Positions 1 through 64,000 of a stretch of 64,000 nucleotides of DNA are shown one piece after another. Position 1 is the first letter of the stretch. The number at the start of each line of letters is the position of its first letter. The stretch lies in assembly GCF_964212655.1 (NCBI RefSeq), contig NZ_OZ156465.1, positions 4,402,001-4,466,000 of the forward strand. Direction: 5' to 3'. This DNA comes from Candidatus Thiodiazotropha sp. LNASS1 (GTDB lineage: Bacteria; Pseudomonadota; Gammaproteobacteria; Chromatiales; Chromatiaceae). The translations under genes were made by a program, and so were the position numbers. The notes below the pieces were generated by a model that did no database searches, was not told the origin of the DNA, and saw only the letters and a program-made list of their open reading frames with translations.

Positions 1-140
1 TCCGTTGCTTATGACCTCAATCTCTCGACTTCTTGATTTATCCTGCGTATCTTATTTCGAACTTATTTGGCCCCGGATCCTGCTGACTTTTTTAATGCTA
101 ATGGGTTAATCCAAATTTCGAATGATGAAGGACGTGAGAA

Positions 141-1622
141 ATGATCATCAATAAGCTGAATCATTTAAATATGGAACAGATCTTCGGGGGCAAACCCCTT
201 GTCTATACCTGTCTCGCTTGTGGCATGGGATTGGCCGCAAATTCAGGCACTCTCTATGCCGCTGACTGGGTGATATCTCCAAGTATCGGAATTCAGCAGA
301 TTTACACCGATAATGCGAATCTGACCCATGAAGACGAGGTGAGCGACAACATTACGGTGGTCAGGCCCACCCTGTCGATCTACAAGGAGGGGGCCAGGGC
401 AAATTTGGATTTCAACTATGCACCGGAATACCGTCACTATTGGGACGAGACGGAAGACAATGAAGTTGTCCATTTTATGCGCACCGAGGGTAATGTGGAG
501 ATTGCCGAAAACCATCTCTACCTCGATGGCTGGCTGAGGGCGGACAGGACAAACATCACCAGTACCGGCAGATCGGGCATCGGCGGCTTGACCGGTACCG
601 AGGATGACACGGATTTCTATTCAGTCGGGCTGAGCCCCTATTTCACTGCCAGGCTGGGTGATTTCAGTGTCGTTGAGGTTCGATTTACCGGGGACAGAAT
701 CGACTATTCAGAAGATCTCGACAACGATAGTTCAGGCAGGCGGGGTGAGATTGCATTCGGTAACGGCAGCATGTTCACAAACCAGATATGGGAAGTCTTA
801 TATCAACAAAGCGATGTGGACTATGAAAATCTGGACGATGACAATGAGACGAAGATATTCCGTGCGGAACTGATACAAAAAATCACCAATCAGTGGTCAG
901 CCGCCTTTTCGGCCGGATATGAGGAGTATGATTTAGCGGTTGCTGATGATAGAGACGACTCTACATGGAGTATCGGAGCTATTTACACACCCAACCCCAG
1001 GACGCGTTTTGCACTCGGTGTCGGTGAGCGGTCATTTGGCGATGACTATTATTTCGATTTCAGTCATCGAACGGGCAGGACTATATGGACCGCCAGCTAT
1101 GAACAGGATTTTGTCAGTGCCCGCGATGAACTGAGTACACAGCCGCTGTTCGAGCGCCAGGATGCTTTTGGCAATCTGGTAAGGGATCCCATTCTGGAGT
1201 CATCCCCTGTCACTGTGCGCGCTGCGTACAGTCCCTCCATTACAGAGGATTTTTATGAGAGCAAGCGATTTTCCACAGAGTTCACTTATCAGACAACCAG
1301 GACTTCGATTAACCTGAGGGGGCGTTATCTGGAACGTCTCTATGACCGCTCCGGTAGAGATACGGAAGATATCGAGTTAAGCGTATTGCTGACAAGAAGG
1401 CTTGCCCGGTTAACTAGCGGGTACTTTCAAATCACTGGCATAGATCACGAAGAAGAGGTTTTGGTCTACGATCAATTGACAGCCACGCTGGGTGTAAGTT
1501 ACCAGTTCGGCACTGACAGCAGAGTCGGATTCAACATAACCCATCTCGAGCGAGACGCTGATACGGATGTTGATAGTTACGAAGAGAATCACGCGAGTCT
1601 CAATGTCACCTCAGCGTTTTAG
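141..1622 (+). CDS. Exosortase/PEP-CTERM-associated outer-membrane beta-barrel protein (TIGR03016-like)
   Basis: The 493-aa protein has an N-terminal signal region (about residues 1-41, ending in YAA before DW) and then alternating aromatic and charged strands rich in D, Y and F throughout. It ends in a terminal phenylalanine, as expected for a BAM-inserted barrel. The opening of the mature part (SPSIGIQQIYTDNANL) matches what I know of the outer-membrane family found in XrtA-linked exopolysaccharide clusters, where it is thought to help export the polymer. The ATG has a GTGAGAA-type ribosome site just upstream. The related regulators prsK/prsR/prsT lie 29 kb away in this window, so the locus is split or continues left of position 1. 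The stop codon TAG overlaps the edge of an inverted-repeat element. The family call is from recognition, not a search. Confidence 0.8.
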   Translation: MIINKLNHLNMEQIFGGKPLVYTCLACGMGLAANSGTLYAADWVISPSIGIQQIYTDNANLTHEDEVSDNITVVRPTLSIYKEGARANLDFNYAPEYRHYWDETEDNEVVHFMRTEGNVEIAENHLYLDGWLRADRTNITSTGRSGIGGLTGTEDDTDFYSVGLSPYFTARLGDFSVVEVRFTGDRIDYSEDLDNDSSGRRGEIAFGNGSMFTNQIWEVLYQQSDVDYENLDDDNETKIFRAELIQKITNQWSAAFSAGYEEYDLAVADDRDDSTWSIGAIYTPNPRTRFALGVGERSFGDDYYFDFSHRTGRTIWTASYEQDFVSARDELSTQPLFERQDAFGNLVRDPILESSPVTVRAAYSPSITEDFYESKRFSTEFTYQTTRTSINLRGRYLERLYDRSGRDTEDIELSVLLTRRLARLTSGYFQITGIDHEEEVLVYDQLTATLGVSYQFGTDSRVGFNITHLERDADTDVDSYEENHASLNVTSAF

Positions 1623-1889
1623 GGCCTGTTAACACTAATCCAATGCGCCCTGCTGGGGCTGTTTTCGTGCCCAGCAAGGCAGAATGAGCGTAGTGTAGTT
1701 ATTCTACATGAGCGAATGATAACGCCGCTGGGGGCGAAAACAGCCCCAGCCCTTCGGGTTGTGCCTGAAAAAGCGCCACTCGGCGTTGCTCGTCGTTCAT
1801 TTGGAATAACCAAACTTCTCTCCTCGCGCCTTGATTGGCGCTTTTTCAGGCACAACAGGGCGCATTGGATTAGTGTTAACAGGCCCTAA
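1619..1889. mobile_element. 271-bp MITE-like element with perfect 34-bp terminal inverted repeats
   Basis: Positions 1619-1652 and 1856-1889 are perfect inverted copies of each other (34 of 34 bp, outer end TTAGGGCCTGTTAACAC). Inside lie further matched arms: a GGGGCTGTTTTCG / CGAAAACAGCCCC pair near 1656 and 1738, and a GCCTGAAAAAGCGCC / GGCGCTTTTTCAGGC pair near 1767 and 1836. The whole element can therefore fold into a multi-branched structure. No transposase-length frame is present, so it would be non-autonomous. Its left edge supplies bases of the preceding gene's stop codon, and its right edge lies 12 bp before the heat-shock promoter of htpG. Related single ends occur at 7767-7800 and 48005-48038. 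Confidence 0.75.
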
Positions 1890-1901
1890 TTGAATTGGGT
1901 T

Positions 1902-1929
1902 CTTGAAATTAGTGTTGGAATCCCCATAT
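1902..1929 (+). promoter_or_regulatory. Sigma-32 heat-shock promoter of htpG
   Basis: CTTGAA at 1902-1907 and CCCCATAT at 1922-1929 are separated by 14 bp. They match the RpoH consensus (CTTGAAA, 11-16 bp, CCCCATnT) almost perfectly. The element lies about 70 bp before the htpG start. Confidence 0.85.
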
Positions 1930-2000
1930 TAAGCGACGACAAAAAAACCTAACCACCGATAAAAATCGTCAACTAAACCAATTGGAGTTCTAACCTAAAG

Positions 2001-3908
2001 ATGACTGTCGAAGCTCATAAGGAAACCCTTGATTTTCAAGCAGAAGTTAGTCAGGTACTCAACCTGGTAATTCGTTCGCTATACAGTAATAAAGAGATTT
2101 TTCTACGCGAATTAGTCTCCAATGCCTCCGATGCGGCGGAAAAACTGAGGTTTGAAGCCCTGACGGACGAGGCCCTGTTCGAGGACGATCCCGAACTCAG
2201 GGTGCGGGTAACCCTCGACAAAGATGCGGGAACCGTCACCATCTCCGATAATGGCATCGGTATGAGCCGACAGGAGGTCGCTGAGACTATCGGCACCATT
2301 GCCAGTTCAGGCACACGCAAATTTTTTGAAGCCATGTCCGGAGACCAGACCAAGGACAGCGAATTGATCGGCCAGTTCGGTGTCGGTTTCTATTCCGCCT
2401 TCATCGTTGCCGATAAGGTGACGCTGCTGACGCGTCGGGCCGGCCTGGGCCAGGAGCATGGCGTTCGCTGGGAATCGGACGGGGAGGGTTCGTTTACCAT
2501 CGAAAACATGGATAAGGCAACCCGCGGCACCGATGTCGTCCTCCATCTGCGTGAGGATGAGAAGGAGTTTCTGGAGAGCTATCGGCTACGATCCATCATC
2601 TCCAAGTTCTCCGACCACATCACCATTCCGGTGGAGATGGAGAAGGAACATTACGGCGAGGACGAGGAGAAACCCGAGAAAGCGGAATTTGAACGGGTCA
2701 ATAAAGGGACTGCGTTGTGGATGCGCAATCGGAGCGATATCTCGGAAGAGGAGTATCATGAGTTTTACAAACACGTCTCTCACGACTTCGAGAATCCACT
2801 CACCCACGTCCACAACAAGGTCGAGGGAAACAATGAATATACAGCCCTGCTCTACATACCTCAGCGGGCGCCGTTCGATCTCTGGGACAGGGATCAAAAA
2901 CATGGCGTGAAACTGTTTGTGCGGCGTGTTTTCATCATGGACGAGGCGGATAAGCTCATGCCCCGCTATCTACGCTTTGTCAAAGGCGTGGTGGATTCGG
3001 ATGATCTGCCGTTAAACGTATCGCGTGAAATCCTGCAACATAACCGCAAGATAGACACCATCAGGCAGGCCAATGTAAAACGTATTATGTCTGCGTTGGA
3101 GAAACTGGCGGAATCGGACAAGGAAAAGTATCAGACCTTCTGGGATGAGTTCGGTAAGGTGATGAAGGAAGGGCCGGCGGAAGACTATGCCAATCGTGAT
3201 CGAATTGCCGGTTTGTTGCGTTTTGCCACAACCCACAATGAGACGGACGAACAGAACGTATCCCTGGCGGACTATGTTTCCCGCATACAGGAGGGCCAGG
3301 ATAAAATCTACTATATCACCGCCGATTCACCCGCGGCCGCGCGTTTCAGTCCACATCTCGAAGTGCTGAAAAAGAAAGGCGTCGAGGTGTTATTGCTGTC
3401 TGACCGGGTCGACGAATGGCTGGTGACAAGTCTTACCGAATTTGAGGGTAAGCAGCTGCAGTCGGTGGCCAAGGGCGCCCTCGATCTGGGAGAGCTGGAA
3501 GACAAGGAAGAGAAGGAGAGCAGCGAGAAACAGTCAGAGGAGCATAAGGAACTGTTGCAGCGTATGCAGGATGTGTTGGGCGAGGCGGTTAAGGAGATCC
3601 GTATAAGCCAACGCCTGACCGACTCCCCGGCCTGTCTTGTGGTGGAGGAGCATGATATGAGCGCCAATCTCGCCAGGGTTCTCAAATCGGTTGGACAGGA
3701 CGCGCCTCAAACCAAACCGATCATGGAGATCAATGCGGAACATCCATTGGTTGAGCGCCTGGAGGGCGAACAGGATGGTGATAAATTTGGTGATTTGACA
3801 AAGGTGTTGTTCGATCAGGCTCAACTTGCCGAAGGCGGACAGTTGGATGATCCCGCCGCATTCGTGAGGCGACTTAATAGTTTAATGCTAAAGCTGACTG
3901 CAGGCTGA
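2001..3908 (+). CDS. htpG: Chaperone protein HtpG (Hsp90)
   Basis: This ATP-dependent cytoplasmic Hsp90 chaperone acts on partly folded clients. The 635-aa length is normal for bacterial HtpG. The N-terminal GHKL ATPase shows [11 protein letters not shown] (catalytic Glu36, Asn41), DNGIGM (Asp84) and [11 protein letters not shown]. The middle-domain segment [11 protein letters not shown] and the C-terminal dimerisation region follow. The start ATG has GGAG 14 bases upstream. A consensus heat-shock promoter precedes it, so induction by heat or misfolding stress is expected. adk follows, as in E. coli. Confidence 0.98.
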
Positions 3909-4026
3909 TAGTGAGAGGGATAGTGAGCCTATCGCCTGTCCCTGAATAATAAGGTTTAACCAGCCGTATCGGATTGAAGGGGGAGGGACTCCCCTTCATA
4001 AACGCCCTATATCCACCTATTGATAG

Positions 4027-4743
<717 letters not shown>

Positions 4744-4965
4744 ATCTGCGCGGGTCAGTTTCCTGAAACAGTCATTGGAGAGGTCGTGCATCTGGGCGAC
4801 CTCTCTGATATCCCTGCCCATTTGAATGTAGCCTTATCTGTATTCAAACTGGTCGAAAATCATGGTTATGCGCCTGTTTCGAGAGCTATTAATGTCCAAC
4901 AAGCATTAAGTTGGCTATTCTGATACCATCACTCCAATTTTTTAGAATTAGCAAGGGGCCGTGTT

Positions 4966-5343
4966 GTGGCAGTAGTAGAACTGACAAAAGAAAACTTCGA
5001 ATCGACGATTACAGAGAACGATTTTGTCATCATTGATTTCTGGGCTCCCTGGTGTGGACCGTGCCGCTCATTTGCACCTACCTATGAGTCGGTTTCCGAG
5101 GATCACGACAATATCGTCTTCGGCAAGGTCAATACCGAGGAAGAGCAGGAGTTGGCGATGCATTTTCAGGTGCGCTCGATTCCTACACTGATGATTTTCC
5201 GTGACAATATCATCATCTTCTCCCAGCCAGGGGCGCTGCCTGAATCCGCATTTCGCGAACTGTTGAGTAAAGCGGGTGAGCTGGATATGGATGAGGTTCG
5301 CGCGCAAATCGAAGCGGAACAGCAGAAGGGGCAAAACGCCTGA
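4966..5343 (+). CDS. Thioredoxin-family protein
   Basis: This 125-aa single-domain thioredoxin has the redox motif WCGPC (Cys30, Cys33) and the cis-proline loop RSIPT (Pro73). It has no signal peptide, so it should reduce disulfides in the cytoplasm. It is slightly longer than TrxA because of a charged C-terminal tail (about residues 105-125, ending QQKGQNA). The start is GTG, with AAGGGG upstream. It could be the housekeeping thioredoxin or a second, stress-related one; the sequence alone does not decide. Confidence 0.92.
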   Translation: MAVVELTKENFESTITENDFVIIDFWAPWCGPCRSFAPTYESVSEDHDNIVFGKVNTEEEQELAMHFQVRSIPTLMIFRDNIIIFSQPGALPESAFRELLSKAGELDMDEVRAQIEAEQQKGQNA

Positions 5344-5516
5344 TTTCTTGTTCAACCACTTCCTGCGTTGTCTGGCATAGGTGTTACATCGCGGCCAAGC
5401 CGAAGTGCCGGGTCGCTGAAGGCGATCACCGCATCAGGGTAGCATGATGCCTGTGTACCGGATGAAGTAAGATCCGCGGGACTGCATCATATTGCCTGAT
5501 CCGTTTTTTGGTTCAT

Positions 5517-5551
5517 AACCCTGGATGATGCTATCAATCCAGGGTTTTTTT
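5517..5551 (+). terminator. Rho-independent terminator downstream of the thioredoxin gene
   Basis: A perfect 10-bp stem, AACCCTGGAT (5517-5526) with ATCCAGGGTT (5537-5546) around a 10-base loop, is followed by a T-run. It lies 170 bp after the thioredoxin stop. The interval between (5350-5516) is rich in small hairpins, so the transcript may carry a structured 3' UTR or a separate small RNA. Confidence 0.8.
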
Positions 5552-5687
5552 ATTATTAACCCCACGTTTGGATGCCTGTCGAATACTCGAGCTTCTACCG
5601 TCTCGCTATACTATTGCATACTGAGAGATGTCGGAGTTGAAACTAAATATTATGTACCGAAGCGGTTACCCATGGAGCATAAACAAA

Positions 5688-6143
5688 ATGTTGGCCAAAA
5701 GGCCAAGCGTGGGTATGGTGCTGGATCTCAGTGAGGAAAACTATGCTTTGTTGATGCGTTTGGCGCCATGCCTTGCGGAGATGTCAGGCCAATACCAATC
5801 CAACCTTGAGCATGGGATGGATCTCTATCTCGAAGTCATGGAGCAGACCCCTTATACATCACTTGTTCACTTAACCTACTATTTCAGTCATGCCGTCGGT
5901 GACTACCCTGACCCTGACGCAACGCTCAGGGTCTATCATGACTCCAGCCAGATCGATGTTCTGGATCTTCGACAATCGAGCCTGCCCCTGCACCGATGGG
6001 GTGATAATCCCACCTTGGAGCAGCGCTGGCGGATTAACCTTTTTCTGACCAAATGGTTGCAATATTGTGTTGCGCAAGGGCATGGGTTTATAATTAAAAA
6101 TCATATAGTTACAAATGGATACCTGCAGCCTGAATATACTTGA
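5688..6143 (+). CDS. DUF1249 family protein (YqiB-like)
   Basis: This small cytoplasmic protein of unknown function resembles E. coli YqiB. Shared features are an N-terminal ENYALLMRLAP segment, a central strand region with TLRVYHD, and the C-terminal QRWRINLFLTKWLQYCVAQGHGF, which parallels the YqiB tail (QINQFLADWLRYCLAHG). The frame is open back to an ATG at 5628. I prefer the ATG at 5688 because GGAG lies 10 bases upstream and the resulting 151 aa is close to the 140 aa of YqiB. Confidence 0.8.
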   Translation: MLAKRPSVGMVLDLSEENYALLMRLAPCLAEMSGQYQSNLEHGMDLYLEVMEQTPYTSLVHLTYYFSHAVGDYPDPDATLRVYHDSSQIDVLDLRQSSLPLHRWGDNPTLEQRWRINLFLTKWLQYCVAQGHGFIIKNHIVTNGYLQPEYT

Positions 6144-6312
6144 GTAAAGTACAGGGAATAAGCGATTTAATTACTTAGGGTACTCGCCGTGACCGGCAGT
6201 TTGGGGTACATTAGGTCGATATGTATTACAACCGGGATAACTCTGGATGCGACAAAGGAATGCAATTCCGGCCAGTTAAATAGATACAAGAAGGACCTGA
6301 TGAGATATAGAG

Positions 6313-6963
6313 ATGATAAAAGTTCTACTGGTTGATGATCACGAGCTGATCAGAACCGGTGTAAAGGGGATTTTGGATAAAGCGCACGATATCGATGTCG
6401 TTGGAGAAGCGTCAAGCGGTGAAGAGGCGATTGAGTTGGTACAAAAGACCTCTCCCGACCTAGTACTGATGGATGTCAATATGCCGGGCATGGGTGGTAT
6501 TGAAGCAACCCGCAGGCTATTGCGTATCAAACCTGATCTGAAGGTGATAGCCCTTACCATTCTTGATGAAGATCCCTTTCCTTCCCGTCTGCATGAGGTG
6601 GGCGCAATGGGTTTTCTCACCAAGGGATGCCCGGCTGATGAGATGCTGCGCGCCATCAAGGCTGTCCACGAAGGTCATCACTACATCGCGTCTGATGTGG
6701 CCAGGAAACATGCATTGATGGAGTGGCATGGGAATTCAGAGAATCCCTTTAAGATGCTGTCATCGAGGGAAGTGCAGGTATTGCTGCAGATACTGGAGGG
6801 ACACAAGAACCTGGAAATATCCGATATTCTCTCCCTGAGTCCAAAAACTGTCAGCACCTATCGGCAACGTATATACGATAAGCTCGATATCAAAAATGAC
6901 GTTGAATTGACGCGCCTTGCCTATCGGCATGGCATATTGAAAGATTCCGAAAACCATTCATGA
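6313..6963 (+). CDS. uvrY: Response regulator UvrY/GacA (NarL/FixJ family)
   Basis: This DNA-binding response regulator partners BarA/GacS-type kinases and usually drives Csr/Rsm small RNAs. The 216 aa hold a receiver domain with DDH at 8-10, phospho-acceptor Asp54 (VLMDVNMPG) and Lys104. A LuxR-type helix-turn-helix follows at about 148-205 (LSSREVQVL ... LSLSPKTVSTYRQRIYDKL). Proximity to uvrC is the classic uvrY-uvrC arrangement. The stop overlaps the next ATG (ATGA), so the glycosylase gene is translationally linked. Confidence 0.93.
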   Translation: MIKVLLVDDHELIRTGVKGILDKAHDIDVVGEASSGEEAIELVQKTSPDLVLMDVNMPGMGGIEATRRLLRIKPDLKVIALTILDEDPFPSRLHEVGAMGFLTKGCPADEMLRAIKAVHEGHHYIASDVARKHALMEWHGNSENPFKMLSSREVQVLLQILEGHKNLEISDILSLSPKTVSTYRQRIYDKLDIKNDVELTRLAYRHGILKDSENHS

Positions 6964-7592
6964 CCTTCGACGCCAAGTGTCGTCTTTGCCCCCGTTTGGT
7001 TGATTTTCTTGGCCGGGTGAAGGCGGATTACCCAGACTACCATGCTGCCCCGGTTGCGCCTTTCGGCGATAATGATGCTCAACTGCTGATTGTCGGTCTG
7101 GCGCCGGGGTTGCATGGCGCCAATGCCACGGGTCGACCCTTTACCGGTGATCACGCCGGTATCCTGCTCTATCAGACACTCCACCAGTTCGGTTTTGCCA
7201 ATCAACCCGAAGCCAGCTCGCGTAACGACGGCCTTCAGTTGCAAAATTGCAGAATCACCAATGCCGTGAAGTGTCTTCCGCCTCAAAACAAGCCGATCGG
7301 CAGTGAAATCAACACCTGCAACGGGTTTCTGCAGCATGAACTGGAGAATATGCCGGCGAGCAGCATTGTCATAAGCCTGGGTTCGATCGCCCATCAGGCA
7401 GTGATCAAAGCCCTTGGGCTCAGGCAGAAGGCCTATCCGTTTTCCCACGGTATGGAGCATCAGCTCGACGAACGGCACTTGATGATCGACTCCTATCACT
7501 GCAGTCGTTACAACACCCAAACCCGCAGGCTCACCCCGGCGATGTTTCAAAAGGTTTTTCGGCGTGCCAGGAAACTGCTCGACGGTCGATAA
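6960..7592 (+). CDS. Family-5 uracil-DNA glycosylase (UDGb type, 4Fe-4S)
   Basis: The enzyme removes uracil and possibly other deaminated bases from DNA. Motif 1, GLAPGLHGAN (46-55), and the neighbouring TGRPFTGDHAG are diagnostic of family 5. Motif 2 has His180 in SYHCSRYNTQT. Cys7, Cys10, Cys105 and Cys120 are spaced as iron-sulfur ligands. Family-5 enzymes lack the usual catalytic Asp in motif 1, and the Ala-Pro here fits that. The 210-aa gene overlaps uvrY by 4 bp and precedes uvrC, giving a small repair group. A family-4 enzyme is the main alternative, but motif 1 argues against it. Confidence 0.9.
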   Translation: MTFDAKCRLCPRLVDFLGRVKADYPDYHAAPVAPFGDNDAQLLIVGLAPGLHGANATGRPFTGDHAGILLYQTLHQFGFANQPEASSRNDGLQLQNCRITNAVKCLPPQNKPIGSEINTCNGFLQHELENMPASSIVISLGSIAHQAVIKALGLRQKAYPFSHGMEHQLDERHLMIDSYHCSRYNTQTRRLTPAMFQKVFRRARKLLDGR

Positions 7593-7766
7593 CCCGATCA
7601 CTGGTGTGTCCCGCATTCACCGGTTCCATTGAACAAATCCAGTGCGGTCCGTTTTTTTGTGAAGATTCGTTATCCAGGCGGTGTTGCTTTCACCGTGAGT
7701 CTGTCGTCCCAAGGATAAAGATTGCTAATATCCCGAATTACCGGTACCACTTATTACCAGTGCCTG

Positions 7767-7800
7767 CAGAGCCGATTGGATCAGTGTTAACAGACTCTAA
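7767..7800. repeat. Solo copy of the terminal repeat of the 1619-1889 element
   Basis: This stretch aligns without gaps to the right end of the 1619-1889 element, with 28 of 34 positions identical by hand count (core GATTGGATCAGTGTTAACAG). It sits directly before the uvrC start codon. The rest of the 211-bp gap after the glycosylase gene shows no gene. Confidence 0.6.
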
Positions 7801-7803
7801 ACC

Positions 7804-9624
7804 ATGCAGCAGAATGAATTTGATCACACCGCTTTTCTCAAGACCCTGACCACCAGGCCAGGTGTCTATCGCATGGTCAACGCCGAGGGCAATGTACTCT
7901 ATGTCGGCAAGGCCAGGAATCTGAAAAAGCGGGTTTCCAGTTACTTTACCCGCAGTCTCAATCGGCGCATTCAGATCATGGTGGGACAGATTGCCCAGAT
8001 TGAGGTCATCGTCACCCACACGGAAGCCGAAGCGCTGCTGCTCGAAAATCATCTCATCAAATCACTCAAGCCCAAATACAATGTTCTGTTGCGGGATGAC
8101 AAGAGTTACCCCTATATCTATCTCTCCACTGACCATACCTATCCCGCACTCTCCTTCAGACGAGGCACACGGCGGGGAAAGGGGCGCTACTTCGGTCCCT
8201 ATCCCAGCGCCGGGTCGACGCGTGAAACCCTCCAGGTGCTGCAAAAGCTATTTCCTGTCCGTCAATGTGAAGAGAGTTTTTTTCGCAACCGTTCAAGGGC
8301 GTGTCTGCAATATCAGATAAAGCGTTGCAGCGGACCCTGTGTCGGCTTGATCTCGCCGCAGGCCTACGGGGAGGACGTACAGCATGCGGTACTTTTCCTG
8401 GAGGGCAAAACAAGCCAGGTGGTCGATGAACTGGTGGCGTGGATGGAGCAGGCCTCCGGTAATCTGGATTATGAACAGGCGGCCATCTACCGGGATCAGA
8501 TCAAGCATCTAAGGAGGATTCAGGAGCGGCAATATGTGAGTGGCGAGGGGGGCGATCTGGATATCGTTGCCCTGGCCAAGCGGGGGGGAAGTGCCTGTAT
8601 CCAGGTGTTTTACATTCGCTCAGGGCGGAATCTCGGCAACAAGTCGTTCTATCCATCGGTGCCCCGGGATGCCACCGATGAGACGATTCTGCAGGCGTTT
8701 GTCTCTCAATACTATCTGGAAAAACCGGTTCCCAACGAGATCATCCTCAATCACCGGTTGGCTGAGGAGGGGCTGCTGGAGGAGGTGCTCAGCCAACAGG
8801 CGGAGCGGCGGGTCCGTATCAGCAGTAGGGTACGTGGAGAGCGCGCCCGCTGGTTGAAGATGGCGCAGGGGAATGCGGAACTGGCCCTGCAGGCCCGGCT
8901 CAGCGCCCAGGCCGGTATGGAGGAGCGGTTGCAGGCCTTGCAGCAGGCCTTGCAACTGCCGGCTATCCCTGAACGGATGGAGTGCTTCGATATCAGCCAT
9001 ACACGGGGTGAGTCGACTGTCGCATCCTGTGTTGTGTTCAATGAACAGGGGCCGCTGAAGTCCGATTACAGGCGCTTCAATATCGAAGACATCACCCCGG
9101 GGGACGATTACGCCGCCATGGCTCAGGCGCTGGAGCGCCGTTACCGCAGGGTCAAGAAAGGTGAAGTGGCGTTGCCTGATATACTTTTTATCGACGGTGG
9201 CAAGGGTCAGATCGGTGCTGTGCATGAGCGCCTGCAGGATCTCGGTATCTCGGGTTTGACCCTGGTTGGGGTGGCAAAGGGTGCAGACCGAAAGGCCGGT
9301 ATGGAACAGCTGTTCTTGTTGGGGCGCAGAGCACCCTTTATACTGCCTGCTGATTCACCGGCATTGCATTTAATCCAGCAGATTCGGGATGAAGCCCATC
9401 GCTTCGCCATAACAGCACACCGGCAGCGACGCTCGAAGAGCCGAAACCGGTCGGTTCTGGAACAGATTCCGGGCATAGGACCCAAACGCAGACAGCGGCT
9501 GATGAAACAGTTTGGCGGCCTGCAAGAGCTATCGAGGGCGGGGATAGAGGATATTTCCAGGGTCGAGGGGATCAGTACAGCCTTGGCGGAGCAGATCTAT
9601 CACGCATTTCATGATAAGGGCTAG
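7804..9624 (+). CDS. uvrC: UvrABC system protein C (excinuclease subunit)
   Basis: UvrC makes the two incisions on either side of a lesion in nucleotide excision repair. The 606 aa show an N-terminal GIY-YIG nuclease (GVY at 20-22, YVG at 33-35), a cysteine cluster before the UVR motif, and the UVR motif near 200-235 (NLDYEQAAIYRDQIKHLRRIQ). The RNase H-like nuclease follows (ECFDISHTRGESTVAS, then LFIDGGKGQI). Tandem helix-hairpin-helix motifs close the protein (LEQIPGIGPKRRQRLMKQFG). It lies 10 bp before pgsA. Confidence 0.98.
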   Translation: MQQNEFDHTAFLKTLTTRPGVYRMVNAEGNVLYVGKARNLKKRVSSYFTRSLNRRIQIMVGQIAQIEVIVTHTEAEALLLENHLIKSLKPKYNVLLRDDKSYPYIYLSTDHTYPALSFRRGTRRGKGRYFGPYPSAGSTRETLQVLQKLFPVRQCEESFFRNRSRACLQYQIKRCSGPCVGLISPQAYGEDVQHAVLFLEGKTSQVVDELVAWMEQASGNLDYEQAAIYRDQIKHLRRIQERQYVSGEGGDLDIVALAKRGGSACIQVFYIRSGRNLGNKSFYPSVPRDATDETILQAFVSQYYLEKPVPNEIILNHRLAEEGLLEEVLSQQAERRVRISSRVRGERARWLKMAQGNAELALQARLSAQAGMEERLQALQQALQLPAIPERMECFDISHTRGESTVASCVVFNEQGPLKSDYRRFNIEDITPGDDYAAMAQALERRYRRVKKGEVALPDILFIDGGKGQIGAVHERLQDLGISGLTLVGVAKGADRKAGMEQLFLLGRRAPFILPADSPALHLIQQIRDEAHRFAITAHRQRRSKSRNRSVLEQIPGIGPKRRQRLMKQFGGLQELSRAGIEDISRVEGISTALAEQIYHAFHDKG

Positions 9625-9634
9625 CGATTAAAAA

Positions 9635-10219
9635 ATGTGGAATATTCCTAACATTCTCACACTGTTGCGAATAGTCTTGATACCGGTATTCGTACTGCTT
9701 TTCTATCTCCCCGTGGAGTGGGCGCGCCTCAGCTGTGCCGTGGTATTTTCAATCGCCGCCGTGACGGACTGGTTCGATGGCTACCTGGCCAGGCGCTGGG
9801 GCCAGGTATCGCCGTTCGGCGCCTTTCTCGACCCGGTGGCGGACAAACTGATGGTGGCGGTCTCTCTGTTACTGCTCGTACAGTCCGAGCCGACACCGGC
9901 ATTCGCCATCCCGGCGGCGGTCATCATCGGTCGTGAGATCACAATATCGGCCCTGCGTGAGTGGATGGCCGAACTGGGCGCCAGGACAATGGTGGCGGTC
10001 TCGTTGATCGGTAAATTCAAGACCGCGGTGCAGATGATTGCCATTCTGCTGCTGATCTACGAAAAGCCGTTGTGGAATATTCCTGTTTATACCGTCGGCT
10101 TTGTGCTGCTCTATATTGCTGCCATACTCACCCTCTGGTCGATGGTGATCTATATCCGGGCCGCCTTGCCCAGCCTGTTGGGAGAACGTCAGTTGGGTGG
10201 TTCATTGGAACGCAAGTAG
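9635..10219 (+). CDS. pgsA: CDP-diacylglycerol-glycerol-3-phosphate 3-phosphatidyltransferase
   Basis: This inner-membrane enzyme makes phosphatidylglycerol phosphate from CDP-diacylglycerol. The CDP-alcohol phosphotransferase signature is intact (DWFDGYLAR, then G62, D66 and D70 in FGAFLDPVADK). About five hydrophobic helices surround it, and the length of 194 aa is typical. The uvrY-uvrC-pgsA-tRNA order is conserved with enterobacteria. Confidence 0.97.
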   Translation: MWNIPNILTLLRIVLIPVFVLLFYLPVEWARLSCAVVFSIAAVTDWFDGYLARRWGQVSPFGAFLDPVADKLMVAVSLLLLVQSEPTPAFAIPAAVIIGREITISALREWMAELGARTMVAVSLIGKFKTAVQMIAILLLIYEKPLWNIPVYTVGFVLLYIAAILTLWSMVIYIRAALPSLLGERQLGGSLERK

Positions 10220-10358
10220 TCGGCCCCCGCCACACCAGTACGGGTTGATCGATTGACCAGGTTATATAATCCACCGGCATCTGATCCGGGCATGTTTAGA
10301 GCTATTGAACTGCTAAGCTTAACAATAGGAAACATAGGATTATTAGAGGAGGTTTACG

Positions 10359-10796
10359 ATGAAAAGCGTGCTTTATCTTGTCAGCGTCTTGATTATGGGT
10401 GCGGCCGCTGCCCAACTGCATGCGCAACCTCCTGGCTATTACAATCCTGGTGGGTCTTACAACAGGGGTATGGATGCGCCATCGTCCTTCCAAGTTCAGC
10501 GAGGTGTCAGGTTCAGACAGGATCAGGATGATTCGGGTTACCATCTACGCATCTACCTGCAAGGCTACTCACCCGAAGCTATACAGGTGAGTGCGGATGG
10601 GCGCTCCCTGCTGGTTGAGAACAAAGAGGCACACCGCGTGGAAAACCGCAGCGAAAGGGGTTATAGCTTTGTCTCATCCTCCTCTTCGATGCGCCGCCGG
10701 TTCAGACTGCCATGGGATGCGGATGTGAATGGGATGCAAAGGACTGAAAACGAGGGTGAGATCGTCATTACGCTGCCCTACCGGGCCTATCCTTGA
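10359..10796 (+). CDS. Secreted Hsp20/alpha-crystallin-like protein
   Basis: The 145-aa protein starts with a clear signal peptide (MKSVLYLVSVLIMGAAAAQLHA, cleavage near residue 22). A single alpha-crystallin-type domain follows, with strands DDSGYHLRIYLQGYSPEAIQ, RSLLVENKE, a FRLPWDADVNGM segment and EGEIVITLPY. It lacks the usual C-terminal I-x-I tail. Small heat-shock proteins are normally cytoplasmic holdases, so an exported version suggests a periplasmic role. AGAGGAGG lies upstream of the ATG. Its substrate is unknown. Confidence 0.8.
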   Translation: MKSVLYLVSVLIMGAAAAQLHAQPPGYYNPGGSYNRGMDAPSSFQVQRGVRFRQDQDDSGYHLRIYLQGYSPEAIQVSADGRSLLVENKEAHRVENRSERGYSFVSSSSSMRRRFRLPWDADVNGMQRTENEGEIVITLPYRAYP

Positions 10797-10844
10797 TACC
10801 CGCCTGCACGTCCCCGACCTCCATGCCGCGCTGGCAGGAAAAGG

Positions 10845-10872
10845 TTGACAGACGACGAACTGTAGCTACAAT
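10845..10872 (+). promoter_or_regulatory. Strong sigma-70 promoter for the tRNA cluster
   Basis: TTGACA (10845-10850), a 16-bp spacer and TACAAT (10867-10872) lie 18 bp before tRNA-Gly. The following ACGCCC is a GC-rich discriminator, typical of stringently controlled stable-RNA promoters. Confidence 0.8.
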
Positions 10873-10890
10873 ACGCCCTTCCTGAATCAA

Positions 10891-10966
10891 GCGGGAATAG
10901 CTCAGTTGGTAGAGCACAACCTTGCCAAGGTTGGGGTCGCGAGTTCGAATCTCGTTTCCCGCTCCA
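10891..10966 (+). tRNA. tRNA-Gly (anticodon GCC)
   Basis: This is a 76-nt cloverleaf with encoded CCA. The acceptor stem GCGGGAA pairs with TTCCCGC. The anticodon loop TTGCCAA gives GCC, and the T-loop is GTTCGAATC. It is the first of three tRNA genes downstream of pgsA, matching glyW-cysT-leuZ order in E. coli. Confidence 0.97.
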
Positions 10967-10977
10967 AGTTGAAAAAG

Positions 10978-11004
10978 GCCTCGGCACCCCCCGGGGCTTT
11001 TTTT
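10978..11004 (+). terminator. Rho-independent terminator after tRNA-Gly
   Basis: GCCTCGG (10978-10984) pairs with CCGGGGC (10991-10997), with one G-T wobble, followed by seven T residues. It may separate tRNA-Gly from the next two tRNAs or act as an attenuating terminator. Confidence 0.7.
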
Positions 11005-11084
11005 GTTTCGAGTATGCCGTACTCGTACCAGGGCGTACTTAATAATTCGATTCATCAACGATAGATGATAGAATCGCTGTTTTG

Positions 11085-11158
11085 GGCTGAGTGGCAGAGT
11101 GGTTATGCAGCGGCCTGCAAAGCCGTGGACCTCGGTTCGATTCCGGGCTCAGCCTCCA
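11085..11158 (+). tRNA. tRNA-Cys (anticodon GCA)
   Basis: This is a 74-nt cloverleaf with encoded CCA. The acceptor GGCTGAG pairs with CTCAGCC. The anticodon loop CTGCAAA gives GCA, and the T-arm is CTCGGTTCGATTCCGGG. Confidence 0.97.
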
Positions 11159-11195
11159 TCTCCTTGCCGTGACAGCTATCAAAAAAAACCACTCT

Positions 11196-11282
11196 GCCCG
11201 GGTGGCGAAATTGGTAGACGCAAGAGACTTAAAATCTCTCGACCTTCGGGTCGTGCCGGTTCGATTCCGGCCCCGGGCACCA
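11196..11282 (+). tRNA. tRNA-Leu (anticodon TAA)
   Basis: This 87-nt class II tRNA has encoded CCA. The acceptor GCCCGGG pairs with CCCGGGC. The anticodon stem AGAGA/TCTCT encloses CTTAAAA, giving TAA. The long variable arm CGACCTTCGGGTCG follows. The 3' end is partly duplicated 2.5 kb downstream at 13753. Confidence 0.97.
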
Positions 11283-11387
11283 GATTCCACCAACTCCATC
11301 CCTACTAATTTCATATAGCTTTCAATCGGCTTGGCTATCAGATAGGTTTTATATCTTCAGGCGAGCTAATTTTAGGACTGTTCACAC
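11268..11387. repeat. Copy A of a 120-bp diverged direct repeat (tRNA-Leu 3' end plus SRAP gene tail)
   Basis: This stretch aligns with 13753-13871 at about 75% identity by hand. It runs from the last bases of tRNA-Leu (CGGCCCCGGGCACCA) through the 3' untranslated part and into the end of an SRAP reading frame on the minus strand. The conserved blocks are the tRNA tail, the ATCAGAT stop region and CAGGCGAG. Confidence 0.7.
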
Positions 11388-11388
11388 T
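11338..11388 (-). pseudogene. Remnant of the C-terminal end of an SRAP/YedK gene
   Basis: On the minus strand this frame reads SVNSPKISSPEDIKPI then stop. The intact SRAP protein at 13822-14484 ends SVNNPGNNSPDNVKPI. The match in frame and stop position shows common descent. Immediately upstream in the same frame are TGA and TAA codons and no recognisable SRAP sequence, so only this tail survives. Confidence 0.6.
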
Positions 11389-11556
11389 TCATTAGTAGAG
11401 ATAGGCAGATTGTTTGGCGTGGGTAACTATTGCACGGTATCGTAGACGATTGCTTGGTTTAAGCGTCTCACCATATGAAAATAAACCTGTGGGAGAGCAA
11501 ATAAATATAAGTACAGACTGACCCCTTTATTTTTTTAGCAGTCGGCTGATTTTTAT

Positions 11557-11830
11557 TGTGTACACCCGGCATGGGCATAAACTGATGGGGTGTAAGACCC
11601 CTGTAGCAGAACCACGGTCGATGATCGATGAACTGCATAGTGTCCCTCTCTGAGGCCGATTCCCTGTCAATTCATATATATTTGAGCTCAGCTACCAGCC
11701 GAGGAAAGGGCAAGCCTGTGAGGGGATGTCTGAAGGAAGCCTGAGCGCAAAACAGCGAGCCGACAGACAGAAACGTCATAGAAGGCCGACTTCCCTGTGG
11801 CGAGAGATGAGTTATTCAATGAACAGCAGA
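11557..11830 (+). ncRNA. Candidate structured RNA, possibly the 5' part of a degraded group II intron
   Basis: No open frame covers this stretch of the 600-bp gap after tRNA-Leu. It begins GTGTACACC and holds a GGGGTGTAAGACCCC hairpin at about 11588. Downstream at about 11735-11790 is a purine-rich block with GATGTCTGAAGGAAGCC, GCGCAAAACAGCGAGCC and CAGACAGAAACGTC. That block resembles my memory of domain I of bacterial group II introns. No domain V or reverse transcriptase follows, so if this is right it is a fragment. The 3' limit is arbitrary. A covariance-model search would decide; without one this stays tentative. Confidence 0.35.
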
Positions 11831-11884
11831 TATAGAGAAACCATCACAATCCCAACAGCCTAATATCGCATGGTTTCATGCCAT

Positions 11885-13408
11885 TTAAACTACCTTTACA
11901 TTGGAATCTGTCTCTTTTTCCGTCGCTGCTTCTACTTCCTGTACCTCCGGTCGGTCATTTATGTCCTTGAGGTTTTTCTCTGATGACCTCTTCAAAAAAG
12001 ATTGGTTAGCTTTTTTTTCTTCGACCTGAGGCTCCGTTTCTTCCGGCTCCTCCTCCGTTATCTGGTGTTGGAACGACACCTTGGTGATCCGGTGGTTGTC
12101 CATCTCCAGGACTTCTAATAAGGCCCCCTCAAGCTGGACAAGGTCGCCGACTTCCGCGATCCGGCCAAGACTGTGATGAATGAGTCCTCCCATGGTCACG
12201 TAATCACCGGTGGGGAAGGGGAAGTTCAATTTTGGCTCCAGCTCCGTCACCCGGACTCCGCCATTGATGATAAAGTGTTGCTTGTCCTCCATCTTTATAT
12301 GACGGTGCCTGGGTGTAAATTCGTCCTCGTAGTCACCCACGATCTCTTCGAGGATATCCTCCAGGGTGATCAGCCCTTCGGTACCGCCATACTCGTCCAG
12401 CACGATGGCAATTTGCCGACGGTTGCTGGTGAAGTCCTTGAGCAGCAAGCTCAGGCGCATGGTATCCGGGACGAAATAGGCCGGCATCATCACTTCGCCT
12501 ACCGGAAGTTTGATGATATTAGTGGATGACTCCGGGCTCTCCGCTGTGGCCAGTCTATTCAGCAGCTCCTTCATGGACACGATGCCGATGATATTGTCGA
12601 GAGACGTTTCGTAGACAGGATAGCGCTCGCGTAGCTCTTCCTTGAAGAGGTCAAGTACATCGGCCACGGTGGCGGTATTCGGAACACCCTCTACTTCCGT
12701 GCGAGGAATCATGGCGTCCCGCGCAGTGTGCTCATCCAGGTCGAACACTCCTCTAAGCATCATAGTCAGCTGGGGGTCGAGAGCCCCCTCCTGCTCACTG
12801 GCACTGAGAATGGTTCGGATCTCTTCACCGGTCATGGAAAAGTGTCCTTCACCATGGGCGGCAAGGTCGTGTTGACCGAACAACCAGAGCAGGCCATTGG
12901 AAGAATGGTTCATGACCCAGATAACGGGGCGCATTAGGGTGTGGAGGCCGTTGATGATCCACGCCACAGACAGGCTCATGGCCTCTGCTTTGTGGAAGGC
13001 CAGCACCTTGGGTGCCAGTTCGCCCGCCACCACATGCAAGAAAGAGATGATGATAAAGGCAATGATATAAGAGAATGTGTGTGCCCAGCCCAATATCTCT
13101 TCACTTTGGCCAAACCATCCGAAAGCCGCCTCGATGCTCGGATCCATGACCTGGGTTAGGGTGATCATTCCGATGGCGCCCAGGGCCAGCGACACAAGGG
13201 TGATACCGATCTGGGTGACCGAATAGAACCTCTCAGGTTCGTTGTGGAGCACTTGGACGATCTTGGCGGACTTGTTGCCTGTACTAGCCAGCTGCTTGAT
13301 ACGACTACGTCGGGCGGAGGTCAGGGCGATCTCAGATCCCACGAAAAAAGCGTTACCGATGATCAGTAGCAGGATCAGGAATAGCTTGCTTATCAGTATC
13401 CAGTCCAT
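11885..13408 (-). CDS. CNNM/CorC-family membrane protein (DUF21-CBS-CorC_HlyC)
   Basis: The 507-aa protein has an N-terminal DUF21 transmembrane domain (about 1-190, four hydrophobic segments with GNAFFVGSEIALTSARRSR at the start). Two CBS domains follow (about 205-335, with AMIPRTEVEGVP), then a CorC_HlyC domain (about 350-430, with IVLDEYGGTEGLITLEDILEEIVGD). The charged C-terminal tail is longer than usual. Relatives are called hemolysins by tradition but act in Mg2+/Co2+ homeostasis or cation export. It stands alone, with intergenic DNA on both sides, inside the interval bounded by the 11268/13753 repeats. Confidence 0.9.
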   Translation of the reverse strand: MDWILISKLFLILLLIIGNAFFVGSEIALTSARRSRIKQLASTGNKSAKIVQVLHNEPERFYSVTQIGITLVSLALGAIGMITLTQVMDPSIEAAFGWFGQSEEILGWAHTFSYIIAFIIISFLHVVAGELAPKVLAFHKAEAMSLSVAWIINGLHTLMRPVIWVMNHSSNGLLWLFGQHDLAAHGEGHFSMTGEEIRTILSASEQEGALDPQLTMMLRGVFDLDEHTARDAMIPRTEVEGVPNTATVADVLDLFKEELRERYPVYETSLDNIIGIVSMKELLNRLATAESPESSTNIIKLPVGEVMMPAYFVPDTMRLSLLLKDFTSNRRQIAIVLDEYGGTEGLITLEDILEEIVGDYEDEFTPRHRHIKMEDKQHFIINGGVRVTELEPKLNFPFPTGDYVTMGGLIHHSLGRIAEVGDLVQLEGALLEVLEMDNHRITKVSFQHQITEEEPEETEPQVEEKKANQSFLKRSSEKNLKDINDRPEVQEVEAATEKETDSNVKVV

Positions 13409-13752
13409 CTGTCTCTTCTCCCCGGATGGAAGGTGAAATTATAATTGATACAGTAGACAAAAATTCAGGTTTAATCTGACACGATACAAGATTTTACAGC
13501 TCCTAGCTATGACAACATGAGCCATGGTTGCTTTATGGCAACAGTTTCCATATTGAACTTGGGGTCGTTCTTGCGCTCCTCCTACTCTAGCAACCCGGAG
13601 AAATCTTGCCCCTATCACAACCTGGCCTACCCATCCGCCAATGAGGAAGATGCCTTTGCTTTAGTGGGTTGAACATAGAAAAGGAGGCATGTAGAAATCA
13701 CTATCTACTCAATAGTTATTAAAAACAAGTAAATGGACAATCAATGAGATAA

Positions 13753-13871
13753 CGGCCCCGGCACAAGGTCCCACTAACTCCATCGATATAGATTCCATAT
13801 ACCCAACTAGCGGTTTGGTTATCAGATGGGTTTGACATTGTCAGGCGAGTTGTTTCCAGGATTGTTCACAC
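13753..13871. repeat. Copy B of the 120-bp diverged direct repeat (tRNA-Leu 3' end plus SRAP gene tail)
   Basis: The copy starts with CGGCCCCG and GCACA, a slightly decayed tRNA-Leu 3' end not attached to a tRNA. It continues into the live 3' end of the SRAP gene. It pairs with 11268-11387. The rest of the 13409-13752 gap shows no gene beyond a 45-codon open frame that I do not trust. Confidence 0.7.
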
Positions 13872-14484
13872 TGCGGCTGACAGGAAAGAGACGAGTGTTA
13901 TCTGATCCATTGGCTAGCAACAGGGGTTTCAGGATGACCGGATCTTTGCTCTCCTTGTCGAGCCAGGCGTTATAGTTGTCGGGGGATAAAATCACCGGCA
14001 TTCTGTCGTGAATGGTTGCAATACCACCCTTGGCTTCCGTAACGACAATGGTGCATGAATCGATCTTCTCACCATGGCTGCTTTCCCAATGCTCATACAG
14101 ACCCGCAAAGGCAAAGGGTTTTCCGTTGTCTGATGTGATGCAGTAGGGTTGCTTCCCCTGGCTGGTCGCTTTCCACTCGAAGTATCCGCTAGCGGGGATC
14201 AGGCATCTGCGATGTTTGAAGGCCGTACGGAATGACGGTTTGCTCTCGATGGTCTCCGCGCGGGCATTGATAGTGCGGTAAGCGAACTTTTTGTCTTTTG
14301 CCCAGGAAGGGATCAATCCCCAATGCAATCGGACCAATTCTCTGGCATTAGCTTCTGACTTGATGGCAGCTATCTGCTGCGAGGGTGCGATATTGTAATG
14401 CGGGCTGATATGCGGTGCGGAAGATAGGCCAAAATATTCGATCATTTCTTCAGCGGCCACATCGAGATAAAACCTGCCACACAT
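13822..14484 (-). CDS. yedK: SRAP-domain abasic-site-processing protein (HMCES/YedK family)
   Basis: The protein covalently traps abasic sites in single-stranded DNA through its N-terminal cysteine. All key residues are present at family positions: Cys2 (MCGRF), Asn73 (INARAE), Glu103 (SGYFEWK) and His159 (TIHDRMP). The 220-aa length is normal. It is monocistronic and faces the tRNA cluster. A decayed copy of its 3' end lies beside tRNA-Leu (11338-11388), so this gene once had a neighbouring duplicate. Confidence 0.95.
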   Translation of the reverse strand: MCGRFYLDVAAEEMIEYFGLSSAPHISPHYNIAPSQQIAAIKSEANARELVRLHWGLIPSWAKDKKFAYRTINARAETIESKPSFRTAFKHRRCLIPASGYFEWKATSQGKQPYCITSDNGKPFAFAGLYEHWESSHGEKIDSCTIVVTEAKGGIATIHDRMPVILSPDNYNAWLDKESKDPVILKPLLLANGSDNTRLFPVSRSVNNPGNNSPDNVKPI

Positions 14485-14593
14485 AGATCCACCATCGCCT
14501 CATTGTTTGGTTGAAGTGGACGCCCAGTATCCCTATTAAAACAATGGAACCAATGGCGTGAATTTTAGTTAGGATGCTGTCGAAACTAACCTG

Positions 14594-14612
14594 AGGCCTG
14601 TTGACAGGCCCT
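14594..14612. repeat. Short palindrome resembling two joined ends of the 1619-1889 element
   Basis: AGGCCTGTTGACAGGCCCT is close to the outer 10 bp of the element's left and right ends placed head to head. It lies in the 320-bp gap between yedK and the acyltransferase gene. It is short enough to be a chance hairpin. Nothing else is recognisable in that gap. Confidence 0.35.
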
Positions 14613-14804
14613 TTAAAAAGGAACAATTACCGACAAACATATCGTTGTCGTTTCGAACTCTGATTATGTACCCATGTTAGCTGATGTGAGCGTCAAATGA
14701 GAGTCATGGGTTAGTGGGGTGCCTATCGGGCCATGATTTTGAACGCTGGCTACAATGAGTGTTCAGATAGCGATTTTACGATCAGAGCGGTTAGAGGGCA
14801 GTCC

Positions 14805-15950
14805 ATGCAGGTTGAATTTCACCACAGCATCGATGAGTTGAGGCAAGCCGAATGGGATGCGTTGGTACACGACGATAATCCCTTCCTGAAGTACGCCTTT
14901 CATGCCGCGCTGGAGCATCATGATTGTGTGGGCAGGAAGTTCGGCTGGATGCCCTGCCATCTGGTGATTCGTGATGATGAACGTATGGTCGGGCTCTCAC
15001 CGCTCTATATCAAGACGAACTCCTATGGTGAATTCGTCTTTGACCATGCGTGGGCCGACGCCTATCAGCGAAGCGGCAAGCGCTACTACCCTAAAATGGT
15101 GAGTGCGATTCCCTATACACCCGCTTATGGAGAGCGTCTTCTGGTTGCTCCGGACTCGGATGCCAGCCAACTGCGAAGAGAGATGATCACTGCAACCAAG
15201 CAGCTGGCGATCGAATCCGATTTCTCTTCGATGCACTGGTTGTTCACTACCCGGGAAGAGGGGGCGTTGCTAAGGTCGATGGGCATGATGGAGCGCCTGG
15301 GTGTGCAGTTTCACTGGCACAATCAGGCGTATGAGGACTTTGATCACTTTCTTGCCCGATTGACGGCGAAGCGCAGAAAAAACATTCGGCAGGAGAGGCG
15401 AAAGGTGATGGGTGCCGGGATACGGTTTCGGGTGTTGCATGGCGATGAGGTCTCGGATAGTGAGTGGCAGTTGTTTGCGGGTTTCTATACAAAGACCTTC
15501 GAGGAGCGCTATAGCCTGGCCACCTTGAATACCGGTTTTTTTCGTGAGGTGGGCCGCTGCCTGGGGGAGCAGGTTATCCTGATCCTGGCCTATGACGGTG
15601 CCGCCTGTATCGCCGGTGCGTTGCTCTATCGCAGTCCGTCGGTACTCTATGGGCGCCATTGGGGCGCTTTGCATCACTATGACAGCCTCCACTTCGAGAC
15701 CTGTTACTATCAGGGCATCGAGTATGCCATCAAGCACGGATTGCAGCGTTTCGAGCCGGGCGCACAAGGGGAGCATAAGATCTGGCGAGGATTTCTGCCT
15801 GTTCAGACCCGCTCCTATCACTGGATCGGCGATCCGCAATTCAGTCTGAGTATCGGGGATTTTCTCTCCAGAGAGACGCCGGCGATCAAAGATTATGAAA
15901 AAAGCCTCCTCTCAAGCTCGCCATACAGGGATAAATCGTCTCCTGAATGA
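14805..15950 (+). CDS. GNAT-like acyltransferase, DUF482/FemAB-type
   Basis: The protein belongs to the family annotated as putative peptidoglycan biosynthesis or N-acetyltransferase proteins. Signature pieces are the opening AEWDALV-DDNPFLKYAFHAALE, the block YGEFVFDHAWADAYQRSGKRYYPKM, KRRKNIRQERR, and the end FEPGAQGEHKIWRGFLP. The substrate is not known. The frame is open from an ATG at 14733. I prefer 14805 (MQVEFHHS) because AGAGGG lies upstream and family members begin close to this point, giving 381 aa. It is followed by an independent iscR promoter. Confidence 0.8.
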   Translation: MQVEFHHSIDELRQAEWDALVHDDNPFLKYAFHAALEHHDCVGRKFGWMPCHLVIRDDERMVGLSPLYIKTNSYGEFVFDHAWADAYQRSGKRYYPKMVSAIPYTPAYGERLLVAPDSDASQLRREMITATKQLAIESDFSSMHWLFTTREEGALLRSMGMMERLGVQFHWHNQAYEDFDHFLARLTAKRRKNIRQERRKVMGAGIRFRVLHGDEVSDSEWQLFAGFYTKTFEERYSLATLNTGFFREVGRCLGEQVILILAYDGAACIAGALLYRSPSVLYGRHWGALHHYDSLHFETCYYQGIEYAIKHGLQRFEPGAQGEHKIWRGFLPVQTRSYHWIGDPQFSLSIGDFLSRETPAIKDYEKSLLSSSPYRDKSSPE

Positions 15951-16020
15951 CTGTAACCATCAGATATATCAATAAAAAATAATAAATACCCCAATTTTAC
16001 GAATTTTTATACGATAAAAG

Positions 16021-16049
16021 TTGACTAATTTACTTAGTTACTCTAGTCT
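16021..16049 (+). promoter_or_regulatory. iscR promoter with probable IscR-binding site
   Basis: TTGACT (16021-16026), a 17-bp spacer and TAGTCT (16044-16049) form a sigma-70 promoter 52 bp before iscR. The stretch TTGACTAATTTACT closely resembles the type-1 IscR site of the E. coli isc promoter as I remember it, so autorepression by the [2Fe-2S] form is likely. Confidence 0.6.
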
Positions 16050-16101
16050 AATTACCAAGTGATTTACTGGGTAATGCGATTAGTACCACTGGAGAAAACC
16101 A

Positions 16102-16572
16102 ATGAGATTGTCAACGAAAGGACGTTATGCGGTTACCGCTATGCTGGATCTTGCACTAAACGGCAAAAATGGTCCTGTTACACTGGCTGAGATATCTGAA
16201 AATCAGGGAATCTCACTGTCATATCTGGAACAGCTGTTCGCTGCTTTGAGAAACAAGGATCTGGTACGTGGTGTCAGAGGGCCTGGCGGCGGCTACTATC
16301 TGGGTAAAAGCGCCGATGAGATCTCAATCGCCAACATTATCTGTGCGGTCGATGAGTGGGTGGAGTTCACCCGCTGCGGCGGCAGGCAGAACTGCAGTGG
16401 CGGCGCCCGCTGTCTGACTCACACCCTATGGGATGATCTCAGCAGCGAGATATTCAATTTCCTGGCAAACATTTCACTCGGCGATCTGGTGCGCAGAAAC
16501 CTGAACAAGAGTGAAGAATCGGAGGAAGCACCGTTAACGGTCGTAGGCGACTCCAGCTCTCAGGCCGCCTGA
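16102..16572 (+). CDS. iscR: Fe-S cluster-sensing transcriptional regulator IscR
   Basis: This Rrf2-family repressor senses iron-sulfur status. The winged helix occupies residues 1-80 ([19 protein letters not shown]). The [2Fe-2S] ligands Cys92, Cys98, Cys104 and His107 are at the same numbers as in E. coli IscR. At 156 aa it is normal length. No iscS, iscU or iscA follows; prmB is next, so the regulator is separated from its usual operon. Good RBS (GGAG) upstream. Confidence 0.93.
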
Positions 16573-16704
16573 TTCCGCATGGGATTGATTCACTCCCGGG
16601 GTGGAGGCCCAATCGGCCTGCCACCCCGTGGCGTATTGGGATAACACCATATAACTTACTGGCCGAATCGGTTATGATTCACGGTTTTTCAGCCAGTTGC
16701 TTCC

Positions 16705-17583
16705 GTGCAGACACTTATATCCATTGCAGATTACATTCGCTGGGGCGCCAGTCGCTTTTCAGAGGCAAACCTGTTTTTTGGACATGGTACCGACAATGCA
16801 TTGGATGAGGCCGCTGCCCTGGTCCTGGGTGCGCTGCATCAGCCCCCCGATCTCCCTGCGAGCTGGTTCAGCTGCCGACTGACAGGTGATGAGCGTGAAC
16901 GCGTGCTTGGCCTGATTCAGCGCCGAATCGATGAGCGCGTGCCGCTCCCCTACCTGCTGGGGGAAGCCTGGTTTGCAGGCATGAGATTTCATATCAACGA
17001 ACAGGTGCTGATACCCCGTTCACCCATCGCAGAGTTGATTGAAAAGGGGTTTTCACCCTGGCTGGGGCCTTCGACGGAACCGCGGATTCTCGATCTCTGC
17101 TGCGGCAGTGGCTGTATCGGTATCGCCGCGGCGGCCTATCTCCCCGAAAGTCATGTCGACCTGGCCGATATCTCCGCCGGTGCGTTAGAGGTGGCTAAGC
17201 GGAATATTGCTGAATATGGTCTGCAGGAACGCGTGATGCTCCATCAGTCGGATCTTTTCGAGAAGCTGCCGGATATACAGTATGATCTGATCGTTTCCAA
17301 CCCTCCCTATGTCGGTGCGGCCGAGATGGAGGGTCTTCCGGAAGAGTACCGGCATGAACCGGTAATGGCCCTGCTCGCGAATGAAAACGGGCTTGAGATT
17401 GTCCAACGGATACTTAAACAGGCGAAGAGGTATCTCTCCCCCCGGGGTATAATAATCGTCGAGGTCGGAAACAGTGCCCAACTACTGATGGACAGCTTCC
17501 CGGAAATCCCCTTTGTCTGGCTCGATTTCGAGCGTGGCGGCGAGGGGGTATTTCTGTTATCGGCGGCTGATCTGGCAGAATAG
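16705..17583 (+). CDS. prmB: 50S ribosomal protein L3 N5-glutamine methyltransferase
   Basis: The enzyme methylates a glutamine of ribosomal protein uL3 using S-adenosylmethionine. The SAM-binding motif is ILDLCCGSGCIGIA (128-141) and the catalytic NPPY is at 199-202. The N-terminal helical domain and 292-aa length fit PrmB better than the release-factor enzyme PrmC. The start is GTG. Confidence 0.92.
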   Translation: MQTLISIADYIRWGASRFSEANLFFGHGTDNALDEAAALVLGALHQPPDLPASWFSCRLTGDERERVLGLIQRRIDERVPLPYLLGEAWFAGMRFHINEQVLIPRSPIAELIEKGFSPWLGPSTEPRILDLCCGSGCIGIAAAAYLPESHVDLADISAGALEVAKRNIAEYGLQERVMLHQSDLFEKLPDIQYDLIVSNPPYVGAAEMEGLPEEYRHEPVMALLANENGLEIVQRILKQAKRYLSPRGIIIVEVGNSAQLLMDSFPEIPFVWLDFERGGEGVFLLSAADLAE

Positions 17584-17645
17584 GCGAAGGGTATGTTTAT
17601 AGTAATCGGACGAAATATTCGGATTAATCAGAGACTTGACAGCAG

Positions 17646-17963
17646 ATGAGCTTACAGCGTGCGCGCAGTGCGGAAGAGTATGTGGAGTGGGTCAAGCAGG
17701 CCGTCTTCGAAGTTGACGACCTTAGAGACTGCTATGACTATCAGATGGATGAGATGGGCCGATATCCGTCATTCCTCGAGCCATTGGAGGAGGGCATCAA
17801 AGCCCTCTACCGTCAGATGGAGGAGGGTGAATATCACTTCGGCCGTGAAGACCTGTCGTTTATGTCACTGGTAAACCGCCATGGCGAAGATATTCCCTTT
17901 GCCATTTTGTTACGTCAGATCAATGAAACACACCGCAAGGGCATAGAAGCGGATGTGGAGTAG
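17646..17963 (+). CDS. Unrecognised small conserved-looking protein
   Basis: I do not recognise this 105-aa protein. It is acidic, with many E and D residues, predicted mostly helical, with no signal peptide or membrane segment. A tyrosine-rich stretch (RDCYDYQMDEMGRYPSF) lies near residues 28-44. It sits 62 bp after prmB and 57 bp before hemN in the same direction, which suggests co-transcription. Codon use looks like its neighbours. Confidence 0.7.
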   Translation: MSLQRARSAEEYVEWVKQAVFEVDDLRDCYDYQMDEMGRYPSFLEPLEEGIKALYRQMEEGEYHFGREDLSFMSLVNRHGEDIPFAILLRQINETHRKGIEADVE

Positions 17964-18020
17964 ACGACTGTTTGCTGCCTGCCCGGTGTAATATCAAATA
18001 CTATTAGAGATAATTCATTC

Positions 18021-19406
18021 ATGGATCATTCGACACAATTCGATCTTGAGCTGATCGCCAAATATGATCAGAGCGGTCCGCGCTACACCTCCTACCCCAC
18101 AGCGGTTCAGTTCCATGATGGGTTTAACGAGGAGGAATACAAGCGGGTCGCAAGGGAGAGCAACAAATACTCCAATCCCCTATCGCTCTATTTCCACATA
18201 CCCTTCTGTGACACGGTCTGCTTTTACTGTGCCTGTAACAAGGTGGCGACCAAGGACCGCAGCCTGGCGGCGGGCTATCTCGCCCGCATCCATGAAGAAC
18301 TGCGCATGCAGTCGGAGTTGTTCGATGCTTCGAGAGTTGTGACCCAGCTCCATTGGGGAGGAGGGACACCCACATTCATCAGCCATGACGAGATGCGCGA
18401 ACTGGTGGCCCGGACACGCAAGGCCTTCACCCTGCTGGACGATGATACGGGTGAGTATTCCATCGAGATAGACCCCAGGGAGGCGCAAGGGGATACCATC
18501 AAGCTGCTGCGTGAGTTGGGCTTCAATCGCATGAGCCTGGGTGTGCAGGATTTTGATCAGCGGGTGCAGAAAGCGGTAAACCGGATCCAGAGCAAGGATG
18601 AAACCCTGACTGTATTACAGTCCGCTCGGGATGAAGGTTTTCGTTCCATCAGCATCGATCTCATCTATGGGCTGCCTTTCCAAAGCGTTGAGAGCTTCTC
18701 CAGCACCCTGGATCAGATTCTCGAGGTCGATCCTGACCGGCTCTCGGTATTCAACTATGCCCACCTCCCGGAGCGCTTCAAACCGCAGCGACGCATCAAC
18801 GAGGAGGAACTGCCGCCCCCACAGGAAAAGCTCGATATCCTGCAGATGAGCATCGAAAAACTATCGGCGGCCGGCTATGTCTACGTCGGCATGGATCACT
18901 TCGCAAAGCCGAATGATGAACTGGTGCTGGCACAGGAGGATGGTACCCTGTATCGCAATTTCCAGGGTTATTCGACCCATGCCGATTGTGATCTGATCGG
19001 CCTGGGGGCTACCTCGATCGGTATGGTGGGTCCAAGCTATGCGCAGAACATGCGCAGTCTCGATGAGTATTACCAGCGCATCGACAGCGGCAGGCTGGCG
19101 GTCTTCCGCGGGGTGGAACTGAACCGGGATGACCGGTTGCGTCGTGATGTGATTACCCGACTTATCTGCCATTTTTCCCTTTCAATGGCGGATGTGGAGA
19201 AGCACTGGAATATTGTGTTCAAAGAATATTTCGCCAACGAGATCGAATCGTTGCAGGGGATGGTTGCGGATGGCCTGCTGAGCATCGATGATGACGAGAT
19301 CAAGGTCCTGCCCAGGGGGCGCTTGCTGATCAGAAATATCTGTATGCAATTCGATGCCTATCTCAGCAGCAAGCAGTCGCAGGGAAGTTTCTCGAAGGTC
19401 ATCTGA
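18021..19406 (+). CDS. hemN: Oxygen-independent coproporphyrinogen III dehydrogenase
   Basis: This radical-SAM enzyme decarboxylates coproporphyrinogen III to protoporphyrinogen IX in heme synthesis without oxygen. The CxxxCxxC cluster motif is Cys63, Cys67, Cys70, with Cys72 following, as in E. coli HemN. GGGTP and the C-terminal HemN domain are present. At 461 aa it is full-length HemN rather than the shorter HemW. No clear FNR box was found upstream. Confidence 0.96.
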   Translation: MDHSTQFDLELIAKYDQSGPRYTSYPTAVQFHDGFNEEEYKRVARESNKYSNPLSLYFHIPFCDTVCFYCACNKVATKDRSLAAGYLARIHEELRMQSELFDASRVVTQLHWGGGTPTFISHDEMRELVARTRKAFTLLDDDTGEYSIEIDPREAQGDTIKLLRELGFNRMSLGVQDFDQRVQKAVNRIQSKDETLTVLQSARDEGFRSISIDLIYGLPFQSVESFSSTLDQILEVDPDRLSVFNYAHLPERFKPQRRINEEELPPPQEKLDILQMSIEKLSAAGYVYVGMDHFAKPNDELVLAQEDGTLYRNFQGYSTHADCDLIGLGATSIGMVGPSYAQNMRSLDEYYQRIDSGRLAVFRGVELNRDDRLRRDVITRLICHFSLSMADVEKHWNIVFKEYFANEIESLQGMVADGLLSIDDDEIKVLPRGRLLIRNICMQFDAYLSSKQSQGSFSKVI

Positions 19407-19428
19407 CGAAAAATCTGTTTTATTCTGG

Positions 19429-19508
19429 TTCCCACGGTCCTCCGTGGGAATCCGTACCTAGTTTTCCTATCGCGCTGAGGTCTGCATTCCCACGCTGGAG
19501 CGTGGGAA
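19429..19508. repeat. Pair of REP-like palindromes (TTCCCACG family)
   Basis: Two hairpins lie between hemN and the converging type II secretion operon. TTCCCACGG/CCGTGGGAA spans 19429-19450 and TTCCCACGCT/AGCGTGGGAA spans 19487-19508. A partial relative (CGCTCCAGCGTGGGAATGCAG) is at about 42334-42354. They may serve as a bidirectional transcript end. Confidence 0.7.
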
Positions 19509-19565
19509 CGAGGAAATGCTGTTTTTCCACTTGTGAGTGAGTGAAGCGGGGTAATCGAAACCTAG

Positions 19566-19583
19566 GGTGCGGCTTGCCGCACC
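19566..19583. repeat. REP-like palindrome GGTGCGGC-TT-GCCGCACC
   Basis: This is a perfect 8-bp inverted repeat around TT. The same 18 bp with flanking TAGG occurs at 42264-42281, so it is a dispersed intergenic repeat. It lies 13 bp beyond the end of the minus-strand lipoprotein gene. Confidence 0.75.
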
Positions 19584-19595
19584 ACAATCGGCCTT

Positions 19596-19946
19596 TTAGT
19601 TATTCGGTATCAACGCCCTCTGCGCTTTCTTGTTGCCCTGTGCCGCAGCCTGCTGAATCCAATGCATGGCCTGGCGGTCACTCTTCTCGACGCCTAAACC
19701 GTGATAGAACAGGTAACCCAGGGCATATTGCGCCTTGTCGTTGCCGGCGGCGGCAAGTGGGAAGATCAATTGGAAAACCTTTTTATATGCCTTGATGTTA
19801 TAGGCCCGGTGCGCCTCTTTGAGAATGGCTGCGGTTTCGTCCATCTGCGCACTGTCGGGTGTGGTGCTGCAACCGGTCAAGGCTATGAGACCTGGCAGCA
19901 TGCCGAGTAACAGAAGGGTGAATTTCAGTCGTGGGTGGATATTCAT
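19596..19946 (-). CDS. Small Sel1/TPR-repeat lipoprotein, last gene of the type II secretion operon
   Basis: The 116-aa protein has a lipoprotein signal with lipobox LTGC (Cys about residue 26). Helical repeats follow, including a Sel1-type unit (AQYALGYLFYHGLGVEKSDR ... AAAQG). It starts 4 bp after gspF, so it is translationally coupled to the secretion genes. Known secretin pilotins include TPR lipoproteins (PilF/PilW for PilQ). By analogy this could be the pilotin of GspD, but that is inference. Confidence 0.85.
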   Translation of the reverse strand: MNIHPRLKFTLLLLGMLPGLIALTGCSTTPDSAQMDETAAILKEAHRAYNIKAYKKVFQLIFPLAAAGNDKAQYALGYLFYHGLGVEKSDRQAMHWIQQAAAQGNKKAQRALIPNN

Positions 19947-19950
19947 GGCA

Positions 19951-21162
19951 TCAGCCTACCAGTTGATTGAGGTCGAAGATAGGAAGCAGTATGGCCAGCA
20001 CGATAACCAGTACAATACCTCCCATCACCAGGATAAGTATCGGTTCGAATAAGCCTTGAATGGTCGAGACCAGGGTCTCGATCTCCCGTTCCTGGATATC
20101 CGCCGACCGTTCCAGCATGCCTTCCAGGTTACCGCTCGATTCACCACTCGCCAGCAGGCTGAGGGTCATGGGTGGAAAGTAGCCGGTCTTTTCCAGGGCC
20201 CGGTAGAGGCTGGTGCCCTCCCGCACCCGGGAGGTGGCTTCCTCCACGGCATTGCGCATGGGCAGATTGGTCAACACCTGGGATGCGATACGCATCGCGT
20301 CCAGGATCGGTACGCTGCTGGCTGCCATGATGCTTAAGGTACGGGAAAAGCGGGCGGCATTGGCGGTGCGAACCAGACGACCGACCAAAGGGATGCGTAA
20401 CATCATTCGGTGCCACCAGCGTTTGGGGCCGGGTTTTTTCAGCAGATAGCTGAACAAGAGTCCGAGAAGCAACAGCAGTACAAAGATAGGGATACCGTAG
20501 GTACGGAAGACGTCACTGGTGGTCATCAGTGCCCGGGTGATCCAGGGAAGTTCTGCCTGCATGGTTTCGAACACTCGCGTTACCTGAGGCACGATATAGG
20601 TCAGCAGGCCAACCACGATGAGAAAGGAGACGATGGTCAACAGTGCCGGATAGAAAAGGGCGAAGATGGTCTTCTGACGCATCTGCTGGCGTTGTTCCGT
20701 ATAGTCGGCCAGGCGTTCCAGTACCACTTCGAGGTGCCCCGATTGCTCACCTGACGAAACGGTCTTGATATAAAGTTCGGGAAAGGTCTTGGGGAATTCA
20801 CTCAGGCCATCCGCCAGGGTACGACCCTCCAGTACCTTTGCTCTTACGGCCAGCAGGGTGCGTTCCACGTGACGCTTATCGGACTGGGACGCGGTTGTCT
20901 TCAGCACATGTTCCAAAGGCAGGCCGGACCTTAGCAGGGTCGCCATCTGGCGGGTTATCAATGCCAGCTCCATGGCATTGATATGGCGTTGAAAGAGGCT
21001 GCTTTTTCTTTCTTGAGTGGCGCCACTTGCAACATCGATGGTCAGTGGTGTGAGGCCTGATTCGCGTAATTGCTGGCGTACCTGTCTCGGGCTGTCACCC
21101 TCCAGTACGCCGCGTCGCTCCTTCCCTGTCGGGTCGAGTGCTACGTATTCAAAGGCGTCCAA
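19951..21162 (-). CDS. gspF: Type II secretion inner-membrane platform protein GspF
   Basis: This polytopic platform protein couples the GspE ATPase to pseudopilus assembly. Two T2SSF domains are visible (about 70-190, ALITRQMATLLRSGLPLEHVL; and 270-395, FSRTLSIMAASSVPILDAM), with three strong transmembrane segments. The 403-aa length is typical. The start is TTG, with GGAGG upstream, 6 bp after gspE. Some family members belong to type IV pili, but the operon settles the assignment. Confidence 0.96.
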   Translation of the reverse strand: MDAFEYVALDPTGKERRGVLEGDSPRQVRQQLRESGLTPLTIDVASGATQERKSSLFQRHINAMELALITRQMATLLRSGLPLEHVLKTTASQSDKRHVERTLLAVRAKVLEGRTLADGLSEFPKTFPELYIKTVSSGEQSGHLEVVLERLADYTEQRQQMRQKTIFALFYPALLTIVSFLIVVGLLTYIVPQVTRVFETMQAELPWITRALMTTSDVFRTYGIPIFVLLLLLGLLFSYLLKKPGPKRWWHRMMLRIPLVGRLVRTANAARFSRTLSIMAASSVPILDAMRIASQVLTNLPMRNAVEEATSRVREGTSLYRALEKTGYFPPMTLSLLASGESSGNLEGMLERSADIQEREIETLVSTIQGLFEPILILVMGGIVLVIVLAILLPIFDLNQLVG

Positions 21163-21168
21163 GGTTGA

Positions 21169-22725
21169 TCAACCCTCCTGGGTAACGCGAATGATTTCGT
21201 CGATCGTGGTATCGCCACTGAGTACGCGCTTCATTCCATCCTGACGAATACTGTCGCTCATGGTTCTGGCATGCTCCAGCATTTCGATTTCGCCGCTGCC
21301 TTTGTGGATCAGGTTGCGCAATGTCTCATCGATGGTGATGAGTTCATAGATACCCGTCCTGCCGAGATAGCCATGGTTATGGCACTTCTCGCATCCCGTT
21401 GAGGTATAGAGCGTAATCTCCTCGGTTGTGGGTCGCTCCAACATCTGCAGCTCCTCTTCACTGGCCGTGTATGGTGACTTGCAGTGCGGGCAGAGGGTGC
21501 GCACCAGGCGCTGAGCGAGTACCCCGATCAGGCTGGATGAGAGCAGAAAGGGCTCTACGCCCATGTCGCGAAGACGGGTAATACTGCCGATGGCGGTATT
21601 GGTATGCAGACTCGACATCACCAGATGGCCGGTCAGACTGGCCTGCACGGCAATCTGGGCGGTTTCCAGGTCCCGGATCTCACCCACCATCACCACATCC
21701 GGGTCCTGACGCAAGATAGCGCGTAAGCCGCGTGCGAAGGTAAGATCGACCTTGTTGTTAACCTGAGTCTGGCCGATGCCGTCGAGGTAATATTCGATGG
21801 GATCTTCAACGGTCACGATATTACGACTCTGGGTGTTGAGTCGGCTCAGGGCCGCATACAGGGTCGTGGTTTTACCCGAGCCCGTGGGGCCTGTGACCAG
21901 AAAGATGCCGTGCGGTCGTTTGATGATGCCCGGATCGACCTGCAGCAGAAGTTCCTTCGCCATGCCGAGTTGCTCCAGATCGAGTCGTCCCGCCTGCTTG
22001 TCCAGCAGACGCAGAACCACCCGTTCGCCATAACTGGAGGGGAGTGTGGAGACACGAACGTCCACCGGACGGTTGCCTACCTTGAGGGAGATTCGTCCAT
22101 CCTGCGGGATGCGCTTTTCGGCAATATCGAGCTGGGCCATGACCTTGATGCGTGAGACCAGAAAAGAGGCCACGGTACGCGGCGGGGTGAGGACTTCACG
22201 CAGTACGCCATCGACACGGAAACGCACGACCAGGCGATTCTCGTAGGGTTCGATATGGATGTCGGAGGCCTGTTCCTTGATCGCTTCTGTAAACAGGGCG
22301 TTGATCAGTCTGATGATCGGGGCGTCGTCGTCGCTCTCGAGCAGGTCTTCAGGCTGGTTCAGTGCCCGTGCCGCGTTGTCGAGATCGATGTCGTCGCCCA
22401 TCGTCTCCATGATCTGACTGGACTGTTTCGAACCCGCTTCATAGATCTGCGAAAGCTGTTTCTCCAGCGTCTCCTCATCGACCTGGGTATAGATCAAGGG
22501 TTGGGAAAAGAGCCGGCGCACCTCATTGAGCACGCCAAGCGAGACCCCTGGCTTATGTACCAGCTGAAGCTGATTCTGCTCATCATCCCTGACGATGACG
22601 ACGCCATGACGACGGGCGAAGGCATAGGGTAGTTGGATCGGTGTCTGAGTGGTTTCATCAAGCAGCACCGATTCTGCAGTGAGCTCGTCGACCATCTGCG
22701 AAGAGGGTGAGGAATTCTCAGACAT
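21169..22725 (-). CDS. gspE: Type II secretion ATPase GspE
   Basis: This hexameric cytoplasmic ATPase powers pseudopilus assembly. It has an N1/N2 region, Walker A ([12 protein letters not shown]), an Asp box, Walker B, a His box ([12 protein letters not shown]) and the tetracysteine zinc site (CPHC ... CEKC) characteristic of GspE. The frame is open from an ATG at 22746 that overlaps the gspD stop. A strong site (AGGAGCGAGG) lies inside that extension directly before the ATG at 22725, which I take as the start, giving 518 aa. Confidence 0.96.
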
Positions 22726-22742
22726 GCCTCGCTCCTCTCCGA

Positions 22743-24749
22743 TCAATGTTCGGGTTCCAGCTCTTCATCATCAAATGGCGGGGCGAGGGTGCCGAAGCGT
22801 GGCGGCAGGACCGGCATCTCATCATCCGACATCAGATTAACACCCTCCTGCTTCAGCCTGAGCTGCTGGGCGCGGAAGAAGTTGTATTTGTCGCTGGCGA
22901 TCTGGGTGTTGATGGCATCATCGCGAATCACCACCGGACGCAGAAAGACCATCAGGTTGCGTTTTACCTTGGTTGTCTTGTTAGAGCGAAACAGGGCGCC
23001 CAGCAAGGGTATGTCGCCCAATACCGGCACTTTCTCTTCGGTCTGCTGCAGGTCCTCCTCGATCAGTCCGCCCAGCACGATGGTATTGCCATCGTCCACC
23101 ATGACCACGGTCTTGATGGTCCGCTTGTTGGTAACGATATCGCTGGTGCCGGAACTGGCGGAGGCGTTGATGCTGGATATCTCCTGTTCGATCTCCAGTT
23201 GAATCGAGTTGCCCTCGTTGATCTGCGGTTTCACTTTGAGGGTCAGGCCCACATCCTCCCGCTGCACGGTCTGGAAGGGGTTTACCGAGTTGCTGACCCC
23301 GCCGGTCGAACTGTAGGAGCCGGTGATGAAGGGCACGTTCTGGCCGATTACGATTTCAGCTTCCTGATTGTCAAGGGTGGTGATCGTCGGTGTGGAGAGG
23401 ATGTTGGAGGTGGAATCACTCTCCAGGGCCTGGATCAGGGCGGCGAAATTGATGCGGTTACTGTTGAATCGCCCAAAACCTAGAGAGGTGCCGGGACCAA
23501 GCGAAACCCCGGATCCGGCGGCCGCCGAGGTTGCAATATCCGATATTCTGGGAGAGCCCAGGTTGATGACGCCAATGGGGCCTTTGTCATCCGGACTGCC
23601 ATCGACGATCCATTGCACACCGAGCTGTTTCGCCTTGTCGTAGGAGACCTCGGCAATGATCGCCTCCACCAGGACTTGAGCCCGCCGGATATCGAGTTTA
23701 CGGATAATCGCCTGCAGGGCTCGGAACTGATCGGGCGGCGCGGTGATGATCAGTGCGTTCGCGGCCTCATCGGCCTGGATGTTGATCGGCAGTGTGGGTT
23801 TACCCTTGGCCCCCGCTTTGCCGCCCCCCTGCTTGGTCTCGTCCAGATTTTCACTGACACCCGTCAATACCTGCACCAGGTCTGTGGCGTTGGCGTATTT
23901 CAGGTAGATGACCTGGGCGTTGCCTTCATTGTCAAAAGGGGTGTCGAGGTGCTCGATGATTACCCGCGAGCGTAGTCTTGCCGTCGGGTCGCCGCTGATC
24001 AACACACTGTTGGTACGTTCGTCCGCGACCAGTTTGGTGGCATTCTTCTGACCCTTTGCCGCAGGGGTCTGTAATCCGTTGAGGATGCGTACCACCTCGG
24101 AAGCGGAGGCATGCTGCAGCGTGATCACCTCGATCGAGCTGTCGCTTACCCTGTCGATCTGATCAATGATCTTCATCAGCCGGTCAACATTCTGACGGCG
24201 ATCGGAGATGATCAGAACATTGGTGTCCGGGTAGGCGGCGAGATGGCCCTCCTGGGGTATCAGGGGCCGTAAAATCGGTACCAGTTGCGCGGAGGTGACA
24301 TTCTTGACCTGGATGATGCGGGTGACGATCTGATCCCCAGGCAGTTGTCCGAGGGCGTTGACTGTGGGGATCCCGCCCTGTTTGGCCTTCACGTCGGGGA
24401 CCACCTTGATCACATCGCCGCTGGGGATGGTTGAGAAACCATGCACTTCGAGGATCGAGAGGAACACCTGATAGAACTCATCGCGATCCATCGGGTGGGC
24501 TGAGATGACCGTCACTTTCCCCTTTACTCTGGGATCGATGACGAAGTTCTTTCCGGTGTGTTCGGAGACCGTCTTGATCAGGGCCTCTATGTCGGCATTG
24601 TTCAGATTGAGAGTAATCTGTTCCGCATGGCCAAGTGGGATCCACGAAAGGTTAAGCAGGGCGACGGTGCACAGCATGAGGGCCAGGCGTGAGAACAGGC
24701 CGGTGCGCGGGTGCTGTCTATCCATGAAAAGGGTTGGCAAAATACTCAT
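22743..24749 (-). CDS. gspD: Type II secretion outer-membrane secretin GspD
   Basis: GspD forms the outer-membrane channel. The signal peptide ends near GHAEQ (about residue 42). The N0 domain ([29 protein letters not shown]) and N1-N3 domains follow, then the secretin core with VPFITGS and the [16 protein letters not shown] motif. At 668 aa it is full length. Secretins need a pilotin or self-targeting; no S-domain extension of the Klebsiella type is obvious. It has its own 208-bp upstream region holding an AT-rich palindrome, so it may be transcribed separately from gspG-N. Confidence 0.97.
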
Positions 24750-24865
24750 TGTTGAATCGGTTCCATCGAAGTCTCGCGCCCGAATCGCGGCACCTGCGGG
24801 TGTGTGATTTGGGGCAGGATCAGATGTGGATGGTGAAAATCTTTATTCATCATGGGTTTATGGTA

Positions 24866-24887
24866 AATATATAATGCATTATATATT
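24866..24887. promoter_or_regulatory. 22-bp perfect AT-rich palindrome upstream of gspD
   Basis: AATATATAATG (24866-24876) is followed immediately by its exact reverse complement (24877-24887), between gspN and gspD. It contains TATAAT on both strands, so it may be a -10 region, an operator, or both. I know no regulator with this site. Confidence 0.4.
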
Positions 24888-24957
24888 AGCAGATGATGGG
24901 GCGTTGGCATACAGGCCTGAATCAGCCTCGTTAGTTGCACCCGATCACAGAAAATAC

Positions 24958-25713
24958 CTATAGACTACCGCTGAAACTGATTCGATAACTACCGTCGGGT
25001 TGGCTTTTTGCAACGGCCTTCAATGCGCTGCTCAAACCGGGGTCTGATCCCGCGCCAGGTTTGATCGCGCCGTTCAGATTATAGTTTCCTTCGTTACTGA
25101 GACTCAGTTCACCATCCACCGAGGTGCCCCCGCCCAGGTCATTGATCTTGATATTGATATTGCCGTTATCGTCAGTTGTCACATCAGCTTTAAGATTGCC
25201 CTCCTTGAGGCTGAAGGGGCGAAGCAGAGCCGGATTAAGCCATTTGATCTCTCCTTCGGCCGAGGTGACGCGTTCAGTCTCGATGGCAACATGACTCAGA
25301 TTGAGTTCAACATCACCCTCAACACTGATCTGGTTGAGGTCCGCCATGTCGGTAATCATCGATGCCGGGAGCTGACCTTCAACATCCTTCAGTTGGAAAC
25401 CACCCAGGGTGCGGGCTACATTCGCATCGACTTTGTTATTCATGTGCCGCAGTTCAAGCTCGAAACTGATCCTGCCGAGAAGCAGGCCGCTAGGTGCGAA
25501 GCGCCACTTAATCTTGTCGAGGGGCATTCCCTGATAATTGATGGCTTCCATTTTACCTCGCCACAAGCTCCCTTTCATGGTTGCGTAAGAGAAGGGCAGT
25601 TTACCGTTCTCGGCCAGTGCCCAGCCTATGATGTGTTGCGCCGGGATTCCCGCAAGCAGAAAAATCAGGTAACCACCCAAGCCGATCAATAGAAAACTCC
25701 ACCAGCGCATCAA
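24958..25713 (-). CDS. gspN: Type II secretion protein GspN
   Basis: The 251-aa bitopic protein has an N-terminal hydrophobic anchor (WSFLLIGLGGYLIFLLAGIPA) and a periplasmic beta-rich domain typical of GspN, with GSLWRGKMEAINYQG and GDVELNLSHVAI. In Xanthomonas XpsN fills the place of GspC between platform and secretin. No gspC occurs here, so the same may hold. It overlaps gspM by ATGA. Confidence 0.88.
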   Translation of the reverse strand: MMRWWSFLLIGLGGYLIFLLAGIPAQHIIGWALAENGKLPFSYATMKGSLWRGKMEAINYQGMPLDKIKWRFAPSGLLLGRISFELELRHMNNKVDANVARTLGGFQLKDVEGQLPASMITDMADLNQISVEGDVELNLSHVAIETERVTSAEGEIKWLNPALLRPFSLKEGNLKADVTTDDNGNINIKINDLGGGTSVDGELSLSNEGNYNLNGAIKPGAGSDPGLSSALKAVAKSQPDGSYRISFSGSL

Positions 25714-26201
25714 GATCCCCCTTCCCGCTGCAGGACCAGGCGTGCATTGACCAGTCCCGGTTTGTCTTGTCTATCGATCGTCAGGGAGTCGATCTCGATG
25801 GCGTGGGCTTGCGTCAGCTGACCCAGCCATTTGATGATGGTGTCGAAAGGAGCCTCTTCGATCCATAACTGAACGGCATTGTCGCCCTGGGGTTTAATGC
25901 GCTGGATCTGTTGTCTCAGTCGGGTTTTCTTTGCCGTTCTATCAACCAGGGTGAGCAGTGCCTCATTACTGCCGGCGCTTTTTCCCCGCTGTTGGCTACG
26001 CAGGTTTTTGACCAGATCGAGGTTGTCCTGCATCCAGTTCAGCGTGAGCTGTTGACTCTCGACCAGCAGTGCCTTCTTGTCCAGGGCCTGATTGAACGGG
26101 CGCCACATCAGCAGATAGACAAGCAGCAGTAAGATGGCTGCGGCGCCTATGATCAGGGCCATGTGTTCCTGGGGTGTTTTTGACTGCCACCACTCCTTCA
26201 T
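25710..26201 (-). CDS. gspM: Type II secretion protein GspM
   Basis: The 163-aa platform protein has one transmembrane helix (about 15-32, LIIGAAAILLLLVYLLMW) and a periplasmic ferredoxin-like domain. GspM partners GspL. The gene overlaps both neighbours by 4 bp, so the L-M-N genes are tightly coupled. The sequence is divergent, as is usual for GspM; the identity rests on size, topology and position. Confidence 0.92.
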   Translation of the reverse strand: MKEWWQSKTPQEHMALIIGAAAILLLLVYLLMWRPFNQALDKKALLVESQQLTLNWMQDNLDLVKNLRSQQRGKSAGSNEALLTLVDRTAKKTRLRQQIQRIKPQGDNAVQLWIEEAPFDTIIKWLGQLTQAHAIEIDSLTIDRQDKPGLVNARLVLQREGGS

Positions 26202-27427
26202 GGATTCACTCCACTGATACGTAGATGTGAAGTGACCTGGTTGCCGGTGGCATTGGCCGAGCGGATCTCAACCGCGAGTTTTTTGGCCTCGATAGTCTGT
26301 TTCAAATTCTCCAATGCCTGCAACTCCTTGATGATTAATTGCAGATCGAGTTTGCCATCCCGGAAACTTATGCTTTCCAGGGTGGTGTTTGGACTGCTTT
26401 TGATGACCGAAGCGGCAGGTACGAAGAGGCTGGTGAATTGCAAGAAACTGCCGGAACCTCCTTGGCGCAGGCTCTTCAGCTTCTGCTCCATCTGTACCTT
26501 CGGGTCGACGATGCGCTTTACCTCAGGGAAGGCCTGCTGAAAGGTCTCTCTGATCTGTTTGTCGAGTGCGGCACTCTGTTGTTCGTAGTGGCGGTATTGC
26601 TGGATGCTCATCAGCAGGGTGAGACCAATGAATACCGCTGCCAGCACGGCGGCGGGAAGCCAGCGTTTCCATTGCAGCGTCAGCTTGTCGACTCGCAGAT
26701 AATCACCCTGAAGCAGGTTGATCTGCTGTTTATCGATCAGATTATCGGCCAGCAGAGTGGTCAGCTCGGCCTGGGTATCGAGACGTTTGGTACTGATTTC
26801 ATAGTCGCCGTCGAGCTGGTTAATATCGATCAGGTCCTGGGAATCAGGGGATTGAAAGAGATCGATCTTACCAGGCGGATGCTCGCTGTCTTGCTGCAGG
26901 GCAAGCCTGAGTATCGCCTCGCCGTTGATGGCGTCGGCGCTGAAACCCTTTGCTCTATCGGTGCGGACATTCAGAATCCGGCTATCCTGAAAGAGGGTCC
27001 AGGCACCGCTCTCATAGGGTAAAGAGAGCAGATCGGCATAGATGGCGATAGGTTCGATTCCCGCTGTTTCGAGGGTCTCCAGCCAGTGGTCCAGCCTCTG
27101 CTTGGCGATGACTAGGACAGGGGTGATGTCATCGCTGTCGATATTGCCTGCGGCAAAATGGAGCTGATCGACATCCTCGGTCAATTCATTCTCAAGGGAG
27201 AATGGTATCGCCTGAATGAGACGCTGCCGGTTTCTGGTCGGGATCCGGACCTCGGTGATGAGCAGTTCGGTGGCGGGAATAAAAACCAGGGTTCGTCGGC
27301 CCTTCGCCAATTTCGCCGCATCCGCCAGGGTCCCTTCGGCCGGTTGCGGATTGGCGCTGCCCTTGAGCAGCCAACTGACCTTGCTGCAGTCGCTGTCATG
27401 GCACTGAACTACCAGGCGTTCAGCCAT
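26198..27427 (-). CDS. gspL: Type II secretion protein GspL
   Basis: The protein links the cytoplasmic ATPase to the platform. The 409 aa comprise an actin-like cytoplasmic domain (about 1-245, with RTLVFIPATELLITEV and QAIPFSLENELTEDVDQLHFA), one transmembrane helix (about 258-278) and a periplasmic domain. The start codon overlaps the gspK stop (TAATG). Confidence 0.95.
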   Translation of the reverse strand: MAERLVVQCHDSDCSKVSWLLKGSANPQPAEGTLADAAKLAKGRRTLVFIPATELLITEVRIPTRNRQRLIQAIPFSLENELTEDVDQLHFAAGNIDSDDITPVLVIAKQRLDHWLETLETAGIEPIAIYADLLSLPYESGAWTLFQDSRILNVRTDRAKGFSADAINGEAILRLALQQDSEHPPGKIDLFQSPDSQDLIDINQLDGDYEISTKRLDTQAELTTLLADNLIDKQQINLLQGDYLRVDKLTLQWKRWLPAAVLAAVFIGLTLLMSIQQYRHYEQQSAALDKQIRETFQQAFPEVKRIVDPKVQMEQKLKSLRQGGSGSFLQFTSLFVPAASVIKSSPNTTLESISFRDGKLDLQLIIKELQALENLKQTIEAKKLAVEIRSANATGNQVTSHLRISGVNP

Positions 27428-28419
27428 TAGAAAGCTCCGAGGGTCCGGGAAATGACAACAACATCCTTCTCACCCTTATACAATTGACTGACTAATCTTT
27501 GGCTACTGCTTTCCATTCGGACAACCGTCTCCATTTGAAAATATTGGCTCTCAACAGAGATTAACGAGGTTACTGTTTGAGAGTTTACTTTATTTTCATC
27601 CAAAAGTGCTTTTAGTCTCGTGATAAATGCACTTGGTTGTTTGAACGGGTCATCTTCCCGTTCGCTGATCAACTGCTCTGCATCTGCTTCGTTCAGGTTT
27701 TCAATCAATGCCTGGATGATTAATGCATCGGCAGTGTTAACATTGATTCTGGTCTGTTCCGGAAGGGTTATGATATAGGGGGTCAGCTTTTCATACACCT
27801 CTCGGTCCACGCCTTTGATGAGCCTCAGTTCGGTTGGGCTGGCCATAGCTCCGTTGGCGGTACGGTAGGGTGGATCCAAATTGAGATATTCCATGTCTTC
27901 CGCACCATCCGGGTAGAGCGATTTGACATCCTCATCCAACCAGTCAGCAGTGGCTTGTGCAATCGACTCGGGTAACTCCAAAATCACCAGAAGACGCTGG
28001 AAAAGGGCCAAATTTTCACCAACTAACTGCTTATCCTCATCGCTCGCGTCCGTCTTCAGATAGAGATTGTTGAGATTGAATCTGGCTTGCAGATCGGTTG
28101 TGACCGCCTGTACCTGGCCGCCCTCGACCGGGGTTGGCGGAAGTTCCTGGGCCCAGTCTTCGTCAAGACCGTCGTAGTTTCCATCCTGCTTGTTATTGTT
28201 TAGGTCCCTGATCAGCATTCCCCGCGACCAGGCTTCACTGCCCAGGGTAAAGAGATAGCCCTGGTCGGCGGCGAAAATATTACTGCTGCGGCGAATGTTC
28301 AACTGCAGTTCATGGGTCATGGCCACGGCAGCGATGGAGGCTATCGAGACGACGATGATGGCGGTGATCAGGGCAACACCTTTTTCATGCATCGATCTGT
28401 GAGCGGTTATACCTGGCAT
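27427..28419 (-). CDS. gspK: Type II secretion minor pseudopilin GspK
   Basis: This large minor pseudopilin forms the tip complex with GspI and GspJ. The 330 aa begin with a prepilin segment (EKGVALITAIIVVSIASIAAVAM), which lacks the usual Glu5 as is typical of GspK. The alpha-helical insertion domain and a helix-hairpin-helix-like TRINVNTADALII segment follow. Confidence 0.95.
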   Translation of the reverse strand: MPGITAHRSMHEKGVALITAIIVVSIASIAAVAMTHELQLNIRRSSNIFAADQGYLFTLGSEAWSRGMLIRDLNNNKQDGNYDGLDEDWAQELPPTPVEGGQVQAVTTDLQARFNLNNLYLKTDASDEDKQLVGENLALFQRLLVILELPESIAQATADWLDEDVKSLYPDGAEDMEYLNLDPPYRTANGAMASPTELRLIKGVDREVYEKLTPYIITLPEQTRINVNTADALIIQALIENLNEADAEQLISEREDDPFKQPSAFITRLKALLDENKVNSQTVTSLISVESQYFQMETVVRMESSSQRLVSQLYKGEKDVVVISRTLGAF

Positions 28420-28425
28420 GTGACC

Positions 28426-29064
28426 TTACCCATTCTCAACCGGTACTGGCTGTTTCGCACGGAACAGTCGCCGAATCGTACCCCAGTCTTCGAGTTCCAG
28501 CTTCAGTTCGATAGAGACCGGAAGTAGGCTTGGATCCTCGTCCGCCTCCCCGGTTGTCCGGGGTGGCCATTCCCGCTTCTCCTGCAATGCCTTATCGTAA
28601 AAGACCAGTTCCAGCGACGAGATCTCTTCGATCAGTTTTTGTCGGTGAGGTTCACTCTCCCGGGGTCTGTCCAGGGTAGGCCAGGTGAGACGGAAGAGGG
28701 TGTTGTCTTCCAGGACGTAGCCGACACGCTGAAGATTGCTGCGTGACAGCTGCATCGGATTGGAAAAGCCCCCGCGTGTAAGCTCCAACAGGATACCGGA
28801 TATACCGCCACTCTTCAGGGCAGGCTGTTGATCACCGTATTGATCGCGCACCGGTCGACCCACTAACTGTTCAATATCCCGCTGCATCAGATTGAGTCCG
28901 AGTTGGAGCTTGGCGATGCGTTGACCGTACAGGCTGGTCTGGTGTTCTGTGTCGAGGATGACCTTCAGGCCCGAATAGACGAATGTCGCGAGAATGGCGA
29001 AGATCGTTATGGCGATCAGTAGTTCCAGCAGAGTAAAACCGTGACTTCGAGGGTGGTGGTTCAT
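28426..29064 (-). CDS. gspJ: Type II secretion minor pseudopilin GspJ
   Basis: The 212-aa minor pseudopilin has a short leader cut before FTLLELLIAITIFAILATFVY. Its body carries LQLGLNLMQRDIEQLVGRPVRD, a GspJ hallmark. Spacing to gspK is 6 bp. Confidence 0.95.
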   Translation of the reverse strand: MNHHPRSHGFTLLELLIAITIFAILATFVYSGLKVILDTEHQTSLYGQRIAKLQLGLNLMQRDIEQLVGRPVRDQYGDQQPALKSGGISGILLELTRGGFSNPMQLSRSNLQRVGYVLEDNTLFRLTWPTLDRPRESEPHRQKLIEEISSLELVFYDKALQEKREWPPRTTGEADEDPSLLPVSIELKLELEDWGTIRRLFRAKQPVPVENG

Positions 29065-29073
29065 ATTACATAC

Positions 29074-29490
29074 TTAAATCGGTTGGGGCAGAAAACTCAC
29101 AAGCCGCGTTACAGCTTCATCATCCCCCCTGTTGCGAAACACGGCTATTTCCACCTTGCGAACCCGGTCATCCGGGGTTTTGCTGACGGTTCGTTGCCAA
29201 TGCCATTTAGTCAGGCCCATCTCTTCGTCACCCTGCTGTTTCCCGGTTGCCGGCCACTTGTTGCCAACCTGTAACTCGGTGATCTGGTTCAGCGCTACCC
29301 AGTGCGCCAGGGTTTTGTCCCTTAAATAACCGACGTTGACGGACTGGTTGGCTGCAACCGTGATGATCGAAGCGAATGCGATTGCCAGTATCGCTAAGGC
29401 GATAAGGATCTCAAGCAGGGTAAAGCCCCGGATTCTTGGGTTATGAGCCTGGAATGCGCCGGTGCGGGAAAGATTAATAGGGCGAGACAT
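29074..29490 (-). CDS. gspI: Type II secretion minor pseudopilin GspI
   Basis: The prepilin has cleavage before FTLLEILIALAILAIAFASI, followed by a short beta domain with WVALNQITELQ, typical of GspI. The frame is open to an ATG at 29517. I use the ATG at 29490, which shortens an unusually long leader and reduces the overlap with gspH; a GGGGGAG lies 14 bases upstream. The start is uncertain. Confidence 0.9.
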   Translation of the reverse strand: MSRPINLSRTGAFQAHNPRIRGFTLLEILIALAILAIAFASIITVAANQSVNVGYLRDKTLAHWVALNQITELQVGNKWPATGKQQGDEEMGLTKWHWQRTVSKTPDDRVRKVEIAVFRNRGDDEAVTRLVSFLPQPI

Positions 29491-29992
29491 GATCGAGTGT
29501 GCGCTCCCCCATCTCACTGCCGGTCAATCTGTAATAGCTCTCTAGCCGGTCGGAACTCAGCTTTAGTTCGAAGGGAGTCATCTCACCGCTGTTGAGTAAA
29601 ATGATCTCAGGGATGTTCTCCTCATCATCCTCTCCGGATTGCTGCGAGGAGGCAATACTGAATTCCATACCTTCCGGCAACTGACGTGAACGAAACAGGT
29701 TATCCTCCATTGGTTGCCACGATCCCTCTTCCAGGCGCAGAAAGCCATACTCTTCCTCGCTGATATCAACCCCGATCAAGACTGATCTCAATAGGGCCTC
29801 TTCACTTGCCAGCCCGATCAGATTGGATAGCCGCTGGGCCTCCGTCTTTAACTGGTCTTGCGGCGAACTGCGGCCCATAGAGAGTGTGACGAAGTTGATA
29901 AGGATGCCGATGATGACGACTACCACCATCACCTCGATGAGTGTAAATCCTCGCTGGTTGGCTGCGGCGGTGGTTGAGTGGTTTACCTTCAC
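29474..29992 (-). CDS. gspH: Type II secretion minor pseudopilin GspH
   Basis: The 172-aa pseudopilin has cleavage before FTLIEVMVVVVIIGILINFV. The body shows the GspH/FimT pattern (LKTEAQRLSNLIGLASEEALLRSVLIG ... GFLRLEEGSWQP). The start overlaps the gspG stop by ATGA. Confidence 0.94.
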   Translation of the reverse strand: MKVNHSTTAAANQRGFTLIEVMVVVVIIGILINFVTLSMGRSSPQDQLKTEAQRLSNLIGLASEEALLRSVLIGVDISEEEYGFLRLEEGSWQPMEDNLFRSRQLPEGMEFSIASSQQSGEDDEENIPEIILLNSGEMTPFELKLSSDRLESYYRLTGSEMGERTLDHVSPY

Positions 29993-30477
29993 TCCAGATT
30001 CCAGTTCCCTAGGTCGTCATCGGCCGATTGGGAATCGAGCCCCGCAGAGTAGATATCGATCACGCCATGGGTGCCAGGACTGAGAAAGAGATAGGGATTG
30101 CCCCAGGGATCGACGGGCAACCGATCCAGATATCCACCCTCTTTCCAATTCCTCGGTTCCGGTGAATCAGTTGGCTTGCTTACCAAAGCCTCAAGACCCT
30201 GATCGGTTGTGGGATATATCATATTGTCGAGTCGATAGAGGTTGAGAGCGGCCTCCAACGCACGGATATCACTCTTTGCCTTGGTGATTCGGGCCTGTTC
30301 GGGCCTGTCCATGATCTTGGGTACGACAATTGCCGCGAGGATGCTGAGTATGACTACGACAACCATCACCTCTATTAGGGTGAAGCCCTTGAATTTTAAA
30401 TAATTTCTTGTTTTAAATCCGGTTTTGGCGTGAACCGGCAAGGAGGGAGTTACTCTATGTGCTGCATTTAATATCAT
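29989..30477 (-). CDS. gspG: Type II secretion major pseudopilin GspG
   Basis: GspG is the main subunit of the pseudopilus. Processing is expected at KG before FTLIEVMVVVVILSILAAIVVP. The calcium-site region (LPVDPWGNPYLFLSPG ... GLDSQSADDDLGNWN) is intact. The leader of about 31 residues is unusually long. No good ribosome site is visible at the ATG, and an in-frame TTG 12 codons later is an alternative. Confidence 0.96.
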   Translation of the reverse strand: MILNAAHRVTPSLPVHAKTGFKTRNYLKFKGFTLIEVMVVVVILSILAAIVVPKIMDRPEQARITKAKSDIRALEAALNLYRLDNMIYPTTDQGLEALVSKPTDSPEPRNWKEGGYLDRLPVDPWGNPYLFLSPGTHGVIDIYSAGLDSQSADDDLGNWNLE

Positions 30478-30603
30478 GGTTTCAAATCCGCAAAAAAATA
30501 TATCTGTATGATGGTGGGCTATTATCGAGGGAATCCGTTATGGAATCTAGATTCATCTGTAAATCCGGTTCGAAGAGGTGAATCAGTTCACCATCCCATA
30601 TAC

Positions 30604-30638
30604 TATTGATTGGCCATTGCCTATCCTGATAATCAATA
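30604..30638. promoter_or_regulatory. Possible promoter/operator between gspG and prsK
   Basis: On the plus strand TTGATT (30606-30611), 16 bp, GATAAT (30628-30633) could be a sigma-70 promoter for prsK. The 8-bp arms TATTGATT (30604-30611) and AATCAATA (30631-30638) form a perfect inverted repeat around it. The rest of the 318-bp divergent region shows no gene. Confidence 0.3.
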
Positions 30639-30795
30639 TTATTGTTAACTTACTGAATAATAATGCATTCACCTGTTTGCATAGGGGTGCCTGTAAATGA
30701 ATGTACTAGTAAGTATTCAGGATAATACGTACACCAATGCAGGTAAAAAGTTCATTTGCATGTCTGTGTGGGAATCTCTATAGAGGATTAGCTGC

Positions 30796-32901
30796 TTGAG
30801 TATCGGAATCATCGGTTATGCCATATCGGCCACACTATTCCTGCTCTTCAGTGTGATGCTTGTGACCAGCTGGCGCGGGCGAATAGAGGGGATCTATTTG
30901 CTGACGGCTTCCGTGACCACAGCATGCTGGGCGCTGGCGGCTGTTGCTTTGCAAGTGGACGAATCCGTCCTCACCAGAACCGTCTATCAAATCTTCGAGA
31001 TAGCAAGAAATATTGCATGGTTCGTTTTCCTGTTCCGCCTACTGTTTAATTTGCAAAAGGCCTGCGGCAACAACCTACGGAATCTGGCTTACATTCCAAT
31101 CGCCATACTCATCGGATCAACCGTAATGATTGTAGTCGAGCCGATTTCCCAGCTCTTCCCTGTGCCGATTGGTCCAGAGGGCTTTGCAAGTTACCCGTTA
31201 GTGGGTTATCTGGGATTCGCCATAACCGGACTGACCCTGATCGAACAACTCTATCGCAGCACAAGACCTGAGATGCGTTGGGCCGTCAAATATCTCTATC
31301 TCGGGATGGGCGTCCTGTTTGTCTACGATTTTTTCCTTTACGCTGAAGCATTGTTGTTCAATCGGGTGGATACCACGCTGTGGCAGGCGAGGGGACTGAC
31401 CAGTGCGCTCGCTGTGCCTTTTGTGGCGATTGCGGCAACCAGAAATCCCAGCTGGTCCGTGCGTGTCTTTGTCTCGAAACAGGTGGTATTTCATGCCACC
31501 ACAATCATCGCCGCAGGGGCCTACCTGGTGACGATGGCGGCGGTTGGCTACTACATCCGCTTTTATGGGGGAAGTTGGGGTAAAGCGACTCAGGTTGCCT
31601 TTGTATTCGCAGGTGTCATCTTTCTCATTACGGTATTGTTTTCGGGTAACCTGCGTTCAAAGTTAAAGGTCTTTGTCAACAAACACTTCTTCAGCTACAA
31701 GTATGACTGGCGTGACGAGTGGTTGCGGGTTGTACAGACACTCTCCAACGGTAGAGGGGGTAAGGAGATCCGTATCCGGGTGATACAGGCGATCTCTGAA
31801 TCAATCGATGCAGGTGGGGGATACCTCTGGATGTCGGATAATGCTGGCAGTTACCAGTGTGTCAGTCACTGGCAAGTGTCAGCGAACAATATCTTATTCG
31901 ATTCAAATGATTCATTGGTGACATATTTTTCCAATAGTGACTGGATTATCGACGTCGATGAATACAAACAGTTCCCAGAGCGCTATGAAAGCCTGAAACT
32001 TGATGACCAGCTTATAGCTATTGACAATGCCTGGTTGATCATACCCATCAAACACCACGAACAGCTTCTTGGCTTTGTCTTATTGACACAGCCAAAGCTG
32101 ACCAAATCGGTCAATTGGGAGGACAGGGATCTCATCAAGGCTGCGGCGAAGCAGGCGGGCAGTTATCTTGCATTGTTACAAACCTCGGAGGCATTGAATC
32201 AGGCCAATCAATTCGAGGCCTTCAACAGGCTCTCGGCGTTTGTGGTACATGACCTGAAAAACCTGATTGCCCAATTGGAATTGGTGGTAAAGAATGCTGA
32301 ACGGCATAAAAACAATCCTGAATTTATGGATGATGCGGTTAAAACGATTGGCAATGCAGTCAGTAAAATGGGACGATTGCTTACCCAGTTGAGGCAGGGA
32401 AGGTTCGAATCAACAAAATCAAAAGAATTTTATGTGGAAGAATCGGTTGCGCAGGCTGTTAATCAACTTTATGCCTATTTGCCCAAGCCGCGACTTACGA
32501 TCAATGCCAATTTCCTGAAAATCATCGCCGATAAGGATCGTTTCACCGCCATCATGGTGCATATGATAAAAAATGCACAGGAAGCGTCGCAGGAAGATGG
32601 TAAGGTCGATGTGACCGTGGACCGGGTCAACAACTATGCAGTGATTACGATTGAGGATAATGGGGTTGGGATGGATGCATTGTTCATTAAGGAAAGGTTG
32701 TTTCGGCCGTTTCAAACGACAAAAGGAAATGCCGGGATGGGAATTGGTGTCTACGAAACCAGGGAGTACGTGAATTCCCTGAATGGCAAGATGAAGGTGG
32801 AGAGCGTTAAGGGTGTTGGAACCAAGTTCGAGATCAGTATACCGCTTGAGGTTGCGGGACAAGCAATCGATAATCACATATCGACCACGGCAGAGGCGTA
32901 G
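30796..32901 (+). CDS. prsK: PEP-CTERM system histidine kinase PrsK
   Basis: This membrane sensor kinase of XrtA-associated exopolysaccharide systems has about eight N-terminal hydrophobic helices (residues 5-290). A GAF-like region follows at about 310-460. The phospho-acceptor segment is VVHDLKNLIAQLE, and the HATPase domain has DNGVGMD and GMGIGVYETRE. At 701 aa it is normal size. The start is TTG, with AGAGGA upstream. The paired regulator prsR follows after 2 bp. Confidence 0.92.
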   Translation: MSIGIIGYAISATLFLLFSVMLVTSWRGRIEGIYLLTASVTTACWALAAVALQVDESVLTRTVYQIFEIARNIAWFVFLFRLLFNLQKACGNNLRNLAYIPIAILIGSTVMIVVEPISQLFPVPIGPEGFASYPLVGYLGFAITGLTLIEQLYRSTRPEMRWAVKYLYLGMGVLFVYDFFLYAEALLFNRVDTTLWQARGLTSALAVPFVAIAATRNPSWSVRVFVSKQVVFHATTIIAAGAYLVTMAAVGYYIRFYGGSWGKATQVAFVFAGVIFLITVLFSGNLRSKLKVFVNKHFFSYKYDWRDEWLRVVQTLSNGRGGKEIRIRVIQAISESIDAGGGYLWMSDNAGSYQCVSHWQVSANNILFDSNDSLVTYFSNSDWIIDVDEYKQFPERYESLKLDDQLIAIDNAWLIIPIKHHEQLLGFVLLTQPKLTKSVNWEDRDLIKAAAKQAGSYLALLQTSEALNQANQFEAFNRLSAFVVHDLKNLIAQLELVVKNAERHKNNPEFMDDAVKTIGNAVSKMGRLLTQLRQGRFESTKSKEFYVEESVAQAVNQLYAYLPKPRLTINANFLKIIADKDRFTAIMVHMIKNAQEASQEDGKVDVTVDRVNNYAVITIEDNGVGMDALFIKERLFRPFQTTKGNAGMGIGVYETREYVNSLNGKMKVESVKGVGTKFEISIPLEVAGQAIDNHISTTAEA

Positions 32902-32903
32902 TT

Positions 32904-34265
32904 GTGAGTAAAGCTACTAACCAGATGAAATCGCTAATAATAGTTGAGGATGATCCGGGACTCCAGCGTCAACTCAAATGGAGTTTTGACGGATATGAGG
33001 TGCATATCGTCGGTGACAGGAAGAGTGCCATCAACTGTCTGAGGAAGACATCAGCGCCTGTGGTTACCCTTGATCTCGGTTTGCCGCCCGACCCGACCAA
33101 TGTCAGCGAGGGATTCGCCACATTGCAGGAAATATTGAATTTAATTCCTCAAACAAAAGTCATAGTGGTGACGGGTAATGACGATCGTGAGAATGCCCTG
33201 AAGTCTATCGAATTGGGCGCCTATGATTTTTATCAGAAACCGATAGACCCTGACGTATTGCGGGTTATTATCGAACGCGCATTCAATGTACATGGTCTGG
33301 AAGATGAGAATCGCAGGCTACATATCATGCAACGCAATTCACCACTGGATGGTGTTATCGCAAACAGTCCGGAAATGCTGGAAATATGCAGGATAATAGA
33401 GAAGATAAGCCCGACGGATATAACAGCACTTCTGCTGGGCGAAAGCGGGACCGGTAAAGAGGTGCTTGCCAGGGCCATCCATGCCCTGAGCGACAGAAGC
33501 GGTGAGAAATTTGCCGCCATAAACTGTGCTTCGATACCGGAAAATCTTTTGGAGAGCGAGCTATACGGTTATGAAAAAGGTGCTTTTACGGGAGCCTCGA
33601 AAAGAACGGTAGGAAAGATTGAGACAGCAAATGGGGGAACCCTGTTTCTCGATGAGATAGGCGATATGCCCATGGGTTTGCAGGCGAAAATGCTGCGCTT
33701 TCTACAGGAAAGGGTAATCGAGAGGATTGGTGGTAGGGAAGAAATACCTGTGGATGTCCGGGTGGTGTGTGCAACCAATCAGGATTTGGAAGAGAAAATT
33801 GCACAGGGTGAGTTTCGCGAGGATCTCTATTACCGAATCAGTGAAATCTCTATCAATATACCACCATTGAGAGAGCGTGCGGGTGATGCAGTGCTGCTGG
33901 CTTGGTCATTTTTAAAAAAATATGCGAAGCAGAACACTTCGAAAGTCAGCGGATTCACTAAGGAAGCATTGAAAGCCATCGAGGGCTATAACTGGCCAGG
34001 GAATGTCAGAGAGCTTGAAAACAGAATAAAACGTTCTGTGGTTATGGCTGATGACCAAATGATTACTCCCAGTGAACTGCAATTGACTGAAGGGAGCGAG
34101 GATGTGATGCCGGTCAATTTGAGAGAGGTCAGGGAGCAGGCAGAGGCAAAAGCGATAATACGGGCCATGAGCTTCGTTGGTGGAAATGTATCAAAGGCGG
34201 CTGATCTACTGGGAATCAGCAGACCAACCTTATATGACCTAGTGAACAAATACGGTCTGAAATAG
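32904..34265 (+). CDS. prsR: PEP-CTERM-box sigma-54 response regulator PrsR
   Basis: The 453-aa regulator has a receiver domain with Asp57 (TLDLGLPPDP). The AAA+ domain shows Walker A GESGTGKE (179-186), the sigma-54-contacting GAFTGA loop (226-231) and Walker B LFLDEIGD. A Fis-type helix-turn-helix closes it (AADLLGISRPTLYDLVNKYG). It should activate RpoN-dependent promoters of exosortase substrates and exopolysaccharide genes. The start is GTG. I found no clear -24/-12 promoter in this window. Confidence 0.93.
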   Translation: MSKATNQMKSLIIVEDDPGLQRQLKWSFDGYEVHIVGDRKSAINCLRKTSAPVVTLDLGLPPDPTNVSEGFATLQEILNLIPQTKVIVVTGNDDRENALKSIELGAYDFYQKPIDPDVLRVIIERAFNVHGLEDENRRLHIMQRNSPLDGVIANSPEMLEICRIIEKISPTDITALLLGESGTGKEVLARAIHALSDRSGEKFAAINCASIPENLLESELYGYEKGAFTGASKRTVGKIETANGGTLFLDEIGDMPMGLQAKMLRFLQERVIERIGGREEIPVDVRVVCATNQDLEEKIAQGEFREDLYYRISEISINIPPLRERAGDAVLLAWSFLKKYAKQNTSKVSGFTKEALKAIEGYNWPGNVRELENRIKRSVVMADDQMITPSELQLTEGSEDVMPVNLREVREQAEAKAIIRAMSFVGGNVSKAADLLGISRPTLYDLVNKYGLK

Positions 34266-34323
34266 ATCGATTCAGGAGTTGCAGAGTGTTTTCAATACGG
34301 CCGCATTTGATGGTGGTTCTGAA

Positions 34324-37137
34324 ATGACAAGGGCAGTGAATACCGTAAGACAATTGAACCTTTGGGCATTACTATCTGTAATCGTGCTGCAGCTTATGCT
34401 GTCCGCATGCACAGTCGGTAAGGATGACAGTGAAGCCTTGGCTTCTGCTAAAACCAGTTATGAAAGCGGACTCCATTCGAAAGCGATTATTGAACTCAAG
34501 CAAATACTTCAGAATAACTCTGCAAATACCGATGCCAGACAATTACTGGCCAGAAGTTACTTGAAAAAAGGCGACGGGATTTCTGCAGAAAAAGAGATAA
34601 AAACAGTTTTAGGCGACAAGTCGCCTACGGCCGATGTGCAACTGATCTTAATGTCTTCCTGGGAGTTGCAAGGGAAACATAAAGAGATTGTAGAGGCGTA
34701 CGAAAAAGGGAGGTTTGACAGCATCGAACCTATGAGGGTGTGGGGTGTTGTCTCTCACTCTTATCTCAGTGTGGAAGATGTGGAGAAGGGAACGGTACTT
34801 GCCGAAAAAATGCTTGAGAAGGATACGGAAAGTGTCACTGCATTGCGATCGCTGGCGAAAGCGGCAAGTATGCGGAATGATGATACTGAGGCGTTGGAAT
34901 ATTTACAGCGTGCATTGGAGATAGATAATAAGGACTATAAGGTATGGCGTGACCTGGGATCTTTGCATGTAAAACTGGAGGATCACAGTAAGGCGGTTGA
35001 ACTGTTGAAGGGTGCGCTGTCACTGATAGACGAAGATGATCCCAAGCAAGATGCGTATATAATCAAAGTCAATCTCACCCATTTGCTTTTTCACCTGAAG
35101 AGATTGGATGAGAGCGGTGTATATATTCGAGAGTTAGAGGCTCAATACAAAAAAAATCCATACGTTGCCTATCTCTCAGGTCTGTATGATTATTTGAAGC
35201 AGGATTATGAGAGTGCAGTTACCAAGTTGTCTCAGGCGCATTCAGTCATGCCCAATCACCTGCCGACAACCCTCTTGCTTGGCGCTTTGCACTTTTCTGA
35301 AAACAATTTGGAACAGGCAAATATACTGCTGACGAGATATGTCAATCAGGTGCCAACCCATCTCCAGGCCAGAAAGCTTCTTGGTGAAATCAAGTTACGA
35401 CTGGATAAACCGAAAGAGGCCCTGGCTTTGCTTGAATCTGGTGGTGCCGACAGCAATGATGATCAGATATTGACCATGATTGGTCTCGCAGCCAGTCAAT
35501 CGGGAGAGTATTCCAAGGGGATCGAGTTTCTTAAAAAGGCTGCGCATGTCAATCCCAGTGACACCCGCATTCGTGAGGAACTGGCTCGACTCTATATCAA
35601 TCATGGGTCTGTCGATGAGGCTATATCCGAGTTGGAGGACAAATGGGAAGGAGAGTCATCGAACAGAGATACGCTGTTGATCCTTTCATATATCAAGAAA
35701 CAGGATTTCGACTCTGCGCGGAAACTGTCTGATCAGCTTCTGACGCGTGAGGGTGAACGTCCTGGAGATCTCTATCTGCGGGCCATGATAGAGCTCAATT
35801 CGGGGAACAGAAACTATGCAAGGCGGTACTTTGCTGATGCAGTCAGTAAAAGTGCCGAATTCATCCCTGGCCAGTTGGCGCTGGCAAGGATGGATCTTGA
35901 GGATGGTCGTTTGATAGCTGGAAGCGACAGGCTCAATCTGGTGCTTGCCAGAGAGCCGGGCAATGTCAATGCGATGATGCTGCTAGCACAGATTAGCGAA
36001 CGTTCGGGCAGCCAAAAAGAGGCACTGGCATGGTTGGAAAAAGCCGTTGAAACGGGTAAGGATTCATGGCTGCCTCGGGTCATTCTGGCCAGATACTACT
36101 TAAGAAGGAAACAGCCGGATAAGGCAGCAGTTTATCTTGATGACAAGCAGCTTCGACAGAGTAACAACCCTGCCATCATATCCCTGCTTGCCATGATCGA
36201 TCAGCAGACAGGCCACTATAATCAGGCAGAGTCAACCATTAAAAAGTTGCTGGATGATAATCCGGACAGCGAGATGGCCTATTTGCAACTGGCCGATCTG
36301 CAGACAAAGAGAGGGGATCTAGAGGCTGCAAGAACTACCCTGCAAAAGTTGGATAGAAAGATACCTTTATCCATTAAAGGTAAACTATTGCGTTACAAAT
36401 TGGAGTTGCGGGATAGGAATTATCAACAGGTTGAAACGATAATAGAGCAACTGCTCGATAACGATAAGACCAGGCTTGTGGGTGTGACGCTTCAAGCCAA
36501 CTACCATGAAGCAAGGGGAGATATAGTTAAAGCGATCAACAGCCTGGAAGCGCATGCCACACCCAAATCCCCCTTTATCCTGATACAGCAGCTGTCAGAT
36601 CTGTATATCAAGAACAAAGATTCGATGAGTGCGATCAACCTGTTGACCAGCTGGAAGAGATCTCATAAGAACAATCAGCAGGTACAGTTGGCGCTGGCGA
36701 TCGTCTATCAGACGATGGAGAAAATGAATGCAGCACTTAAATTATATAGTGATCTGCTGGAGGTGAACCCGCGAAATATAGTAGCCCTTAACAATTCTGC
36801 GCTGCTAAATTTTGATCAGGACCCTCAAAAAGCGCTTGATCAAGCGAAACTTGCCTATGAAATTTCAGGAAACGCCACTCAGTCAGTAGTGGATACTTAT
36901 GCCTGGTTGACTCATAAATCGGGAGATACGGCTACGGCTTTGAAAATATTGTCACCGATTATGGATACGGCCTCAGACCCGTCTATTCTTTATCATTATG
37001 CTGTTATGCTTGCAGAGTCGGACAATGTGAAAGCGGCGAAAGAGGTGCTGGTGACGCTCAGCAAAGACCATGCGGACTTCCCCGAATCAGAGGAAGCGAA
37101 GAAGCTTTTGAGTGAGATCTCTCAAATTAAGGGTTAA
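34324..37137 (+). CDS. prsT: XrtA/PEP-CTERM system TPR-repeat lipoprotein PrsT
   Basis: The protein consists almost entirely of tetratricopeptide repeats (about 20 helical pairs) behind a lipoprotein signal with lipobox LSAC. The repeats and lipid anchor suggest an envelope scaffold for polysaccharide assembly or export. The frame is open from a TTG at 34279, but that codon abuts its AGGAG. The ATG at 34324, with GGTGG 7 bases upstream and directly before the signal peptide, is preferred (937 aa). Position after prsK-prsR is the family norm. Confidence 0.9.
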   Translation: MTRAVNTVRQLNLWALLSVIVLQLMLSACTVGKDDSEALASAKTSYESGLHSKAIIELKQILQNNSANTDARQLLARSYLKKGDGISAEKEIKTVLGDKSPTADVQLILMSSWELQGKHKEIVEAYEKGRFDSIEPMRVWGVVSHSYLSVEDVEKGTVLAEKMLEKDTESVTALRSLAKAASMRNDDTEALEYLQRALEIDNKDYKVWRDLGSLHVKLEDHSKAVELLKGALSLIDEDDPKQDAYIIKVNLTHLLFHLKRLDESGVYIRELEAQYKKNPYVAYLSGLYDYLKQDYESAVTKLSQAHSVMPNHLPTTLLLGALHFSENNLEQANILLTRYVNQVPTHLQARKLLGEIKLRLDKPKEALALLESGGADSNDDQILTMIGLAASQSGEYSKGIEFLKKAAHVNPSDTRIREELARLYINHGSVDEAISELEDKWEGESSNRDTLLILSYIKKQDFDSARKLSDQLLTREGERPGDLYLRAMIELNSGNRNYARRYFADAVSKSAEFIPGQLALARMDLEDGRLIAGSDRLNLVLAREPGNVNAMMLLAQISERSGSQKEALAWLEKAVETGKDSWLPRVILARYYLRRKQPDKAAVYLDDKQLRQSNNPAIISLLAMIDQQTGHYNQAESTIKKLLDDNPDSEMAYLQLADLQTKRGDLEAARTTLQKLDRKIPLSIKGKLLRYKLELRDRNYQQVETIIEQLLDNDKTRLVGVTLQANYHEARGDIVKAINSLEAHATPKSPFILIQQLSDLYIKNKDSMSAINLLTSWKRSHKNNQQVQLALAIVYQTMEKMNAALKLYSDLLEVNPRNIVALNNSALLNFDQDPQKALDQAKLAYEISGNATQSVVDTYAWLTHKSGDTATALKILSPIMDTASDPSILYHYAVMLAESDNVKAAKEVLVTLSKDHADFPESEEAKKLLSEISQIKG

Positions 37138-37177
37138 AATAGTTCAAGTTAACATCATTGGATATCAGGAAAGCAAT

Positions 37178-37819
37178 ATGTTATCAATAGGTTACAAGAA
37201 AATACTGGGTTTTCTCTGGGTTCTTTCAACAATCATACTGGCGGCATGCTCAAGCCCACCCGAGATGACATCTCCAGAAAATCAGGTTCCCACCACTGTC
37301 GCTGGGCCGGATTCACCGCTTTACGTGATCGGACCCGGAGACACGCTCAATGTCTTCGTGTGGGGAGACAGCGAGCTCTCAACTCAGGTGGTGGTCCGTC
37401 CGGATGGTATGATCACTACACCCCTGGTGGAGGATCTGCCTGCGAGTGGAAAAACGCCGACTGAATTGGCCAGAACCCTTGAAGCCAAACTTTCCAAATT
37501 CGTGAAATCACCCAAAGTGACGGTCAGCGTGACAGAGTTTGTGGGTCGGTATACTGAACAGGTACGTGTCGTCGGCCAGGCTTCTCAACCGCAGTCGATC
37601 AACTACAGGGATGGAATGACCTTGCTCGATGTCATTATCGCTGTGGGCGGTTTGACTGATTTCGCAGCGGGTAACAAAGCAAAGGTGGTCAGGAAGGTAA
37701 ACGGAAAAACAACAGAGTATCGAGTCCGCCTTGACGATTTGATCAGAGATGGGGATATATCTGCTAATGTTAAAATGATGCCTGGCGATGTACTGATCAT
37801 CCCGGAAACATGGTTTTAA
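37178..37819 (+). CDS. Polysaccharide export lipoprotein, exosortase-associated (Wza/EpsD-like)
   Basis: The lipoprotein has lipobox LAAC. A Poly_export domain (YVIGPGDTLNVFVWGDSELSTQVVVRPDG) and an SLBB domain (VRVVGQASQPQSINYRDGMTLLDVIIAVGG) follow, and it ends MPGDVLIIPETWF. It should form or line the outer-membrane or periplasmic part of the export path. I chose the ATG at 37178 (CAGGAAAG upstream, 213 aa) over the upstream ATG at 37112, which overlaps prsT and precedes a non-signal stretch. Confidence 0.9.
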   Translation: MLSIGYKKILGFLWVLSTIILAACSSPPEMTSPENQVPTTVAGPDSPLYVIGPGDTLNVFVWGDSELSTQVVVRPDGMITTPLVEDLPASGKTPTELARTLEAKLSKFVKSPKVTVSVTEFVGRYTEQVRVVGQASQPQSINYRDGMTLLDVIIAVGGLTDFAAGNKAKVVRKVNGKTTEYRVRLDDLIRDGDISANVKMMPGDVLIIPETWF

Positions 37820-37848
37820 TACCCATCAATCACAGGAAAGCGGTTTAG

Positions 37849-38793
37849 ATGAGCAGCATTGAGAAAGCCATTGAGCGTTTAGCAAAAACCAAATCGAATA
37901 AAGGTAATGCGAACGAATCAGCCAAGACAACGGATGTTACAAATCGTGATAAAACGATTGAAAAAGCCAAGCCGGTACTGGAGCAAACAGCGTCTGTCAC
38001 ACCTGCTGTGGGTGGACAGCAATCTGCCGAACCCACTATTCCTGTCAGCAGGGAGCCTGTCGCGAGAAGCAGTGCCAAGAAGATTCATCTGGACTACGAA
38101 TCACTGTCTCGAGTGGGTTATATCGTACCCCATTCCGGCAATAAGCAACTCTCTGAAGAGTATCGAATTATAAAACGCCCGGTTATTATGAACGCCCTGG
38201 GTAAGGGTGCGGCGCCGATAGAGCATGGCAATCTGATATCCATTTCCAGTTCACTGCCATCGGAAGGCAAAACATTTACCGCAATGAATCTTGCCTTGAG
38301 TATATCTACGGAACTCGATTCGACCGTGCTCCTGATTGATGGTGATGTATTGCGCTGCTCCTTGAGTACGCTGCTTGGTATCGAAAAGGAAAAGGGACTT
38401 ATCGATCTGCTTGAAGATAAAAGCTGTACCGTTGGTGATGTCATACTCGAAACACAAATCCCAAGGCTAAAAGTAATCTCTGCCGGAAAACGCTCGGAAA
38501 AGTCGACGGAACTACTCGCCAGCAAAGAGATGGAGGAGTTCCTGAATGAAGTGGCTGTAAGGTATCATGACCGGATCATCATTTTCGACTCTCCTCCCAT
38601 GCTATCAACCAGTGAATCAATCGTACTAAACCAGCACATGGGGCAGGTCCTGGTGGTGGTGGAAGCTGGAGGGACGCCTGTTGAAGCGATCAAGGATACG
38701 CTGAGCCGTCTGGACAGCGACAAGGCAATCGGTTTGGTACTTAACAAGAGTCGGGAAGTCAAAGGCGACAATTACTACGGTACCTATTATTAA
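37849..38793 (+). CDS. Exosortase-associated tyrosine autokinase (BY-kinase domain protein)
   Basis: The 314-aa BY-kinase cytoplasmic domain protein has Walker A (SSSLPSEGKTF), Walker A' (VLLIDGDVLR) and Walker B (IIIFDSPPML) motifs. A tyrosine-rich tail (NYYGTYY) serves as the autophosphorylation cluster. It lacks a membrane domain, so it needs a separate Wzz-type partner, which usually sits directly upstream but is missing here. The N-terminal 90 residues are a low-complexity linker. Family members control polymer length and export. Confidence 0.9.
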   Translation: MSSIEKAIERLAKTKSNKGNANESAKTTDVTNRDKTIEKAKPVLEQTASVTPAVGGQQSAEPTIPVSREPVARSSAKKIHLDYESLSRVGYIVPHSGNKQLSEEYRIIKRPVIMNALGKGAAPIEHGNLISISSSLPSEGKTFTAMNLALSISTELDSTVLLIDGDVLRCSLSTLLGIEKEKGLIDLLEDKSCTVGDVILETQIPRLKVISAGKRSEKSTELLASKEMEEFLNEVAVRYHDRIIIFDSPPMLSTSESIVLNQHMGQVLVVVEAGGTPVEAIKDTLSRLDSDKAIGLVLNKSREVKGDNYYGTYY

Positions 38794-38883
38794 GAACTAA
38801 TCCGAATCGATAACATCCGTTTGTTATATCCCTTCTTCTGACTGTTCTCTGCAATTACCGGGGGCGACTGTTTACCGCCAGTA

Positions 38884-38933
38884 ACTCTCGTGCACCCATT
38901 CTCGATAGCAGCTGAATGGGATCAAACGAGAGT
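38884..38933. other. Two-stage hairpin in a 507-bp gene-free gap
   Basis: ACTCTCGT (38884-38891) pairs with ACGAGAGT (38926-38933), and inside CCCATTC (38895-38901) pairs with GAATGGG (38914-38920). There is no U-run, so it is not a classical terminator. The gap 38794-39300 otherwise shows no gene, tRNA or recognisable element. Confidence 0.4.
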
Positions 38934-39300
38934 GAGTTGCCTGATTCTCACCGGAAATTACTGTTCAGCCCCTGTTTCGGCATCCAAAGCTATTATCTGA
39001 TTGGCTAAAATGTGAAAATATTCCCAAAACACATATTCTCTATCCCACCAGTATTTACCCGGTTTTGTTACATGAGGGAAACGTAGAATAGCTGTAATCA
39101 GTCATTTCAAGCATATCTAACATTCTGTTATTAAAGGAAATATAGTATTTATTCTGTGGCTGTTTTCTGCTTCAGGGGAATCCGGGGCAGGCAGGAATCG
39201 TGACATTTGTCTAATCTTGTGAATCAAGGCATTAGTCTGGATAATGATGCGCGCTCGACAAAGTGCTAATACGACCTAAATTTGGCTGAGTAGAAAAACG

Positions 39301-40398
39301 ATGAAAATAGGCCTATTGAAAGAAACAGCGGTGGGGGAAAGGCGTGTCGCTCTTTCACCGGAAATCGTCAAGAAACTGACTAATAAAGGTTTTACCATCA
39401 AGGTTTCCGCCGGCGCCGGCGAAAACGCCGATTATACTGATGAACATTATCGGGACGCAGGCGCTGAGATAGTCGCTCCCGAAGACGCATTGAATGCCGA
39501 CATCCTGGTACGTGTGCGTAAGCCTTCGGCGAGCGAGGCCGCTGAACTCCCCAAGGGATCGATATTGATCGCTCATATTGAATCCTGCGAACTCGATGAA
39601 ACGCTGAATACGATTCTGGAGAAAGAGATCGTCTATCTTGCGATGGAGAGAGTTCCCAGAATATCCAGAGCACAAGCTATGGATGCCCTCTCTTCGCAAA
39701 GCAATATCGCTGGTTATCGCGCAGTAATTGAAGCCGCACTCCACTACGGACGTTTTCTGCCATTGATGATGACCTCGGCAGGATCGGCAAAGCCGGCCAG
39801 ATTGGTGGTATTGGGTGCCGGTGTCGCAGGCCTGCAGGCGATTGCAACCGCCAGACGACTGGGGGCCGATGTGCTCGCCTATGACGTACGTCCGGAAACC
39901 AAGGAGCAGATCGAATCCCTGGGAGCCAAGGCCATCGAACTCGATATCGGCGAGAGTGGCTCCGGTGAGGGCGGCTATGCCAAAGAGTTATCGGAAGAGG
40001 CCAAGGCGAAGCAGCAGCAAGCCCTTGCTGATGAATTGAGCAAGGCGCATATCATAATCACCACCGCTTTAATTCCCTGCCGTCCTGCACCCGTATTGGT
40101 TACCGAGGAGGTGATCAAGAATATGCGTGACGGATCGGTGGTGATCGATCTGGCAGCGGCGACAGGTGGTAATTGTCCCTTGACCGAGGCCGACAAGGTG
40201 GTTGTAAAGCATGGTGTGACGATTGTCGGTCATACCAATTACCCCTCAATGGTGGCTTCTGATGCGAGTGCCTTCTTTGGTGGAAATATCATGAATCTGC
40301 TCAATATCATGGTGGAGAAGGGTGAAGGCGGCCTGGAGCTGAAGGATCTTGAGGAAGATGAGATCACCAAGGCGATGCGCCTGAGATCCGAGTCTTAA
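39301..40398 (+). CDS. pntAA: NAD(P) transhydrogenase alpha subunit, part 1
   Basis: The 365-aa NAD(H)-binding domain I resembles alanine dehydrogenase ([23 protein letters not shown]). The loop [22 protein letters not shown] is the dinucleotide-binding site. It lacks the membrane helices fused to it in E. coli PntA; those are encoded by the next gene. Hydride transfer between NADH and NADP+ is coupled to proton entry. Confidence 0.96.
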
Positions 40399-40441
40399 GT
40401 CAGCTCCATGTCACAAAAACAACCTATACGAGAGTGATCCC

Positions 40442-40729
40442 ATGCCTGACACACTGGTTGCATTATATGTTTTCGTTCTTGCCTGCTTTATCGGTTACTG
40501 GGTGATATGGGGGGTAACCCCCTCGCTGCACACACCCTTGGTTGCGCTGACCAACGCTATTTCGGGGATCATCATCGTGGGTGCCCTGTTGGTGACCGGC
40601 CTGGAGACTGCAGGTACCGCTGCTGAGATTTTTGGCTTTGTCGCGGTATTGTTGGCTTCGATCAACGTCTTTGGTGGGTTTCTGGTGACCAACCGGATGT
40701 TGGCCATGTTCAAGAAAAAAGATAAGTGA
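40442..40729 (+). CDS. pntAB: NAD(P) transhydrogenase alpha subunit, part 2 (membrane domain)
   Basis: The 95-aa protein has three or four hydrophobic segments, with the conserved [23 protein letters not shown] and the terminal [12 protein letters not shown]. It equals the C-terminal membrane part of fused PntA. It lies 44 bp after part 1 and 11 bp before pntB. Confidence 0.96.
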
Positions 40730-40740
40730 GTGCCTGACCG

Positions 40741-42141
40741 ATGGAGATATCAGCAAATACCCAAGCGATTGCCTATCTGATTTCAGCAATCCTATTCATT
40801 CTGGCGCTTAAAGGCCTTACCCATCCGGCATCGGCACGGCGCGGAAACTATCTTGGCATGGCGGGTATGGCCATTGCCATCCTAGCCACCCTGTTCAGTC
40901 ATGAAGTGCAGTCATACGGCTTCATCCTGGTCGGCGTAATCGCCGGCGCGGTGATTGGTACGGTACTGGCTGCCCGCGTGCAGATGACCGCCATGCCGCA
41001 GTTGGTTGCGGCGCTGCATAGCTTCGTGGGTATGGCCGCGGTACTGGTGGCTATCGGCACCTATCTCAACCACGATGCCGCGGGTACCCTCAACCCGGTC
41101 ATGATGGGGGAGTTATCGGCGGGTATCATCATCGGTGCGATCACCTTCTCCGGTTCAGTGGTGGCGTTTGCAAAACTGCAGGGATTGGTAAGCGGGGCGC
41201 CGGTAAAATTCAAGGGACAGCATGCCTTGAATGCAGCTATCGCAATCACAACGGTCTTACTCGGTGTCCACTTTGGCATGACAGGGAGTATGACCTCGCT
41301 GGTATTGATCACCCTGCTGTCATTCGTACTGGGTTTTACGCTGATCATTCCCATCGGTGGAGCAGATATGCCGGTTATCATATCCATGCTTAACAGTTAT
41401 TCAGGATGGGCTGCTGCGGCAACGGGTTTTACTCTGGGTAATCTGTTGCTGATCATTGTCGGTGCCTTGGTCGGTTTTTCTGGCGCCATTCTCTCCTTCA
41501 TCATGTGCCGGGCCATGAACCGTTCCATCATCAATGTTGTGTTCGGTGGTTTTGGCAGTGAGTCGGATGGTGCGCCCAGCGCGGTGGGTGTGGCTGCCGA
41601 GAAGGGTGTCAAATCAGCCTCGGTAGAGGACGCCATCTACTGGATGGAAGATGCCAACAAGGTCATTATCGTACCGGGTTACGGTATGGCGGTGGCCCAG
41701 GCGCAGCATGCCTTGAAAGAGGTGTTGGAGCTGCTTGAAGAGCGGGATGTGACGGTAAAGTTTGCAATTCATCCAGTAGCCGGGCGTATGCCTGGACATA
41801 TGAATGTGTTGCTCGCCGAAGCGGATATTCCTTATGACCACGTCCTCGAGATGGATGAGATCAACCCGGAATTCCCCACTGCCGATGTCACGTTGGTGGT
41901 GGGCGCCAATGACGTGGTCAATCCGGCAGCCAGGTCAGACTCTTCCAGCCCGATATACGGCATGCCGATACTGGATGCGGCGAAATCGAAGCAGGTCTAT
42001 TTCCTCAAACGATCCATGAATCCCGGCTACTCAGGTGTCGACAACCTGCTGTTCTATCAGGACAACACTTCACTGATCTTCGGTGATGCCAAGGATACGA
42101 TCGAAGGTATGGTGACAGCGCTGAAGGGTGGCGGTCATTGA
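40741..42141 (+). CDS. pntB: NAD(P) transhydrogenase beta subunit
   Basis: The 466-aa subunit has an N-terminal half of about eight membrane helices forming the proton channel. The C-terminal NADP(H)-binding domain III shows VIIVPGYGMAVAQAQHA, FAIHPVAGRMPGHMNVLLAEA, GANDVVNPAA and KRSMNPGYSGVDN. Length is normal. The 326-bp gap after it holds only dispersed palindromes. Confidence 0.97.
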   Translation: MEISANTQAIAYLISAILFILALKGLTHPASARRGNYLGMAGMAIAILATLFSHEVQSYGFILVGVIAGAVIGTVLAARVQMTAMPQLVAALHSFVGMAAVLVAIGTYLNHDAAGTLNPVMMGELSAGIIIGAITFSGSVVAFAKLQGLVSGAPVKFKGQHALNAAIAITTVLLGVHFGMTGSMTSLVLITLLSFVLGFTLIIPIGGADMPVIISMLNSYSGWAAAATGFTLGNLLLIIVGALVGFSGAILSFIMCRAMNRSIINVVFGGFGSESDGAPSAVGVAAEKGVKSASVEDAIYWMEDANKVIIVPGYGMAVAQAQHALKEVLELLEERDVTVKFAIHPVAGRMPGHMNVLLAEADIPYDHVLEMDEINPEFPTADVTLVVGANDVVNPAARSDSSSPIYGMPILDAAKSKQVYFLKRSMNPGYSGVDNLLFYQDNTSLIFGDAKDTIEGMVTALKGGGH

Positions 42142-42263
42142 TCCAAAGCCTGTTAAAAGTCTACTGAATTCACTTCGAATCGGCTGCTATTTGGTGGCGC
42201 CTATCCCACCGTGCGGTGCTGGAAATCCATCATAATCTGGATGGATCCAATCCAAAGGTGTAG

Positions 42264-42281
42264 GGTGCGGCTTGCCGCACC
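42264..42281. repeat. Second copy of the GGTGCGGC-TT-GCCGCACC palindrome
   Basis: This is identical to 19566-19583, including the upstream TAGG. About 50 bp further on, near 42334-42354, a half copy of the TTCCCACGCTGG-type repeat follows, so both repeat families again occur together. Confidence 0.75.
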
Positions 42282-42467
42282 GGAACCTAACGTTTATCGT
42301 GGTATATTGATACCCAACGCAGTACTAACCAAACGCTCCAGCGTGGGAATGCAGAAACCAAGTATGATTCATATAATGTCAGGATAAAGCCCATGGCGCC
42401 TGGCCGGTGCTTTTGACGATCATTTCATCAACATATTTGCAGCATTTAACTCCTCCATAGTGTTATC

Positions 42468-45400
42468 GTGAGCGCGACTCTCAATGATTTTCCCGATCCG
42501 TTAGAGATCAGGCATTGCATGCTGCGGGATCGGCATCGCCTCTATCGACAACTTCGCGGTCTGAGGAAACGTGAAGCCAGTGGGGGGGATTATTCACAAG
42601 GGCTGATGAAGCTCTGGCACTCCATTCGGTCGTCACAGCAGTGCCTGATGCAACGCCGTGAGAATCTGCCACAAGTCACATATCCCGAGGTGTTGCCTAT
42701 CAGCCAGCGGGTTGATGAGATCAAGGCGCTGATTCAGGATCATCAGGTGGTCGTGCTGTGTGGTGAAACCGGTTCGGGTAAATCGACACAGCTGCCCAAA
42801 ATCTGTCTCGACATCGGTCTTGGCCTGTCGGGATATATCGGTCACACACAGCCGCGCAGGGTCGCCGCCAGGACATTGGCAACACGAGTGGCGAGTGAAC
42901 TGGGCTCCACCACTGGTCAAGCGGTGGGCTACAAGGTGCGTTTCAACGATCGTGTTGGTCCCCATAGCTATATCAAACTGATGACGGATGGGATACTGCT
43001 CGCTGAAATCCAGCAGGACCCCTATCTCAATCAATACGATACTTTGATTATCGATGAAGCCCATGAACGCAGTCTGAATATCGACTTCCTGCTGGGCTAT
43101 CTGAAACAGCTGTGTATCAGGCGTTCCGATCTCAAACTGATCATCACCTCGGCGACCATAGATCCTCAGAGATTCTCCGAATATTTCCATAATGCACCCA
43201 TCGTAGAGGTATCGGGTCGCGCATATCCGGTGGAGGTGCGTTACCGACCGCCGGTTGAGGGGGGGGAGAACGAACGCGACGACCCGCTACAGCAGGCCAT
43301 CGTGGATGCAGTGGATGAGCTGTCGCTGATCGACCGGGGCGATATATTGATCTTTTTGAGTGGTGAGCGGGAGATACGCGAGACAGCAGAGACCTTGCGC
43401 AAACACAGACTTCCCGCCACCGAAGTTCTGCCGCTCTATGCGCGACTCAGCATTGAGGATCAGAACCGGGTGTTCAAGCCCCATACGAGCCGGCGTATCG
43501 TATTGGCCACCAATGTGGCTGAAACCTCACTGACGGTACCGGGCATACGTTATGTTATCGATACCGGCTATGCGCGCATCAGTCGCTATAGTCATCGCAG
43601 CAAGGTGCAACGCCTGCCTGTGGAATGCATAGCCCAAGCTTCGGCGGATCAGCGCAAAGGCCGCTGCGGCCGTCTCGCCGCCGGGGTCTGCATCCGCCTC
43701 TTCACTGAAGAGGATTTCCAGGCCCGTCGTCTCTTTACCGAAGCGGAAATACAGCGTACCAATCTGGCCTCCGTCATCCTGCAGATGAAACTGCTTGGAT
43801 TGGGTGAGATCAGTGACTTCCCCTTTATCGATCCCCCCGATCATCGTCTCATCAAGGACGGCTACCGGATACTGGAAGAGATCGGCGCGGTCGCCGGCGA
43901 TCGCAGAATAACCCGTCTTGGCCAGCAGCTCGCCCGGCTGCCTGTGGATCCGCGTATCGGCAGGATGCTCCTCTCTGCGGCTCATAGTCACTGTCTGAAA
44001 GAGGTAATGGTGATTGCAGCCGCACTGAGTGTGCAGGATCCGCGGGAACGTCCGGTGGATAAGCAGCAGTTGGCGGATGAGGCCCATGCGAGATTTCGTC
44101 ATGAGCAGTCTGATTTCCTGAGTTACCTCTCACTCTGGGAGGAGGTCGAGACGCAGAGAAAACATCTATCGAAAAACAAATTTCACCGCTGGTGCAAGCG
44201 GCTTTTTCTCTCCTGGAACAGGGTTCAGGAGTGGCATGACATACACCAACAATTGCGTGGACAACTGCATGAAATGGGGCTGCGTGAAAATAGTGCCGAG
44301 GCGGGCTATGAGGAGATCCATCGGGCCCTATTGAGTGGTCTTTTGAGTCATATCGGTTTAAAGAGCAACAGCCATGATTATCTGGGAGCGCGGAATACAC
44401 GCTTTTTCATCCATCCCGGCTCCGCTCTCTATAAAAAGCAGCCGAAGTGGGTCATGGCGGCCGAGTTGGTGGAGACCAGCAAACTCTATGCGCGAACCTT
44501 GGCGGTGATTCAGCCTGAATGGGTTGAGAAAGCGGCGGGACACCTGGTGAAACGCAGCTACTCTGAGCCCCATTGGGAGAAAAAACGCGGCCAGGTTGCC
44601 GGCTATGTGAAAGTCGCCCTGTTCGGCATTACCCTGATTCCGCGCCGTAAGATCAATTTCTCACCCATCGATCCGGTGGTCGCCAGGGATATTTTCATCC
44701 GCTCGGCGTTGGTGGACGGGGACTTTTACACTCGAGCGCCGTTCTGGCGTCACAATCAGACGTTGATCGAGGCCATTCATGACCAGGAAGCCAAATCGAG
44801 ACGGCGGGATATTCTGGTGGATGAGGAACGTATCTACAGTTTCTACGATCAGCGGATACCCGAGGGCATTTCAACCACACCCGGATTCGAAAAATGGTTG
44901 CGACAGCAGTCCAAGCAGCAGTCGAAACGCTTATATATGGATGAGTCCGACCTGATGAGGGACGGTTCGCAACGGATCTCCAGTGAGCAGTTTCCCGATC
45001 ATCTCGATATCAATGGTATGCGACTGCCCCTGGAGTACCAGTTCGATCCCGGGAGTGCACAGGATGGCCTTACGCTGATTGTTCCACAGGATGTACTGAA
45101 TCAGATCACCGAGGCGCGTCTGCAGTGGCTGGTGCCCGGATTGCTGAGAGAACGTGTGATTTCTCTGATCCGCGGATTACCTAAATCTCTAAGGCGTTCA
45201 TTCGTACCTGTTCCCGAATATGCCGACGCCTGTCTTGCCGATCTGCCGGACAGTGACAGGCCCCTGATACAGGTACTGGGAGAGCGATTGAAACAGCTCA
45301 GCGGAGTCCATATCCCCGAAGATGCATGGACTGAGGAGGATATTCCCGTTCACTTGCGCATGCGGGTGCGGGTTGTCGATCGGGGTGGGTCCACTTTGGA

Positions 45401-46379
45401 GCAGGGGCGGGATCTGGCAGGTATGAAGCGGCGGCATGCGGGGCAGACGCAGGCGCAGCACCGGCACCTCAACTCCCCCGGTTTTGAACGCAACGGTCTG
45501 AAGGATTGGGATTTCGACAGGCTGCCGAAACAGTTGGGAATAGAACAGGGAGGAATCACACTCCAGGGCTATCCTGCCCTGGTGGATGAAGGGGAGAGCG
45601 TAGCGATTCGTCTGCTCGATGCCGAGAGCAGCGCCTTGCGTTCCCACAAGGAGGGGGTGAGACGGCTGATAATGTTGAAAATGCCCAAGGAGATGAGGTA
45701 TCTGCGTAAAAACCTCGACCAGCTCGACCGGATGCGCCTGCTTTACGCCAAGGTGCCTGCGGTGGAGAAAGATCGGGAAGACGGAGAGCATCGGGATCTT
45801 GAAGATGAATTGGTATCGTTCATCGTCGATCGCACATTTCTCAACCAACTCCCGGAGATTCGCGATGGTAAGCGCTTTGAAGAGCGGCTGAGCAGCAGGC
45901 GGGGAAGACTGATGCAGCAGGCGAACAGCAGTTGTCAACAACTGCTGGAGATACTGGAACTGAGCCATCAAACCAGAAAAGCGATAAGCGCAATCACCCA
46001 GGTCAACTGGATGAGCTCTGCAATGGATATGCGGCATCAGCTGGAGCGTCTCGTCTATCGTGGTTTTCTGCAACATGTGCCGGATGAACGGCTCAGCGAC
46101 TACCCCAGATACCTTCAGGGTATTTCGAAACGGGTCGACAAACTGACCCATGCCGCGGCACGAGACCGGCAGCGTATGCATGAAATGGCGGAACTGCAAC
46201 AGCGATGGGAGCAGTGGGATCAGCAATGCAGGCAGCGTGGACGGGTTGACGATCGCATCGAGGAGATCCGCTGGGGATTGGAGGAGTTGCGCATTTCCCT
46301 GTTCGCCCAGGATCTGGGAACCGCCTATCCCATCTCGGTCAAACGCCTACTGAAGCGTATCAAAGAGATGGGACTCTAA
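42468..46379 (+). CDS. hrpA: ATP-dependent RNA helicase HrpA
   Basis: This large DEAH-box helicase acts in mRNA processing and rescue of stalled ribosomes in enterobacteria. Walker A GETGSGKST is at 99-107 and DEAH at 196-199. SATID, VLATNVAETSLTVPGIRYVID and QRKGRCGR follow. The HA2, OB-fold and the DUF3418 C-terminal domain specific to HrpA complete the 1303 aa. The start is GTG. Confidence 0.97.
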   Translation: MSATLNDFPDPLEIRHCMLRDRHRLYRQLRGLRKREASGGDYSQGLMKLWHSIRSSQQCLMQRRENLPQVTYPEVLPISQRVDEIKALIQDHQVVVLCGETGSGKSTQLPKICLDIGLGLSGYIGHTQPRRVAARTLATRVASELGSTTGQAVGYKVRFNDRVGPHSYIKLMTDGILLAEIQQDPYLNQYDTLIIDEAHERSLNIDFLLGYLKQLCIRRSDLKLIITSATIDPQRFSEYFHNAPIVEVSGRAYPVEVRYRPPVEGGENERDDPLQQAIVDAVDELSLIDRGDILIFLSGEREIRETAETLRKHRLPATEVLPLYARLSIEDQNRVFKPHTSRRIVLATNVAETSLTVPGIRYVIDTGYARISRYSHRSKVQRLPVECIAQASADQRKGRCGRLAAGVCIRLFTEEDFQARRLFTEAEIQRTNLASVILQMKLLGLGEISDFPFIDPPDHRLIKDGYRILEEIGAVAGDRRITRLGQQLARLPVDPRIGRMLLSAAHSHCLKEVMVIAAALSVQDPRERPVDKQQLADEAHARFRHEQSDFLSYLSLWEEVETQRKHLSKNKFHRWCKRLFLSWNRVQEWHDIHQQLRGQLHEMGLRENSAEAGYEEIHRALLSGLLSHIGLKSNSHDYLGARNTRFFIHPGSALYKKQPKWVMAAELVETSKLYARTLAVIQPEWVEKAAGHLVKRSYSEPHWEKKRGQVAGYVKVALFGITLIPRRKINFSPIDPVVARDIFIRSALVDGDFYTRAPFWRHNQTLIEAIHDQEAKSRRRDILVDEERIYSFYDQRIPEGISTTPGFEKWLRQQSKQQSKRLYMDESDLMRDGSQRISSEQFPDHLDINGMRLPLEYQFDPGSAQDGLTLIVPQDVLNQITEARLQWLVPGLLRERVISLIRGLPKSLRRSFVPVPEYADACLADLPDSDRPLIQVLGERLKQLSGVHIPEDAWTEEDIPVHLRMRVRVVDRGGSTLEQGRDLAGMKRRHAGQTQAQHRHLNSPGFERNGLKDWDFDRLPKQLGIEQGGITLQGYPALVDEGESVAIRLLDAESSALRSHKEGVRRLIMLKMPKEMRYLRKNLDQLDRMRLLYAKVPAVEKDREDGEHRDLEDELVSFIVDRTFLNQLPEIRDGKRFEERLSSRRGRLMQQANSSCQQLLEILELSHQTRKAISAITQVNWMSSAMDMRHQLERLVYRGFLQHVPDERLSDYPRYLQGISKRVDKLTHAAARDRQRMHEMAELQQRWEQWDQQCRQRGRVDDRIEEIRWGLEELRISLFAQDLGTAYPISVKRLLKRIKEMGL

Positions 46380-46430
46380 TCCCAGCCCCATCATATCGAT
46401 TCCAGGTCAAATATTCCTATCGACTCTCCA

Positions 46431-46464
46431 CTGTCATCAGACTGTCATGGAACGCTGTTAGAGT
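46431..46464 (+). promoter_or_regulatory. Consensus Pho box and -10 element
   Basis: CTGTCAT (46431-46437) is repeated exactly 11 bp later (46442-46448), the spacing and sequence of the PhoB-binding consensus. A -10-like TAGAGT at 46459-46464 follows 10 bp after it, as in PhoB-activated promoters that lack a -35. It points to plus-strand transcription starting near 46471. Confidence 0.75.
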
Positions 46465-46470
46465 TAGCTG

Positions 46471-46606
46471 CGTTGGAATGGTTTTAGAGAATGCCTATAC
46501 CGGTTAACTGAATAGAGGCGGACTCAGTGTGGAATCGTTCCGTTTTTCCAGTCTACAGCCTCAATGATAGAGGCCTTCAAGGTGGGTGTTCACCCACCTT
46601 TTTTTC
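46471..46606 (+). ncRNA. Candidate PhoB-controlled small RNA
   Basis: Between the Pho-box promoter and a strong terminator lie about 135 nt with no credible open frame; the longest is a 9-codon frame at 46479 without a ribosome site. The RNA can form an inner hairpin (GGAA/TTCC inside GGACT/AGTCT, about 46519-46554), a second one (GCCTC 46558-46562 with GAGGC 46570-46574) and the terminator. The next gene, ychJ-like, starts 200 bp after the terminator. No known RNA family was recognised. Confidence 0.55.
46580..46606 (+). terminator. Rho-independent terminator of the candidate small RNA
   Basis: AGGTGGGTG (46580-46588) pairs perfectly with CACCCACCT (46591-46599) around TT, followed by an uninterrupted T-run. 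It lies 200 bp after the end of hrpA. Confidence 0.9.
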
Positions 46607-46806
46607 GTTCTGAAGAGAGGGCACCAGGCCCTGATCACTCGCTTGCCGTAACGCTACGTCGGTGCCCAAAGCAGGAGCCGTTAATCGCCAAGACCGTCGT
46701 GGCGGGAGATCATGGCTCAAATCACAGGCGAAGCCATCATCCCCTTGGTGTTAAACAGGCGCTATGTTATTGTTCCCACTTAATAAATATTCATGCGGAG
46801 GAGACC

Positions 46807-47295
46807 ATGGCTGGATGTTACTGTGGATCTGGTGTCGCTTATGAGAACTGTTGCGGACCAATCCATGAGGATGCTGCAAAGGCGGATACAGCCGAGAAAC
46901 TGATGCGTGCACGTTACAGTGCGTTTGGCGCCAGAAAGGCGGAGTTCCTACATCAATCCCTGCACCCGGATCATCGTCATGATCACGATATTGAAGCCAC
47001 ACGGCGATGGGCGGAAAATGCCGAGTGGCTGGGCCTGCAGATTATGGATGTTCAAGGTGGAGGAGAGGCCGACGAAGAGGCTAGTGTGGAGTTTGTCGCC
47101 ACCTATAAAGAGGGGGGGATGGTCAGGCCGCATCATGAAATCAGCCGTTTTCTCAAACAGGACGGCGTTTGGTATTTTGTTGATGGTCAGCTTGTGGCGC
47201 CGAAAACCGAGAAACGCCACCAGCCGAAGGTCGGCCGGAATGATCCATGCCCCTGCGGCAGCGGCAAGAAATATAAAAAATGTTGCGGCGCATGA
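46807..47295 (+). CDS. YchJ-family protein with SEC-C zinc motifs
   Basis: The 162-aa protein has SEC-C type metal motifs at both ends ([14 protein letters not shown] at 4-17 and [17 protein letters not shown] at the C-terminus). Between them is the YchJ NTF2-like domain ([18 protein letters not shown]). Function is unknown, though the C-terminal motif resembles the SecB-binding tail of SecA. The frame is open to 46564, but the ATG at 46807 with GGAGGAG directly upstream and CYCGSG at its start is clearly the real one. Confidence 0.92.
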
Positions 47296-47371
47296 ACCGG
47301 AGAATCATTTGATTTCAAGTTTATCCGTTTTTTGCCGACAATTGCCCTAGATCGACATAGGAAAGGATTGC

Positions 47372-48007
47372 GTGAAACCAAGATCAATCAGCGCTAAGCA
47401 TGCTTTAAGGCAGCTGCTCCTGATGGCAGTCTGTTTCTGCGTGCCTATGTCGGTAAGTGCAGAGATTTATAAGTATCGGGGTAGTGATGGCAGCATCCAT
47501 TTCACCGATAAGCCGATGAAGGGCAACTATCGCCTGTTGTGGCGTAGCGGGAAGAAGAAACGTAATAGTCGAAGCAACTACAGTTTGGCGCGTCTGCGCA
47601 AAAACAAGGCTGAGCTGACACCGATAATCGATGATATTGCCAGACAGCTCCATCTTCATCCGGGATTGCTGCACGCGGTGGTGATGGTCGAGTCGGCCTA
47701 CAATCCGAAAGCAATATCCAGCAAGGGTGCACGCGGATTGATGCAGTTGATGCCGGCTACCGCAAATCGCTACGGCGTCAATGACTCCTATGACCCAAAA
47801 CAGAATCTTCAAGGCGGTGCTCAATATTTGAAGGACCTGCTGAAGCTGTTCGAATTCGATATCAAACTGGCTCTTGCGGCGTACAATGCGGGTGAAAATG
47901 CGGTGTTCAAGTACGGAAATACGATCCCGCCCTACCCGGAGACGCAAAACTACGTGAAAAAGGTTCTTCACGAGTTTGAACGCAACCGCCTAGCTATGCT
48001 CAATTAG
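47372..48007 (+). CDS. Lytic transglycosylase (SLT domain) with DUF4124
   Basis: The secreted enzyme cleaves peptidoglycan to anhydromuropeptides. The signal peptide ends near SVSAEIYKY (about 29). A DUF4124-like segment ([16 protein letters not shown]) and the SLT domain follow, with catalytic Glu in [14 protein letters not shown], then [14 protein letters not shown] and [12 protein letters not shown]. The 211 aa match small periplasmic members. The start is GTG. Its stop codon overlaps a dispersed repeat end. Confidence 0.92.
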
Positions 48008-48038
48008 GGCCGATTGGACTAGTGTCAACGAGCCCCGG
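48005..48038. repeat. Diverged solo end of the 1619-1889 repeat family
   Basis: The stretch aligns ungapped to 1856-1889 at 24 of 34 positions by hand (core CGATTGGACTAGTGTCAAC). As at 1619, its first bases are the TAG stop codon of the preceding gene. Confidence 0.45.
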
Positions 48039-48116
48039 ATTACCTGCGGCAATTCCACCGATCTAACTACTGTTTGTGCTCCTGGCTCAAGGGCTGAACA
48101 ACACAATTCACAACTA

Positions 48117-48533
48117 ATGGGTAAAAACCTCTCGAATTTGCTGAACTGGACATGGTGTCTGCCGCAGACGCTGATGGGATGTTGTTGGTTGGTTACGGTG
48201 AGGGGCTTGCTGGACAGGGAGGCAGAAGATCTTGGCGCATGGCAGGGGGTACGCGCCATACGTTATAACAAGCTGCAGGGTGGTGTCAGTTTGGGGCCCT
48301 TTCTATTTTATCAGGCAACATACAGCGGCGACACGCTGCTCTATCATGAGTATGGTCACTACCGACAGTCTCTGTTGCTCGGCCCGCTCTATATTCCGTT
48401 AGTCGGCTTGCCCTCATTCAGCTGGGCGATTATGAAAAAGGCGGGATTCTTTCAAGGGATTCCGTATTGTGCCTTCCCCACCGAGCGGTGGGCGGATCAG
48501 CTGGCGCAATCATGTCTTGAGTTGGAGAATTGA
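48117..48533 (+). CDS. Putative membrane zincin-like protein (HEYGH motif)
   Basis: I recognise no named family for this 138-aa protein. It carries LLYHEYGHYRQSLLLGPLYIPLVGLPS: an HExxH-type zinc motif followed by a hydrophobic stretch that could enter the membrane. A downstream E (PTERWADQLA, about residue 125) might be the third ligand. The N-terminus has another hydrophobic segment (LPQTLMGCCWLVTV). No ribosome site is obvious. Being short, it may be a minimal metalloprotease or a non-catalytic relative. Confidence 0.65.
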   Translation: MGKNLSNLLNWTWCLPQTLMGCCWLVTVRGLLDREAEDLGAWQGVRAIRYNKLQGGVSLGPFLFYQATYSGDTLLYHEYGHYRQSLLLGPLYIPLVGLPSFSWAIMKKAGFFQGIPYCAFPTERWADQLAQSCLELEN

Positions 48534-48606
48534 AAATCCATGCTAGGGTTTGTAGGGTTAGTGGTAAAAAACAGAACATTGAATCACAGACTTAAGGCTG
48601 AGGTGG

Positions 48607-49470
48607 ATGATGAAAAAGTTGCTGCAACTGCTCTTGATGCTCTCTGTTGCACTTATATTAAGTGGATGCCCTGGTGATGATGACAATGGTGATAGCGGAA
48701 CCACTACGGACAGCGGTGACTCAGGAGGCGATAGTGGGGACGCTGGCGACGATAGTGGAGGTGATTCCACCGGTGATGGTAGCGGTAGCATTTCAGGCAA
48801 TCTGGTACTGCAGGCAGCGGACCTTTCCAGTGTCACACCATGTCCGATGCAGGATATCCTGACTGACGCCAGCGCCATCTCTGCCTTGCGAACCGCATTG
48901 GAGTCAGGCACCTTGCTCTATCTTGATGTTCCCTTCAACGGCAGTGACAGCGATATCTATCGCAAGAAGTGCGGTCTCGAGGGCTTTTGGAATCCATCCG
49001 ACAACACCGATGAGATAAGCCTTTCGGCCATTGGCCTCGATCCGGCAGACGCACCGAATGTCACAGATCTTGTGTTGTTCGGCAACGCCGGTATTTGTAC
49101 CGATGATTTCAATAATAGCAGTTTCGGTGTTGGCGAGGGTTTTCCCGTGGCGGGCACCTACCGCAAAGAGATCAAGGCGGCCCATCAGGGTACCACCTAT
49201 CACCTGCGATTCAGGGCGGTGGTCAGCGGCAGTTCAGCCGGTAACACTTTCACATCGGAGGGTATTACACCTTCGACGGGGCTGAGAACGCTGATCTACA
49301 GCGTAGACGGTGCCGAAACACCGCATGACGGGGTGTTTTCAGCCCTCGTCAACGCCATGAGCGCCAGTACGAGCGCGGCGCCCGGCGCAACCATAGAGGT
49401 AAGGAAGAGCGCGGGAGGAGCGGTAGTCTTTACTGCGGTTATCGAGGTGATTTGCGTCTCAACAAGTTGA
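48607..49470 (+). CDS. Lipoprotein with Asp/Gly/Ser-rich linker, unknown function
   Basis: The signal peptide has lipobox LSGC (Cys about residue 21). A low-complexity linker of D, G, S and T follows (about 25-62), then a 220-aa globular domain with several cysteines (for example CPMQDIL, KKCGL, ICTDDF). Linkers of this kind hold a domain away from the outer membrane. No domain was recognised. A second ATG directly after the first is the better-spaced start relative to GAGG. Its end overlaps the convergent exporter gene by 32 bp. Confidence 0.8.
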   Translation: MMKKLLQLLLMLSVALILSGCPGDDDNGDSGTTTDSGDSGGDSGDAGDDSGGDSTGDGSGSISGNLVLQAADLSSVTPCPMQDILTDASAISALRTALESGTLLYLDVPFNGSDSDIYRKKCGLEGFWNPSDNTDEISLSAIGLDPADAPNVTDLVLFGNAGICTDDFNNSSFGVGEGFPVAGTYRKEIKAAHQGTTYHLRFRAVVSGSSAGNTFTSEGITPSTGLRTLIYSVDGAETPHDGVFSALVNAMSASTSAAPGATIEVRKSAGGAVVFTAVIEVICVSTS

Positions 49471-51511
49471 TGGCTGCGGGCAGGAGTGTCAGATCCATCA
49501 GCAGGGCAAGGGCCATGCCGAAAGCCAGCAGGAGAGCTATCTCCTGGTTGGCTTGAAGTGAGGACAGGCTCAAAGTGGCGACACTGAGACACAACATCAC
49601 CGTTGTCGTCGTCAGCGCCGCACCGCTCCTGAGGGCATTGCGACGCAGGATGAAATTCAGTGATGCCGGTGATTTGCGGTGCCACAGCAGATGAATTGAA
49701 TCGTCGACCGCGAGGCCGAACAGCATAGCCGGAACTCCCAGCAGGGCGAGTGACCAGTCGACGCCGGTCACTCCCATACAGCCGACAACGAGCCAAAGCG
49801 GCAACAGGGTTACAAGCAGAGCGGGGGCCACAAGGCTGATCTGGCGAAACACCAGCCAGAGAAGCAGCAACACACCGGTGAGCGAGTAGAGTAAGCCGTT
49901 GACCGCCCCCGACACACCGAGTGATTCCACCGCCGGATAGAGATAGCCGGGACCATCGAAGACCAGCCTGTGATGACCCAGCATGGTTCGATCGAAATTT
50001 TCCAGCCAGGCGACGATTTCCCTTTGCCGTGCCTGATCGAGGGATGAGAAGAAGACATCCATTCGGGCCACGCCGCTGTCGTCAATCAGCTCTTTCCATT
50101 GATTCGGACTCGTGGTGTCTTCGAGACACGGCTGATCACAAACCGTTTGTACTATCGCGGCAGGCAAGACAAGACGTGACTCAGGTAATTTAGTTAGGTA
50201 ATCAGTGGTGGCGTTTAAGGCGTGCAACAGACGCTTCCTGTCTTCACCGCTGGGTTTTTCCGCGGCCAAATAGATGGTAAAGGGACGTAAGTCACTGTTT
50301 AGAGATTGCTGCAGTTTCTCGGTGGTTTGGCTCAGTGGATGACCATGGGAAAAGATATTCGGGAATGGGGTTTCGAGCGTAACCCGAGTGGCAAAGGGGG
50401 TTAGCGATGCAGCAAACAATATCCACAATACCAGTGTTGATAGGGGGTGCCGGAGAGCAGCTTTGACAAGCGTATGGCACATGGCGGCTATAGGACTGAT
50501 GGTGTATCTCTGTGAGTGCGCTGTATTTTCATGATTCAGCAGCAGCCAGCCGAGCAGGAAGGTAAACACAATAGCAAGCAGTGTACCGGCGGCTGCGGTC
50601 AAACCGAAACTGCGCAACAGCGGGGAGTCGCCTTGCAGCGCAAGTGCCCCAAATCCGATAAACGTCGTCGCCGTGGTGACTGCGCAGGGAGCGGCCAACT
50701 CGCGAACGGCCCGCTGGAAGCAACGGGACAAGCCACGTCTGCGATGGGATTCGATGCGTTCGACCAGATGTGCCGCATCCATCGAGGATACTGCCCAGAC
50801 CAATGGTATCACCGCAAGCAGTAAGGCGTTGAAACCGCCATGCAGGCTTAGATTGAACAACAGCAGAGTGGTCGTGGTCGTCACACTGGCTGTTAAAAAA
50901 ATGAATGCCGGCGCCGCCAACGACCAGAATGCAAGCAAAGGGACTGCAATGATAATAATGCCCAGCAGGGGGGTAATAAGAACCAGATCATCGGTGGCGG
51001 CTTGCCAGGATGCGCTGCGAACCAATTCGGGTGCAAACAGCTGACTCTGTTTGACGGCGACGGGTGTCAGATTTTCAGCAAGCTTTGTCGCTAACGCTTG
51101 GTAGAGCGATACATGAGCCTCCGCTTGATATTTGGAAGTGCTGCGCCAGAAAAGGATTGTATCGGAACGATCCTGCTCACCGTTGCTGCAATCTGCCAGG
51201 GTGAGTCTGACGGCGACGGATGGATCGCTCGCAGGCGGTGAGGATATACAGAGCATCCGCAGATCTGGGATCGATTCGTGGATTTGTCTCAGGAGACGTT
51301 TTCTTGATCCCAGTTGCAGCGTTGCCGGGAGATTCAGCAGTGCGAATTGCGCATGACTGTTCAGCGAATCACGAATCTGTTTCGATTTTGCGAGGGTTTG
51401 GGGCGGCAGCAGTTGTTCGACAGTCGGGGTCGGCGATGGTTGGAACCATGTCGACATGACGGCCCATACCGTGATCATCAGAACGGTTGCAAAGGTGAGG
51501 CGGAGATTCAT
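49439..51511 (-). CDS. MMPL/RND-superfamily exporter-like membrane protein
   Basis: The 690-aa protein has an N-terminal anchor, a periplasmic domain (about 35-185), a block of about five helices (190-330, sterol-sensing-domain like, with a CAVTTATTFIGFGALALQ segment), a second periplasmic domain and a second block (about 545-685, with LFGLAVDDSIHLLWH). This is the two-fold layout of MMPL and lipid or hopanoid exporters. The substrate is unknown. Its 3' end overlaps that of the lipoprotein gene, so the two mRNAs are antisense to each other there. Confidence 0.85.
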   Translation of the reverse strand: MNLRLTFATVLMITVWAVMSTWFQPSPTPTVEQLLPPQTLAKSKQIRDSLNSHAQFALLNLPATLQLGSRKRLLRQIHESIPDLRMLCISSPPASDPSVAVRLTLADCSNGEQDRSDTILFWRSTSKYQAEAHVSLYQALATKLAENLTPVAVKQSQLFAPELVRSASWQAATDDLVLITPLLGIIIIAVPLLAFWSLAAPAFIFLTASVTTTTTLLLFNLSLHGGFNALLLAVIPLVWAVSSMDAAHLVERIESHRRRGLSRCFQRAVRELAAPCAVTTATTFIGFGALALQGDSPLLRSFGLTAAAGTLLAIVFTFLLGWLLLNHENTAHSQRYTISPIAAMCHTLVKAALRHPLSTLVLWILFAASLTPFATRVTLETPFPNIFSHGHPLSQTTEKLQQSLNSDLRPFTIYLAAEKPSGEDRKRLLHALNATTDYLTKLPESRLVLPAAIVQTVCDQPCLEDTTSPNQWKELIDDSGVARMDVFFSSLDQARQREIVAWLENFDRTMLGHHRLVFDGPGYLYPAVESLGVSGAVNGLLYSLTGVLLLLWLVFRQISLVAPALLVTLLPLWLVVGCMGVTGVDWSLALLGVPAMLFGLAVDDSIHLLWHRKSPASLNFILRRNALRSGAALTTTTVMLCLSVATLSLSSLQANQEIALLLAFGMALALLMDLTLLPAAINLLRRKSPR

Positions 51512-51587
51512 CCGAATGGCCGCTCCCGGATGGTGTCAGGGCGAATCTCTCAGTTGATCCGCGCAGGGCCTATAGCAATGCTGAGTA

Positions 51588-51929
51588 CTAATTTGAATGC
51601 CAGTCAAGGATGAGCTCATCAATGATCAATACATCATCGGGATTGATGTCAATGATATGGAAACCGCTCCAGAAACTATCGGGTTGGGAAGCCTCGGTGC
51701 ACCATACAGCTTCCGCGGTAAATGAGATCTTTTCTTGATCATTCTTCGGGATTGGAAGAATCAGATCGAGTTGATAAACCGATCCGGTAACCATGGCTTC
51801 ATCGCTTAACAGCATCAGTCCTTCAGCACTGATATTGACCACACGTCCGATGTGACTGCCCGTTATTTGATCTGTAATGATCAGTACTTCGTTGGCTACT
51901 TTACGTGGGGAATGACGTTGTTCTTGCAT
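51588..51929 (-). CDS. PilZ-domain cyclic-di-GMP-binding protein
   Basis: The 113-aa single PilZ domain has RHSPRK near the start (RxxxR) and NISAEGL (D/NxSxxG), the two c-di-GMP contact motifs. The frame is open to 51998, inside the DUF1631 gene. The ATG at 51929 has AGGAA upstream and begins MQEQRHSPRK, the usual PilZ opening. It lies 19 bp after the DUF1631 gene, so they are probably co-expressed. Confidence 0.9.
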   Translation of the reverse strand: MQEQRHSPRKVANEVLIITDQITGSHIGRVVNISAEGLMLLSDEAMVTGSVYQLDLILPIPKNDQEKISFTAEAVWCTEASQPDSFWSGFHIIDINPDDVLIIDELILDWHSN

Positions 51930-51948
51930 GTAATCATTTCCTGTGTCC

Positions 51949-54339
51949 TTAGCGGACCTCTTTACCTTCGTTATCCTCATCATCTTGGATGAGTTCACTT
52001 GCTATATCATCTGTGGTTTTCAAGGAGCGCTGGAGCATACGTCTGATCGCATGCAATGTTCTCTCGACAAATGGATCACTGCTGTCTTCAAGGATTGTCG
52101 ACTCACCTTTGAGTATCTCTTGCGCCAAAGTTCTTAACGGTTTGATGGCGGTTTGAACACCGGCTCTGTCGACAAACATACATGAAGCGGTCAATGGGCT
52201 TAGCCATGACAGTTTAACCTTTTGCAATTCACCGCTCTGCGAATCCTTAATTTCGAACCAAGTGCCGAACTTGATCTTACGCAATTTTTCCATCATTGCC
52301 TCTTCGTCTTCGGGAATCTCCTCTTCACCGGCCTTTTCAGTGGTTGATTCGGCAGGGGCGGGTGCAGGTTTGCTGGGCTCCGCTTTCAATGCGGCCTTGT
52401 CTGAAATCGGTACCACGGTATCGGAGGTCTTGGCCGATTTCATCGCTTGTTCCGAAGCCATGGATGCTGTTTCGGCATTGCTGAGCAGACCGAAAAGAAC
52501 CTGGCTCTTCTCCTGATGGAATCCACCCAGGGAAGCCAGGCCTTCCTCGATGGATTTTCTCAAATCCGGTAGCGTCTTCTCCAACTCTTCGCGTTCACTC
52601 TGATCTTTGGGTTCAAACGTCCAGGCAATTTCATCAGCGATGCGAAGCGCCTCTTTCCAGTCTTCGCTCATTTCGCCGTCAGGATGGCGCAACAGGACAA
52701 AGACAAGTTTGTCTACCCAGGTTTTTTCCAGGAACTCCTTAACAGGTTGGGGGAGGTTTTCACTGAAAGAGCGTGCTCTCATCTCCTGGGACGCACGTTG
52801 CCTGGCAATGTTCAGCTTTTCTCTGCCCTTGATGGAATCCTGTGCACGTTTTTCAAGAATGTCAGACTTGCGCCTGAACTCATCCATACGCTTCTTGAAT
52901 GTCTCCAGCAGTGTGCCGAACAGACTGACATTATCGGAAAACTCTTTCAGCACCCGGTCTATGACATTCTGCATATCGGGGTAGATACCCCTTTTCAGAT
53001 TGCGTTCGTCGATCCAGTGGCTGCCGGCTTCAACCAAAGAATCGAGCAGTTGTCGTGCTTCATGATTGCTGTCGGTCAGCAGCTTGCGATCAATGATCGC
53101 AACTTTGAGGTAGGGGGTGTGCAGATGACTGATCAAGGCCTTGGCTACGGCAGGGAGAACAGGATCATTCAACATATATTCGAACAGCATACCCACCAGG
53201 TCGATAGTATCCTCATCCGCAGCCTCGAGGCGGTCCGCACCAACCTCGTTATAGAGTTTATGACGCTCTTCGGCCAGTGTGTGTTTCACCCGAATCAGGA
53301 ACTGTTCATCGATCTCGATATTCGAGATCCCCGCACCGGGCGCGTTGACATCCGGTATCATATCGGAACGCTGAGCCGGTTGGATGTTGCTCAGAGCGGT
53401 GACCAGATTCTCTTGTGTGGCGGGTGGTGCGCTTCCAGGCTGCCGGCCGGCGGCCTTTGCAGACGCTTCCCTGGCGGCAAGCTTCTCCGGGGAGGTGCGG
53501 CGCCGGCTGGCCATCATATCCAGAATCGATCCGAACAGCTCCTCACCCAACTCTTCCTGGGTTTGTTCCTGTTGCTGTTCAGGATGTTCCTTATCATCAG
53601 CCGATGGGCCTCCCTTAGCATCCGGCGACTTCTGAATTGCCGGCCTTAAGTGAGGTAGAACGCCAGCCTCTTTCAGGCTGTTGTTAAAGTCATCGTAGAT
53701 CGATCCCAGCTGTTTGAGTACATATTTATCGAACAGGGCGAGGATGATGACTTTGATCCGCGCTTCCAAACCCAATGCATCGATAGCTTCGCTGAAAGCA
53801 TGGGCCAGATGGTGGGGGCCGGAAGGGATCTGTTTGTGTTTAACGCTTCGCCCACCACTCACTACACTCAGTCTCTGACCGAGCGCATACAGCTGGGAAC
53901 GATGGTGCCCCACCGTGCGGCTGATCATGTTTTCCAGTGCGGTGGAGACATCCATGGATTCATGATCGACGAGCTCCAGTTCCGTATCCTCGTCTAGATC
54001 GGAAAAGCCGTCGATCTCAGGTTGGTCATGCCAGAACTTATCGAATCCTTCACTCAACAGTTCCCGAAACTCATGTTCGACCAGGCCATGTCTGTTACGG
54101 ATCATTGCCATGGCCTCGAAAAAGCGATTTTGAATCTCGTTGGTCTCAGCCTTTTGGGCAAAACTGGTAAGTGCTTTATCGGAGTTGTTGAAAAGCTCTG
54201 TCAGGAGTGCGTTTATGTAGACAATTACCGTGTCTTTACAGCGATTCAGCACTGGCTGAAACTGACTCTGGTATTTGTTTCTTCTATCCTGTATTGACAC
54301 GTCTAAAGGATCCTTAAGTGAATCTGTGGCGATACCCAA
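51949..54339 (-). CDS. DUF1631 family protein
   Basis: This large (796 aa) soluble, mostly helical protein belongs to DUF1631. Recognisable parts are the N-terminal FQPVLNRCKD, the central LPAVAKALISHLHTPYLKVAIID, and a C-terminal beta module (about 690-750, FGTWFEIKDSQ ... KLSWLSPLTASCMFVDRAG) that resembles a PilZ-like fold. A disordered QEQTQEELGEE/PAPAES linker lies either side. The start at 54339 is TTG; a GTG at 54300 with AAGGAT upstream is an alternative. Function is not established. Pairing with a PilZ gene suggests second-messenger signalling. Confidence 0.88.
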   Translation of the reverse strand: MGIATDSLKDPLDVSIQDRRNKYQSQFQPVLNRCKDTVIVYINALLTELFNNSDKALTSFAQKAETNEIQNRFFEAMAMIRNRHGLVEHEFRELLSEGFDKFWHDQPEIDGFSDLDEDTELELVDHESMDVSTALENMISRTVGHHRSQLYALGQRLSVVSGGRSVKHKQIPSGPHHLAHAFSEAIDALGLEARIKVIILALFDKYVLKQLGSIYDDFNNSLKEAGVLPHLRPAIQKSPDAKGGPSADDKEHPEQQQEQTQEELGEELFGSILDMMASRRRTSPEKLAAREASAKAAGRQPGSAPPATQENLVTALSNIQPAQRSDMIPDVNAPGAGISNIEIDEQFLIRVKHTLAEERHKLYNEVGADRLEAADEDTIDLVGMLFEYMLNDPVLPAVAKALISHLHTPYLKVAIIDRKLLTDSNHEARQLLDSLVEAGSHWIDERNLKRGIYPDMQNVIDRVLKEFSDNVSLFGTLLETFKKRMDEFRRKSDILEKRAQDSIKGREKLNIARQRASQEMRARSFSENLPQPVKEFLEKTWVDKLVFVLLRHPDGEMSEDWKEALRIADEIAWTFEPKDQSEREELEKTLPDLRKSIEEGLASLGGFHQEKSQVLFGLLSNAETASMASEQAMKSAKTSDTVVPISDKAALKAEPSKPAPAPAESTTEKAGEEEIPEDEEAMMEKLRKIKFGTWFEIKDSQSGELQKVKLSWLSPLTASCMFVDRAGVQTAIKPLRTLAQEILKGESTILEDSSDPFVERTLHAIRRMLQRSLKTTDDIASELIQDDEDNEGKEVR

Positions 54340-54526
54340 AAAGAGGTGGTATTGCTAAAACTTGATTTTTCTAGAGTTTGCTGCATTTACAATAGCTAAA
54401 GAGTAGCACGAAGAGTGCCTAAGATGAACAATCTGATGTCTCTCATATCACTGTGCCCCAAGGTTTTATTACAAATCCTCACATTCCCGATACAGACACT
54501 GTCGGGTCGCTACGTATAACAACATC

Positions 54527-54748
54527 TCAATCGTCTCCAATGATTTGCTCACTCGATTCCGTCGGTGAGAGCAACTGTTCCCCCTGGCCGACGCTGTTGG
54601 CGAACACCATGCGATAGCTGATATCGTCACTCAGGGCATGTGCAGCACGTAGTTTATTCACCTTTTCCTTGGCGGATTTGTACTTTTCCTCTTCGTCGAG
54701 GTATTCCAGGCTGTTATCAGCTGAAACTTTGAAAATGTAGAAAGGCAT
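54527..54748 (-). CDS. Small conserved-type protein of unknown function
   Basis: The 73-aa charged protein (MPFYIFKVSADNSLEYLDEEEKYKSAKEKV) has no signal or membrane segment. A GGAG site lies upstream and a mixed alpha/beta pattern is visible. It sits alone between the DUF1631 gene and the divergent HDOD gene. I believe it is a recurrent gammaproteobacterial hypothetical but cannot name it. Confidence 0.75.
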   Translation of the reverse strand: MPFYIFKVSADNSLEYLDEEEKYKSAKEKVNKLRAAHALSDDISYRMVFANSVGQGEQLLSPTESSEQIIGDD

Positions 54749-54954
54749 GTTTACAGCTCCGTCCTCGTCCGGTGGAGGTCAAGATTCCGTTATGAATGTC
54801 GATAACAATGGATGTATACCATAGTCGACACTGTATACAAGCCAGCATCATAACTGAGTCCGAAGTGGAACAGTACAACAATACCCCTTGTATATCAGTG
54901 AATTATTACCTGACAGATAGGGATGTTGAATATGTCGCCCTGAGGTGAAAAAAC

Positions 54955-55827
54955 ATGACTCCTCAACAACTTGTGATCGAGATAGAAAGCTTGGTTTCGC
55001 TGCCTGACGTTTGTGTCAAGGTGAATCGGCTGATCGATGCCCCGAACTACTCGGCTGCAACCCTGGGTGAGATTATTTCCCAAGACACTGATCTGTCAGC
55101 CCGTCTGTTGCGGCTTGTTAACAGTGCATTTTTCAATTTAAAGGCCCCGGTGGAGACTATCTCCAGGGCTGTCACGATCATTGGTACGAGCGAGCTGCGC
55201 GATCTTGTGATGGCCACCACAGCGGCCCGGATTTTCACCGGTATCCCGGGCGATCTCGTGGACATGACCGAATATTGGCGTTATTCGATAACAGCCGGCG
55301 TAATTGCGGGTGAACTGGCCAAGCGCTGTAACGTACTGCACAGCGAGCGCCTTTTCGTGATGGGGGTATTGCACGATATTGGCCGATTGGCGATCTATCT
55401 GAAAATGCCCCAAGAGTCGAGAGATATTCTTTTGATAACCGGCGGCGACGATACCCTGTTACCGGATGCGGAGAATGATGTCCTCGGTTTTACTCATATG
55501 GATGTCGGTGAAGCCTTGTTGAGGAAGTGGAAATTGCCCGAGAGCATCGTTTCCGTTGTTGCACACCATCATCGACCGGCATCCACACAGGTTTTTCAGC
55601 TGGAGACCTCCTTGATTTCCCTCGCTGCATTATTGGCTTATGCCGAAATCAGTGGTGTCGAGTGGTATGAAACCGTTGAACTGGTGGAGCCAGTGGTCTG
55701 GAAACAAACCGGTCTGGAGCCCGAGCAACTGGAGGCCGTAATGGAACAAATGCCACACAAGGTCGGTGAGATCATGGATGTGGTGTTAGGACCGAAAGTC
55801 AGACCGTTGAAAAGCCAACCCCATTAA
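54955..55827 (+). CDS. HDOD-domain signalling protein
   Basis: The 290-aa protein is mostly an HDOD domain (about 5-205). Typical blocks are LPDVCVKVNRLID, LSARLLRLVNSAFF, SRAVTIIGTSELRDLVMA and GVLHDIGRLAIY, where part of the HD motif remains but full catalysis is not expected. Such proteins act as adaptors in second-messenger or regulatory cascades. GAGGTG lies upstream of the ATG. It is near PilZ and DUF1631 genes but divergent from them. Confidence 0.9.
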   Translation: MTPQQLVIEIESLVSLPDVCVKVNRLIDAPNYSAATLGEIISQDTDLSARLLRLVNSAFFNLKAPVETISRAVTIIGTSELRDLVMATTAARIFTGIPGDLVDMTEYWRYSITAGVIAGELAKRCNVLHSERLFVMGVLHDIGRLAIYLKMPQESRDILLITGGDDTLLPDAENDVLGFTHMDVGEALLRKWKLPESIVSVVAHHHRPASTQVFQLETSLISLAALLAYAEISGVEWYETVELVEPVVWKQTGLEPEQLEAVMEQMPHKVGEIMDVVLGPKVRPLKSQPH

Positions 55828-55946
55828 CGACTCCGCGTAATTCGCAGATAACAGGCCCCAGGCAATAAGGCGGTTTGCCTGTCGCGGTGATTTATTCAGG
55901 ACACGGACTCAGTGATTGAGTCTCAAACAGGTTAGAATACGGCCTC

Positions 55947-58900
55947 ATGTTGAGGCTCTACCAATCAAACCATCTTGAATCGCTTGCGGCACGCCTGTCC
56001 GGACTGCTTGCCGAGCCGGTGGGTGAGGCTCTGCAGCAGGAGCAGGTGATCGTTCAACACCCGGGCATGGCCCGCTGGCTCTCATTGCGAATCGCCGGTC
56101 ATCTGGGGATTTGCGCCAATCTCTCTTTTCCGCTGCCCGCAGCATTTATATGGCAGCTTTTTCACGCCCTGTTGCCGGATGTGCCTGACTATGATCGTTA
56201 TCAGCCAAAACGTCTGACGTGGCGTATCTACAGACTGCTCCGGGATGTCGATGAGAAATTGACAGATCCTTCGGTCACCGGCTATCTGGCTGGAGCGGAC
56301 GATATTAAGCGCTTTCAGTTGGCGCAACAGCTGGCCATGCTGTTCGATCGATATCTGATCTATCGGCCAGACTGGATTCTCAAATGGCAGCTGGGAGAGG
56401 CGGCTACCGAAGGTGATGAATGGCAGGCCGGTCTTTGGCGCCGTCTCACGGAGGAAGATGCGGTTCATTGGGTGAGCCTGCAACTTCAGTTGAGCAGGAT
56501 GTCGACAACCTCTTTTCAGAAGATCCTGCCGCCGAGGGTGTTTGTCTTTGGTGTTCCCACCCTCTCTCCTGGCTACCTGGAGATCATTCGACACGTCGCA
56601 TCGCTGATTGATGTTCATCTTTTTCTGCTAAATCCCTGTGAGGCCCACTGGGCTGACATCGTCTCACCCAGTGAGCAGGCACAGTTGGCTCTGCAGTCGC
56701 GGGAACAGGCGCTCTACCTGGAAGTGGGCAATCCGTTGCTTGCCACAATGGGTCGGCAGGGGCGGGACTTTTTTGCTGCCATCAACGAGATGGATCCGGG
56801 TGGTGAGGAGCTCTACCAAAGGCAACATGACGATCTGTTGTTGCATCAAATGCAGAATCAGATATTGACTTTGAGTGAGCCGCAATCCGGATGCTCAACG
56901 GACGGTTCCATCACGCTCCATCGCTGCCACAGCCCGATGCGCGAGGTTGAGGTGCTCTACGATCAACTCCTGGCGCTGTTGGAGGATCTGCCGGATCTGA
57001 CAGCGTCGGATATTCTGGTGATGACACCGGATATTGACCGTTATGGTCCTCTGATCAAGGCTCACTTCTCAACGCCGGGCAGCCGTCCGAAGATACCCTT
57101 CAGGATCAGCGGTGGCGGTCTGCTACAGAACAATCCACTGGCCACGGCTCTGCTGGAAATTGTTCAACTCCCTGGATACCGCTACCCGGTCGGCAGTGTG
57201 CTCAATCTGCTGGAATATCCGGCCATACGTCGTCGCTTCGGATTGGATGAAGAGGGAGTCGAACGGGTGACTCAATGGCTGAATCAGGCTGCTGTCCATT
57301 GGGGACGTGATGGCGAGAGCAAGCATTCCCTTGGATTGCCGGCGGAACAGAGTAATACCTGGCGGGCAGGGTTGTGGCAACTCCTGCTGGGTTATGCAAT
57401 GCAGGGAGATGCGGGAGAGCTTTGGCACCACCACTATCCATTGGATGCGGTGGAGGGGTCGGAGGGTCAATGGCTCGGTGGACTGCTGGCGTTTTGTGAT
57501 GCCCTTTTCGCGCTGGAAGATCAGCTCTTGATCGATCGGTCATCGCAGGCGTGGGTAAACTTCCTGATCGGGCTCACGGAGCAGTTCTTTTCTTCCGATG
57601 AAGAGAGTGAAGCACAACTCGAGTCGGTCAGAGAGGCTATTCATGCATTGGCCCAGGAGATGCAACAAGCGGGAATCGAGGAGCAGATTCCGATCGCACC
57701 GATCCGATATCGCCTACAGGAGCTGTTGAATATTTCAGTGGATCGGGGCTTTATGGGCGGTGGTGTTAATTTCTGTGCCCTCGCACCCATGCGAAGCCTG
57801 CCTTTTCGTGTGATCGCGCTGATCGGTATGAACGACGAAGCCTTTCCCCGCCAGCAGCCGGAGTTGGGATTCGATCTGATGTCGAGTGCCTTTCGTCGCG
57901 GAGATCGGTCACGAAGAGTGGATGATCGCTACCTCTTCCTGGAGACACTGATCTCTGCACGGGATCGTCTTTTAATCAGTTACGTCGGACGCAGTCAGCA
58001 TGACAATACCCTGCTTCCACCCTCCGTCGTGGTGGATGAGTTGTGCGATTCTCTGCAACTGATGGTGGCTGAGTCCGGCATGAAGGAGATCATTTTCGAC
58101 CACCCTTTACAGCCCTTCTCACGGGACTATTTTTTTGCTGACAGCACCCTCTTCAGCTATTCAGCGGAGATGTACGAGGCGGCAATGCGGGTCGGCAGTG
58201 GTGATCGCAATGAGCTTCCTCTGGTAGCGACGCCCCTGGTCGAAACAGAGGGGGATGGGCTGATCGATTTGCAGCGGTTTCTCCACTTTTTCACCAATCC
58301 GCTGAAAGGATTTGCCGATATCCGCTTGAATCTCGACCTCGAACAGGCGGAGCAGCTTCCCGAGGAGCGGGAACCATTCACCCTGGTGCGTTTCGATAGG
58401 TTGGCACTGGAACATGAGCTGGTGGAGTCTATGCTGGCGGACCAGAGCCCCGAAACATTGTATGAACAATTACGCGCCCGGGGACGCCTGCCGCACGGTA
58501 TGGCCGGTGAACAGACGTTTGGGCAGATGCAGGGCCGTGCAGCGGCAATGGTTCAACGCATTCAGGCGCTTGATAGCGGCGATCTACTGCAACCCTTGGA
58601 GGTTGATCTTAAGTTCGATGAACACCATCTGGTCGGCCACCTTCACGGTGTCACCACAGGGGGGCTGCTTACCTATAGTACGGATCGCCTCTTCCCCTAC
58701 CAGATGGTCAGGCATTGGATAAGACATCTGTTGTTGAATGCCCTCAATCCACCTGGGGTAACGCCAATGACATGTCTACTCGAGGGGGACAGAACAGGTC
58801 ACTACAGGTCCGTGGAGGAGGCGAAGGTTCATCTTGAGACGCTGATCCGGCGCTATCGCCAGGGTCTGCAGTTGCCGTTGTCGTTCTTCCCCGCAACCGC

Positions 58901-59117
58901 CTGGATCTATCAGGAAAAACTTGAGCAGGGTGGTGAGGAGGTGGCCCGTAAGGCGGCGCGACAGCGTTGGTTTGGCAACCGGTTTCAGCCAGGTGACGTG
59001 GATAAACCCTACCATCGTCTGTTGCGGCCGGACCGGCCCGCCCTCGATCAGGCATTCTTCGACACCAGCAGGGAGCTCCTGCAACCATTGATGGACCATC
59101 TGGAGTGGCAGGGATGA
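55947..59117 (+). CDS. recC: Exodeoxyribonuclease V subunit gamma (RecC)
   Basis: This Chi-recognition subunit of RecBCD has inactive helicase domains. At 1056 aa it is slightly shorter than E. coli RecC. It shows the opening LRLYQSNHLESLAARL, the phrase VQHPGMARWLSLRIA, and later ICANLSFPLPAAFIW and FCALAPMRSLPFRVIALIGMND. It starts the recC-recB-recD operon; no ptrA is between recC and recB, unlike E. coli. Confidence 0.96.
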   Translation: MLRLYQSNHLESLAARLSGLLAEPVGEALQQEQVIVQHPGMARWLSLRIAGHLGICANLSFPLPAAFIWQLFHALLPDVPDYDRYQPKRLTWRIYRLLRDVDEKLTDPSVTGYLAGADDIKRFQLAQQLAMLFDRYLIYRPDWILKWQLGEAATEGDEWQAGLWRRLTEEDAVHWVSLQLQLSRMSTTSFQKILPPRVFVFGVPTLSPGYLEIIRHVASLIDVHLFLLNPCEAHWADIVSPSEQAQLALQSREQALYLEVGNPLLATMGRQGRDFFAAINEMDPGGEELYQRQHDDLLLHQMQNQILTLSEPQSGCSTDGSITLHRCHSPMREVEVLYDQLLALLEDLPDLTASDILVMTPDIDRYGPLIKAHFSTPGSRPKIPFRISGGGLLQNNPLATALLEIVQLPGYRYPVGSVLNLLEYPAIRRRFGLDEEGVERVTQWLNQAAVHWGRDGESKHSLGLPAEQSNTWRAGLWQLLLGYAMQGDAGELWHHHYPLDAVEGSEGQWLGGLLAFCDALFALEDQLLIDRSSQAWVNFLIGLTEQFFSSDEESEAQLESVREAIHALAQEMQQAGIEEQIPIAPIRYRLQELLNISVDRGFMGGGVNFCALAPMRSLPFRVIALIGMNDEAFPRQQPELGFDLMSSAFRRGDRSRRVDDRYLFLETLISARDRLLISYVGRSQHDNTLLPPSVVVDELCDSLQLMVAESGMKEIIFDHPLQPFSRDYFFADSTLFSYSAEMYEAAMRVGSGDRNELPLVATPLVETEGDGLIDLQRFLHFFTNPLKGFADIRLNLDLEQAEQLPEEREPFTLVRFDRLALEHELVESMLADQSPETLYEQLRARGRLPHGMAGEQTFGQMQGRAAAMVQRIQALDSGDLLQPLEVDLKFDEHHLVGHLHGVTTGGLLTYSTDRLFPYQMVRHWIRHLLLNALNPPGVTPMTCLLEGDRTGHYRSVEEAKVHLETLIRRYRQGLQLPLSFFPATAWIYQEKLEQGGEEVARKAARQRWFGNRFQPGDVDKPYHRLLRPDRPALDQAFFDTSRELLQPLMDHLEWQG

Positions 59118-62100
59118 GTATGCGGATCGAATCGGTGGCCTTGCAGGGTTTCAATCTGGTGGAGGCAAGCGCCGGCACCGGGAAGACCCATACCTTGACC
59201 GGCCTCTATCTTCGGCTGCTGCTGGAACAGGACCATAGTCCGGAGAGGATCCTGGTGGTGACCTATACCAAAGCGGCAACGGCAGAACTGAAGACACGGA
59301 TTCGCCAGCGTCTTATCGATGCGCGGTCGCTGACGGATGGCGGTACAAGTGCCGATCCCCTGCTGCATAGCATCCTCGACAACATAGAGGACAAAGCGCG
59401 GGCCCGCAGGCGTCTCGATCTGGCGATTGCCGGCTTCGACAGGGCTGCTATCTATACCATCCACGGCTTTTGCCAGCGCGTACTGACTGAACAGGCATTC
59501 GAGACCGGGCAGGCATTCAACACCAATCTGGTAACGGATCAGGCTGATCGACTGCTGCAGATTGCTGATGATTACTGGCGACGTGAAATCAATCAGCTCC
59601 CCGGTCAGCTGCTTCAGGCCCTGCGTGACCGGATAGATACCCCCGAGGCATTGCTCCAGCGCATGCGTCCCGCTCTGGGCAAGCCTTACCTGCAGGTCAG
59701 GGCTTGTGATTGGCCGGAAGGCATTGGGTCGCTGGAGCTGCAGGCCAATCAGCTCCAGTCCGAAGTCAGGTCGTTGTGGCAGGAGCAACGCGATAGCATC
59801 CTCGCGCTACTCAGCGACACACAGGTGATGAAGGGAAATCTCTACCGCCGGGCATGGCTTGAGGGTTGGGGTGTGAAAATGGACCAATGGCTGCAGGCCA
59901 CGGTCTTTCAAAGACCCTTCGACAAGGCCGAACGGTTTACGTCGGAGAGTATCGAGGCTGCGATCAAGCCTGGACAAGCGGCTCCTCGGCATCCCTTCTT
60001 CAACCGGTTTTCCCGTTATATGGCCTGTGTCGAAGCGTGCGCCGATGCCTTCGACAAGGCATTCGTGGCTTTGCAAAAGTCTTTCTATGACTATCTTCTG
60101 GATGAGCTGCCGAGACGCCAGGCCGAGGCCAGGGAATGGTCCTACGACGACCTGTTGCTGCAGTTGCACGCCGCCTTGCTGGCGGACAGCGGTGGCCGTT
60201 TGAGTGGACTGTTGCGCCGGCGCTATCCTGCTGCATTAGTGGATGAGTTTCAGGATACCGATCCGGTGCAGTACCGGATTTTCGGTCAGATCTATCTCAA
60301 CAGCCGGCAACCGGTATTTCTGGTAGGGGATCCAAAACAGGCGATCTACAGTTTTCGCGGTGCCGATCTGTTCGCCTATCTGCGTGCCAGAGACGAGACA
60401 GGCGCCAAACACCATACCCTGGACATCAACTGGCGTTCGACACCTGGGCTGTTGCAGGCTGTCAACACCCTGTTCGGCAGTTCACATCGGCCATTCTTCG
60501 AGCCACGCATCGGTTTTGAAGCGGTCGCGGCTGGTGACAGGGAGATGGCATCCCTCACGATAGCGGATGGCAGTGAGGCGCCTTTTCAGATTTGGCATCT
60601 TACCTTCGGTGAGCAGACAGGGATCGAAGAGATCCGCCAGGCTGTGGCCGATGCCACCGCCGGGGAGATTGCCCGTCTGTTGACACTCGCTTCGCAAGGC
60701 AAGGCGCGCATAGGGGACAGGTCGCTATGTGGCGGTGATATTGCCGTACTGGTGCGGACCCATGAACAGGCCTCCCGTATTGCACAGGCCTTGAGGGCGT
60801 ATGGTACATCCAGTGTTCATAGTAATCAGCAGAGTGTCTACTGGAGCCAGGAGGCCGAGCAGTTGCAACGTCTGCTGCTCGCCCTGTTGGAGCCCCACAG
60901 GGGGCGTCTGGTCCGTGCCGCGCTGGCTACGCCGATGCTGGGCTGGGATGGCGCCGCCATTGATGAGATGAATCGTAAAGATGATTTGCAAAACGGATTG
61001 TTCAACCGCTTCTTTCATCATCATCGTGCTTGGCGGGACAACGGTTTCATCGTCATGATCAAGGCATTCGCCAATGAAATGGGGATCGAAAATCGATTGC
61101 TTGAGTTCTGCGACGGAGAGCGAAGGCTGACCAACTTTTACCATCTTCTGGAACTGCTGCAGCAATATGATGGCACGGCACGTCCCGGTATGGAGGGATT
61201 GGTTAAATGGTTTGCCCGCCAGCGCCAGACCCTATCCCAGGATGATGAGCATCTGTTGCGCTTGGAGAGTGACGGCAAGTTGGTGCAGATCGATACCCTG
61301 CACCATAGCAAGGGGTTGGAATACAATATTGTTTTCTGTCCCTTCTTGTGGGACCAAACTGAAGCCGGGTACGACGACAAACCCTTTCTGTTTCACGATC
61401 CGCATGAAGACTATGCGGCGGTGCTCGAACTTGGCTCAGAAGATTTTCATGACAACCGGGCCTATTTCCATGAGGAGGTTTTTGCGGAAAATCTTCGCCT
61501 GCTGTATGTGGCTTTGACGCGTCCACGTTATCGCTGTTACCTCCCATGGGGCTGGTTGAAGCAGAGCAGGCATTCAGCGCTTGGCTGGATATTGCATACC
61601 ACGAATAGAGCCGATTGTCCGCAGACCCTGGCGCAGTGGCGACAACAGCTCAAGACCTTGAATCCCGAAAGAGATGAGCAGGTGTTGCGGGTTTTGGCCA
61701 CAGCCGCCCGGGGTAGTATCGATATCACACCTTTACCCCATGCTGCGGAGATGGCGCAACTCACCCTGCCACTGCCGCCGGAACTGCAACCGCCGAGACG
61801 CTTTTCAGCATCCATATCAGCGGTTGGCGGTGTGGCCAGTTTCTCCTCGCTGGTTGCGGGACAGCATGAGGATAGACCGGATTACGACATCCAGACGACA
61901 ATTCTGAACCAGCCTCAGGATGCCCGCCGGGGTTTCAGCGTGCATGGCTTTCCGCGCGGCTCAAGACCCGGCAGCTGTCTGCATGCGATTCTGGAGGAGC
62001 TCGATTTCATGCAGCCCCATGGGCAGGCGGTCGAGCTGATGGTGGAGGAGAAACTTATGTTTCATGCCATCGATACCCGCTGGAAGGGTGTTGTAGTCCA

Positions 62101-62683
62101 GTGGATGAGAGAGGTTGTAGAGACGCCGCTCAATATCGATGGTTTGACCCTGAGTCGAATCGGGGCGGGGCAACGGCTGAATGAGATGGAATTTTATTTC
62201 CCCGCGAAATCACTGCAGCCCAAGGCGATCATGGCGCTTGCACGGCATCACCATTTCTCGGACGTCGATGGGCTGATTGACGGTCTGGCGAACCTCCATG
62301 CCAGTGTGGTGGATGGCTATGTGAAGGGCTATATCGATCTGGTCTTCGAAGTGGACGGATGTTTCTATCTGGCCGACTACAAGTCCAATTGGCTTGGCAA
62401 CAGCTACAGTGACTACCACCCCCGGGCTCTGACGAATGCGATGATCGAGCACCACTATACGCTACAGTATCTGCTCTACTCGCTGGCCTTGCATCGTTAT
62501 CTCAAGCTACGCCTGCCCGACTACGGGTATGAGCGTCATTTCGGTGGTGTCTACTATCTGTTTCTGCGCGGTATGCAGCCCCGGAGCGGTGCTCGCCTGG
62601 GGGTGGTCGCTGAAAGACCATCACAAGGCTTCATCGAGGCCCTGGACCGATTGATCGAGGCGCGCACCGATGAGTCTTCCTGA
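59114..62683 (+). CDS. recB: Exodeoxyribonuclease V subunit beta (RecB)
   Basis: This 3'-5' helicase and nuclease subunit of RecBCD has Walker A EASAGTGKTHTL near residues 17-28, DEFQDTDPVQYRIF, VGDPKQAIYSFRGAD and LHHSKGLEYNIVF. The C-terminal nuclease shows GYIDLVFEVDGCFYLADYKSNWLG. The ATG at 59114 overlaps the recC stop (ATGA) and is preferred over a GTG at 59105. The protein is 1189 aa. Confidence 0.97.
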   Translation: MSMRIESVALQGFNLVEASAGTGKTHTLTGLYLRLLLEQDHSPERILVVTYTKAATAELKTRIRQRLIDARSLTDGGTSADPLLHSILDNIEDKARARRRLDLAIAGFDRAAIYTIHGFCQRVLTEQAFETGQAFNTNLVTDQADRLLQIADDYWRREINQLPGQLLQALRDRIDTPEALLQRMRPALGKPYLQVRACDWPEGIGSLELQANQLQSEVRSLWQEQRDSILALLSDTQVMKGNLYRRAWLEGWGVKMDQWLQATVFQRPFDKAERFTSESIEAAIKPGQAAPRHPFFNRFSRYMACVEACADAFDKAFVALQKSFYDYLLDELPRRQAEAREWSYDDLLLQLHAALLADSGGRLSGLLRRRYPAALVDEFQDTDPVQYRIFGQIYLNSRQPVFLVGDPKQAIYSFRGADLFAYLRARDETGAKHHTLDINWRSTPGLLQAVNTLFGSSHRPFFEPRIGFEAVAAGDREMASLTIADGSEAPFQIWHLTFGEQTGIEEIRQAVADATAGEIARLLTLASQGKARIGDRSLCGGDIAVLVRTHEQASRIAQALRAYGTSSVHSNQQSVYWSQEAEQLQRLLLALLEPHRGRLVRAALATPMLGWDGAAIDEMNRKDDLQNGLFNRFFHHHRAWRDNGFIVMIKAFANEMGIENRLLEFCDGERRLTNFYHLLELLQQYDGTARPGMEGLVKWFARQRQTLSQDDEHLLRLESDGKLVQIDTLHHSKGLEYNIVFCPFLWDQTEAGYDDKPFLFHDPHEDYAAVLELGSEDFHDNRAYFHEEVFAENLRLLYVALTRPRYRCYLPWGWLKQSRHSALGWILHTTNRADCPQTLAQWRQQLKTLNPERDEQVLRVLATAARGSIDITPLPHAAEMAQLTLPLPPELQPPRRFSASISAVGGVASFSSLVAGQHEDRPDYDIQTTILNQPQDARRGFSVHGFPRGSRPGSCLHAILEELDFMQPHGQAVELMVEEKLMFHAIDTRWKGVVVQWMREVVETPLNIDGLTLSRIGAGQRLNEMEFYFPAKSLQPKAIMALARHHHFSDVDGLIDGLANLHASVVDGYVKGYIDLVFEVDGCFYLADYKSNWLGNSYSDYHPRALTNAMIEHHYTLQYLLYSLALHRYLKLRLPDYGYERHFGGVYYLFLRGMQPRSGARLGVVAERPSQGFIEALDRLIEARTDESS

Positions 62684-64000
62684 TAGCCTGTTACGCTCGC
62701 TCCACCGGCAGAATCTGCTCAACGATCTTGATCTGCATCTTGCCGAGTATCTGATGGCAGAGGCCGATGCCCCTTCGCCATCCCTCGCCCTGGCGATTGC
62801 ACTCACCAGTCGTGCCACCAGCGATGGGCATGTCTGCCTCGATCTTGGCGAGCTTGCGGGAAGAGCGCTATTCGATGAAGCGGAGATGGCGGTTCAGGCC
62901 CCTGGACTGGAAGAGTGGAGAGTCGAGTTACGACAAAGCGGGATTATCGGTGGTCCCGGTGACTGGCAACCCATGATTCTGGATAGCCGGAATCGGCTCT
63001 ACCTGCATCGCTATTGGGCCTATGAGCGACGCTTGGGAGACGCGTTGTTGCAGCGTGCCAGGAGTGACGATCAGATGATTGACCGGGAGGGGGTGAAGCA
63101 TGCTTTGGCAACACTGTTCCCGGTGCATGGCGCCGATGTTACAGATTGGCAGAAGGTTGCCGTTGCCACTGCGATCCTGCGGCCCCTCACCATCATCTCC
63201 GGTGGACCCGGCACCGGCAAGACGACAACCGTCCTTCGGTTGCTGGCGCTGTTGCGACTGCAGCCGGGGGGAAATGCGTTACGGATTGCCCTGGCAGCGC
63301 CCACAGGAATGGCTGCCGCACGTCTGCAACAGGCGATCCGGCAGGCCAAGGCATCGACGGCCCTCTCGAAAGAACAGCTGGCGACGATACCGGAGCAGGC
63401 GTCGACCCTGCATCGTCTGCTCGGTATGAACCGTTCGGGTACAGGCTTTCGTCACCATCGAGACAATCCCCTGCTGTTTGATGTAGTGATAGTGGATGAG
63501 GCATCGATGGTCGATGTGGCATTGATGGCCAAGCTCCTGGATGCCTTGCCTCATGCTGCGCGACTGGTGTTGTTGGGTGATCGCGATCAACTGGCCTCGG
63601 TGGAGGCAGGTTCGGTGATGGGTGATCTGTGTATCGGATGCAATGGGCCGGATGATGATTTCGCACGGCAATTGAGCGAGATCACGATGCAACCGGTGGC
63701 CGCAGGGGAGGAGTCCGCCAGTGAGTTGAAAAACAGTGTTATCGAACTGAGACAGAGCTACCGTTTCGATCCCGAGAGTCCGCTTGGACAGCTGGCCAAG
63801 GCTGTCAACAGGGGTGATGCGCAACAGGCCCGACAGCTGCTCCACAATGGAGGGAAAGAGCTGGGCCGTTTGGATCCGGGCGGTGATGTGGCAAGACTGG
63901 TTGCAAGTCGTTTTGGAAAGCTGTTCAAAGCGGTCGGATCAGGGGCGCCGGTGGCGTCGCTGTTCACCCTGTTGTACGAGTTTCGCTTGCTATGCGTAGT
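62670..64000 (+). CDS. recD: Exodeoxyribonuclease V subunit alpha (RecD), cut by the window end
   Basis: This is the 5'-3' helicase subunit. It starts at an ATG 14 bp inside the recB end and stays open for 443 codons to the window edge, so about two thirds to three quarters of the usual length is seen. The N-terminal RecB-contact domain is followed by Walker A GGPGTGKTTT (178-187), LAAPTGMAAARL, FDVVIVDEASMVD and LVLLGDRDQLASVEAG. No frameshift was seen. Confidence 0.95.
   Translation, partial: MSLPDSLLRSLHRQNLLNDLDLHLAEYLMAEADAPSPSLALAIALTSRATSDGHVCLDLGELAGRALFDEAEMAVQAPGLEEWRVELRQSGIIGGPGDWQPMILDSRNRLYLHRYWAYERRLGDALLQRARSDDQMIDREGVKHALATLFPVHGADVTDWQKVAVATAILRPLTIISGGPGTGKTTTVLRLLALLRLQPGGNALRIALAAPTGMAAARLQQAIRQAKASTALSKEQLATIPEQASTLHRLLGMNRSGTGFRHHRDNPLLFDVVIVDEASMVDVALMAKLLDALPHAARLVLLGDRDQLASVEAGSVMGDLCIGCNGPDDDFARQLSEITMQPVAAGEESASELKNSVIELRQSYRFDPESPLGQLAKAVNRGDAQQARQLLHNGGKELGRLDPGGDVARLVASRFGKLFKAVGSGAPVASLFTLLYEFRLLCV

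Follow-up and report, generated by a model that had tools for sequence, protein, structure and literature searches.

Does the stretch between hrpA and a ychJ-like gene hold a small RNA gene that is switched on by PhoB, and what would such an RNA do for the cell? Since PhoB is known mostly for activating genes, how a cell starved of phosphate shuts others down is a question in itself. The original prediction, made on a stretch of 64,000 nucleotides (hereafter the window), pointed to a small RNA driven by a Pho box. The putative RNA gene lies between its two neighbors, and all three share one strand:

42468..46379, + strand: hrpA, the upstream neighbor (TIGR01967, 1725 bits)
46431..46448, + strand: Pho box made of a pair of CTGTCAT half-sites in 11-bp register, replacing the -35 element (repeats in 19/19 species, at this register or at this one and others in 11-bp steps upstream)
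46456..46464, + strand: extended -10, TGT-TAGAGT (10 nt and then TAnnnT past the last half-site, 19/19)
46470..46605, + strand: predicted small RNA of ~136 nt (covariance models R1 and R2)
46475..46541, + strand: hairpin 1 (helices 1-3), with covariation
46546..46553, + strand: UUCCAGUC, conserved unpaired run and proposed seed (each base in at least 18/19; unpaired 0.75-0.88)
46558..46574, + strand: hairpin 2, GCCTC/GAGGC (this helix paired in 100% of cells in both alignments)
46579..46605, + strand: intrinsic terminator (two-sided changes in 4/10 pairs)
46807..47295, + strand: ychJ-like SEC-C gene, the downstream neighbor (YchJ-type NCBIfam models over the cut-off)

The elements on which the original prediction was built are all present. 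The exact CTGTCAT repeats, 11 bp apart, occupy 46431-46437 and 46442-46448 and are the sole exact pair in the window (CTGTCAT-N4-CTGTCAT occurs once in the 64 kb and zero times in 100 shuffles), while the same pattern at ≤3 mismatches gives 7 matches vs 6.45 expected, no excess over chance. The -10 hexamer TAGAGT (46459-46464, with TGT directly 5') stands at the right distance, 10 nt from the box, and the terminator is a perfect 9-bp stem (46579-46587/46592-46600) followed by 7 T. The predicted RNA would start at 46470/46471 and end at 46605; a fold of 46471-46606 (-44.5 kcal/mol, z -2.74) bears out the three hairpins proposed. The interval had also been described as lacking a credible reading frame. 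An ATG at 46564 within the RNA does open a frame that continues through the ychJ-like gene to 47295, but a search for a conserved reading frame in the RNA across relatives found none. A small peptide was likewise rejected: the longest frames starting in the RNA begin at differing places and span 13 to 62 codons, some of them shortened because only 60 nt of downstream sequence was included in the count.

By blastn, the RNA was present in 10 of 56 genomes, counting G000. Covariance model R1, trained on nine of these ten copies, recovered the RNA at full length in 20 of the 22 genomes of the host genus (all with E ≤1e-9), 11 of which are absent from the model itself; its best matches in the two remaining genomes, G006 and G017, had E values of 0.2 and 0.245. 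A second model, R2, was built from all 20 copies and scores 143.3 bits on the window. Over 210 genomes of the order, it returned the same 20 strong matches and three weak ones, in G006, G017 and G106, with E from 0.0097 (G006:C5) to 0.052 (0.044 for G106, which belongs to another genus). Family-wide, the RNA is found in 20/210 genomes and 1/61 genera, with no credible covariance-model match outside the host genus among the 210 genomes, and an R2 search of 44 sequence sources returned the window's copy only. Among the 20, G056 comes from the same species as the window and has the same RNA; the 19-species counts used throughout omit it. Seven weak loci (R1 ~20-23 bits, G017:C38 included) were discarded as further copies, being hairpin-T terminators with no Pho box at ≤1 mismatch. 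In Rfam 15, no family reached the gathering score for the RNA, and the highest-scoring weak match lay on the opposite strand (19.1 bits, E 0.62). Elsewhere in the window, a group II intron D1-D4 match at 11712-11808 barely exceeds its gathering score (32.5 vs 32 bits); it lies ~430 bases past the last of three tRNAs.

The stems covary among these copies. In the model-fitted alignment (20 rows, 18 distinct), pairing holds in 95.6% of cells and 15/36 pairs have changed on both sides (70 cells), against 37-59% of cells pairing when the alignment is slid by 1-3 columns. A MAFFT alignment that was not fitted to the model (19 rows, 18 distinct, helices 1-4) gave 95.5% paired, with 11/26 pairs changed on both sides (51 cells) and 37-60% paired when slid. 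These figures are favored, because the consensus structure was derived from nine of the aligned sequences, the other ten being independent. On one measure, that of further pair types, shuffled alignments did as well in 69 and 82 cases out of 500. Across seven representatives, the folding z of the whole RNA ranges from -1.5 to -4.1, but that of the first 108 nt, which leave out the terminator, only from -0.2 to -1.9, which makes folding energy on its own a weak argument.

Within this structure, UUCCAGUC (columns 79-86) is the sole stretch longer than three columns to combine conservation with a mostly unpaired state, and the U-tail contributes three further conserved, mostly unpaired columns. 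Judging from this pattern, UUCCAGUC is likely the pairing seed; it is partly paired in two of seven single-sequence folds (G018 and G013). Hfq is encoded in all 14 genus genomes searched, and several features of an Hfq-type sRNA (its own predicted promoter, an intrinsic terminator with a U-run, a conserved unpaired seed and an Hfq gene) are found together here.

A PhoB-controlled RNA could instead act by binding a protein, for example as a decoy such as a CsrA-type sponge, with no base pairing. The original prediction had listed four GGA triplets, only some of them in the transcript, and they indeed occur at 46449, 46475, 46520 and 46531, the last three inside the predicted RNA. Hairpin 1 is large and well kept, which would fit this alternative, and GGA recurs near RNA position 6 in 16/19 species and near position 62 in 12/19 (near position 51, in 6/19). 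However, the two better-kept triplets occupy stem rather than loop positions of the consensus structure, which gives the CsrA hint no support and led us to reject a sponge of the CsrB/RsmY type, for which several loop GGA are needed, and the best-kept unpaired run is UUCCAGUC. We therefore consider this alternative unlikely and retain base pairing as the preferred mode of action.

The promoter points to PhoB. The window's box is identical to the query used for PhoB sites, CTGTCAT(N4)CTGTCAT, in PMC2573895, and its distance of 22-23 nt to the predicted start fits the 22-25 nt given for boxes overlapping the -35 element in PMC3616915. We scanned the 70 nt 5' of each RNA in the 19 species for the best TGTCA-N6-TGTCA pair, which had 0 mismatches in six, 1 in five and 2 in eight; the mean of 1.1 compares with 3.7 (sd 0.18) in shuffles, and 0 of 1000 rounds were as low. 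This pair ends 22-23 nt 5' of the RNA in 14/19 species, and in the other five (G001, G003, G004, G007 and G011) it sits one or two 11-bp registers farther upstream, and the promoter-proximal register holds a repeat that is as good or weaker. Read from the printed sequences, the promoter-proximal repeat is followed by 10 nt and then TAnnnT in 19/19. In six representatives, the RNA itself is clearly more similar than shuffled sequence (0.76 vs 0.58), whereas the pre-promoter stretch (0.58 vs 0.55), the whole promoter (0.63 vs 0.59) and the 60 nt past the terminator (0.57 vs 0.57) are barely so or not at all; the boxes are thus kept amid an otherwise drifting stretch. All 19 species that have the RNA have kept both the Pho-box-like repeats and the terminator, and the stems covary, which supports the original reading. 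In our assessment, it is very probable that this is a genuine small RNA gene controlled by PhoB.

The same layout of 11-bp repeats, a 10-nt gap and a -10 element is found before phoB, pstS-1 and pstS-2 in the same genome. The pstS-2 gene of the pst-phoU cluster has TGTCATCAAACTGTAAT, 10 nt and TATAGT; phoB of the phoB-pstS-pstC-pstA-pstB-phoU operon has TGTCATCTTTATGTAAC, 10 nt and TTTAAT; and pstS-1, whose product falls below the NCBIfam cut-off and was named by domain and operon, has several 11-bp repeats, 10 nt and TATTCT. Three repeats also lie upstream of a Na/Pi cotransporter gene, oriented away from it. Among relatives, the phoB-upstream box has 1 mismatch in 15 of the 18 loci scanned (a set that left out G008) and 4 mismatches in the stretch examined in G001, G003 and G011, and the best pair upstream of pstS-1 has 1-3 mismatches in 18/19, with none recognizable in G008. 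Loose sites are common genome-wide (97 at ≤1 mismatch vs 42 in a backward control), and of five exact TGTCAT-N5-TGTCA sites in the genome, three adjoin no recognized phosphate gene, one of these falling inside a long frame. In both G000 (L229) and G018 (L234), Pho-box-like repeats stand upstream of a PilZ-domain gene beside phoB, or at the start of that gene, perhaps a link between phosphate and c-di-GMP.

The RNA also occurs together with the phoB-pst operon. PstS-1 of this operon is found in 20/22 genus genomes, the same 20 that have the RNA. A PhoB search of 16 genomes found a high-scoring protein (338-346 bits) in 13 and a partial match in G008; G006 and G017 had a lower-scoring PhoB-family protein only, which adjoins a phoR-like gene in G000, G006 and G017 (assigned in the latter two by similarity of first residues). 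G006 and G017 are thus without the operon-type PhoB/PstS pair. They form one clade (support 96/98 in a 21-row tree of the HrpA C-terminus), so the joint absence of RNA and operon counts as one evolutionary event. In G000, the PhoB cut-off is exceeded by two proteins, encoded in the pst operon (341 bits) and next to phoR (308 bits); this genome thus combines two PhoB-family regulators with two pst clusters (L229, L230, L220).

With 93 matches to the PhoB model in G000, mostly other regulators, the RNA might be driven by a different member of the OmpR family that recognizes a similar direct repeat. This is highly improbable, given that the box equals the PhoB query of PMC2573895, that its layout matches that before phoB and the pstS genes, and that it is absent together with the phoB-pst operon. 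PhoB remains the preferred regulator.

The place of the RNA is constant: in RNA-bearing genomes of the genus it always lies downstream of hrpA, starting 67-103 nt past the hrpA stop in 19/19. The frame after it begins with the ychJ-type CxCGS in 16/19, the printed frame in the other three (G000, G008, G009) being an upstream-extended version; the closest named relative of the ychJ-like protein comes from a gammaproteobacterial bin (69%). G006 presents an empty site, in which hrpA is followed by ~40 nt and then directly by TATGTTATTGTTC, the motif preceding ychJ, and in G017, which also lacks the RNA, a different sequence follows hrpA. When 28 hrpA loci from other genera were scanned, the best box pair within 300 nt past the frame had 2-4 mismatches, although three rows were no proper test of hrpA because a minus-strand frame was used (L125, L139) or only 128 nt were available (L122). 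Separately, GCTATGTTATTGTTC at 46761-46775 of the window precedes the ychJ-like gene and is perhaps its own promoter or operator; it has 0 mismatches in nine of the 19 relatives and 2 in four, was not found in the other six, and occurs with 1 mismatch in G006, a genome without the small RNA. That there is no free RNA, and that the element either serves the ychJ-like gene as a leader or derives from the 3' end of the hrpA transcript, is barely credible: the common strand, the small gaps, including that to the hrpA stop, and the open frame from 46564 through ychJ would fit, but a promoter is kept in front and a terminator behind, the frame is not kept in relatives, and hrpA and ychJ adjoin in G006 without the element.

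What would the small RNA act upon? We searched for GACTGGAA 3-14 nt 5' of an ATG and obtained 184 matches in four genomes, in a search that covered chiefly perfect sites before ATG starts. We read 110 loci, comprising all distinct places of G000 and G002, 15 of G001 and 10 of G018 (for which 13 of 47 matches were listed), and found the site before a start in 13 frames. No gene recurred between clades when the first residues of these 13 frames were compared by eye in this partial search. A response regulator has GACTGGAA or ACTGGAA just 5' of its start at six loci (L368-L373, in G002, G010, G016, G012, G007 and G008). Across 14 genomes, GACTGGA precedes the G002 response regulator in 2/14 and ACTGGAA in four more, all of one clade; the seed-complementary site makes it a possible clade-specific target.

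Conservation, covariation, the promoter layout common to phoB and pstS, and the co-occurrence with the operon can all be read from the sequences; we infer transcription, binding of PhoB and Hfq, pairing, repression and the existence of targets. Under low phosphate, phosphorylated PhoB would bind the direct repeat at 46431-46448, which would stand in for a -35 element, and recruit RNA polymerase to the extended -10. An RNA of ~136 nt ending at 46605 would be produced, exposing UUCCAGUC unpaired between two hairpins. Hfq would handle this RNA with its U-tail, and the RNA would pair with mRNAs, most likely lowering their translation. PhoB, an activator, could thereby also turn genes down. We judge it likely that the locus encodes a PhoB-activated, trans-acting sRNA that works by base pairing and gives an activator regulon a repressing arm; it is probably a means by which the phosphate switch turns other genes down. 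Counting against this reading are the abundance of loose Pho boxes, the three of five exact sites without a phosphate neighbor, the lack of a conserved target in the partial search, the part-paired seed in two of seven folds, and the fact that the joint absence of RNA and operon is a single evolutionary event.

Our literature search found PhoB-linked sRNAs, none shown to be PhoB-activated in the texts accessible to us, which excluded most subscription papers; exact phrases such as "PhoB-activated sRNA" gave no match. The original remark that PhoB-activated sRNAs are rarely described outside enterobacteria needs changing, as EsrL, the E. coli sRNA found by our search that is likewise connected with PhoB and phosphate (PMC12351708, PMC10294691), is described in PMC12351708 as repressed by PhoB, in contrast to the activated-promoter layout seen here, and PMC10294691 reports that PhoB binding at its site was not seen in K-12. 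In Sinorhizobium meliloti, candidates such as smrC15/smrC16 resemble our RNA in that a predicted PhoB site precedes the sRNA, but this is a prediction in one genome, where sRNAs raised by starvation had no evident PhoB site (PMC2573895). The Pseudomonas aeruginosa sRNA1060 and sRNA1062 are also wired to the Pho system, but they are LasR-driven and act on the phoB mRNA, so that the direction of control is reversed (PMC12506140).

Gene shut-down would gain a direct route through a conserved sRNA that has a PhoB-type promoter, and the genus-wide family, with its structure and seed, makes the idea directly testable. RyhB and PrrF are sRNAs of iron starvation. In the proposed logic, the likeness lies in a starvation regulon acquiring a repressing arm by way of an sRNA bound by Hfq; the differences are that Fur is a metal regulator and a repressor whereas PhoB is an activator, and that neither RNA matches ours in sequence in Rfam. 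We give an even chance to the full proposition that the RNA is a phosphate counterpart of RyhB, a PhoB-switched sRNA with the invariant seed UUCCAGUC that forms the repressing arm of the regulon and is kept, and absent, together with the phoB-pst operon.
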